Shown piece after piece: positions 1 through 34,298 of a stretch of DNA of 34,298 nucleotides. How positions within the stretch are numbered: position 1 is the stretch's first letter; the number at the start of each line of letters is the position of its first letter. Below the pieces are notes generated by a model. That model was not told the origin of the DNA and ran no database searches. It was given only the letters and a program-made list of their open reading frames with translations. The translations under genes and the position numbers were made by a program. This DNA is from Kineosporia sp. R_H_3 (GTDB taxonomy: Bacteria > Actinomycetota > Actinomycetes > Actinomycetales > Kineosporiaceae): positions 1-34,298 of the forward strand of contig NZ_MWLL01000214.1 of assembly GCF_002198675.1 (NCBI RefSeq). The letters run 5' to 3'.

Positions 1-75
1 CGTACCAGCGGGTCGGGTCGACCACGCCGACCCCCACCGGGAGCACCGGCGTGGTCGACCCGACCCGCTGGTACG
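1..75. repeat. Perfect 25-bp inverted repeat at the window edge
   Basis: Bases 1-25 are the exact reverse complement of bases 51-75, with a 25-base spacer. The right arm lies inside the ricin-domain coding sequence and matches a normal domain start (VDPTRWYV). The left arm begins at base 1. A natural 25-bp perfect hairpin inside a coding sequence is unusual, and fold-back artefacts at contig ends look exactly like this. Confidence 0.9.
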
Positions 76-494
76 TGCTGACGAACCGCAGCACCGGCAA
101 GGCCGCCGACGACTACCAGAGGTCGACCGCCGAGGGGGCGCCCGTCGTCCAGTGGCCGGTCAACAACGGCACCGCCCAGCAGTGGCGCTTCGTGCCCGTC
201 ACCGGCGGCTACTACACGGTGCGGTCGCGCCAGTCCGGCCGCGTGCTCGAGGTGGCCGGCGGCTCGACGGCCGACGGCGCCCGGATCGTGCAGACCGCCG
301 ACGCCGGGCGCACGAGCCAGCAGTGGCAGGTCGTCGCCGACGCCGCCGGCGTCGTGCACCTCGTCAACCGGGCCAGCGGCAAGGCCCTCGAGACCGGTTA
401 CCAGGTGTTCACGGACGGCTCCCCGGTCGACCAGTACCCGTACTGGGGCGGGCCCAACCAGCAGTGGACCCTCACGAGCGTCGGCACGGTCTGA
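1..494 (+). CDS. Secreted protein, C-terminal ricin-type beta-trefoil lectin domain (5' partial)
   Basis: The reading frame is open to the left edge, so the N-terminus is missing. A Thr/Pro-rich stretch (around TTPTPTGSTG) looks like a linker and leads into about 145 residues with the three-fold pattern of a ricin B-type carbohydrate-binding domain. QQW motifs (the Q-x-W signature) occur three times at roughly 45-residue spacing: AQQWRF, SQQWQV and NQQWTL. Such domains usually form the sugar-binding tail of secreted glycoside hydrolases, proteases or cell-wall enzymes; the catalytic part, if any, lies outside the window. A GTG at 51 could start an ORF but would begin directly in the domain without a signal peptide, so I treat the gene as truncated. 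The first 25 bases may be an assembly fold-back, so the first few residues are doubtful. Confidence 0.85.
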   Translation, partial: YQRVGSTTPTPTGSTGVVDPTRWYVLTNRSTGKAADDYQRSTAEGAPVVQWPVNNGTAQQWRFVPVTGGYYTVRSRQSGRVLEVAGGSTADGARIVQTADAGRTSQQWQVVADAAGVVHLVNRASGKALETGYQVFTDGSPVDQYPYWGGPNQQWTLTSVGTV

Positions 495-569
495 CGAACG
501 GTTCGCCTGTCGTGGCTCATGAACGGCGAGGCTGGTGCCGGCGTCCCGGTCGTGCGGCTCTCACGCACG

Positions 570-1313
570 TCACAGGACGTCGGCCCAGCCGAGCCCGTCG
601 ACCCCGTAGGCCGCGAGGTACGCCCCGAGCAGGAAGAGAACCGTCGCGGTGAGCTCCCCCGCCGTGCGCGTCAACCAGCGGTCGACGCGGCCGAGGAGGC
701 CGGCGACCAGCCCGTGCAGCGTGACCCGGGCCAGCAGCAGGAGGAGAGCCGGGAGCACCATGACGCCGCAGTACGCGGCGAGGGCCGCCACGCGGACGAG
801 GGTGTCGGCGCTGCTCGCCCCGAGCGCGGCGAGCGCCCCGAGGTAGGGCACCATCGACACCGCCTCGACCGCCCCGGCCGCGACGGCGAGCCAGAGCAGC
901 GCCCGCGGTGACGCGTCGGCGGCCACGACCCGGTCCCGCCAGCGCAGGAGCCGCTGCGGACCCGACGGGCCGTCACCGCGCCGGGCCGCGCGGCGTCGCT
1001 TGCCGGCGTCGGTGAGCGGCTCCAGCCACAGGCCGAGCGCCACGAGCAGCAGCCCGACGGCGAGGGCCGCGGCGTACCCCGGCGGGCTCGACGCGAACCG
1101 GCGCACCGGCTCGCCGACCACTGCGGCGCCCGCCAGCAGCACGAGCCCGAGCGCCAGGTAGAACCCGGCCACCGCCGCGAGGTAGACCAGCACCCGCGCG
1201 ATGCGCACACGCCCCGGCGCGAGCAGCAGCCACACCGGCACGAGCAGCGTGCCGAAGCTCGTGCTGTCGACGAGGGCCAGGCCGACGAGCAGGCCGGCCA
1301 GCTCCAGCGACAC
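570..1313 (-). CDS. GAP/Sap-family (LysE-like) integral membrane protein
   Basis: The product has 247 residues and about six hydrophobic helices, beginning with MSLELAGLLVGLALVDSTSF, the type of N-terminus seen in the GAP family (Sap, sulfolipid-1-addressing proteins) of actinobacteria. Members resemble LysE-type exporters, and in mycobacteria some are linked to glycolipid export; the substrate here is unknown. A basic cytoplasmic loop (GKRRRAARRGDG) separates two three-helix halves. The GTG start has a GGGGGAG ribosome binding site about six bases upstream. It lies 35 bp after pntB on the same strand, so read-through from the transhydrogenase operon is likely. It converges with the lectin-domain gene, and I see no clear hairpin in the 75 bp between them. 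Confidence 0.8.
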   Translation of the reverse strand: MSLELAGLLVGLALVDSTSFGTLLVPVWLLLAPGRVRIARVLVYLAAVAGFYLALGLVLLAGAAVVGEPVRRFASSPPGYAAALAVGLLLVALGLWLEPLTDAGKRRRAARRGDGPSGPQRLLRWRDRVVAADASPRALLWLAVAAGAVEAVSMVPYLGALAALGASSADTLVRVAALAAYCGVMVLPALLLLLARVTLHGLVAGLLGRVDRWLTRTAGELTATVLFLLGAYLAAYGVDGLGWADVL

Positions 1314-1348
1314 CCTGCTCCCCCCGAGCGGTCGCGCCCGCCTGGTCC

Positions 1349-2743
1349 CTAGAGAGCCTTGACCGCGCCCAGCACCTTCGTCAGCGAGTCCTTCGCGTCA
1401 CCGAAGAGCAGGCTCGTCTTCGGGTCGTAGAGCAGCTCGTTCTCGATACCGGCGAAGCCCGGGCGCATCGACCGCTTGAGGAAGATGACCTGCTGGGCGT
1501 CGGAGACCTCGAGGATCGGCATGCCGTAGATCGGCGCGCTCGGCGTCGTCTTGGCGGCCGGGTTGACGACGTCGTTGGCCCCGACGACGAGGACGACGTC
1601 CGCCGTCTTGAACTCGGGGTTGATCTCGTCCATCTCCTTGAGCGCCTCGTACGGCACGTTCGCCTCGGCGAGCAGGACGTTCATGTGCCCGGGCATCCGG
1701 CCCGCGACCGGGTGGATGCCGTAGGCGACCTCGATGCCCTTGGCCTCGAGCTGCTCGGCGAGCTCACGGATCGTGTGCTGCGCCTGGGCGACCGCGAGAC
1801 CGTACCCGGGCACGACGATGACCTTGCGGGCGTAGCCGAGCAGGATCGCGACGTCGTCCGGAGTGACGCTCTTGACCGGCCGGTCCGAGATCGCGGTGGA
1901 CCCCGCGGTCGAGCCGCCGCGCAGCGCGCCGAACATGACGCCGCCGACCGAGCGGCCCATGGCGGCCGCCATCTCGCGGGTGAGGATCGTGCCGGACGCC
2001 CCGACGAGCGTGCCCGCGACGAGCAGCAGCGTGTTGTGCAGGACGAAGCCGCCCGCGGCGACCGTGAGACCGGTGAACGCGTTGAGCAGCGAGATGACGA
2101 TCGGCACGTCCGCGCCGCCGACGGGCAGCACGACCATGACGCCGACCGCGAGACCGAGCACGAGCAGGAGCAGCCCGAGCCAGAGCTGGCCGACCGCGAA
2201 GAGCCACACCGCGATGCCGACCGAGAAGACGAGCCCGCCGACGAGCAGCGGGGCCGCACCGGGGATGACGACCGGCCGGGTCGTCATGAGCTCCTGGAGC
2301 TTGGCGAAGGTGACGCACGAGCCGGAGAAGGAGATCGACCCGACGAGCACCGTGAACGCGACGGCCGCGAGGTTGCCGCGGTCGGACGTCGCGTCGCCGC
2401 CGGCGCCGATCGCGGCGAGCTCGAGGATCGCGACGACGGCCGCCGCGCCGCCGCCGACACCGTTGAAGAGCGCGACGAGCTGCGGCATCTGCGTCATCTG
2501 GACCTTGCGCGCCGCGGGCACGGCGAGCGCGGAGCCGACGACGATCGCCAGCAGGATGAGCGGGATGTGGTCGAGGTCGAACGCGAGGAACGTGACGAGC
2601 AGCGCGACGACCGCACCGCCCGCACCGATGAGGTTGCCGCGCCGCGCGGTCTTCGGGCCGGACAGGCCCTTGAGCGCGAGGATGAAGCAGACCGCGGCGA
2701 CGAGGTAGAGGACCTCGGTCCAGCTGCCGGAGAGGACGTTCAC
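1349..2743 (-). CDS. pntB: NAD(P) transhydrogenase, beta subunit
   Basis: This is the beta subunit (464 residues) of the Re/Si-specific proton-translocating nicotinamide nucleotide transhydrogenase, which uses the proton motive force to reduce NADP+ with NADH. The N-terminal 270 or so residues are a chain of hydrophobic helices (domain II). The C-terminal 175 residues form the NADP(H)-binding domain III, with the diagnostic GYGLAVAQAQ loop, GIHPVAGRMPGHMNVLLAEA and VVGANDVVNPAA. The length is normal for the family. Its start codon overlaps the pntAB stop (ATGA), which indicates translational coupling in the order pntAA-pntAB-pntB. It supplies NADPH for biosynthesis and redox defence. Confidence 0.97.
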   Translation of the reverse strand: MNVLSGSWTEVLYLVAAVCFILALKGLSGPKTARRGNLIGAGGAVVALLVTFLAFDLDHIPLILLAIVVGSALAVPAARKVQMTQMPQLVALFNGVGGGAAAVVAILELAAIGAGGDATSDRGNLAAVAFTVLVGSISFSGSCVTFAKLQELMTTRPVVIPGAAPLLVGGLVFSVGIAVWLFAVGQLWLGLLLLVLGLAVGVMVVLPVGGADVPIVISLLNAFTGLTVAAGGFVLHNTLLLVAGTLVGASGTILTREMAAAMGRSVGGVMFGALRGGSTAGSTAISDRPVKSVTPDDVAILLGYARKVIVVPGYGLAVAQAQHTIRELAEQLEAKGIEVAYGIHPVAGRMPGHMNVLLAEANVPYEALKEMDEINPEFKTADVVLVVGANDVVNPAAKTTPSAPIYGMPILEVSDAQQVIFLKRSMRPGFAGIENELLYDPKTSLLFGDAKDSLTKVLGAVKAL

Positions 2744-3051
2744 CTCGCCCCGCCCTTCGGGTCACCGGCCGCCGGACGGCGGCCCTTGAACATCTCGAGC
2801 ATCCGGTCGGTGACGACGAAGCCACCGACGAGGTTGACGGTCGCGAGGACCGTCGCGAAGAGGCCGACGGCGAGCTCGAGGCCGTTCTCGGCCTCGCCGG
2901 CGACGATGACGGCGCCGACGAGGATGATCCCGTGGATCGCGTTCGCCCCCGACATGAGCGGGGTGTGCAGGGTCGAGGAGACCTTGGAGACGACCTCGAA
3001 GCCGACGAAGACGGCGAGCACGAAGATGGCCAGCAGCGCGACACCGCTCAC
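2740..3051 (-). CDS. pntAB: NAD(P) transhydrogenase, alpha subunit part 2 (membrane domain)
   Basis: A 103-residue membrane protein with three hydrophobic helices: LLAIFVLAVFVGFEVV, IHGIILVGAVIVAG and GLFATVLATVNLVGGFVV. It corresponds to the C-terminal membrane segment of the alpha subunit, which is a separate polypeptide in the three-gene version of the enzyme known from Rhodospirillum and many actinobacteria. The motif SKVSSTLHTPLMSGANAIHG is typical of the family. The gene overlaps both neighbours by four bases, so the three subunits are translationally coupled. The C-terminal tail (MFKGRRPAAGDPKGGAR) is cytoplasmic and basic. Confidence 0.96.
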   Translation of the reverse strand: MSGVALLAIFVLAVFVGFEVVSKVSSTLHTPLMSGANAIHGIILVGAVIVAGEAENGLELAVGLFATVLATVNLVGGFVVTDRMLEMFKGRRPAAGDPKGGAR

Positions 3052-4301
3052 GCGGCACCACCTCCCGGGGTCGGGGTGCCGGTATCGCCGGACGACGCGG
3101 TGCCGTCGGGCTCGGACGGCGCGGCAGGGCTGACGGGGCCGGGCGCCGGGTCGCCGATCGCCTCGGCGGTCGGCGCGTGCCGGACGACGCCCGCGTGGGT
3201 GAGGCAGGTGCCCGCGACGACCTCGTCGTCGAAGTCGGGGACGACCTCGCCCTCCTTGGTCATGAGCAGCAGGAGGTTCGCGACGTTGCGCGCGTAGAGC
3301 CGCGAGGCGTCGACGGGCATCGTGCTCGCGGCGTCCTTCATGCCGACGAGCGTGACCCCGACCGTGCCGCTCGCCGCACCGCCGTCGCCGACGGGGACGA
3401 CGACGTCGACCCCGGGCAGCGAGCCCTCGACGTTGCCGCCGGTCTCGGCCGCGAGGTCGACGACGACGCTGCCGGGCTTCATCCCGGCGAGCATCGCCGA
3501 GGTGACCAGGCGCGGCGCCGGCCGGCCCGGGATCGCCGCGGTGGTGATGACGACGTCCGCCTCGTGCAGGTACGGCGCGAGCGCGTCCTGCTGGCGCTTC
3601 GCGCGGTCCTGCGTCATCTCGCGGGCGTAGCCGCCGGTGCCCTCGACGACGTCGAGGCCCAGGTCGATGAAGGAGCCGCCCATCGACTTCACCTCGTCGG
3701 CCGAGGCGGCGCGGACGTCGTACGCGGAGACGATGCCGCCGAGCCGCTTCGCCGTCGCGATGGCCTGCAGGCCGGCGACGCCGGCACCGAGGACGAGCAC
3801 CTTGGCCGGCGGCACGGTGCCGGCGGCGGTCATGAAAAGGGGGAAGAAGCGCGGCAGCCGCATCGCGGCCTCGAGCACGCAGCGGTAGCCGGCGACGAGC
3901 GCCTGGGAGGTCAGCGCGTCCATCGACTGGGCGCGCGAGATCCGCGGGACGAGCTCCATGGCGAACGAGGTGATCCGCCCGTCACGGAGCAGCTTCACGG
4001 TGTCGGCCTCGGAGGCGGGCGAGCACAGCCCGATCGTGATCGCGCCCGGCCGCAGCTTCTCGACGAGCGCCGGATGGAGCGGGCGCACGTGGAGCAGCAC
4101 GTCGACGCTGGCGCCCTCGAGGGCCTGGACGACGGAGGCCCCGGCCGCGGCGTACGCGGCGTCCGTGGCGAGCGCGTGCTCGCCGGCCCCGGTCTGGACG
4201 GCGACCTCGAGCCCGGCACGCGTGAGCAGCGGGACGACGTCGGGCAGCGTGGCCACCCGTCGCTCGCCCGGGATGATCTCTGCGGGAACGACGACCTTCA
4301 C
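3048..4301 (-). CDS. pntAA: NAD(P) transhydrogenase, alpha subunit part 1 (NAD-binding domain I)
   Basis: The 417-residue product belongs to the alanine dehydrogenase/PntA family. It starts MKVVVPAEIIPGERRVATLP, as in other PntA proteins, and has the Rossmann NAD-binding motif VLVLGAGVAGLQAIATAKRLGG near the middle and the RAQSMDALTSQA region. It binds NAD(H) and passes hydride to domain III of PntB. The last 45 or so residues are a Pro/Ala/Gly/Asp-rich tail (VSPAAPSEPDGTASSG) that makes it somewhat longer than usual; it probably stands in for the linker to the membrane part, which is a separate polypeptide here. The start is GTG, with a TAGGTT box on the minus strand (4308-4313) ending six bases upstream, so the mRNA is probably leaderless. 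Confidence 0.96.
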   Translation of the reverse strand: MKVVVPAEIIPGERRVATLPDVVPLLTRAGLEVAVQTGAGEHALATDAAYAAAGASVVQALEGASVDVLLHVRPLHPALVEKLRPGAITIGLCSPASEADTVKLLRDGRITSFAMELVPRISRAQSMDALTSQALVAGYRCVLEAAMRLPRFFPLFMTAAGTVPPAKVLVLGAGVAGLQAIATAKRLGGIVSAYDVRAASADEVKSMGGSFIDLGLDVVEGTGGYAREMTQDRAKRQQDALAPYLHEADVVITTAAIPGRPAPRLVTSAMLAGMKPGSVVVDLAAETGGNVEGSLPGVDVVVPVGDGGAASGTVGVTLVGMKDAASTMPVDASRLYARNVANLLLLMTKEGEVVPDFDDEVVAGTCLTHAGVVRHAPTAEAIGDPAPGPVSPAAPSEPDGTASSGDTGTPTPGGGAA

Positions 4302-4313
4302 GCTGCGAACCTA
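4302..4313 (-). promoter_or_regulatory. Predicted -10 box of leaderless pnt operon promoter
   Basis: On the minus strand TAGGTT (4308-4313) ends six bases before the pntAA GTG. This fits the TAnnnT -10 consensus with transcription starting at the start codon. No convincing -35 is seen. Confidence 0.5.
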
Positions 4314-4422
4314 TCGGTGAGCGGGGTCACGCAGAGGTGAGCCACGCCACCACGACGCGAGGACCGATGGTCCGATTTCAGGGCTTTGGTCCCGGGACGG
4401 GGCTCACCGGTCGGCGCGCGAA

Positions 4423-4472
4423 GCCTAAGGGCTCGTCAAAACCGCCACGGAGCGCGACACCTGGGCAATACC
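4423..4472 (+). promoter_or_regulatory. Upstream motif shared with the beta-helix gene
   Basis: GCCTAAGGG (4423-4431), TCAA (4436-4439) and, exactly 25 bases later, GCAATA (4465-4470) lie 60-110 bp before P1. The same order appears before the beta-helix gene at 12571-12620 (GCCTTAAGGG, TCAA, 25 bases, GCCATA). It may be a binding site or promoter for a common regulator. It was found by eye only. Confidence 0.35.
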
Positions 4473-4532
4473 GTCGCCCCCGAAGAGCGGCGGGGGCAGC
4501 CCTTGTCGCGTGCTGAAAAGGATCCGTCACTG

Positions 4533-6059
4533 ATGCAGCTCCCCTCCCTCGGTGCAGCCCGCGGTCGTCGCGCGGCGATCGCCGCCGCCTCCGCGCTGGC
4601 GCTCGCCGGCGGTGCAGCGACCTTCGTCGCCCTGCCGGCCGGCGCGGCCCTGCCGACGTCGTACGCGGGCAACGCGTACCCGGCGACCCTCGCCGCGCCG
4701 TCCGGCGACAAGCAGCAGAGCAAGGTCTGGCGCGCCTCGAACGCGTGGTGGGGCGTCCTCATCTCGCCCGCCAAGGGCGTCCCGACGATCCAGGAGCTGC
4801 TCGCCAACCACACGTGGCGCGACACCGGTGTCGTCGTCGACACCCGCGCCGACTCCACCGCGGACGTCTGGTACGCGGCCAACACGCTGTACACGGTCAG
4901 CCGCACGGCGACCGGCAACATCCAGTACTCGCGGTTCACGCTCAGCGCGAGCCGGGTGTGGAGCAAGGTCACCGGCTTCCCCGTGACGGTCGCGGCCGGC
5001 GGCACCGAGTCGGCGTCGCTGGCCCGTGACTCGGGCGGCACGATCTGGGCGACGTGGACCCAGGGCGCGCGGGTCTGGTACGCCAAGTCGGCCGGCACCA
5101 ACGACAAGACCTGGACCAAGGCGCTGCTGCCGGTATCGGACAACACCGTCGCGGCCGACGACGTCTCCGCGATCCTCGCCTTCAACGGCAAGATCGGCAT
5201 CGGCTACTCGGACCAGCAGAGCGACGCCTTCCACTTCGCGATCCACACCGACGGCGCGGCCGCCGGCACCTGGAAGCTCGAGACCCCGCTGGCCGGCGCC
5301 GACCTCGTCGACGACCACATCAGCCTCAAGGCGGTCGGCGGCGACGCGCGCGTCTTCGCCGCGGTGAAGACCTCGCTCGACGCCGCCGGTGCCGCGGACG
5401 ACGCGACCCTCATCTACGTGCTGCGCCGCAACGCGGACGGCACCTGGACGAAGACCCGCGGTGCGAGCGTCGGCGACAAGGCGACCCGGGCCCAGCTCTT
5501 CCTCGACCGGGAGAACTCGCGGGCCTACCTGCTCACCTCCGGCCCGGCCACCGGCGGGACGATCTACTACAAGACGGCGCCGTTCGTCGGCATGAAGTGG
5601 GCCCGCGGCCGGGGCGCCCCCCTCATCACCGCCGCCGGGTCGGTGCTCAACGACGTGAGCGTCGCCAAGGGCTCGACGACGGGTGCCTCGGACATGGCCG
5701 CGATCGCCTCGGACACGGCGAACCACCGCTACTACCACGCGGAGATCCCGGTCCAGGCGGCCGACGAGCAGGCGCCGATCTCGCAGACGGCGATCAACTC
5801 GGCCGCGACCGGCGCCGGTGAGATCACCACGACGTGGCCGCTCGCCACGGACGACCGCGGGATCACCGCGTACGACGTCTACATGAACAACGCGAAGATC
5901 AGCACGATCACGATCACCGCGGCGAACGAGAACCTGCGCACCTTCACGTTCACCAAGACCGGCCTCGCGGCGGGCACGTACCGCTTCGCGGTCGTCGCCA
6001 AGGACGCCGCGGGCAACTCCGGGATCAAGCGGACGGCGAGCGCGGTCGTCCTCCCCTGA
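4533..6059 (+). CDS. P1: exported beta-propeller plus fibronectin III protein
   Basis: The product has 508 residues. A signal peptide with a twin-arginine-free basic start and a hydrophobic core ends near ALPAGA (about residue 38). Residues 45-405 form repeated beta-rich units with Trp/Asp-box-like turns (DGTWTK, AGTWKLET), which I read as a six- or seven-bladed beta-propeller of the BNR/sialidase-like kind. No sialidase catalytic residues could be assigned. Residues 410-508 are a fibronectin III-like domain (DDRGITAYDVYMN ... AKDAAGNSG). The signature DKQQSKVWR-x4-AWW, then HTWRDTG and STAD, is shared with P2, P3 and P4. I chose ATG 4533 because an AAAAGGA site precedes it and it places the signal peptide at the N-terminus; an in-frame GTG at 4386 lacks both. 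A strong hairpin follows. The function is unknown. Confidence 0.85.
   Translation: MQLPSLGAARGRRAAIAAASALALAGGAATFVALPAGAALPTSYAGNAYPATLAAPSGDKQQSKVWRASNAWWGVLISPAKGVPTIQELLANHTWRDTGVVVDTRADSTADVWYAANTLYTVSRTATGNIQYSRFTLSASRVWSKVTGFPVTVAAGGTESASLARDSGGTIWATWTQGARVWYAKSAGTNDKTWTKALLPVSDNTVAADDVSAILAFNGKIGIGYSDQQSDAFHFAIHTDGAAAGTWKLETPLAGADLVDDHISLKAVGGDARVFAAVKTSLDAAGAADDATLIYVLRRNADGTWTKTRGASVGDKATRAQLFLDRENSRAYLLTSGPATGGTIYYKTAPFVGMKWARGRGAPLITAAGSVLNDVSVAKGSTTGASDMAAIASDTANHRYYHAEIPVQAADEQAPISQTAINSAATGAGEITTTWPLATDDRGITAYDVYMNNAKISTITITAANENLRTFTFTKTGLAAGTYRFAVVAKDAAGNSGIKRTASAVVLP
4706..4736 (+). repeat. 31-bp exact direct repeat between P1 and P4
   Basis: Bases 4706-4736 in P1 are identical to 10496-10526 in P4. 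The repeat encodes the DKQQSKVWRA signature. It is the longest exact match I noticed between the paralogs, and it shows that conservation extends to the DNA level. It could support recombination that deletes P2 and P3. Confidence 0.8.
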
Positions 6060-6077
6060 CCGGGGCCGCCTGACAGC

Positions 6078-6123
6078 CGGGCCCGGGGCGAGCACAGCAC
6101 CTCTGTGCCCCGCCCCGGGCCCG
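6078..6123 (+). terminator. Terminator hairpin after P1
   Basis: A perfect 13-bp GC-rich stem pairs 6078-6090 with 6111-6123. The loop contains a second 6-bp stem (6092-6097 with 6103-6108). There is no U-tract, as is common in actinobacteria. It isolates P1 from P2. Confidence 0.85.
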
Positions 6124-6205
6124 ACCTGCTCGACGAGCGCCGGATGCCGCCCGGTGGCAGCATGATCCCTTCCGCCGGACAGCGCCCGCCAAGGACCTCC
6201 TGACC

Positions 6206-7837
6206 ATGCCCCAGCACTCCCGAAGCGCCCCGCGGGGCCGCGGCGTCGCGATCGCGGCCGCGGTCGTCGCGCTCGTCGTCGCCGCGGGGGCCGCCGTGTA
6301 CCTGGGGCTGCCGTCGCTGCGGGCGCTGCAGGAGCGCAGGGTCTTCCCGGCGGCCACGGCCCCGGCGACGGCCGGCGGACCGGCGCCGTCCGTGGCTCCG
6401 CTGGTCCCCGCGACGCAGGCGCCGGCGTCCTTCGCCGGCCAGCGCTACGCGGCGCGGCTGCCCGCCCCGAGCGGTGACAAGCCGCAGAGCAAGGTGTGGC
6501 GGGCGGACGGCGCCTGGTGGGCGGTGCTGGTCTCGGCGAAGAAGAAGGTGCCGACCGTCCACGAGCTGCGTGACGACCACACCTGGCGCGACACCGGCAC
6601 GGTCGTCGACGCCCGGGCGGACTCCACCGCCGACGTGCTCTTCGAGAAGAACGCGCTCTACGTCGTGAGCCGGACCCTCACCGGCGCCATCACGTACGCC
6701 CGCTTCCGGTACACCCCGGCGAAGCGCTCCTACGTCAGGGCCGACGGCTTCCCCGCGACGGTGGCGACCGGCGGCGCCGAGTCGGCGTCCCTCGCGCGGG
6801 ACACGACGGGGACCGTCTGGGCGACGTACACCCAGGGCGGGCGGGTCTGGTTCGCGCGGGCCGGCCCCGAGGACGACACCGCGTGGTCCCGGGCGCTGCT
6901 CCGGGTGCCCGACAACACCGTCGGCGCGGACGACGTGTCGGCGATCGTGGCCTTCGACGGCAAGGTCGGCATCGCGTGGTCGGACCAGGGCGACTGGGCG
7001 TTCCGGTTCGCCGTCCACGTCGACGGCGACGCCCCCGGCACGTGGAAGGTCGAGACGCCGCTGTCGGGCGAGGGCATGGTCGACGACCACATCAACCTCA
7101 AGGCCGTCGCCGGCGACGGCCGCGTGTTCGCCGCGGTGAAGACCTCGCAGGACCTCGTCGGCGCCGGCGACGAGGCGCCGGGGATGTACGTGCTGCGCCG
7201 GGACCCCGACGGCACGTGGGAGAAGGCCGTCGTCGGCCTCGTCGGCGACCGGCTGACCCGCCCCCAGCTCCTCCTCGACCGGGAGAGCTCCCGGGTGTAC
7301 CTGTTCGAGGGTGCACCGACCACCGGCGGCACCATCTACTACAAGTCGTCGCCGTTCGACGGCCTGAAGTTCGCCACCGGTCGCGGGGCACCCTTCATCA
7401 AGGCCCCGGCCGGGGCGGCGATCAACGACGTGAGCACGACGAAGGGTTCGACGACCCCCGCGGTGGGCGCGGTCGCGATCGCGGTCGACACGACCGGGCA
7501 CCGCTACTTCCACGGCGAGCTGCCGATCACCGCGGACGACATCCAGCCGCCGCTCGCGCAGACGCAGATCACCTCCTCGCCGACGGCCGAGGGGGCGATC
7601 ACGACCACGTGGCTGCCGGCGACCGACGACCGCGGCGTCGTCGCCTACGACGTCTACATGAACGGCGTCGTCGTCGAGACGATCGACGTCACGGCGCAGA
7701 ACGAGAACACCCGGCAGTGGTCGTTCACGTCGCCCACCCTCACACCCGGCACCTACCAGTTCGCGATCGAGGCCAGGGACGCCGCCGGCAACACCGCTCC
7801 CCGGCGCACGGCCAAGCAGGTCGTCGTCGTCCCCTGA
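6206..7837 (+). CDS. P2: membrane-anchored beta-propeller plus fibronectin III protein
   Basis: The product has 543 residues and is a paralog of P1 along its whole length. It carries the same signature (DKPQSKVWR, AWW, HTWRDTG, STAD), the same internal landmarks (VDDHINLKAV, GGTIYYKSSP) and a closely similar fibronectin III end (DDRGVVAYDVYMN ... EARDAAGN). It differs at the N-terminus: after a short basic start, the helix AIAAAVVALVVAAGAAVYLG is followed by a charged stretch (RALQERR) and a Pro/Ala linker of about 35 residues with no clear cleavage site. It is therefore more likely tethered to the outer membrane face by an uncleaved anchor than released. ATG 6206 is preceded by AAGGA about ten bases upstream. 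No enzymatic motif was recognised. Confidence 0.83.
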   Translation: MPQHSRSAPRGRGVAIAAAVVALVVAAGAAVYLGLPSLRALQERRVFPAATAPATAGGPAPSVAPLVPATQAPASFAGQRYAARLPAPSGDKPQSKVWRADGAWWAVLVSAKKKVPTVHELRDDHTWRDTGTVVDARADSTADVLFEKNALYVVSRTLTGAITYARFRYTPAKRSYVRADGFPATVATGGAESASLARDTTGTVWATYTQGGRVWFARAGPEDDTAWSRALLRVPDNTVGADDVSAIVAFDGKVGIAWSDQGDWAFRFAVHVDGDAPGTWKVETPLSGEGMVDDHINLKAVAGDGRVFAAVKTSQDLVGAGDEAPGMYVLRRDPDGTWEKAVVGLVGDRLTRPQLLLDRESSRVYLFEGAPTTGGTIYYKSSPFDGLKFATGRGAPFIKAPAGAAINDVSTTKGSTTPAVGAVAIAVDTTGHRYFHGELPITADDIQPPLAQTQITSSPTAEGAITTTWLPATDDRGVVAYDVYMNGVVVETIDVTAQNENTRQWSFTSPTLTPGTYQFAIEARDAAGNTAPRRTAKQVVVVP

Positions 7838-7857
7838 CCGTCGGCGCCAGCACCCCC

Positions 7858-7938
7858 GTTCGGCCGAGGTCCGGGTCGGGTGTTCGACCGAGGGTCTCGG
7901 GGGAACCTGTCCCCTGCGTCCCGACCTGTCCCTACGCT
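7858..7938 (+). promoter_or_regulatory. Predicted P3 promoter with repeated half-sites
   Basis: Two pairs of direct repeats precede a TACGCT -10 box (7933-7938). GTTCGrCCGAGG occurs at 7858-7869 and 7882-7893, 24 bp apart. ACCTGTCCC occurs at 7905-7913 and 7924-7932, 19 bp apart, with its inverse GGGACAGG at 7968-7975 just before the start codon. Repeats at one to two helical turns around a -10 box suggest regulator binding. No clear -35 is seen. Confidence 0.4.
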
Positions 7939-7983
7939 CGTCCCCCTGAGCGCCCGGGGGCGGGCGCGGGACAGGGGCCAGCG

Positions 7984-10182
7984 GTGAAGGACGGAACGAC
8001 CACCGGCACGAGGACCGGAGCGACGGACGTCAGGCGGGCGCTGCTGCGGCTGCCGCGGATGCGCCGGACGGCGGCGGTCGCGGTGACCGCCGTCGCGCTC
8101 ACGGTGGGCGGGGCCGGCTGGGCCGCCCTGCCGGCGGCGGCGGCCGGCACCCCCGTCACGTACGCCGACCACACCTACCCGTCGACGGTGACCGCACCGA
8201 CGGCGGACAAGCCGCAGAGCAAGGTCTGGCGCAACGACAACGCCTGGTGGTCGGTGCTCATCTCGGCGTCCGCGGGCATCCCGACGATCCACGAGCTGCG
8301 CAGCGACCACACGTGGCGGGACACCGGCGTCGCGATCGACACCCGCGCGAGCAGCACCGCCGACACCGAGTCGTTCGGCAGCCAGCTCTACGTCGCGAGC
8401 CGGGCGTCCGGCTCGAACCTGCTCTTCTCCCGGTTCACGTACGTGCCGGGCTCGCGGACCTACGCCCGCGACAGCGGTTTCCCGGTGACCATCGCGACCG
8501 GCGGCTCGGAGTCGCTGACGATCGCCCGGGACACGGTCGGCACCGTCTGGGCGACGTGGACCCGCGGCTCCCGCGTCTACCTCGCGCACACGACGACGTC
8601 CGACACGGCGTGGACCGCGGGCACGACCGTCCCGGTCCCGGACACGACGCTGTCCTCGGACGACATCTCCGGCATCGTGTCCTTCAACCGGTCGGTCGGG
8701 ATCATGTGGTCCGACCAGCAGAGCGTCGCGGTCCGGTTCGCCATCCACGACGACGGCGACCCCGACACCGCCTGGCGCGTCGAGACGCCGCTGTCCGGCG
8801 GCCTCCTCGCCGACGACCACATCAACCTCAAGTCGCTCGTGGACGACGTCCAGGGCCGGGTCTTCGCCGCGGTGAAGACCTCGAAGACGGCGAGCGGGGA
8901 CGCGATCATCCTCGTGCTCAAGCGGACGAGCAGCGGCACCTGGACGTCGACGACCGGCGCCACCAAGGCGACCGGCGCCACCCGGCCGCAGATCGTCCTC
9001 GACTCCGAGCACAGCGTGCTCTACCTGCTCATGACCGCCCCCGAGGCCGGCGGCACGATCTACTACAAGTCCTCGCCGCTGTCGTCGCTGTCGTTCGCGT
9101 CGGGCCGGGGCAGCGTCTTCATGCAGGCCTCGGGCGCCAAGCTCAACAACGTCAGCACGACGCGTGACCCGGTGACGAGCGCGACCGGGCTCGTCGCCAT
9201 CGCCTCGGACGACGCGAACAAGCGGTACTACCACACCGAGATGTCGCTGGCGGACGGCGGCGGGGGCGGCGACACGACGCCGCCGACGGCGCCGGGCGAC
9301 GTCGCGGCGAGCGCCTCGGCCCCGACGGCGGTCGACGTCACATGGACCGCCTCGACCGACGCGGTCGGCGTCTCCCGGTACGAGGTGCTGCGCAACGGCA
9401 CCCAGATCGGCACGACGACGACGCTCGCGTACACCGACACGACCGCCGCGCCGTCGACGACGTACACGTACGGCGTCCGGGCCCGTGACGCCGCGGGCAA
9501 CGTCTCCACGGCCACTTCGGCCGCGCCCGTGACGACCCCGGCCGACCCGAACCCGCCGCCCACGGGCAGCGTGGCCTTCCGCTCGGGCTCGACGTTCTCC
9601 ACCGCGGGCGCGACCGCGCTGACCGTCGCGAAGCCGGCCGGTCTCGCCGCGGGTGATGTCGTCCTCGCGACGGTCTCGTCGCGCGGCGCACCGAAGATCA
9701 CCGCACCGGCGGGCTGGACGCTCGTGGGCAGCACGCCGAACTCGACGACGATGGTCCAGGCGGTCTACAGCCACGTCGCAGGCGCGTCGGAGCCGGCGTC
9801 GTGGACGTGGACGCTGTCGAAGACGCAGGTCGCCGTCGTCCAGCTCGACGCGTACTCGGGCGTCAGCACGACGACCCCGGTCCGGTCGTTCGCCGGCCAG
9901 GCCAACGCGAGCGGGGCCACGATCACGACGCCGGCCGCGGCCGCGACCGCGGGCGACCTCGCCGTGGCGCTCTTCGGCACCGGCCGGGCGTCGGCGATCA
10001 CGCCGCAGGCCGGGCTCGTGGAGCGCACCGAGGTGATCAGCTCGACCGGGTCGACGAAGGTCTCCGGCGCCGCCGCCGACCGCGCGGTCACGACGACCGG
10101 CACGGTCGGCCCGTTCACGGCGACGACCCCGACGGGGTCGGCCGCGAACGTCGGGCAGACCGTCGTCCTCCGGGCGGCCTGA
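7984..10182 (+). CDS. P3: exported beta-propeller, fibronectin III and C-terminal adhesion-like module
   Basis: The product has 732 residues from GTG 7984, or 707 from ATG 8059. A long basic N-region precedes a signal peptide ending near ALPAAAAG. The propeller (about residues 63-420) has the family signature (DKPQSKVWR, AWW, HTWRDTG, STAD) and the DDHINLK and GGTIYYKSSP landmarks. A Gly-rich hinge (DGGGGGD) leads to a canonical fibronectin III domain (about 425-525, TPPTAPGDVAASASAP). A further module of about 200 residues begins near GSVAFRSGSTF and contains APAGWTLVGS, ASEPASWTWTL and GPFTATTPTGSA. This last beta-rich module occurs in P4 but not in P1 or P2. GTG 7984 is downstream of a -10 box and a GGGACAGGGG sequence. 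The role is unknown; the architecture suggests a surface or matrix protein. Confidence 0.82.
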   Translation: MKDGTTTGTRTGATDVRRALLRLPRMRRTAAVAVTAVALTVGGAGWAALPAAAAGTPVTYADHTYPSTVTAPTADKPQSKVWRNDNAWWSVLISASAGIPTIHELRSDHTWRDTGVAIDTRASSTADTESFGSQLYVASRASGSNLLFSRFTYVPGSRTYARDSGFPVTIATGGSESLTIARDTVGTVWATWTRGSRVYLAHTTTSDTAWTAGTTVPVPDTTLSSDDISGIVSFNRSVGIMWSDQQSVAVRFAIHDDGDPDTAWRVETPLSGGLLADDHINLKSLVDDVQGRVFAAVKTSKTASGDAIILVLKRTSSGTWTSTTGATKATGATRPQIVLDSEHSVLYLLMTAPEAGGTIYYKSSPLSSLSFASGRGSVFMQASGAKLNNVSTTRDPVTSATGLVAIASDDANKRYYHTEMSLADGGGGGDTTPPTAPGDVAASASAPTAVDVTWTASTDAVGVSRYEVLRNGTQIGTTTTLAYTDTTAAPSTTYTYGVRARDAAGNVSTATSAAPVTTPADPNPPPTGSVAFRSGSTFSTAGATALTVAKPAGLAAGDVVLATVSSRGAPKITAPAGWTLVGSTPNSTTMVQAVYSHVAGASEPASWTWTLSKTQVAVVQLDAYSGVSTTTPVRSFAGQANASGATITTPAAAATAGDLAVALFGTGRASAITPQAGLVERTEVISSTGSTKVSGAAADRAVTTTGTVGPFTATTPTGSAANVGQTVVLRAA

Positions 10183-10199
10183 GCCGTACGCACCGGTCG

Positions 10200-10235
10200 A
10201 CGGATGCCCCGTGGCGATCGCCACGGGGCATCCGT
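10200..10235 (+). terminator. 36-bp perfect palindrome, terminator after P3
   Basis: Bases 10200-10235 form a perfect palindrome: a 16-bp stem closing a GATC centre. It lies 18 bp after the P3 stop and is the most regular hairpin in the window. No U-tract follows. Confidence 0.85.
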
Positions 10236-10261
10236 AGATCGGACGGTATCGACCCAAGTTA

Positions 10262-10300
10262 GTAACAATACGTAGACAACACATCTACCTTCGGTAACGA
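10262..10300 (+). promoter_or_regulatory. Predicted P4 promoter in an AT-rich patch
   Basis: TAGACA (10273-10278), a 16-bp spacer and TAACGA (10295-10300) form a candidate promoter inside a patch of about 45 bp that is far more AT-rich than its surroundings. GTAAC occurs twice in the patch (10262-10266 and 10294-10298), 32 bp or about three helical turns apart. Confidence 0.4.
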
Positions 10301-10340
10301 GGTGCGCCCGGGGCCCGGGCGCCACGACCGAAGGCTGTTC

Positions 10341-12458
10341 ATGCATCCCGTCACACGCACGATCCTCGGGACGGTCACCGCCGTCGCGATCGCGTCCGCC
10401 GGCGCCGGCTGGGCGGCGGCGCCCGCCGCGGCCGCCGGCCTGCCGACCACCTACGCCGGCCCGACGTTCCCCGCGACCGTCGTCGCGCCGTCCGCCGACA
10501 AGCAGCAGAGCAAGGTCTGGCGCGCCGACGGTGCCTGGTGGGCCGTCATGGCCGACACCGCGACCGGCACGCCGACGATCCACGAGCTGCTCGGCGACCA
10601 CACCTGGCGCGACACCGGGATCGCGATCGACACCCGCGCGAACAGCACCGCGGACGTCGAGACGATCGGCACGACGCTCTACGCCGCGAGCCGGACGGCG
10701 ACCGGCGACCTGCTCTTCAGCCGCTTCACGTACAGCGCCGGCAGCCGGACGTACGTCAAGGACTCCGGCTACCCGGTGACGATCGCGAGCGGCGGCACCG
10801 AGTCGCTGTCCATCGCCCGCGACTCCGCCGGGACGATGTGGGCGACGTGGACGAAGAGCTCTCGGGTCCTCTACGCCTACACGACCTCCTCCGACGCCGC
10901 CTGGTCGGTCCCGGACTTCGTGCCGTCGACCGACACGACGGTCGCCGCCGACGACGTCTCCGGCATCGTCGCGTTCAACGGCCATGTCGGGATCATGTGG
11001 TCCGACCAGCAGAGCTCGGCGTTCCGCTTCGCCGTCCACACCGACGGCCAGGCCGCGGGGACGTGGGCCACCGAGACCCCGCTGTCGGGCACCGGCATCG
11101 CCGACGACCACATCAGCCTCAAGGCGGTGACGAACGACTCCCTCGGCCGGGTCTTCGTCGCGCTGAAGACGAGCAACGACGTCGTCACCAAGGTGCCGAC
11201 CGACCCGCTCGTCGTCGTCCTCAAGCGCGAGAGCAACGGGACGTGGCAGACCGCGACCGGGGCGACCGTCGCCGACGGCGCGACCCGGCCGCAGGTCGTC
11301 ATCGACTCCGAGCACTCCCTGCTCTACCTGCTCATGACGGCGCCGGTCTCGGGCGGGGCGATCTACTACAAGACCTCGCCGCTGGCCTCGCTGACGTTCG
11401 GCGGCGGCCGGGGCGCGGTGTTCATGAAGGCCTCGGGCGCCAAGCTCAACAACATCAGCACGACCAAGGACCCGGTGGCCTCGCCGAGCGGGCTCGTCGC
11501 GATCGCCGCGGACGACACCGCGCACCGTTACTACCACGCCGAGATGCCGCTCGCCCCGGCCGGCGACCACCAGCCGCCGACGAACCCCGCCTCGGTGACG
11601 TCGACCGTCATGTCGGCGACCTCGGTGCAGTCGTCCTGGCCGGCCGGCACGGACGACGTCAAGGTCGTCTCGTACGACGTCTACCGGGACGGCGACCCCA
11701 TCGGCACCACGACGAGCCTGAGCTACACCGACACCACCGCCGTCGGCGGGACGACGTACCGGTACGGCGTCCGGTCGGTCGACGCGGCGGGCAACGTGTC
11801 GTCCCTGCGGCAGGGCGCCCCCGTGACGACGCCCAAGGTGGGCGGCTCGGTCGTCGTGCACGGCACCGCCAAGGCGGCCACCGCCGGTGCGACCGGCATC
11901 ACGGTCATCCGCCCGACCACCGTCGTGGCGAACGACATCATGGTCGTCGCCGTGACGGTGCGGACCCTGCCGACGCTCACCGCCCCCTCGGGGTGGACCC
12001 GCGTCGTCCAGACCGACAACGGGACGGCGCTGCGGCAGGCGGTGTACTGGAAGAAGGCGGGCGCCTCCGAGCCCGCGTCCTACCGGTGGACGTTCTCGGC
12101 CTCGCGGGCCGGCACCGTCCAGCTCGTCGCCTACAAGGGGCTCAGCACGACGGCCCCCGTGCGTGCGGCCGCCGGCAAGGCGAACGCCTCCTCGGCGACG
12201 AGCACCGCGCCCGCCGTGGCGTCGGCCGCCGGTGACCGGGTGCTCACGGTCTTCGGGACCGCCCGCACGGGGGCGATCACGCCGATGGCCGGGCTCACCG
12301 AGCGGACCGAGGCGACCGTCCCGACCGGGACGACGCTCACGGCCGAGACCTCCGACAAGCAGATCGCGACGACGGGAGGCGTCGGGCCGTTCACGGCGAC
12401 GACGTCGACCGGTGCTGCCGTGAGCATCGGCCACACCCTGTCGCTGCGCTGGGCCTGA
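10341..12458 (+). CDS. P4: exported beta-propeller, fibronectin III and C-terminal adhesion-like module
   Basis: The product has 705 residues. It starts MHPVTRTILGTVTAVAIASA and has a typical signal peptide with cleavage near APAAAAG. The propeller (about 30-405) carries DKQQSKVWR, AWW, HTWRDTG and STAD, then DDHISLKAV and GGAIYYKTSP. The fibronectin III domain (about 407-500) is of the P3 type (VDAAGNVSSL). The last 200 residues align with the P3 end module (APSGWTRVVQ, ASEPASYRWTF, GPFTATTSTGAA). ATG 10341 has GAAGG seven bases upstream and directly begins the signal peptide, so the in-frame upstream extension was not used. P3 and P4 look like the more recent duplicate pair by architecture. 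The molecular function is not recognised. Confidence 0.84.
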   Translation: MHPVTRTILGTVTAVAIASAGAGWAAAPAAAAGLPTTYAGPTFPATVVAPSADKQQSKVWRADGAWWAVMADTATGTPTIHELLGDHTWRDTGIAIDTRANSTADVETIGTTLYAASRTATGDLLFSRFTYSAGSRTYVKDSGYPVTIASGGTESLSIARDSAGTMWATWTKSSRVLYAYTTSSDAAWSVPDFVPSTDTTVAADDVSGIVAFNGHVGIMWSDQQSSAFRFAVHTDGQAAGTWATETPLSGTGIADDHISLKAVTNDSLGRVFVALKTSNDVVTKVPTDPLVVVLKRESNGTWQTATGATVADGATRPQVVIDSEHSLLYLLMTAPVSGGAIYYKTSPLASLTFGGGRGAVFMKASGAKLNNISTTKDPVASPSGLVAIAADDTAHRYYHAEMPLAPAGDHQPPTNPASVTSTVMSATSVQSSWPAGTDDVKVVSYDVYRDGDPIGTTTSLSYTDTTAVGGTTYRYGVRSVDAAGNVSSLRQGAPVTTPKVGGSVVVHGTAKAATAGATGITVIRPTTVVANDIMVVAVTVRTLPTLTAPSGWTRVVQTDNGTALRQAVYWKKAGASEPASYRWTFSASRAGTVQLVAYKGLSTTAPVRAAAGKANASSATSTAPAVASAAGDRVLTVFGTARTGAITPMAGLTERTEATVPTGTTLTAETSDKQIATTGGVGPFTATTSTGAAVSIGHTLSLRWA

Positions 12459-12499
12459 CCGCCGCAGGGCGCCGTCGCACCCGGCACGACCGCACCATC

Positions 12500-12536
12500 G
12501 GACGCCGGTCCGAGGCACCGCCTCGGGCCGGCGTCC
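12500..12536 (+). terminator. Terminator hairpin after P4
   Basis: Bases 12500-12515 pair with 12521-12536: a 16-bp stem with one G-T wobble and a 5-base loop, 41 bp after the P4 stop. Confidence 0.85.
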
Positions 12537-12570
12537 GGCCGTCCGGGGCCGTCCACGCAGTGGGACAAGT

Positions 12571-12620
12571 GCCTTAAGGGGACCTCAAGCCGACAGAACT
12601 GGTGCAGCAGGCAGCCATAA
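12571..12620 (+). promoter_or_regulatory. Upstream motif shared with P1
   Basis: GCCTTAAGGG (12571-12580), TCAA (12585-12588), 25 bases, then GCCATAA (12614-12620). The P1 upstream region has the same blocks with the same 25-base distance at 4423-4472. Confidence 0.35.
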
Positions 12621-12643
12621 AGCCCTTGTTAATTCTGCCGTTC

Positions 12644-12688
12644 ACCCCTGTTCAGGGGTTCCCATCCGCTAATGCACCCCCCTAGGTT
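12644..12688 (+). promoter_or_regulatory. Palindrome abutting a predicted promoter of the beta-helix gene
   Basis: ACCCCTG-TT-CAGGGGT (12644-12659) is a perfect 7-bp inverted repeat. It touches a candidate -35 TTCCCA (12659-12664), which is 18 bp from TAGGTT (12683-12688). This arrangement suits an operator. Transcription from here would leave a leader of about 390 nt. Confidence 0.4.
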
Positions 12689-13071
12689 CGGGCCCGCCCA
12701 GGAGGCGCGGATCAAGGTCCCGCCCACCGACGTACCCGGCGACCTGCCGGGTGCCAGACGCTCGGAGCGAGATGCACGGGGAAGCTCGCCATCTGTCCGC
12801 CACGACCGCTGCCGGCCCGACCGCCGACAGCGCCGGTGCCGCCCGGAACGACTGCGACACAAGCACGATCATGAGCACGAGCGCCCCCCGGACCCTCCGG
12901 GCGCAGAGCGCAAGCCGCCGTTCGGGGAACCCCCGATCGGCCGCACGCAGGAGCCCGGTGCAGCGCTCCGGTAGCCCGAAGGGGTCATCTGCGAACGCTT
13001 CCCGGCAGGACTCCTCAAGACGCCGACCCGGCCGTCGAAACACCGGCCAGCGTGCTCCCTTCGCGTTATTC

Positions 13072-13080
13072 GAGGTGATC
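13072..13080 (+). promoter_or_regulatory. Extended Shine-Dalgarno deciding the beta-helix start
   Basis: GAGGTGATC (13072-13080) matches nine bases complementary to the 16S rRNA 3' end. It is placed to serve GTG 13084 and not the far upstream in-frame ATG at 12751. Confidence 0.75.
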
Positions 13081-13083
13081 TTC

Positions 13084-14133
13084 GTGCGTCCGCGTCATCG
13101 TGTCCGGCCTGCAGGCAGGCTCCGCCGCACGGCAGTCGTCATGGCTGTCGGAGCAACGATCTCGGGCGGGCTGATCGCCGCCGACCTCCACCCCGCGAGC
13201 GCCGCGGTCACGTACGTCGTGTCCCCGGGCGGCAGCGACGCGGCGAGCGGCTCGGAGGGCGCGCCGTGGCGCACCCTCGGGGCCTCCTTCAAGAAGCTGC
13301 GGCCGGGCGACCGGCTCGTCGTCAAGGGGGGCACCTACGCCGAGCAGGTGAAGGTCACCCCGGTCAAGGGCACCGCGTCCGAGCCGATCACGGTCGTCGC
13401 GGCCCCCGGTGAGCGGCCCGTCGTCCAGGGCCTGCTCTGGCTCAAGGGCGCCGACTACTGGACCCTCGACGGGATCAACGTCACCTGGGGCCCGAAGAAC
13501 ACGAGCAGCCAGCACATGGTGAAGATGACCGGCGGCGTCGGCTGGCGGATCACGAACGCCGAGATCTGGGGCGCCCGCTCCTACGCCGGTCTGCTCGTCG
13601 CCGGGACCCCGAGCAAGTGGATGGTCGACCACAACTACATCCACGACACGTACAAGAGCAACGGCACCAACCAGGACCACCTGATCTACGTCAACGGCAG
13701 CATGGGCGGCGGGATCATCGAGCGGAACCTGCTGGCGCGCAGCGCGAACGGCCGCGGGCTGAAGATCGGTCCGCCGTCCGGCAGCAGCGCCCCGATCGGC
13801 AACGTCGTCGTCCGGTACAACACGTTCTACGACAACACCGGCCCGTCGAACCTGCAGCTGTCGTACGGCGCGAGCAGCGTCTCGATCTACCGGAACGTCT
13901 TCGACACGTCCGGCAAGGGCAAGCCGAACATCACGACGTACAACCTGTCCGGCAGCGGCAACGTCGCCAAGGACAACGTCGGCTGGCACTCGGACGGCGT
14001 CCTCGAGCCGACCAAGGGCCTCGCCGACGGCGGCGGCAACGTCATGGCCGACCCCGGCACCACGGTGACCTCGGCCGGTGTGGTGAAGACGGCGTCCCTG
14101 TCGGGCTACGGGCTGACGGCGACCGCCGGCTGA
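13084..14133 (+). CDS. Secreted right-handed parallel beta-helix protein
   Basis: The product has 349 residues. An N-terminal arginine-rich region and hydrophobic segment (AVVMAVGATISGGLIAA) end near HPASAA, a signal peptide. The mature start TYVVSPGGSDAASGSEGAPW, followed by LRPGDRLVVKGGTYAEQVKV, is the entry segment of the pectate-lyase-like/DUF1565 beta-helix superfamily. Later coils show the usual N-rich repeats (VDHNYIHDTYK, IERNLLARS, VVRYNTFYDN, SIYRNVFDTS). Family members cleave or bind polysaccharides. I could not assign catalytic residues, so lyase activity is only a possibility. GTG 13084 was chosen for its excellent ribosome binding site. It stands alone between strong terminators, directly after the P1-P4 array, with a long leader that suggests its own regulation. 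Confidence 0.85.
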   Translation: MRPRHRVRPAGRLRRTAVVMAVGATISGGLIAADLHPASAAVTYVVSPGGSDAASGSEGAPWRTLGASFKKLRPGDRLVVKGGTYAEQVKVTPVKGTASEPITVVAAPGERPVVQGLLWLKGADYWTLDGINVTWGPKNTSSQHMVKMTGGVGWRITNAEIWGARSYAGLLVAGTPSKWMVDHNYIHDTYKSNGTNQDHLIYVNGSMGGGIIERNLLARSANGRGLKIGPPSGSSAPIGNVVVRYNTFYDNTGPSNLQLSYGASSVSIYRNVFDTSGKGKPNITTYNLSGSGNVAKDNVGWHSDGVLEPTKGLADGGGNVMADPGTTVTSAGVVKTASLSGYGLTATAG

Positions 14134-14153
14134 CCCGGACCGCGCACCGCCAC

Positions 14154-14203
14154 GACGACCGCGCCGGTCGGCCGGGATCCTCCGGCCGGCCGGCGCGGTC
14201 GTC
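14154..14203 (+). terminator. Terminator hairpin after the beta-helix gene
   Basis: Bases 14154-14175 pair with 14182-14203: a 22-bp stem with one G-T wobble and a 6-base loop, beginning 20 bp after the stop. Confidence 0.87.
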
Positions 14204-14264
14204 CTGCGACGGGTGTCACCCGGCAGCCGCCCGCGCACCACTTCCCGCCGGCTGACCCGTGCGT

Positions 14265-14270
14265 CAGGAT
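14265..14270 (+). promoter_or_regulatory. Predicted -10 box of the acetamidase gene
   Basis: CAGGAT ends seven bases before GTG 14278, the same geometry as other leaderless starts in the window. The box overlaps the alternative ATG 14269. Confidence 0.4.
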
Positions 14271-14277
14271 GAGCGCC

Positions 14278-15204
14278 GTGACGAACGAGACCGTCGCCCG
14301 GGTCGGGCGCGAGCAGCACGTCTTCGCCTTCGGGCCGGACCTGCGGCCGGTGCTCGAGGTCGACCCCGGGTCCGTCGTCCGGCTCGACCTCAACGACTGC
14401 TACTTCGGTCAGGTCCGCAGCGAGGCCGACACCCCCGACACCCTCGACGACGCGCTGATCAACGCCGCGACCGGGCCGGTCGCGGTCCGCGGGGCGATGC
14501 CCGGTGACACCCTCGTCGTCGACCTGCTCGAGATCACGACCGGTCCGCAGGGGGCCGCGACACTCATGCCGGGCCGCGGCCAGCTCGGGCACCTCCTCGA
14601 GAAGCCGACGACCCGGATCCTCACGGTCGAGGGCGGCACCGTGCGGCTGGGCGACCACGTGACGTTCCCGGCCCGGCCGATGGTCGGCGTCATCGGGGTC
14701 GCGACCGGTGGCGAGGTCGCCCCGACCCTCGACGCCGGCCCGCACGGCGGCAACCTCGACGACAACCTCAACGCCGCCGGGTCGAGCGTGCTGCTGCCCG
14801 TCCGGCAGCCGGGGGCGATGCTCGCGATCGGCGACATGCACGCCGCGATGGGCGACGGCGAGGTGAGCGGCACCGGCGTCGAGATCGACGGCACGGTGCT
14901 CGTGCGCGTCGACGTGCTCCGCGGCGTGCAGGCGCACTGGCCGGTCACGGTGACCCCGACGCACTGGGTCACCCACGGCACCGCGGTCGAGGACCTCACC
15001 GCTGCCGTCGACGCGGCCTGCCAGGAGGCCGGGCGGCTGCTCGTCGACGAGTGGGGCTTCAGCGTCGAGGACGCGTTCGTGTTCCTCTCCGTCGCGTGCG
15101 ACGCGGGCATCGCGCAGGCCGTGCACCCGTGCCCCGGCACGGTCATCGCCAAGGTCAAGGTGCCCCGCGTCGACGCCTGCCCGCTGCCGTTCCGCCCGCG
15201 CTGA
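14278..15204 (+). CDS. Acetamidase/formamidase family protein
   Basis: The product has 308 residues, or 311 if translation begins at ATG 14269. It belongs to the FmdA/AmdA family, whose members hydrolyse short amides such as formamide and acetamide to ammonia and the acid. Visible family features are LDLNDCYFGQV near the N-terminus, the central GVIGVA...DAGPHGGNLD segment, LLPVRQPGAMLAIGDMHAAMGDGEVSGTG, and the late LSVACDAGIAQAV. The HGGNLD and GDMHAAMGDGE segments are conserved acidic/His-rich stretches in the family. There is no signal peptide, so it acts in the cytoplasm. It sits 57 bp before the S33 hydrolase on the same strand, probably in one transcript. I prefer GTG 14278 because a CAGGAT box lies seven bases upstream and no ribosome binding site serves ATG 14269. 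Confidence 0.9.
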   Translation: MTNETVARVGREQHVFAFGPDLRPVLEVDPGSVVRLDLNDCYFGQVRSEADTPDTLDDALINAATGPVAVRGAMPGDTLVVDLLEITTGPQGAATLMPGRGQLGHLLEKPTTRILTVEGGTVRLGDHVTFPARPMVGVIGVATGGEVAPTLDAGPHGGNLDDNLNAAGSSVLLPVRQPGAMLAIGDMHAAMGDGEVSGTGVEIDGTVLVRVDVLRGVQAHWPVTVTPTHWVTHGTAVEDLTAAVDAACQEAGRLLVDEWGFSVEDAFVFLSVACDAGIAQAVHPCPGTVIAKVKVPRVDACPLPFRPR

Positions 15205-15261
15205 CCTGCTGACGAAAGTCTCTGCCCCCGCAACGCCTCCCGACAGGAGATCGACGCCACG

Positions 15262-16179
15262 ATGACGACCACCACCGAGGGCCGCCTCACCTGGACGACC
15301 GACGACCGGGACGTCGAGACCTGGTACCGCGTGTACGGCGACCTCGACCCGGCCGCCGCCCTGACCCCGCTCGTCATCCTCCACGGCGGACCGGGGGCGG
15401 CGTCGAACTACGTCGAGCCGATCGCCGACCTCGTCGCCCAGACCGGCCGCGCGTGCGTGCTCTACGACCAGGTCGGCTGCGGGAAGTCGCAGCACCTCCC
15501 CGACGCCCCGGTCGGGTTCTGGACGCCGCAGCTCTTCAAGGACGAGATCGCCGCGATCACCACGCACCTCGGCATCGCCGACCGCTACATGGTCATCGGC
15601 CAGTCGTGGGGCGGCATGCTCGGCATGGAGCACGCCCTCGACCACCCCGCCGGGCTGCGGGCGCTCGTCGTCGCCGACTCTCCGTCGTCCATGCGGCTGT
15701 GGGTCGAGGAGGCGAACACCCTTCGCGCGGCCCTGCCGCCGGGCGTCGACGAGACGCTCAAGAAGCACGAGGACGCCGGCACGACGGACACCGCCGAGTA
15801 CGAGGAGGCGATGAACGTCTTCTACGACAAGCACGTCTGCCGGGTGCCGCAGCCGCAGTGCGTCAAGGACTCCTTCGCCCAGATCGGCGACGACCCGACG
15901 GTCTACTTCACGATGAACGGCCCGAGCGAGTTCCACTGCATCGGCACCCTGAAGACCTGGGACATCACCGAGCGGCTCACCGAGGTCGACGTCCCCACGC
16001 TGCTCGTCTCCGGCGCCCACGACGAGGCCACCCCACGGATCGTCGGCGAGATCCACGACCGGATCCCCGGCTCGCGCTGGGAGCTCTTCGCGTACTCCAG
16101 CCACATGCCGCACGTCGAGGAGCCCGCGAAGTTCAAGGAGGTCGTGAGCCGCTTCCTCGGCGAGCACGACCGGCTCTGA
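15262..16179 (+). CDS. Proline iminopeptidase-family alpha/beta hydrolase (peptidase S33)
   Basis: A 305-residue cytoplasmic alpha/beta hydrolase. HGGPG (oxyanion region) and GQSWGG with the nucleophile Ser115 are diagnostic of the proline iminopeptidase/L-amino acid amidase group. Asp254 (GAHDEATP) and His281 (SSHMPHVEEP) complete the triad. Related enzymes remove N-terminal residues from short peptides or hydrolyse amino acid amides; sequence alone does not separate the two. Length and organisation fit the group. An AGGAG site lies 12 bases before the ATG. The gene follows the acetamidase by 57 bp, which favours a shared role in amide or peptide nitrogen use. Its stop codon is embedded in a terminator hairpin shared with the convergent DUF3592 gene. 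Confidence 0.9.
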   Translation: MTTTTEGRLTWTTDDRDVETWYRVYGDLDPAAALTPLVILHGGPGAASNYVEPIADLVAQTGRACVLYDQVGCGKSQHLPDAPVGFWTPQLFKDEIAAITTHLGIADRYMVIGQSWGGMLGMEHALDHPAGLRALVVADSPSSMRLWVEEANTLRAALPPGVDETLKKHEDAGTTDTAEYEEAMNVFYDKHVCRVPQPQCVKDSFAQIGDDPTVYFTMNGPSEFHCIGTLKTWDITERLTEVDVPTLLVSGAHDEATPRIVGEIHDRIPGSRWELFAYSSHMPHVEEPAKFKEVVSRFLGEHDRL

Positions 16180-16199
16180 GCCGCGCCCTCGCGCGGCTC
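16178..16199. terminator. Bidirectional terminator between convergent genes
   Basis: A perfect 9-bp stem (16178-16186 with 16191-16199) with a 4-base loop overlaps the S33 hydrolase stop codon and lies one base from the DUF3592 stop on the other strand. Confidence 0.8.
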
Positions 16200-16200
16200 C

Positions 16201-16764
16201 TCAGCCGTCGAGCAGTGCCCGGACGCCGGTGACGACGGCCCGGCCGACGAGACCCAGAAGCCCGGCCGCCGTCGCGAGACCCACGAGGACGTTCGTGATG
16301 CGCCACACCGGGGACACGTCCGCGTCGGCCCGCTCCGGGTGCTGCGGGTCGAAGCGGACGCGGACGGGCGTGCCGACCGGCGACGCCTGAGCCGCGCGGC
16401 CGAAGCGCAGCAGCCTCACGACGTGCTGCCGGCCGGTGTGGTCGCGGAAGGTGGCCTCCCAGCGCTGGACGCCCCCGTCGTGCTCGTCCTCGACCCGGAC
16501 GAGGCGGCTCAGGGCCCCGGTCGTGGTCCGGCCCCTCGCCGTGAGGATCAGCTCGTCGCGCGCCCCGCCCAGCGCCGCCACGATCACCTGCCGCAGGACG
16601 TACGCGGCCGCCGCGCAGAAGAGCAGGACGACGAGCCAGGTCGCTGCCCCGGCCGCACCGGGCAGCCAGATCGGGGCCGAGAGCACCGCGAGGAGCACGA
16701 GCAGGACGAGCCAGAACCGCACCCGCAGGGGCCGCCGGCCCGGCGCCGCCCCCGGAGCGTCCAC
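16201..16764 (-). CDS. DUF3592-like membrane protein
   Basis: The product has 187 residues from GTG 16764. Two hydrophobic helices near the N-terminus (FWLVLLVLLAVLSAPIWL and ATWLVVLLFCAAAAYVL) are followed by a beta-rich domain of DUF3592 type (TTGALSRLVRVEDEHDGGVQRWEATFRDHTG; later PVGTPVRVRFDPQHPERA) and a last helix (VLVGLATAAGLLGLVGRAVV). The phrase V-R-x-D-P-x-x-P near the end of the soluble domain is typical of DUF3592 proteins. The role is unknown. The start was set at GTG 16764 because a TATCGT -10 box lies six bases upstream on the minus strand; the longer frame upstream is antisense to the YhhN gene and compositionally a shadow. Confidence 0.75.
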   Translation of the reverse strand: MDAPGAAPGRRPLRVRFWLVLLVLLAVLSAPIWLPGAAGAATWLVVLLFCAAAAYVLRQVIVAALGGARDELILTARGRTTTGALSRLVRVEDEHDGGVQRWEATFRDHTGRQHVVRLLRFGRAAQASPVGTPVRVRFDPQHPERADADVSPVWRITNVLVGLATAAGLLGLVGRAVVTGVRALLDG

Positions 16765-16830
16765 GTGATCACGATAGGCCGCCGGCGCCGCGTGCGACCA
16801 GCCCCACCGGGCGCCGCTAGGGTCGGCCGG
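16765..16830. promoter_or_regulatory. Divergent pair of leaderless promoters
   Basis: On the minus strand TATCGT (16771-16776) ends six bases before GTG 16764. On the plus strand TAGGGT (16818-16823) ends seven bases before GTG 16831. The 66-bp region thus appears to drive both membrane-protein genes without untranslated leaders. Confidence 0.6.
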
Positions 16831-17463
16831 GTGTCCTCCCCGTCCGCGCACCCCGGTCGTCGTCGGAGCCTGGTCCGGGCCGCCCGGCTCGCCTACGGCG
16901 CCCTCGCCGTCGCGGACGTCCTGCTGTCCGCGTCCGCGTCGCCGGGCGCGGCCCGCGCCCGGAAGGTGACCAAGCCGCTGCTCATGCCGGCGCTCATGGT
17001 CGGCCGCAGCGCCCCCACGCGACGGGCACTCGCGCTGTCCGGTGCCGGTGACGTCGCCCTCCTCGGCTCGTCGGACGCCGCGTTCACCGCCGGGCTCGGC
17101 GCCTTCCTCGCCGGCCAGGTCGCCTGGGTCCGTGCCCTGCACGGGCGCGGCGGCGGCCTGCTCGCCCGGCGCCCGGCGGTCGCCGTCCCGTACGTCGTCG
17201 CAGCCGTCGGCCTCAACGCCTACCTCTGGCGCCGCGCCGGCAAGGACCGGCTCCCGCTCGCCGCCTACAGCGCCGCGCTCACCTCGATGGCGCTCGCCGC
17301 CGCCGACACCGGCGACCCGCTCACCGCCGCCGGCGGCGCGCTCTTCATGGCCTCCGACGGGCTCATCGCGCTCGACCGGTTCGGCGGCGTCCGGCTGCCC
17401 GCCCAGGACGCCTGGGTGATGGGCACGTACACCGCGGCGCAGGCGCTGCTCGCGCGCGACTGA
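16831..17463 (+). CDS. YhhN-family (lysoplasmalogenase-like) membrane protein
   Basis: A 210-residue protein with about seven or eight hydrophobic helices. TKPLLMPALM, GDVALL and FMASDGLIALDRF match the conserved positions of the YhhN/TMEM86 family, which includes mammalian lysoplasmalogenase. In bacteria the substrate is usually unproven, and a lipid vinyl-ether hydrolase or lipid-remodelling role is only inferred. The GTG start is the only candidate compatible with the leaderless -10 box TAGGGT, and no ribosome binding site precedes it. The gene is divergent from the DUF3592 gene and is followed by 151 bp before the ABC exporter promoter and start. Confidence 0.82.
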   Translation: MSSPSAHPGRRRSLVRAARLAYGALAVADVLLSASASPGAARARKVTKPLLMPALMVGRSAPTRRALALSGAGDVALLGSSDAAFTAGLGAFLAGQVAWVRALHGRGGGLLARRPAVAVPYVVAAVGLNAYLWRRAGKDRLPLAAYSAALTSMALAAADTGDPLTAAGGALFMASDGLIALDRFGGVRLPAQDAWVMGTYTAAQALLARD

Positions 17464-17579
17464 CCCGGGGGCCGCGGACCACCCGGGCGCAGGACGTCGT
17501 CCGGACGACTCGACCCGTGGGCATCGCGCGCAGGCACGCGTGGCGGGTGTCATTCGTACGCAGACGACAAATTTCCGGT

Positions 17580-17607
17580 TTGAACCGTCGGTGTCCCGGG
17601 TTACGGT
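17580..17607 (+). promoter_or_regulatory. Promoter of the ABC exporter operon
   Basis: TTGAAC (17580-17585), a 16-bp spacer and TACGGT (17602-17607) end seven bases before ATG 17615. This is the best two-box promoter in the window and implies a leaderless mRNA. Confidence 0.65.
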
Positions 17608-17614
17608 CGAAGAG

Positions 17615-19423
17615 ATGCCTCCTTCATCTCCCGCCGCAGCCGGGCCTCTCGCCTCGCTGTGGCGTATGCGCCTGTACGCCCGCCCTTACGCCGGTCAGAT
17701 GCTCGTCATGCTCGCGACCGCCCTGCTCGCCGTCGCCGCCGCCATCTCGATCCCGCTCGTCATCCGTCGCATCGTCGACGGGCCCGTGACCCACGGCGAC
17801 CGCTCCGCGCTGCTGCCGCTGGCCGCGCTCGCGCTCGTCCTCGGCGTCGTCGAGGCGTCGCTGAACTTCACCCGCCGCTGGATCCAGGGCACGTCGACGC
17901 TCGGCATGGAGCGCGACATCCGGGACGTGCTCTACCGGCACCTGCAGTCGCTGCCACCCGCGTTCCACGACCGGTGGCTCTCCGGCCAGCTGCTGTCCCG
18001 GCTCACGAGCGACCTGTCCGCCGTCCGCCGGTTCTTCGGCTTCGGGCTGATCTTCCTCGTCGCGAACGTCGCGACCTTCGCCGCGATCTGCACGCTGCTC
18101 GTGCGGATCGACGTGTTCCTGGGGCTCGTCGTCACCGCCTCGCTCGTGCCGATCGGGTTCCTCTGCGCGCGCTTCCACCACCAGTTCTCCGGGGTGTCCC
18201 GCCGGGTGCAGGACCAGACCGGCGACCTCGCCTCGCGGGTCGAGGAGGCCGCCCAGGGGATCCGCGTCGTCAAGGCATTCGGCCGCCGCCGGCACATCGT
18301 GGACCAGTACACGGCGGACAGCACCGAGGTCCGTGGCACCCAGCTGGAGAAGGTCCGGATCCGGGCCGGCTTCGCCTCGGTGCTCGACGTCATCCCGAAC
18401 GCGACCCTCGGCGTCGTCCTCGTGCTCGGGGCGCTGGCCGTCGGGAGCGGCCGGATCAGCCTCGGCGACCTCGTCGCCTTCATCACCCTCGCGCTGCAGC
18501 TCGTCTGGCCGGTCGAGGCCCTGGGCTTCATCCTCGCCTCGGCCCAGGAGGCCGGGACGGCGGCCCAGCGGGTCTTCGAGGTGCTCGACACCGAGCCCGA
18601 GATCGCGAGCCCGGCGGTGCCGGTCCCGCTCACCGGCCCGGACGGCGGCCCGCCGGTCGGGCGGGTGCGCTTCGAGGGCGTCGGCTACCGGTTCCCCGGG
18701 TCCGACCGCGACGTCCTGCACGACATCGACCTCGAGCTCGAGCCCGGTGAGACCCTCGCCCTCGTCGGCACGAGCGGTTCGGGCAAGACGACGCTCGCGA
18801 TGCTCCTGCCCCGGCTCGCGGACGCGACGCGCGGCCGGGTGACGATCGACGGGCACGACGTCCGCGACGTCGCCCTGCCCGACCTGCGCACCGTCGTCGC
18901 GACCGCGTTCGAGGAGCCGATCCTGTTCTCCGCGAGCGTCCGGGAGAACGTCACCCTCGGCCGCCCGGACGCCACCGACGCCGACGTCGAGGCCGCCCTC
19001 GACCTCGCCCAGGCGCGCTTCGCCCACGACCTGCCCTGGGGGCTCGACACCCGGGTCGGCGAGCAGGGGATGTCGCTGTCCGGCGGGCAGCGGCAGCGGC
19101 TCGCGCTGGCCCGCGCCGTGCTCGGCCGCCCGCGCGTCCTCGTGCTCGACGACCCGCTCTCGGCGCTCGACGTCGAGACCGAGGCGCTCGTCGAGGAGGC
19201 GCTGCGCCGGGTGCTCGCCGCGACGACCGCGGTCGTCGTCGTCCACCGGCCCTCGACGGTCGCGCTCGCCGACCGGGTCGCGTTCCTGCGCGACGGCACC
19301 GTCGAGGCGGTCGGCACGCACGCCGACCTCATGGCGACGAACCACGCCTACGCCGAGGTCATGGGCGACCCGGCGACGGTCGTCGTCCCCGGTCAGTCCC
19401 GGCGCGAGGAGGTGCGGCGATGA
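17615..19423 (+). CDS. ABC exporter half-transporter, degenerate-site subunit
   Basis: The product has 602 residues: six membrane helices (about 20-310), then an ATPase domain. Walker A is GTSGSGKT (385-392), the signature LSGGQ is at 488-492, and Walker B ends LDDP with Asp512. The next residue, normally the catalytic Glu, is Asp513. The Q-loop reads AFEEP, with Glu in place of Gln. The switch region VVHRPST keeps the His. Such changes mark the non-catalytic-site subunit of heterodimeric exporters such as TM287/288. ATG 17615 was chosen over GTG 17540 because a promoter ends seven bases upstream of it. The stop overlaps the next start (ATGA), so the partner is co-translated. Candidate substrates include drugs, lipids or peptides; the sequence does not tell. 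Confidence 0.92.
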   Translation: MPPSSPAAAGPLASLWRMRLYARPYAGQMLVMLATALLAVAAAISIPLVIRRIVDGPVTHGDRSALLPLAALALVLGVVEASLNFTRRWIQGTSTLGMERDIRDVLYRHLQSLPPAFHDRWLSGQLLSRLTSDLSAVRRFFGFGLIFLVANVATFAAICTLLVRIDVFLGLVVTASLVPIGFLCARFHHQFSGVSRRVQDQTGDLASRVEEAAQGIRVVKAFGRRRHIVDQYTADSTEVRGTQLEKVRIRAGFASVLDVIPNATLGVVLVLGALAVGSGRISLGDLVAFITLALQLVWPVEALGFILASAQEAGTAAQRVFEVLDTEPEIASPAVPVPLTGPDGGPPVGRVRFEGVGYRFPGSDRDVLHDIDLELEPGETLALVGTSGSGKTTLAMLLPRLADATRGRVTIDGHDVRDVALPDLRTVVATAFEEPILFSASVRENVTLGRPDATDADVEAALDLAQARFAHDLPWGLDTRVGEQGMSLSGGQRQRLALARAVLGRPRVLVLDDPLSALDVETEALVEEALRRVLAATTAVVVVHRPSTVALADRVAFLRDGTVEAVGTHADLMATNHAYAEVMGDPATVVVPGQSRREEVRR

Positions 19424-21270
19424 GCGCCCCCACGAAGGCACCGAGCGGAGCCGACTGGCGCGGCGTCGCCGCCGAGCACACCGAGAACGTCTCCTCGACG
19501 GTCGCCGGCCTGCTCCGCGGCCGCAGCCGCCGGCTCCTCGGCAGCCTGCTCGCCCCGCACCGGCGCACGCTCTGGGTCGTCCTCGGGCTCGTCGTCGTGC
19601 AGAACCTCGCCTCGCTCGCGGGCCCGTACCTCATCGGGGCCGGCATCGACCGGGGCATCCCGCCGCTGCTGCGCGGCGAGGGCGGCGGCACGCTGGCGGT
19701 CGTCGGTGTCGCGTTCGCCGTCGCGACCGGCCTGCAGGTGCTCACCCAGCGCACCTTCATGCTCCTCACCGGGCGGATCGGGCAGGACGTCGTCCTCGAC
19801 CTGCGGACCCGGGTCTTCGAGCACTTCCAGCGGCTGTCGATGGCGTTCCACGAGGACTACACCTCGGGGCGGGTCATCTCGCGGCAGACCTCCGACGTCG
19901 ACGCGATCTCGGAGTTCCTCGACGGCGGCGTGGACGCCGTCGTCCGGGCGCTGCTGTCGATCGTCGGGATCGGCGTGACGATGCTGCTGCTCGACGTGCC
20001 GCTCGCCATCGTCGGGCTCGCGTCGTTCGTGCCGCTCTTCGCGCTCACCCTGTGGTTCCGTCGGGAGTCGGCGACGGCGTACCGCACGACCCGCGAGGCG
20101 GTCGCGATGGTCATCGTCCAGATCGTCGAGACCCTCACCGGGATCCGGGCCGTCCAGGCGTTCCGCCGCGAGCCGCGCAACGAGGAGATCTTCGCGGCGC
20201 TCAACGAGCGGTACCGGGCCGCGAGCCAGAAGTCGTTCTCGCTCATGGCGGTCTACGGCCCCGGGATGAAGCTCATCTCCAACGTGACGATCGCGCTCAT
20301 CCTCTTCTACGGCGGCACCCGGGTGCTCGACGGCGAGCTCGGGGTCGGCGTCCTCACGGCGTTCCTGCTCTACCTGCGCCGCTTCTTCGACCCGCTCCAG
20401 GACCTCGCCCAGTTCTTCAACGCGCTGCAGTCGGCGACGGCGGCGCTCGAGAAGCTGAGCGGCGTCCTCGAGGAGGCCCCCTCGGTGCCGGACGCCGAGC
20501 GGCCGCGCGCGCTGCCCGCGCCGCGGGGCGCCGTCCGGTTCGACGCCGTGAGCTTCGGCTACAAGGAGAAGGTCGTGCTCCCCGGCCTCGACCTCCACGT
20601 GCCGGCGGGGCAGACCGTCGCGCTCGTCGGGGCGACCGGCGCGGGCAAGACGACGATCGCCCGGCTGCTCGGCCGGTTCTACGACCCGGTCGAGGGCCGG
20701 GTGCTCCTCGACGGCGTCGACCTGCGCGAGGTCGAGGAGCACGACCTGCACCGGGCCGTCGTCACGGTGACGCAGGAGAGCTTCCTGTTCTCCGGCTCCG
20801 TCGCGGACAACATCGCGTTCGGCCGGCCTGGTGCGAGCCGCGGCGACATCGAGGAGGCGGCCCGCCGGATCGGGGCCCACGAGTTCATCGCGGCGCTGCC
20901 CGAGGGCTACGACACCGACGTCCGCAAGCGCGGCGGGCGCCTCTCCGCGGGCCAGCGCCAGCTCGTGTCGTTCGCCCGGGCGTTCCTCGCCGACCCGGCG
21001 GTGCTCGTGCTCGACGAGGCGACGTCGTCCCTCGACATCCCGCACGAGCGGCTCGTGCAGTCGGCGCTGCGGACGATCCTCGCCGACCGGACGGCGCTCA
21101 TCATCGCCCACCGGCTCTCGACCGTGGAGATCGCCGACCGGGTGCTCGTGCTCTCCGACGGCCGCGTCGTCGAGGACGGCCCGCCGCACGAGCTCGCTGC
21201 CGGCACCGGCCCCTACGCGCGGCTGCACCACGCGTGGCGGCAGTCGCTGCACCGCACGGGCGCCGCCTAG
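19420..21270 (+). CDS. ABC exporter half-transporter, catalytic subunit
   Basis: The product has 616 residues and is the partner of the preceding gene. A soluble N-terminal segment of about 45 residues precedes six membrane helices, then the ATPase domain. Walker A is GATGAGKT (404-411), the Q-loop is TVTQESFLFS, Walker B is LVLDE with the catalytic Glu533, and the switch is IIAHRLSTVE. The signature is LSAGQ (508-512) instead of LSGGQ. In the head-to-tail dimer this altered signature would face the degenerate Walker site of the first subunit, while its own intact Walker site faces the normal LSGGQ. The pair therefore has one active and one impaired ATP site, as known for heterodimeric type IV exporters. 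It converges with the peptide importer operon, with only six bases between stops. Confidence 0.93.
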   Translation: MSAPTKAPSGADWRGVAAEHTENVSSTVAGLLRGRSRRLLGSLLAPHRRTLWVVLGLVVVQNLASLAGPYLIGAGIDRGIPPLLRGEGGGTLAVVGVAFAVATGLQVLTQRTFMLLTGRIGQDVVLDLRTRVFEHFQRLSMAFHEDYTSGRVISRQTSDVDAISEFLDGGVDAVVRALLSIVGIGVTMLLLDVPLAIVGLASFVPLFALTLWFRRESATAYRTTREAVAMVIVQIVETLTGIRAVQAFRREPRNEEIFAALNERYRAASQKSFSLMAVYGPGMKLISNVTIALILFYGGTRVLDGELGVGVLTAFLLYLRRFFDPLQDLAQFFNALQSATAALEKLSGVLEEAPSVPDAERPRALPAPRGAVRFDAVSFGYKEKVVLPGLDLHVPAGQTVALVGATGAGKTTIARLLGRFYDPVEGRVLLDGVDLREVEEHDLHRAVVTVTQESFLFSGSVADNIAFGRPGASRGDIEEAARRIGAHEFIAALPEGYDTDVRKRGGRLSAGQRQLVSFARAFLADPAVLVLDEATSSLDIPHERLVQSALRTILADRTALIIAHRLSTVEIADRVLVLSDGRVVEDGPPHELAAGTGPYARLHHAWRQSLHRTGAA

Positions 21271-21276
21271 ACCTCC

Positions 21277-22256
<980 letters not shown>

Positions 22257-22260
<4 letters not shown>

Positions 22261-23282
22261 GAGCGGGCCTCCTCGGCGGCGGTGTCGGCGGAGGACCGCA
22301 GGTCGGCGCGCCCTTCCGGGTCGAGCCAGCAGGCGTCGGCGTGGTCGGACCCGGCCCGCGGCACGAGCGGCGGCTGCTCGCCGCACGCGGCATGCGCGAA
22401 CCGGCAGCGCGGCGAGAAGCGGCACCCGGGCGGCGCCGCGAGCGGCGAGATCGGCGCCCCCGGGATCGCTGCGAGACGTCTGGTCCGCGGCCGGTCGGTG
22501 CGCGGGATCGAGCCGAGCAGCCCCCACGTGTACGGGTGCTGCGGGCGGCCGAAGACGTCGGACCGGGCGCCGACCTCGGCGACCCGGCCGCCGTAGAGCA
22601 CGAGCACCCGGTCGGAGACCTGCGAGACGACGCCCATGTCGTGGGTGATGAGCACGACGGACGACCCGTGGTCACGGCGCAGCCGCTCCATGAGCTGGAG
22701 GATCTGGGCCTGGATCGTCACGTCGAGCGCCGTCGTCGGCTCGTCGGCGATGAGCAGCGCCGGGTTGCACGCCAGCGCCATCGCGATGACGACGCGCTGC
22801 CGCATGCCGCCGGAGAACTGGTGCGGGTAGGCGTCGACGCGCGACTCGGGGTTGGGGATGCCCACCTCGCGGAGCAGGTCGACGGCCCGGGCCCGGGCCG
22901 CCTTCTTCGACACCTTCTCGTGGGCCTGGATCGCCTCGGCGATGTGCCAGCCCGCGGTGTAGACCGGCGTGAGGGCGGTCATCGGGTCCTGGAAGATCAT
23001 CGCGATCTCCCGGCCGCGGACGGCGCGCATCTCGCCGTCCGACAGACCGAGCAGGTCGCGGCCGCGGAAGGCGACCTCGCCCTCGATCGTCACGTTCGGG
23101 TCGGTGAGCAGCCGCATGACCGCCAGGCACGTCACGGACTTGCCCGACCCGGACTCCCCGACGATGCCGAGCACCTGACCGGGCCCGACGGAGAACGAGA
23201 CGCCGTCGACGGCGGTGACGAGCCCCTGCCGGGTGCGGAACCGCACGCGCAGGTCGCGGACCTCGAGCAGCGGCTCAGGCAT
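22257..23282 (-). CDS. Dpp/Opp-type peptide ABC importer, ATP-binding protein (DppD/OppD-like)
   Basis: The product has 341 residues, starting [15 protein letters not shown]. Walker A is GESGSGKS, Q-loop [14 protein letters not shown], signature [15 protein letters not shown], Walker [13 protein letters not shown], and the C-terminal cysteine motif is [15 protein letters not shown]. The FSGGMRQR signature and the DPMTALTP segment are typical of the D-type subunit. ATG 23282 overlaps the end of the permease gene by eight bases, consistent with translational coupling. A longer in-frame ORF up to 23573 is low-complexity Ser/Arg sequence antisense-like in composition and lies inside the permease gene, so I rejected it. 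Confidence 0.94.
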
Positions 23283-24243
23283 GACGCACCCTCGGGTCGA
23301 GCCACGCGTAGAGGAGGTCGACGATCGCGTTGGCGAGGACGACGAAGAACGCGGCGTAGATGACGGTGGCCAGGATGACCGGGAGGTCGAAGTTCTGCAG
23401 GGCGTTGTAGGTGAGCTTGCCGACGCCCTGCAGCCCGAAGACGACCTCGGTGAGCAGTGCGGAGCCGCCGACGAGGGCGCCGAAGTCGAGCCCGAAGAGG
23501 CTGACGACCGGGATGAGGCTCGTGCGCAGCGCGTGCCGGACGAGGATCCGCCGCTCGCTGACCCCCTTGGCACGCGCCGTCCGGACGAAGTCCTCGCCGA
23601 GTGCGGTGACCATCTCGCCGCGGAGCACGCGGGCGTAGATGCCGGCGTAGAGCACGGCGAGGGTGAGCCACGGGAAGAGCAGGTGCAGCGCCCACTGCCC
23701 GACGCCGTCCGAGAGCGGCGCGTACCCGAGCGGCGGGACCCAGCTGAACACGCTCTCGTGCAACCGGTTCTGGGTCACGAGGTTGACCACCTCGCCGACC
23801 CAGTACACCGGCAGCGAGACCCCGACGACGCCGAGCAGCATGATGACCGGGTCGACCCAGGTGCCCCGGTAGCGCGCGGACAGCGCACCCATGAGGATGC
23901 CGACGGTCATCCAGATGACCGCCGAGCCGATGACGAGCGACAGCGTCACGGGGATCGCCTGCGTCACCTGCGGGAGCACCTCGGCGCCGCGGTTGACGAA
24001 CGACGTGAGGTCCCGGTCGACGAACAGCCGCTTCATCATGAGGACGTACTGCACCCAGATCGGCCGGTCGAGACCGAAGGACGCCCGCACCTGGGCGAGC
24101 GTCTCCTGGCTCGCGTTGCGGCCGGCGATCCGTGCGGCCGGGTCCGCACCCGGGGTCGCGAAGAAGATGAGGAACACCAGGACGCTGATCGAGAACAGCA
24201 CGAACACCATGGACGCCAGGCGGCGCAGCGCGAACCGGCCCAT
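23275..24243 (-). CDS. Dpp/Opp-type peptide ABC importer, permease (DppB/OppB-like)
   Basis: A 322-residue inner-membrane permease. The start MGRFALRRLASMVFVLFSIS and the following LASFGLD-like segment (VRASFGLDRPIWVQYV) are typical of the B-type subunit. The EAA loop that contacts the ATPases is visible as DFVRTARAKGVSERRILVRH. About six membrane helices are present. It starts one base after the C-type permease gene ends, and its 3' end overlaps the ATPase gene. In this operon the C-type permease precedes the B-type, the reverse of the usual order. Confidence 0.93.
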   Translation of the reverse strand: MGRFALRRLASMVFVLFSISVLVFLIFFATPGADPAARIAGRNASQETLAQVRASFGLDRPIWVQYVLMMKRLFVDRDLTSFVNRGAEVLPQVTQAIPVTLSLVIGSAVIWMTVGILMGALSARYRGTWVDPVIMLLGVVGVSLPVYWVGEVVNLVTQNRLHESVFSWVPPLGYAPLSDGVGQWALHLLFPWLTLAVLYAGIYARVLRGEMVTALGEDFVRTARAKGVSERRILVRHALRTSLIPVVSLFGLDFGALVGGSALLTEVVFGLQGVGKLTYNALQNFDLPVILATVIYAAFFVVLANAIVDLLYAWLDPRVRHA

Positions 24244-25317
24244 CTAGACGGCCCCCCGCAGCTTGGCCTTCGGGTCGAGCGCGTCCCGGACGCCGTCGCC
24301 GAGCAGGTTGAGCGCGACCGCGGTGACCGCGATGGCCGCGCCCGGCGCGATGGCGACGGCCGGCCGGGTGTAGAGCAGCCCGAGGCCGTCGTTGATGATC
24401 GTGCCCCAGGACGCGTCCGGCGGCTGGACACCGATGGACAGGAACGACAGCGCCGACTCGGTGAGCATGTTGATGCTCGTCATGAGCGGCAGGAAGACGA
24501 TGACGGTCGGGAGCACGTTGGGCAGCACCTCGCGCACGAGGATCCGCAGGTCCGACGCGCCCGCACCCACCGAGGACTGGATGAACTCCTTCTCCCGCAA
24601 CGACATCACCTGCCCGCGCAGCGGCCGGGCGACGTACGGCACGTAGATCAGCCCGATGATGAAGACCGGCAGCGCGAGGCTGCCCGCGTCGATCGTCACC
24701 GGCCCGAGCGTCACACCGCTCGTCAGCAGCACCACCGAGAGGCAGATCGCGAGCAGGTACACCGGGAACGCCCACAGCACGTCGAGCACGCGCGAGAGCA
24801 CCCCGTCGACGACCCCGCCGAAGTAGCCCGCGGACACCCCGACGAGCACGGCGAGGGCGCAGCACAGCAGCGCCGAGACGGCGCCGATGAACAGGGAGTT
24901 GCGGCCGCCGTAGAGCAGCCGGGCGGCGACGTCCCGGCCCTGCGGGTCCGCGCCGAGCAGGTAGTGCGCCGGGTCGCCGGTCGGGCCGATCGGGGTGACG
25001 CCGAGCCCGAGGCCGCCGGCCTCGGCCTGCATGACGGGCACCTCCTGCCCGTCGACGACCGTCGTGCCGTTGACGTTGCTCGTGAAGGCGTCGGTGCCCG
25101 CGATGCTCTTCTCGTAGACCGGGGCGAGCAGGCAGGCGGCGACGACGAGGAGCAGGACGACGGCCGAGCCCATGGCGACGCGGTCGCGCCGCAGGTGCCG
25201 CAGCGCCGTCCGCCAGGGGCCCGTCGCCGGCACGGGCCCGGACGCCGGTTGCCCGGCCGGGGACGCCGAGGGCGCCTCCGGCCGGGCAACGGGTGCGTGC
25301 GTGGGGCCGTCGGTCAC
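24244..25317 (-). CDS. Dpp/Opp-type peptide ABC importer, permease (DppC/OppC-like)
   Basis: The product has 357 residues. After a Pro/Ala-rich cytoplasmic start of about 45 residues comes an OppC_N-type first helix (GSAVVLLLVVAACLLAPVY), then an external segment of about 75 residues ending HYLLGADPQGRDVAARLLYGG, a hallmark of the C-type subunit, and five further helices. The EAA loop reads EFIQSSVGAGASDLRILVRE. The external loop between the first two helices (GTTVVDGQEVPVMQAEAGG) is longer than in the E. coli proteins. GTG 25317 overlaps the stop of the binding-protein gene by four bases. The long frame extending upstream to 27165 is a shadow of the binding-protein gene. Confidence 0.93.
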   Translation of the reverse strand: MTDGPTHAPVARPEAPSASPAGQPASGPVPATGPWRTALRHLRRDRVAMGSAVVLLLVVAACLLAPVYEKSIAGTDAFTSNVNGTTVVDGQEVPVMQAEAGGLGLGVTPIGPTGDPAHYLLGADPQGRDVAARLLYGGRNSLFIGAVSALLCCALAVLVGVSAGYFGGVVDGVLSRVLDVLWAFPVYLLAICLSVVLLTSGVTLGPVTIDAGSLALPVFIIGLIYVPYVARPLRGQVMSLREKEFIQSSVGAGASDLRILVREVLPNVLPTVIVFLPLMTSINMLTESALSFLSIGVQPPDASWGTIINDGLGLLYTRPAVAIAPGAAIAVTAVALNLLGDGVRDALDPKAKLRGAV

Positions 25318-27053
25318 TGGACCCACAGCTGGCTGACCAGCATGTAGAACTGCTTGCTGAACTGGTAGTTGCCGACCCGCTTGCCGAGGAAGTCGATCTT
25401 CTTCGGAGTGATGAGCGGGGCCTGCGGCGAGTCGGTCATGACGGCCTTGTCGACCTGCGCCCAGATCTCGTCGGCCGCCTTCTGGTCGGTGACGCCGAGC
25501 GCGAGTGCCTTGTCCATCTGCGCCTGGACGTCCTTGTTGCAGTAGCCCGCGATGTTGATGGAGGAGTCCGACTCCGGCACGAACGACGCGCAGCCGAGGA
25601 GCACGTTGAGGAAGTCCGAGGCCGCCGGGTAGTCCTGGTACCACTGCGACAGGCTGATCTGGACCTTGTTCTTCGTGTTCTGGATGTAGGTGAACTGGAT
25701 GTTCCCCGAGATCGGCTTGGCGGTCGCCTTGTAGCCGATCTGGGTCAGCGTGCTCGCGACGTTCTCGCCGATCGCCTTGTTCACCTCGTCGTCCTGGACG
25801 ATGACCTGGACCTCCTGGCCCGCCGTCCCGGACTCCTGGACGAGCTGCTTCGCCTTCTCCAGGTCGGGCGCGGTCCACGTGGCGCCGGCCGGCTTGGAGT
25901 ACTGGCAGTCGTCGACGTGCCCCGGGAAGCCCGGCGGCAGGATCGTGCAGACCGGTGCGGCGAGGTTCGATCCGCCGAAGAGCTTGACGATCGCCGCGCG
26001 GTCGACCGCGTAGTTGACGGCCTGGCGCGCCTTGAGGTTGTCGAACGGCGGGATGTTGACGTTCATCGGCAGGTACCAGTAGGCGGTCAGCGCGTTGACG
26101 TGCGCCTGGTCGGCGTAGGTGGTGCCGATCTCGCCGAGCCGGTCGGCCGGGATGTCGTCGAAGACCCAGTCCGCCTGCCCGTTCTGGACGGCGGTGACGG
26201 CGGCCTCGACGGTCTGGCCGAACTGCATGGTGATCTGGTCCGGGTAGCCCTCCGGCTGCGCGGCGCGGTTCCACTCGGTGAAGTTCGGGTTCCGCTTGAG
26301 GACGAGCGCCTTGTTCGGGTCGTACGACTCGAACATGTAGGCGCCGGTGCCGGCGATCGGCTTGGTGCCGGCGTCCTCGGCGGGGGCGTCCTTCGGCAGC
26401 ACGGACGCGTGCGGGACGGCGAGCTTGTAGAGGATCTCGGCGTCCGGCGCCTTGAGGTTGATCGTCACCGTGCCGGCCGCGGCGTCCCCGACGACACCGC
26501 CCTCGAGGGTGCAGGTCTTCGGTGTCTTGATGCACGCGTCGGCGCCGACGATGCCGCTGTAGAAGGAGCCGGCCGTCGGGCTGCTCACCTTGTAGAGTCG
26601 CTGGAAGGAGGCGACGACGTCGTCGACGGTCACCTCCTTGCCGTCGGAGAACTTGATCCCCTTGCGGAGCGTGAAGACGTACGTCTTCCCGTCGTTCGTC
26701 GGCGTCGGGATCGACTCGGCGAGGTCCGGGACGACGGTGAAGGACGCCTCGCCGTCCGCCTTCGTGAAGGCGACGAGCCCGTCGTACGTGGCCTGGTAGA
26801 GCTGCCAGTACTGCAGGGTGTAGTTCACCTGCGGGTCGAGGGTGCCGCCGGCGGCCTTGGCGAGGGCGAGGAACGTGCCGCCCTTGTGCGCGGGGTCGAA
26901 CGGGCGGACCGTGCCAGCGCTCGCGGCGGAGGTGCCGCTGCCGGTACCGGTGCCGGAGGCGGTGGGGGTCGACGACCCACCGCTGCAGGCCGCGAGGAGC
27001 GCGACGGCGGCCACCGATCCGGCGAGGGCTGCTGACTGACGGGACAGGCGCAT
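25314..27053 (-). CDS. Peptide ABC importer, substrate-binding lipoprotein (SBP family 5)
   Basis: The product has 579 residues. A lipoprotein signal peptide ends in the lipobox LLAAC, with Cys at about residue 22, followed by a Ser/Thr/Gly linker. The mature protein is a family 5 solute-binding protein: GGTFLALAKAAGGTLDPQVN, the YVFTLRKGIKFSDGKEVTVDDVVAS motif, GTGAYMFESYDPN, and ARQAVNYAVDRAAIVKLFGG. It is anchored outside the membrane and delivers oligopeptides or similar ligands to the permeases. Two segments rich in Cys (ACIKTPKTCTLEGG and LLGCASFVPESDSS) may form disulfides. GGAG five bases before the ATG is a good ribosome binding site. It is the first gene of the operon. Confidence 0.94.
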   Translation of the reverse strand: MRLSRQSAALAGSVAAVALLAACSGGSSTPTASGTGTGSGTSAASAGTVRPFDPAHKGGTFLALAKAAGGTLDPQVNYTLQYWQLYQATYDGLVAFTKADGEASFTVVPDLAESIPTPTNDGKTYVFTLRKGIKFSDGKEVTVDDVVASFQRLYKVSSPTAGSFYSGIVGADACIKTPKTCTLEGGVVGDAAAGTVTINLKAPDAEILYKLAVPHASVLPKDAPAEDAGTKPIAGTGAYMFESYDPNKALVLKRNPNFTEWNRAAQPEGYPDQITMQFGQTVEAAVTAVQNGQADWVFDDIPADRLGEIGTTYADQAHVNALTAYWYLPMNVNIPPFDNLKARQAVNYAVDRAAIVKLFGGSNLAAPVCTILPPGFPGHVDDCQYSKPAGATWTAPDLEKAKQLVQESGTAGQEVQVIVQDDEVNKAIGENVASTLTQIGYKATAKPISGNIQFTYIQNTKNKVQISLSQWYQDYPAASDFLNVLLGCASFVPESDSSINIAGYCNKDVQAQMDKALALGVTDQKAADEIWAQVDKAVMTDSPQAPLITPKKIDFLGKRVGNYQFSKQFYMLVSQLWVQ

Positions 27054-27085
27054 GGGTGCTCCAGGAGGCTTGGCGCGATGGGGGC

Positions 27086-27097
27086 GACAGCGCTGTC
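27086..27097. promoter_or_regulatory. 12-bp palindrome upstream of the importer operon
   Basis: GACAGCGCTGTC is a perfect palindrome 33 bp before the binding-protein start. It may be an operator for the importer operon. No clear -35/-10 pair was found beside it. Confidence 0.3.
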
Positions 27098-27259
27098 GTA
27101 GCGTCGCGGCACGGCTGCCCCCGGCACAAGGACTCCTGGGAAGAGATACCTGGTCGTAACGTCATCCGACGACTTCACGCCCTCACGGGCGGCCGGGCCG
27201 GGGAACGAGCCCGGAGCCATCGGGAGCAATGCGACGTCCGACGTCACGTCAGGCAAGCA

Positions 27260-27290
27260 TGGACAACCTGTCACCGGACCTCGCTAGGCT
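27260..27290 (+). promoter_or_regulatory. Predicted promoter of the protease gene
   Basis: TGGACA (27260-27265), a 19-bp spacer and TAGGCT (27285-27290). Transcription near 27297 gives a short leader holding GGGGAGGA (27312-27319) before ATG 27323. This argues against ATG 27302 as the start. Confidence 0.5.
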
Positions 27291-27322
27291 CCGGAGCTCA
27301 CATGATCCTTCGGGGAGGACTG

Positions 27323-29286
27323 ATGTCTGCGGGCCAGGAAGGGCGCGTGTCCAGAACGGGGCACGTGTCGCACGTCGGACGGCGCACGGGCGCCGCACGG
27401 CGGGTACTCAGGACGGCGGTCGCAGCACTGGCCGTCAGCACGGTCACGGCGACCCTCGCCGTGGCACCGGCACGGGCCGCCGACGAGGCGAAGCCGACGC
27501 CCACCGAGCTCAACGCGCGGGTCTACCCGGGCGTCCAGCTGATCCAGGTCGACTTCGAGGCGCAGCTGACGGTGCCCGAGCCGGTGCTCGACCAGAAGGC
27601 CTTCAACCGGCTCCTCGACCGGCTGACGCGGCAGATCCTCACCGGCACCGTCGACTACACGGAGAAGGCCCTTCTCCAGGCGATGGTCGACGAGATCGAG
27701 AAGGCGCCGCTCACGTACCTCAAGCCGACGAAGGCGCTGAGCCGCGCGGACGGCAAGCTCACCGGTGTCGGCACCGGCTGGGTCGTCACGCCGGACGGCT
27801 ACGTCGTGACGGCCGCCCACGTCGTCTCCCCCGACGCCGCCGAGCTGCGCGCGGAGTTCGCCGCCACCGGCCTCGACGAGTTCAACACCCGCGCCGCGCG
27901 GACCTCGCGGCGAGCAACCAGACCAACGAGGTGAAGTTCACGGCGAGCGAGATCCGGCAGCTCACGAAGGCCGTCGCGGTCTTCAACGCCAAGTACCTCA
28001 AGGTCGGCAAGATCACCAAGAGCGTCTCCGCGGAGATCGGTGTCGCCGTCGCGGGCTTCGGCAAGGGCCGCAAGGGCAAGCCCGCCGAGGTCGTCAGCGT
28101 CGGCAAGCCGTACCCGGGCAAGGACGTCGCGATCCTCAAGCTCGAGGGCGAGTCGAACTTCCCGACGCTGCCGCTCGGGCAGAACACCGACGTCCAGCAG
28201 GGCGAGTCGCTCTACGTGGCGGGCTACCCGGCGGCCTCGACGTTCCTCAGCGGGCTGTCGAAGGACTCCGAGGTCCAGCCCACGGTGACGACCGGCCCGC
28301 TGACGGCGATCAAGAGCGCCGAGTCCGGGATGCCGGTCTTCCAGACCCAGGCGCCGGCGAGCCCGGGCAACTCCGGCGGCCCGGTGCTCGACGACCAGGG
28401 CCACGTCGTCGGCGTGCTCGTCGCCTCGGCGGTCGACAGCAAGGGCGTCGCACTGGAGAACCAGGAGTTCGTCATCCCGGTCTCCGTCGTCCGTGAGGCC
28501 CTGCAGCAGAAGAACATCACGCCCAAGGAGAGCCAGTCGACGGCGACGTACGACGAGGCGCTCGACGAGTTCTACGACAAGCACTACAAGAACGCCATGC
28601 CGCTCTTCCAGCGGGTCAAGAACCTGTACGGCGGCCACCCCTACGTCGACCAGTACATCGCCGACAGCCAGACGGCGATCGACCAGGGCAAGGACGAGAC
28701 CCCGAAGCCCGTCTGGATCTGGGTGCTCCTCGCGGGCGTCGTGCTGGCCGTCGTCCTCGGCATCGTCCTGCTCCTGCTGCTCCTGCGCCGCCGCGGGCGC
28801 AAGAAGGCGGCGGCCCCGGCCGCCGTCCCGCAGTACCAGTTCGCCGGGGCCGGCGGGTACCCCGCACCGGACCAGCAGGGCTACCCCCAGCAGCCCGGGT
28901 ACCCGCAGCAGGGCTACCCGCAGCAGGGGTACCCCCAGCAGCCCGGCTACCCGGGGGCGCCGCAGCAGCCGGGCGGCTACCCGCAGCAGGGCTACGGCCA
29001 GCCCGGCTACCCGCAGCAGGGGTACCCGCAGCAGGGCTACCCGCAGGCGCAGCCGGGCTACCCGGCACCGCAGGGCGCCCCGCAGGCCGCACCGCAGGGC
29101 GCGCCGGTGCCGCCGCCGCAGGACGGCAGCACGCCGCCCGGGCAGTGGGCTCCCCCGGTGGTCCCGCACGCGGCACCACCGGCGCCGGCGGAGCCGCAGC
29201 CTCCTGCGCCGCCGGCCTGGCAGACCGCGCCGCCGCCCACGGACGACGACGCGATGCCCCCGCCCCCGCCGCCGCAGCAGCCGTAG
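27323..29286 (+). pseudogene. Membrane-anchored trypsin-like serine protease with GYPQQ tail, frameshifted
   Basis: Two frames join into one protein of about 654 residues. Frame one carries a signal peptide ([20 protein letters not shown]) and the catalytic His region VVTAAHVVS (His codon 27818). Frame two carries the likely Asp (GKDVAILKL, codon 28123), the nucleophile Ser (SPGNSGGP, codon 28372), a short helical segment, one transmembrane helix ([20 protein letters not shown]), a basic stop-transfer and a tail of GYPQQ-type repeats. The break is near 27900: one extra G in the GG at 27900-27901 would restore the frame as RAARDLAASNQ. The predicted topology puts the protease outside and the tail inside. 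It may be a true null allele or a sequencing error in a GC-rich run. Both halves keep normal codon use, so any loss is recent. Confidence 0.85.
28864..29090 (+). repeat. GYPQQ-type tandem repeat (protein and DNA)
   Basis: About a dozen imperfect units of Gly-Tyr-Pro-Gln-Gln (with Pro-Gly variants) encode the protease tail. The DNA repeats as variants of GGCTACCCGCAGCAG. Such low-complexity Tyr/Gln/Pro tails occur on actinobacterial membrane proteins and could mediate cytoplasmic interactions. Repeat number is likely variable. Confidence 0.85.
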
Positions 29287-29293
29287 GTCGGCA

Positions 29294-29336
29294 CCGCAGG
29301 TCGTCGTCCGACACGTGGTCGGACGGCGACCTGCGG
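29294..29336 (+). terminator. Terminator hairpin after the protease gene
   Basis: Bases 29294-29311 pair with 29319-29336: an 18-bp stem with one G-T wobble and a 7-base loop, eight bases after the stop. Confidence 0.85.
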
Positions 29337-29349
29337 CATGTCCAGGCCC

Positions 29350-29355
29350 TACGCT
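29350..29355 (+). promoter_or_regulatory. Predicted -10 box of the EamA transporter gene
   Basis: TACGCT ends six bases before GTG 29362 and lies just after the preceding terminator. It favours GTG 29362 over ATG 29338. Confidence 0.55.
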
Positions 29356-29361
29356 CCGACC

Positions 29362-30333
29362 GTGAATTCGTCCCATGACCGGGCGCGTTCGTGGGTCGGA
29401 GTCGGGTACGTCCTGCTCGCCGCGACGCTGTTCTCGGTCAACGGCACCGTGAGCAAGCTCGTCATGGCCGCCGGGCTCTCGTCGCTGCGGCTCGTCGAGA
29501 TCCGCTGCCTCGGCGCGGCACTGCTCTTCGCGGTCATCGCCTCCTGGCGGCGCCCCGGGTCACTGCGGATCGGACGGCGCGAGCTCGGCTTCGTCTGCGT
29601 CTACGGCGTCGTCGGGCTCGCCCTCGTGCAGTGGCTGTACCTCGTGGCGATGACCCGGATGCCGGTGAGCATCAGCCTGCTCATCGAGTTCACGGCTCCC
29701 CTGCTCATCGCGCTGTGGGTGCGCTACGTCCGCAAGGAGCCGGTCCGCGGCCGGATCTGGGTGGCGCTGGTGCTGACCCTCGCCGGGCTCGCCCTCGTCG
29801 CCCAGGTGTGGGCCGGGCTGACGCTCGACGCCGTCGGCGTCGTCGCCGCGAGCCTCGCGGCGGTGGCACTGGCGGCGTACTACCTGCTCGGGGAGCGCGG
29901 CCTCGCCCGGCGCGACCCCTGGTCGCTCGCGGCCTGGAGCTTCGCCGCGGCGGCCGTCTTCTGGGCCCTGCTCCAGCCGTGGTGGACCTACCCCTTCGCC
30001 CAGCTCGGCGTCGATGTCGGGCTACGGGGCAACGGCACCGGCCCCCTCGTGCCGACGTGGATGCTCGTCGGCTGGGTCGTCGTCCTCGGCACCCTCGCGC
30101 CGTTCGCCCTCGTGCTCACCGCCCTGACCCGGATCGGCGCCACCCGGGTCGGTCTCGTCGGGACCGCCGAGCCGCCGCTCGCCGGCCTCGTCGCCTGGGC
30201 CGCGATCGGCGAGACCCTGACCACCGTCCAGATCGTCGGCGGTGCCGTCGTCCTCGCCGGGATCGTGCTCGCGGAGTCGGCGCGGGCGCCGCAGCCGACG
30301 CAGGCGCTGCCTGCGGAGGGGCTGGCGGCCTGA
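29362..30333 (+). CDS. EamA-family (DMT superfamily) transporter
   Basis: The product has 323 residues with ten hydrophobic helices in two EamA repeats. The first begins SWVGVGYVLLAATLFSVNGTVSKLVMAAG; the second begins near GVVAASLAAVALAAYYLLGERGLA. Glu and Pro positions such as SLLIEFTAPLLIALWVR and VGTAEPPLAGLVAW are typical of the family. EamA proteins export or import metabolites such as amino acids; the substrate cannot be named here. GTG 29362 follows a TACGCT box by six bases, so the mRNA is probably leaderless; an in-frame ATG at 29338 lies in the upstream terminator/promoter region. The next gene starts 65 bp downstream on the same strand. Confidence 0.88.
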   Translation: MNSSHDRARSWVGVGYVLLAATLFSVNGTVSKLVMAAGLSSLRLVEIRCLGAALLFAVIASWRRPGSLRIGRRELGFVCVYGVVGLALVQWLYLVAMTRMPVSISLLIEFTAPLLIALWVRYVRKEPVRGRIWVALVLTLAGLALVAQVWAGLTLDAVGVVAASLAAVALAAYYLLGERGLARRDPWSLAAWSFAAAAVFWALLQPWWTYPFAQLGVDVGLRGNGTGPLVPTWMLVGWVVVLGTLAPFALVLTALTRIGATRVGLVGTAEPPLAGLVAWAAIGETLTTVQIVGGAVVLAGIVLAESARAPQPTQALPAEGLAA

Positions 30334-30398
30334 CCGGTGCACGACCGCCCGGGCCATCCGCGGATGCTCGGTCGAGGGCACGGCCCGACACTGCGCAT

Positions 30399-31376
30399 AT
30401 GGTGCAGATCGGATACACGCTCATGTGCGAGCAGGCCGGACCCCGCGAGCTCGTCCGCTTCGCCGCGGAGGCCGAGGAGGCGGGCTTCCCCTTCGCCGTC
30501 ATGAGCGACCACTACTTCCCGTGGCTCGACAGCCAGGGCCACTCCCCGTACGCGTGGAGCGTCCTCGGTGCGGTCGCCCAGGCCACGCAACGGCTCGAGC
30601 TCATGACGTACGTGACCTGCCCGACGGTCCGGTACCACCCGGCGGTCGTCGCGCAGAAGGCCGCGACGGTCGGGCTGCTCTCCGACGGGCGGTTCACGCT
30701 CGGGCTCGGCGCGGGCGAGAACCTCAACGAGCACGTCGTCGGCGGCGGCTGGCCGCCGGTCAACGTCCGGCACGACATGCTCGGCGAGGCGCTCGACATC
30801 ATCGACGCGCTGTTCGACGGCGGCTACGTCACGTACCAGGGCAAGCACTTCCACGTGGACTCCGCGAAGCTCTGGGACCTCCCCGAGCACCGCGTGCCGA
30901 TCGGCGTCGCAGTCTCCGGCCCGCAGTCGGTCCGCGCCTTCGCCCCGAAGGCCGACGTCATGATCTCGACCGAGCCCGACCCCGAGCTCGGCCCGCAGTG
31001 GGACGCCGAGTCGCGCGGCTCCGGGACCGCCCGCAAGGTCGGCCAGCTGCCGGTCTCCTGGGACGCGGACGCGGACGCCGCCGTGGCCCGCGCCCACGAC
31101 CAGTTCCGCTGGTTCGCCGGCGGCTGGAAGGTCAACGCCGAGCTCCCCGGGACGGCGGCGTTCGCCGGCGCCTCGCAGTTCGTCCGCCCCGAGGACGTCG
31201 CGCAGCAGATCCCGTGCGGCGACGACGTCGAGAAGATCGTCGAGGGCGTCCGCCCGTTCGTCGAGGCCGGTTACACGGACGTCGCGCTCGTCCAGATCGG
31301 CGGCGACGCCCAGGGCCCGTTCCTCGAGGCCGCGACCAAGGAGATCCTCCCGGCGCTGGCGGAGGCCTTCGGCTGA
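30399..31376 (+). CDS. F420-dependent LLM-class oxidoreductase
   Basis: A 325-residue luciferase-like monooxygenase fold protein of the coenzyme F420-dependent group. MVQIGYTLMCEQAGPRELV at the start, AVMSDHYFPWLDSQGHSPYAW, VTCPTVRYHPAVVAQKAAT, LGLGAGENLNEHVVG and the late GYTDVALVQIGGD are typical of the subfamily named after F420-dependent glucose-6-phosphate dehydrogenase (TIGR03557-like). The true substrate is unknown; many members are not sugar dehydrogenases. It implies that the host makes F420. ATG 30399 begins the conserved region directly and a weak GACACT box lies six bases upstream. A nested inverted repeat follows the stop by 34 bp. Confidence 0.9.
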   Translation: MVQIGYTLMCEQAGPRELVRFAAEAEEAGFPFAVMSDHYFPWLDSQGHSPYAWSVLGAVAQATQRLELMTYVTCPTVRYHPAVVAQKAATVGLLSDGRFTLGLGAGENLNEHVVGGGWPPVNVRHDMLGEALDIIDALFDGGYVTYQGKHFHVDSAKLWDLPEHRVPIGVAVSGPQSVRAFAPKADVMISTEPDPELGPQWDAESRGSGTARKVGQLPVSWDADADAAVARAHDQFRWFAGGWKVNAELPGTAAFAGASQFVRPEDVAQQIPCGDDVEKIVEGVRPFVEAGYTDVALVQIGGDAQGPFLEAATKEILPALAEAFG

Positions 31377-31410
31377 CAGACCAGGTGCGCGTCATCAGCT
31401 CGCGCGTCAC

Positions 31411-31473
31411 CGTCCTCTGGCGGGTCAACGACCCCAAACGCGCGCCTTGGGGTGCGGAATCCGCCAGAGGACG
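31411..31473. repeat. Nested inverted repeat between the oxidoreductase gene and purB
   Basis: An outer perfect 13-bp stem (31411-31423 with 31461-31473) encloses a symmetric pair of 8-base unpaired segments and an inner 6-bp stem (31432-31437 with 31447-31452) with a 9-base loop. It may terminate the upstream gene, act as a structured RNA in the region before purB, or be a copy of a dispersed palindromic repeat. It is more complex than the simple hairpins elsewhere in the window. Confidence 0.8.
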
Positions 31474-31515
31474 TGCTGGCGGCGGCGTCCGGACGCGCCC
31501 CTCACCCGTGGGACC

Positions 31516-32931
31516 ATGGAGTACGTGACTGCGACACCCACGGACGCCCGACCGACTGACGCCCCCGCGCTCCTCGACGCCCCGCTCGGCCCGCTCGACG
31601 GCCGGTACCGGGCGGCGGTCGCGCCGCTGGCGGAGCACCTGTCCGAGGCGGCGCTCAACCGGGAGCGGGTCCGGGTCGAGGTCGAGTGGCTGATCCACCT
31701 CACGCAGACGGGTGCGGTCCCGGGGCTGCGCCGGCTCACGGACGACGAGACGGCGCGGCTGCGCGCCGTCGTCGCGACGTTCGACGCGTCGTCCGTCGCC
31801 GAGATCGCGGCCACCGAGCGCGTCACGCTGCACGACGTCAAGGCCGTCGAGTACTTCGTCAAGAAGCGGATGGAGGGGACGTCTCTCGCCGACCTCGGCG
31901 AGATCGTCCACCTGTTCTGCACGAGCGAGGACGTCAACAACCTCGCGTACGCGCTCATGGTCAAGGGGGCCGTCGAGCAGGTCTGGCTGCCCGCGGCGTC
32001 CGCCCTCGTCGACGACGTCGCGGCGATGGCCCGCGAGCACGCCGGCGCCGCGATGCTCGCCCGCACCCACGGCCAGCCGGCGACGCCGACGACGCTGGGC
32101 AAGGAGCTCGCCGTCCTCGCGCACCGGCTGCGCCGCCAGCTGCGCCGCATCGGGCGGGCCGAGTACCTCGGCAAGATCAACGGCGCGACGGGCACCTTCT
32201 CCGCGCACGTCGCCGGCGCCCCCGCGACCGACTGGCCGCAGGTCTCGAGGACCTTCGTCGAGCAGCTCGGCCTCACGTGGAACCCGCTGACGACGCAGAT
32301 CGAGTCGCACGACTGGCAGGCCGAGCTCTACGCCGACGTCGCGCGGTTCAACCGGATCCTGCACAACCTCGCGACCGACGTCTGGACGTACATCTCGCTC
32401 GGCTACTTCGCCCAGGTGCGCGGCCAGGGCACCGTCGGCTCCAGCACGATGCCGCACAAGGTCAACCCGATCCGCTTCGAGAACGCCGAGGCGAACCTCG
32501 AGGTGAGCAACGCCCTGCTCGACGTCCTCGCCTCGACCCTCGTCACGTCGCGGATGCAGCGCGACCTCACCGACTCCTCGATGCAGCGCAACGTCGGGAC
32601 GGCGTTCGGCCACTCGCTGCTCGCGATCGACAACGCCCGCAAGGGCCTGGCCGGCCTCGACGTCGACGCCGCGGCCCTCGCGCGCGACCTCGACGCGACG
32701 TGGGAGGTGCTCGGCGAGGCGGTGCAGTCCGTCATGCGCGTGCACGGCCTCGACCAGCCCTACGAGCGGCTCAAGGAGCTCACCCGGGGTCGCCGGGTCG
32801 ACGCCGCCGCGATGCGCGAGTTCGTGCTCGGGCTCGGCCTGCCGGACGACGTCCAGCAGCGCCTGCTCGACCTCACCCCGGGCACGTACACCGGGATCGC
32901 AGCCGATCTCGTGACCTACCTCGACCGCTGA
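31516..32931 (+). CDS. purB: Adenylosuccinate lyase
   Basis: The product has 471 residues and belongs to the fumarase/aspartase superfamily, E. coli-like PurB type. It acts twice in purine synthesis: it releases fumarate from SAICAR and from adenylosuccinate. Visible motifs are the HDVKAVEYFVKKRM segment, TSEDVNNLAYALM, ARTHGQPATPTTLGKE, and the superfamily signature GSSTMPHKVNPIRFENAEAN-like loop holding the catalytic Ser. The C-terminal region RMQRDLTDSSMQRNVGTAFG is also diagnostic. The start is ATG 31516; GTG 31525 is a real alternative because GACCAT ends seven bases before it, as in other leaderless genes here. The N-terminal 25 residues are a poorly conserved extension. Confidence 0.96.
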   Translation: MEYVTATPTDARPTDAPALLDAPLGPLDGRYRAAVAPLAEHLSEAALNRERVRVEVEWLIHLTQTGAVPGLRRLTDDETARLRAVVATFDASSVAEIAATERVTLHDVKAVEYFVKKRMEGTSLADLGEIVHLFCTSEDVNNLAYALMVKGAVEQVWLPAASALVDDVAAMAREHAGAAMLARTHGQPATPTTLGKELAVLAHRLRRQLRRIGRAEYLGKINGATGTFSAHVAGAPATDWPQVSRTFVEQLGLTWNPLTTQIESHDWQAELYADVARFNRILHNLATDVWTYISLGYFAQVRGQGTVGSSTMPHKVNPIRFENAEANLEVSNALLDVLASTLVTSRMQRDLTDSSMQRNVGTAFGHSLLAIDNARKGLAGLDVDAAALARDLDATWEVLGEAVQSVMRVHGLDQPYERLKELTRGRRVDAAAMREFVLGLGLPDDVQQRLLDLTPGTYTGIAADLVTYLDR

Positions 32932-33050
32932 CCTGCGCCGCCGGGCCTCATGTGACGAGCGGCTCACCCTCGGTGCCAACCCCGCGCTGACCTGCGGCGA
33001 CGCGGTCAGGGTAGGGACCTCGTACCCCCGTTCGGAGCAGCCGGCGCACC

Positions 33051-33056
33051 TAGCGT
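33051..33056 (+). promoter_or_regulatory. Predicted -10 box of the DUF2630 gene
   Basis: TAGCGT lies 68 bp before the start codon and would give a leader of about 60 nt containing the GAGGAGG site. No -35 at proper spacing was identified. Confidence 0.4.
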
Positions 33057-33124
33057 CGAGGCGACGGACCGGGCTGCGCGGGAGGCCTGGCCGAGGCCGA
33101 GGGCAGCACCTCGAGGAGGCCGCC

Positions 33125-33370
33125 ATGGAAGACCGGGAGATCCTGGACTGCATCCAGGGACTCGTCGCCGAGGAGCGCAAGCTCCGTGCCCTGCGGGACA
33201 GCGGGGAGGTCAGCGAGGAGGTCGAGGTCAAGCGCCTCGCTCAGCTCGAGACGAACCTCGACCAGATGTGGGACACCCTGCGGCGACGCCGGGCGATGCG
33301 GGCGGCCGGGCTCGACCCGGACACCGTCGAGCAGCGCCCGTCGCTCCAGGTGGAGGCCTACGTCCAGTAG
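33125..33370 (+). CDS. DUF2630 small protein
   Basis: An 81-residue charged, helical protein: MEDREILDCIQGLVAEERKL, then a Glu/Lys-rich middle, LETNLDQMWDTLRRRRAMRAAG, and a short end (DPDTVEQRPSLQVEAYVQ). This layout matches the actinobacterial DUF2630 family, which is predicted to form a helical hairpin. The function is not known. The GAGGAGG ribosome binding site (33113-33119) five bases before the ATG is among the strongest in the window, so efficient expression is likely. It stands alone between purB and the convergent minus-strand gene at the window end. Confidence 0.88.
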   Translation: MEDREILDCIQGLVAEERKLRALRDSGEVSEEVEVKRLAQLETNLDQMWDTLRRRRAMRAAGLDPDTVEQRPSLQVEAYVQ

Positions 33371-33382
33371 CTCCGCGCGTGC

Positions 33383-34298
33383 TCAGCCGACGGTGAAGGA
33401 CACCCGTGGCCCGTTGTGCCACGTGCCGTCGGCGAGCATGTAGGCGACGTTCGCCAGGTAGGTGCCGGGTGCGTAGCTGCGCCGGCCCTGGAAGTACTTG
33501 TCGACGGACACCGTCGTGTTGTCGTGGTGGAACGCCACGTCGAGCGGGTTGCCGTCCGCGTCCACCTGGCTGTCGCCGGCGCCGCGGACGGCGATCTGCA
33601 GCTCCCGGAAGTGGACCTTGCGCGTGACCTCGACCCGCCCGTTGAGCGTCACCGTGCCGTCGGCGCCCACCGCGACCCGGGGTTCGTCGGTCCAGACCCC
33701 GTCGGCGTCGAACGGCCTGATCGTGAAGCCGTTCGTCGGGCCGTCGACCATCGGGCCGCCGGGCACCACGTAACGGACGAGGGCGTAGTAGCGGCCCGGT
33801 TTCTGGATCGTCTTGGTCCCGGCGAGCGTGACGGACGACGTGACGCGCGCGCCGTCCCTGCTCTCGACGGCACCCACGCTGTTGCCGGCCGAGTCCTTGA
33901 CGATGAGCCGCAGCATCGTGAACGTCGCCGGTGCGTCCACCCGGACGGTGACCATGACGTCGACGGTCCGCCCGGCACGGGACAGGGTCGGCTCGGGGGC
34001 CGAGACCGCGATCTTCTTCTTCGAGCCCGTCGTGCCGGTGGCGGTCGAGCGCTTCGAGGCGGAACGCGACGGGCCCGAGGAGGCGCCGGACGACGGGCCG
34101 GACGACGGGAGCGGCGTGCCGGACGGCGCCGACGCCGGGGTGGTCACCGGTGCGGCACCGCTCGCCGTGACGCCGACCGGTGATGCGCTCGGCGCCCCGA
34201 CGACGACGTCCCCGCCGGGCCGCCCGAGCAGCACGCCGACGACGACCGCGAGGACGGCGACGGCAGCGGCCGCGGACACCCAGGCCACGAGCCCACGC
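33383..34298 (-). CDS. Anchored exported protein with Ser/Thr/Pro linker and beta-rich domain (5' partial)
   Basis: The frame is open to the right edge. GTG 34288 would start VAWVSAAAAVAVLAVVVGVLLG, but the residues before it (RGL) continue the hydrophobic helix context, so the N-terminus may be outside the window. A transmembrane or signal-anchor helix is followed by about 60 residues rich in Ser, Thr, Pro and Gly, then about 205 residues predicted to form two beta-sandwich-like units (TVDVMVTVRVDAPATFTMLR and VTLNGRVEVTRKVHFRELQ). Both units end with similar phrases, DGPTNGFTIRPF and NGPRVSFTVG, which suggests an internal duplication. I do not recognise the family. It converges with the DUF2630 gene, with 12 bases between stops. 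Confidence 0.72.
   Translation of the reverse strand, partial: RGLVAWVSAAAAVAVLAVVVGVLLGRPGGDVVVGAPSASPVGVTASGAAPVTTPASAPSGTPLPSSGPSSGASSGPSRSASKRSTATGTTGSKKKIAVSAPEPTLSRAGRTVDVMVTVRVDAPATFTMLRLIVKDSAGNSVGAVESRDGARVTSSVTLAGTKTIQKPGRYYALVRYVVPGGPMVDGPTNGFTIRPFDADGVWTDEPRVAVGADGTVTLNGRVEVTRKVHFRELQIAVRGAGDSQVDADGNPLDVAFHHDNTTVSVDKYFQGRRSYAPGTYLANVAYMLADGTWHNGPRVSFTVG

Follow-up and report, generated by a model that had tools for sequence, protein, structure and literature searches.

Four tandem seven-bladed propeller proteins in Kineosporia sp. R_H_3, with a candidate central site and a possible role in exopolysaccharide modification

Seven-bladed beta-propellers include sugar-cleaving enzymes as well as lectins, and in the PLL-type lectins similar sugar sites are repeated in several blades. 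In actinobacteria, exopolysaccharides are important for drying tolerance and attachment, and to our knowledge little is known about the secreted proteins that shape them. One of the described propellers closest to the proteins reported here is FoRham1, whose lyase family we take to be PL42. FoRham1 is an L-rhamnose-alpha-1,4-D-glucuronate lyase with a His85/His105 pair, for which a new lyase family was set up (PMC8377490). Lyases of the PL42/PL24 type have a base-acid histidine, a neighbouring histidine and a neutralising arginine on the anterior face, and GH145 hydrolyses Rha-GlcA with a catalytic His48 on the posterior face (PMC8377490). A propeller domain is also found in CylK, a Friedel-Crafts alkylating enzyme, and bacterial glycanases carry FnIII domains of the chitinase A1 type.

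The window, which is the whole stretch of DNA analysed, comprises 34,298 nt of the forward strand of contig NZ_MWLL01000214.1 from Kineosporia sp. R_H_3. A sequence-only reading had placed a tandem array of four paralogues at 4533-12458, and this is borne out by the gene calls, which put all four on the + strand, and by propeller identities of 52-63%. The array and the gene directly after it are as follows.

P1, 4533-6059, + strand: 508 amino acids; signal-peptide-like N-terminus, seven-bladed propeller (4662-5753), one FN3-like domain
P2, 6206-7837, + strand: 543 amino acids; N-terminal hydrophobic anchor or signal, propeller (6431-7528), one FN3-like domain
P3, 8059-10182, + strand: signal-peptide-like N-terminus, propeller (8161-9249), FN3-like domain, extra C-terminal part (about 9532-10179)
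P4, 10341-12458, + strand: 705 amino acids; signal-peptide-like N-terminus, propeller (10452-11552), FN3-like domain, extra C-terminal beta-rich part (about 11826-12455)
Exported beta-helix-like protein, 13141-14133, + strand: directly after the array; all Pfam matches under cut-off

P3 starts at 7984 or 8059, giving 732 or 707 amino acids. The domain common to the four proteins has about 365 residues, with 63%, 52% and 56% identity to the P1 propeller in P2, P3 and P4 respectively, and the six signature motifs pointed out earlier each occur once in every protein and in identical order. Scans of the window for tRNA and Rfam families gave no match. Further downstream, the window carries one peptide-type ABC importer and two genes resembling ABC exporters; a ricin-type lectin domain is encoded upstream.

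Structure prediction confidently supports the proposed propeller fold. AlphaFold2 gave a pLDDT of 94.9 and a pTM of 0.93 for residues 44-407 of P1, and a pLDDT of 92.5 for the whole of P4. The strand list of the predicted P1 model, with blades assigned by hand, corresponds to seven blades of up to four strands each, and the N-terminal strand closes the ring. VIA-align ranked CylK (7fh8, Z 28.2, rmsd 3.5, 329 aligned) and PL42 FoRham1 (7esl, Z 28.2, rmsd 3.7, 341 aligned) equally for the P1 propeller, followed by the GH145-type 5mum (Z 27.5, rmsd 3.8, 335 aligned), PLL-type lectins (Z 25-27), PL25 (Z 25.6), BT3686 (Z 24.5) and the RACK1 and integrin propellers (Z 23-24); the results for P4 were similar. 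Foldseek placed a Pseudomonas neuraminidase/pseudaminidase first (E 1.9e-9), then PHL lectin and 5mum. The nearest folds (Z 24-28) share about 10% sequence identity with the P1-P4 propeller, and judging from the models none of the folds compared is near enough to name a family.

Sequence searches agree with the earlier statement that the propeller belongs to no named family, since the propellers of P1 and P4 have no covering match in Pfam, NCBIfam, PHROGs or PDB. The homologue set of 95 sequences was reduced to 63 at 80% identity and aligned in two versions, one with 61 of the 63 and P4 (A3) and one with all 63 and P1-P4 (A4, 67 sequences). Weak propeller matches at E up to 1 among the 67 were to Reg_prop (5 sequences), SGL (3, best E 0.003), BNR_2 (1) and BNR_4 (1, E 7.3e-6). 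BNR_4 (PF15892) is the Pfam family of FoRham1 and has no match in P1-P4 at E up to 1; in hhalign, the propeller profile matched it with a probability of 3%, BNR_4 being represented by just 7 sequences. Homology to the BNR_4, PL or GH145 propellers was not found by Pfam, PDB profiles or hhalign, including a doubled query that allows for blade rotation. Literature searches returned no paper recognisable as dealing with these propellers. P1-P4 are members of an undescribed seven-bladed propeller family found in Actinomycetota and rarely in Chloroflexota, an undescribed branch of a known kind.

PL42 FoRham1 and GH145/PL25 resemble P1-P4 in having seven blades and in giving the best or near-best alignments over the whole domain, and a glucuronate-containing substrate such as that of FoRham1 would suit the UDP-glucose dehydrogenase genes near relatives of P1-P4. 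They differ in the low identity (about 10%) and in the failed profile-profile match with BNR_4. No counterpart of the His85/His105 pair was recognised among the conserved columns of the 67 sequences, the columns alone being compared. CylK is as similar in fold but likewise shares only 10% identity, and it differs further in that P1-P4 carry only a signal-like segment before the propeller and no further domain, and in the exopolysaccharide genes that accompany the P1-P4 family.

Twenty-two polar residues are kept in at least 90% of the 67 sequences, and 15 of them lie between -6 and +3 relative to where an innermost strand begins, an interval that covers 70 of the 364 positions and was picked after the residues had been seen; if the register is slid by 12 or more, 0-3 of the 22 fall within it. 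All seven blades contribute at these strand starts, with residues that differ from blade to blade. The set of 15 is complete in 53 of the 67 sequences, and each of P1, P2, P3 and P4 retains it. On the predicted structure, this suggests that the 15 residues form one composite central site. Of the histidine columns a single one is fully conserved, that of P1 H262 in blade 5; the two that come closest, in blades 4 and 7, are kept in 52 and 49 of the 67 sequences. Blades 1, 3, 4 and 5 each have a conserved tryptophan where the fourth strand begins (W95, W194, W247 and W305 of P1), a recurrence that could reflect a structural role or repeated lectin-like sites, and the argument for a single site is weaker because of this repetition in four blades.

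Our preferred explanation, held tentatively, is that P1-P4 are secreted carbohydrate-active propellers acting on the cell's own exopolysaccharide, and that an enzyme is slightly likelier than a lectin because the composite site is conserved. The central site would take one acidic, probably uronate-containing, segment of the exopolysaccharide, and FN3, Ig, PKD, CBM96 or SLH parts would anchor the protein to the matrix or the wall. In a lyase- or hydrolase-type reaction, the propeller might then cut, trim or otherwise modify the chain. It is a more doubtful proposition that the family as a whole constitutes an unrecognised group of lyase- or hydrolase-like exopolysaccharide-tailoring enzymes of Actinomycetota, multiplied in tandem in several lineages, with two steady copies here and two that vary like a changeable surface module.

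The propellers could instead be non-catalytic matrix lectins or adhesins that bind exopolysaccharide or another surface sugar, build matrix or attach cells, with copies that vary by partner. The seven-bladed lectins PLL, PHL, BP39L and CV39L are among the nearest folds (Z 25-27), and the tryptophan at the same place in four blades, the adhesin-like companion domains and the fast evolution of P1 and P2 would all be in keeping with binding. The same applies to two loci in Geodermatophilaceae (L048 and L053), where a paralogue with 10 and 8, respectively, of the 15 site residues changed is found beside an intact copy. However, the composite polar set of the P1-P4 family at the innermost strand starts differs from blade to blade and is whole in 53 of the 67 proteins, which is more like a catalytic pocket, and the attached FN3 and other domains also set the family apart from these lectins. 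A role in binding only is possible but less likely.

The exopolysaccharide part of the preferred explanation comes from a survey of copy number and neighbours in relatives, and this link was invisible from the letters of the window. The best 80 of 162 relatives gave 78 loci, with gene positions from a custom caller and not from annotation, and the models for gene types were trained on half of the loci and tested on the other half. A gene for a GT2 or GT4 glycosyltransferase, priming transferase, Wzx or UDP-glucose dehydrogenase was present near 49 of these 78 loci (mean stretch 14.7 kb); of 40 control stretches of 17 kb, drawn from 21 of these genomes, 3 had one. Since the five gene types were chosen after their recurrence had been noticed and many loci are related, the nominal p of 3e-9 overstates the significance. 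UDP-glucose dehydrogenase was present at 9 of the 78. For 30 loci chosen from the 78, a Pfam tally of the four genes closest to each showed Bac_transf, GT2 and Glyco_trans_1_4 four times each and UDPG_MGDP_dh three times in 120 proteins. These four are not among the 25 of 143 families listed for 119 control proteins (one of 120 was excluded because it contained an X or an internal stop) and so occur there at most once each; a Polysacc_synt_2 protein and a DegT protein are also on the control list. Among the neighbour clusters, those ranking second and third in frequency (18 and 15 loci) are without a Pfam match, and 6 of 20 scanned neighbour representatives have none at E 1e-4.

The window itself contains no glycosyltransferase, and exopolysaccharide synthesis genes were likewise not found there; the beta-helix-like gene alone links the array to polysaccharides within it. 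Two of the three array loci of the genus (L035 and L037) belong to the 29 of 78 that have none of the five gene types. In the third (L036), a piece of a GT4-type gene lies at the edge of the locus, some 7 kb away from the array. Both sister genomes carry a C27-type family copy followed by a homologue of the beta-helix-like gene and two GT4-type genes, and in this copy, placed among sugar genes, 3 of the 15 central residues are changed. A propeller family with a candidate active site that has no entry in the libraries searched and recurs near exopolysaccharide genes makes a candidate that can be tested directly.

Degradation of foreign plant or fungal polysaccharide for nutrition, as by secreted CAZymes, would account for the layout with FN3, which is like that of secreted glycanases, and for the transporter genes downstream and the lectin domain upstream of the array, but it is improbable because, where neighbours in the relatives could be named, most of them serve synthesis (priming transferase, flippase, UDP-glucose dehydrogenase and glycosyltransferases). 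Less probable still is a metal-dependent phosphatase, lactonase or other small-molecule enzyme of the phytase, SMP-30 or CylK kind with no direct role in exopolysaccharide: CylK ties as best fold match, many conserved acidic residues are near the channel and phytase genes occur as neighbours (a cluster at 5 of 78 loci with scanned member L081, Pfam Phytase in 2 of the 120 nearest genes, and a gene annotated as phytase adjoining a family member on Arthrobacter plasmid pAD51), but exopolysaccharide genes are commoner neighbours, the Pfam Phytase model matches 0 of 67 propellers at E up to 1 and the three SGL matches are weak.

P1-P4 are predicted from their N-termini to be secreted or held at the surface. 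By hydrophobicity and inspection, the N-terminal segments of P1, P3 and P4 are signal-peptide-like with AxA-like ends, and that of P2 is more hydrophobic (19-residue mean 2.57 compared with 1.94, 1.76 and 1.55 in P1, P3 and P4). The fibronectin III part that had been read from the sequence was recovered, in that the four-protein profile matches the FnIII domain of chitinase A1 (1k85, E 2.5e-13). Pfam fn3 matches P3 alone, and under its cut-off (20.3 bits, cut-off 25, E 6.7e-4). In P1-P4 the domain lies behind an undescribed propeller and not a known catalytic domain. The NCBIfam model for exoglucanase CbhB matches solely the parts behind the propeller, far under its cut-off. The extra C-terminal part of P3 and P4 has no PDB sequence match, no Pfam match except a weak TOBE_2 (E 0.33), and one weak PHROG whose annotation gives no function (E 6e-5). 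Across the family, companion domains are PKD, Ig-like, fn3, CBM96, FG-GAP and SLH.

The four-copy array is common to three species of the genus, and one gene would have been duplicated into four before these species split. Arthrobacter has an independent four-copy array. The proposed diversification of the copies agrees with the fast change of P1 and P2 between species but not with the slow change of P3 and P4, nor with the 15 central polar residues kept in all four; because of this retention, changes among P1-P4 spare the central set. P3 and P4 may thus keep a steady role while P1 and P2 vary. Simple positive selection on P1 was rejected, its dN/dS of 0.52 being below 1. Compared with Kineosporia sp. 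A_224, dS is 0.39 for P1 and 0.33 for P2 and 0.08-0.17 for most flanking genes, but it rises to 0.29-0.37 in two of the latter, and the P1 and P2 values could equally be explained by allele exchange, hidden paralogy or composition. Changes between orthologues were rarer at the central site in P2 (4 of 70 positions compared with 46 of 294, p 0.03) and not significantly so in P1 (15 of 70 compared with 79 of 294, p 0.45). An array with fast and slow members is a natural experiment in the specialisation of such proteins.

A phage origin was also considered: two queries against 50,697 phage records matched no propeller, and 2 records match the FN3 part alone. On one IMG/VR contig a family member follows, at about 1 kb, a terminase large subunit with 68% identity to its counterpart in Arthrobacter phage Hum25. 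The 4 kb downstream contain no ORF as long as the Hum25 portal gene, and one downstream and one upstream ORF that were searched gave no match. This family member may lie at a prophage edge or be phage cargo.

Hairpin terminators had been proposed after P1, P3 and P4, with the suggestion that the copies may be expressed separately. The hairpins themselves are present, but each is without the classical T-run, and no terminator with a T-run was found between 4300 and 14300.

Hairpin after P1, 6078-6123, + strand: no T-run; z -3.63 for 6057-6140
Hairpin after P3, 10200-10235, + strand: perfect 16-bp stem, no T-run; z -7.02 for 10180-10265
Hairpin after P4, 12498-12538, + strand: no T-run; z -3.93 for 12456-12540

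The stretch after P2 is of ordinary stability (z -1.1), and the three hairpins are each more stable than all 200 shuffles.

P1-P4, four paralogous proteins predicted to be exported, share a domain of about 365 residues. This domain defines a real, well-formed and under-described propeller family, so far uncharacterised, to which both a candidate site and a context can be assigned. Until it is shown to be active, the family holds moderate interest, and the literature searches made here found no paper on it. The six motifs listed in the sequence-only reading each occur once per protein in all four, and the proposed head-to-tail order is borne out by the genes, which follow one another on the same strand. 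The window comprises all of contig C129 from a draft genome of 7.26 Mb, and the array is arranged as follows:

4533-6059, + strand, P1, propeller domain at residues 44-407
6206-7837, + strand, P2, propeller domain at residues 76-441
7984 or 8059 (two possible starts) to 10182, + strand, P3, propeller domain at residues 35-397
10341-12458, + strand, P4, propeller domain at residues 38-404

P1 and P2 end behind a single FN3-like domain. P3 and P4 continue for about 200 C-terminal residues, to which Pfam and PDB sequence searches gave no identity; within this genome the extra part was found only in P3, P4 and a paralogue on contig C27. Beyond the array the genome carries this C27 copy and one interrupted copy (contig C263, 29694-31066), where the break at an ambiguous base is either a gene break or an assembly fault. 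The hairpins reported after P1, P3 and P4 are present and far exceed shuffled sequences in stability, but the T-runs expected of terminators are absent. The most extreme hairpin, after P3 (10200-10235), has a perfect 16-bp stem without a T-run, and its stretch has a z of -7.0.

The predicted fold is the propeller that had been suspected: the AlphaFold2 model of the P1 domain, from a 67-row alignment, is seven-bladed (mean pLDDT 94.9, pTM 0.93), and full-length P4 is modelled at pLDDT 92.5 from 62 rows. Structural comparison with VIA-align, also run for P4, places the propeller alone closest to the alkylating enzyme CylK and the L-rhamnose-alpha-1,4-D-glucuronate lyase FoRham1 (both Z 28.2), followed by GH145-type proteins (Z 27.5, 27.2 and 24.5), propeller lectins (Z 25-27) and PL25 ulvan lyase (Z 25.6), with RACK1 and integrin propellers below all of these (Z 23-24). 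Foldseek ranks a Pseudomonas neuraminidase/pseudaminidase first, then a PHL lectin and a GH145-type protein. Because sequence identity in the VIA-align rows is only about 10%, these matches tell the kind of protein and not the family. The propeller of P1-P4 lies outside all Pfam model matches; across 67 propellers (P1-P4 and 63 homologues) every Pfam family matches at most 5 at E up to 1. NCBIfam has no match to the propeller in P1-P4, PHROGs none in P1 and P4, and a search of PDB sequences with the 67-row profile is likewise empty up to E 1.

In propellers the starts of the innermost strands usually face the opening of the central channel. Twenty-two polar residues reach at least 90% conservation across the 67 sequences, and 15 of them lie near such a start, in P1, blade by blade, K60 Q62 K64 / D103 R105 D111 / E159 / D209 D210 / D260 D261 H262 K266 / R319 / N373. 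Only 0-3 residues fall there when the register is slid by at least 12, against 15 in register, the width of the interval around the strand starts having been picked after inspection of the residues. On the model, the 15 probably form one central site. The set is complete in P1-P4 and in 53 of the 67 sequences, and the C27 copy has three residues altered. Two Geodermatophilaceae paralogues, each immediately preceding an intact copy, depart further from the set: 10 of the 15 are altered in L048 (5981-7690) and 8 in L053 (6062-7711). A conserved Trp that recurs where the fourth strand begins in blades 1, 3, 4 and 5 of the modelled fold counts against a purely single site.

P1-P4 would be exported to the cell surface, where the propeller may offer a charged pocket; from neighbours and fold, the likeliest ligand is a part of the cell's own exopolysaccharide that carries uronate. 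Since the predicted pocket is composite and kept, catalysis seems slightly likelier than pure binding. For FoRham1 a histidine pair and an arginine are described (PMC8377490); neither has a recognised counterpart in the family alignment, and membership of PL42, PL24, PL25 or GH145 is therefore not claimed.

Among 20 representatives of recurrent neighbour clusters, 14 match Pfam, including glycosyltransferase families 2 and 4, a priming sugar transferase, a Wzx-type flippase, UDP-glucose dehydrogenase, GH16, a phytase and a GDSL esterase; the six without a match include the second and third commonest clusters. Exopolysaccharide genes of five types were counted: 49 of 78 loci have one or more, versus 3 of 40 control stretches, and 18 versus 1 have two or more. 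For this count each half of the loci was scanned with models built from the other half, and controls counted as positive if either half-model matched. The gene types were selected after their recurrence was seen and many loci share descent, so the nominal p of 3e-9 overstates the significance. The positive loci nonetheless come from Kineosporia, Pengzhenrongella, Pseudonocardia, Geodermatophilus, Modestobacter, Blastococcus, Nocardioides, Segeticoccus, Georgenia, Kineococcus, Amnibacterium, Arthrobacter and Pseudarthrobacter. A Pfam tally of the four closest genes at each of 30 chosen loci points the same way: Bac_transf, GT2 and Glyco_trans_1_4 each account for 4 of the 120 proteins, versus at most 1 of 119 apiece in the controls, whose list also includes one Polysacc_synt_2 and one DegT. 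The cluster whose scanned representative is a phytase recurs beside the family at L039, L052, L054, L071 and L081, and a phytase-annotated gene adjoins a family member on the conjugative Arthrobacter plasmid pAD51 (L164, 9099-14988).

In the window the array is flanked by pntAB on one side and by genes for a beta-helix-like protein, acetamidase, hydrolase, YhhN and ABC proteins on the other. These flanks contain no glycosyltransferase gene, and the beta-helix-like gene is the only link to polysaccharide there. Its homologue (49% identical) also follows the C27-type copy in two sister genomes, in both of which two GT4-type genes adjoin it. At 3-494 the contig opens partway through a gene whose product has a ricin-type beta-trefoil lectin domain (PF14200), and a 91% identical gene is found in a related groundwater genome (L035).

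The block from pntAB through P1-P4 to the beta-helix gene recurs in Kineosporia sp. A_224 (L036) and in the groundwater genome, split over two contigs (L035, L037) with the break apparently inside P2. A maximum-likelihood tree built from 72 propellers unites the arrays of all three genomes and the Kineosporia copy L038 in one clade (100/98), which indicates that the four copies arose by duplication in this lineage before the three species split. Protein identity to A_224 is 75% for P1, 81% for P2, 93% for P3, 94% for P4 and 97% for the C27 copy, with dN/dS of 0.52, 0.39, 0.17, 0.17 and 0.11, so P1 and P2 are the changeable members, whether by relaxed constraint, allele exchange or selection. 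The grouping of the window's P1 with its two counterparts is not clean (fork 90/48).

A single scan of the genome collection turned up 162 relatives; the best 80 of these, at 78 loci, were kept, all from Actinomycetota except L077 (Chloroflexi by record title) and L096 (Kouleothrix, a member of Chloroflexota). An even draw across the phylum finds the family in 13 of 396 genomes, the window's included, and 41 genomes chosen as carriers have 1 to 7 matches apiece, fragments among them. Adjacent copies occur at 10 of the 78 loci, three of them in Kineosporia. An independent array, with four family genes head to tail, is present in Arthrobacter sp. ISL-28 (L086, 2702-12704); three of these genes were removed at the 80% identity cut. 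Companion domains in 62 full-length proteins are PKD (20), Big_5 (Ig-like, 10), fn3 (9), CBM96 (6), FG-GAP_3 (4) and SLH (1), a set like that of exported proteins held at the surface or in the matrix. On an IMG/VR contig (3300049932_000069; L113, 2322-7088) a family member lies about 1 kb behind the gene for a terminase large subunit that shares 68% identity with its counterpart in Arthrobacter phage Hum25. The following 4 kb contain no ORF the size of a portal gene, and the family member may be either at a prophage edge or phage cargo.
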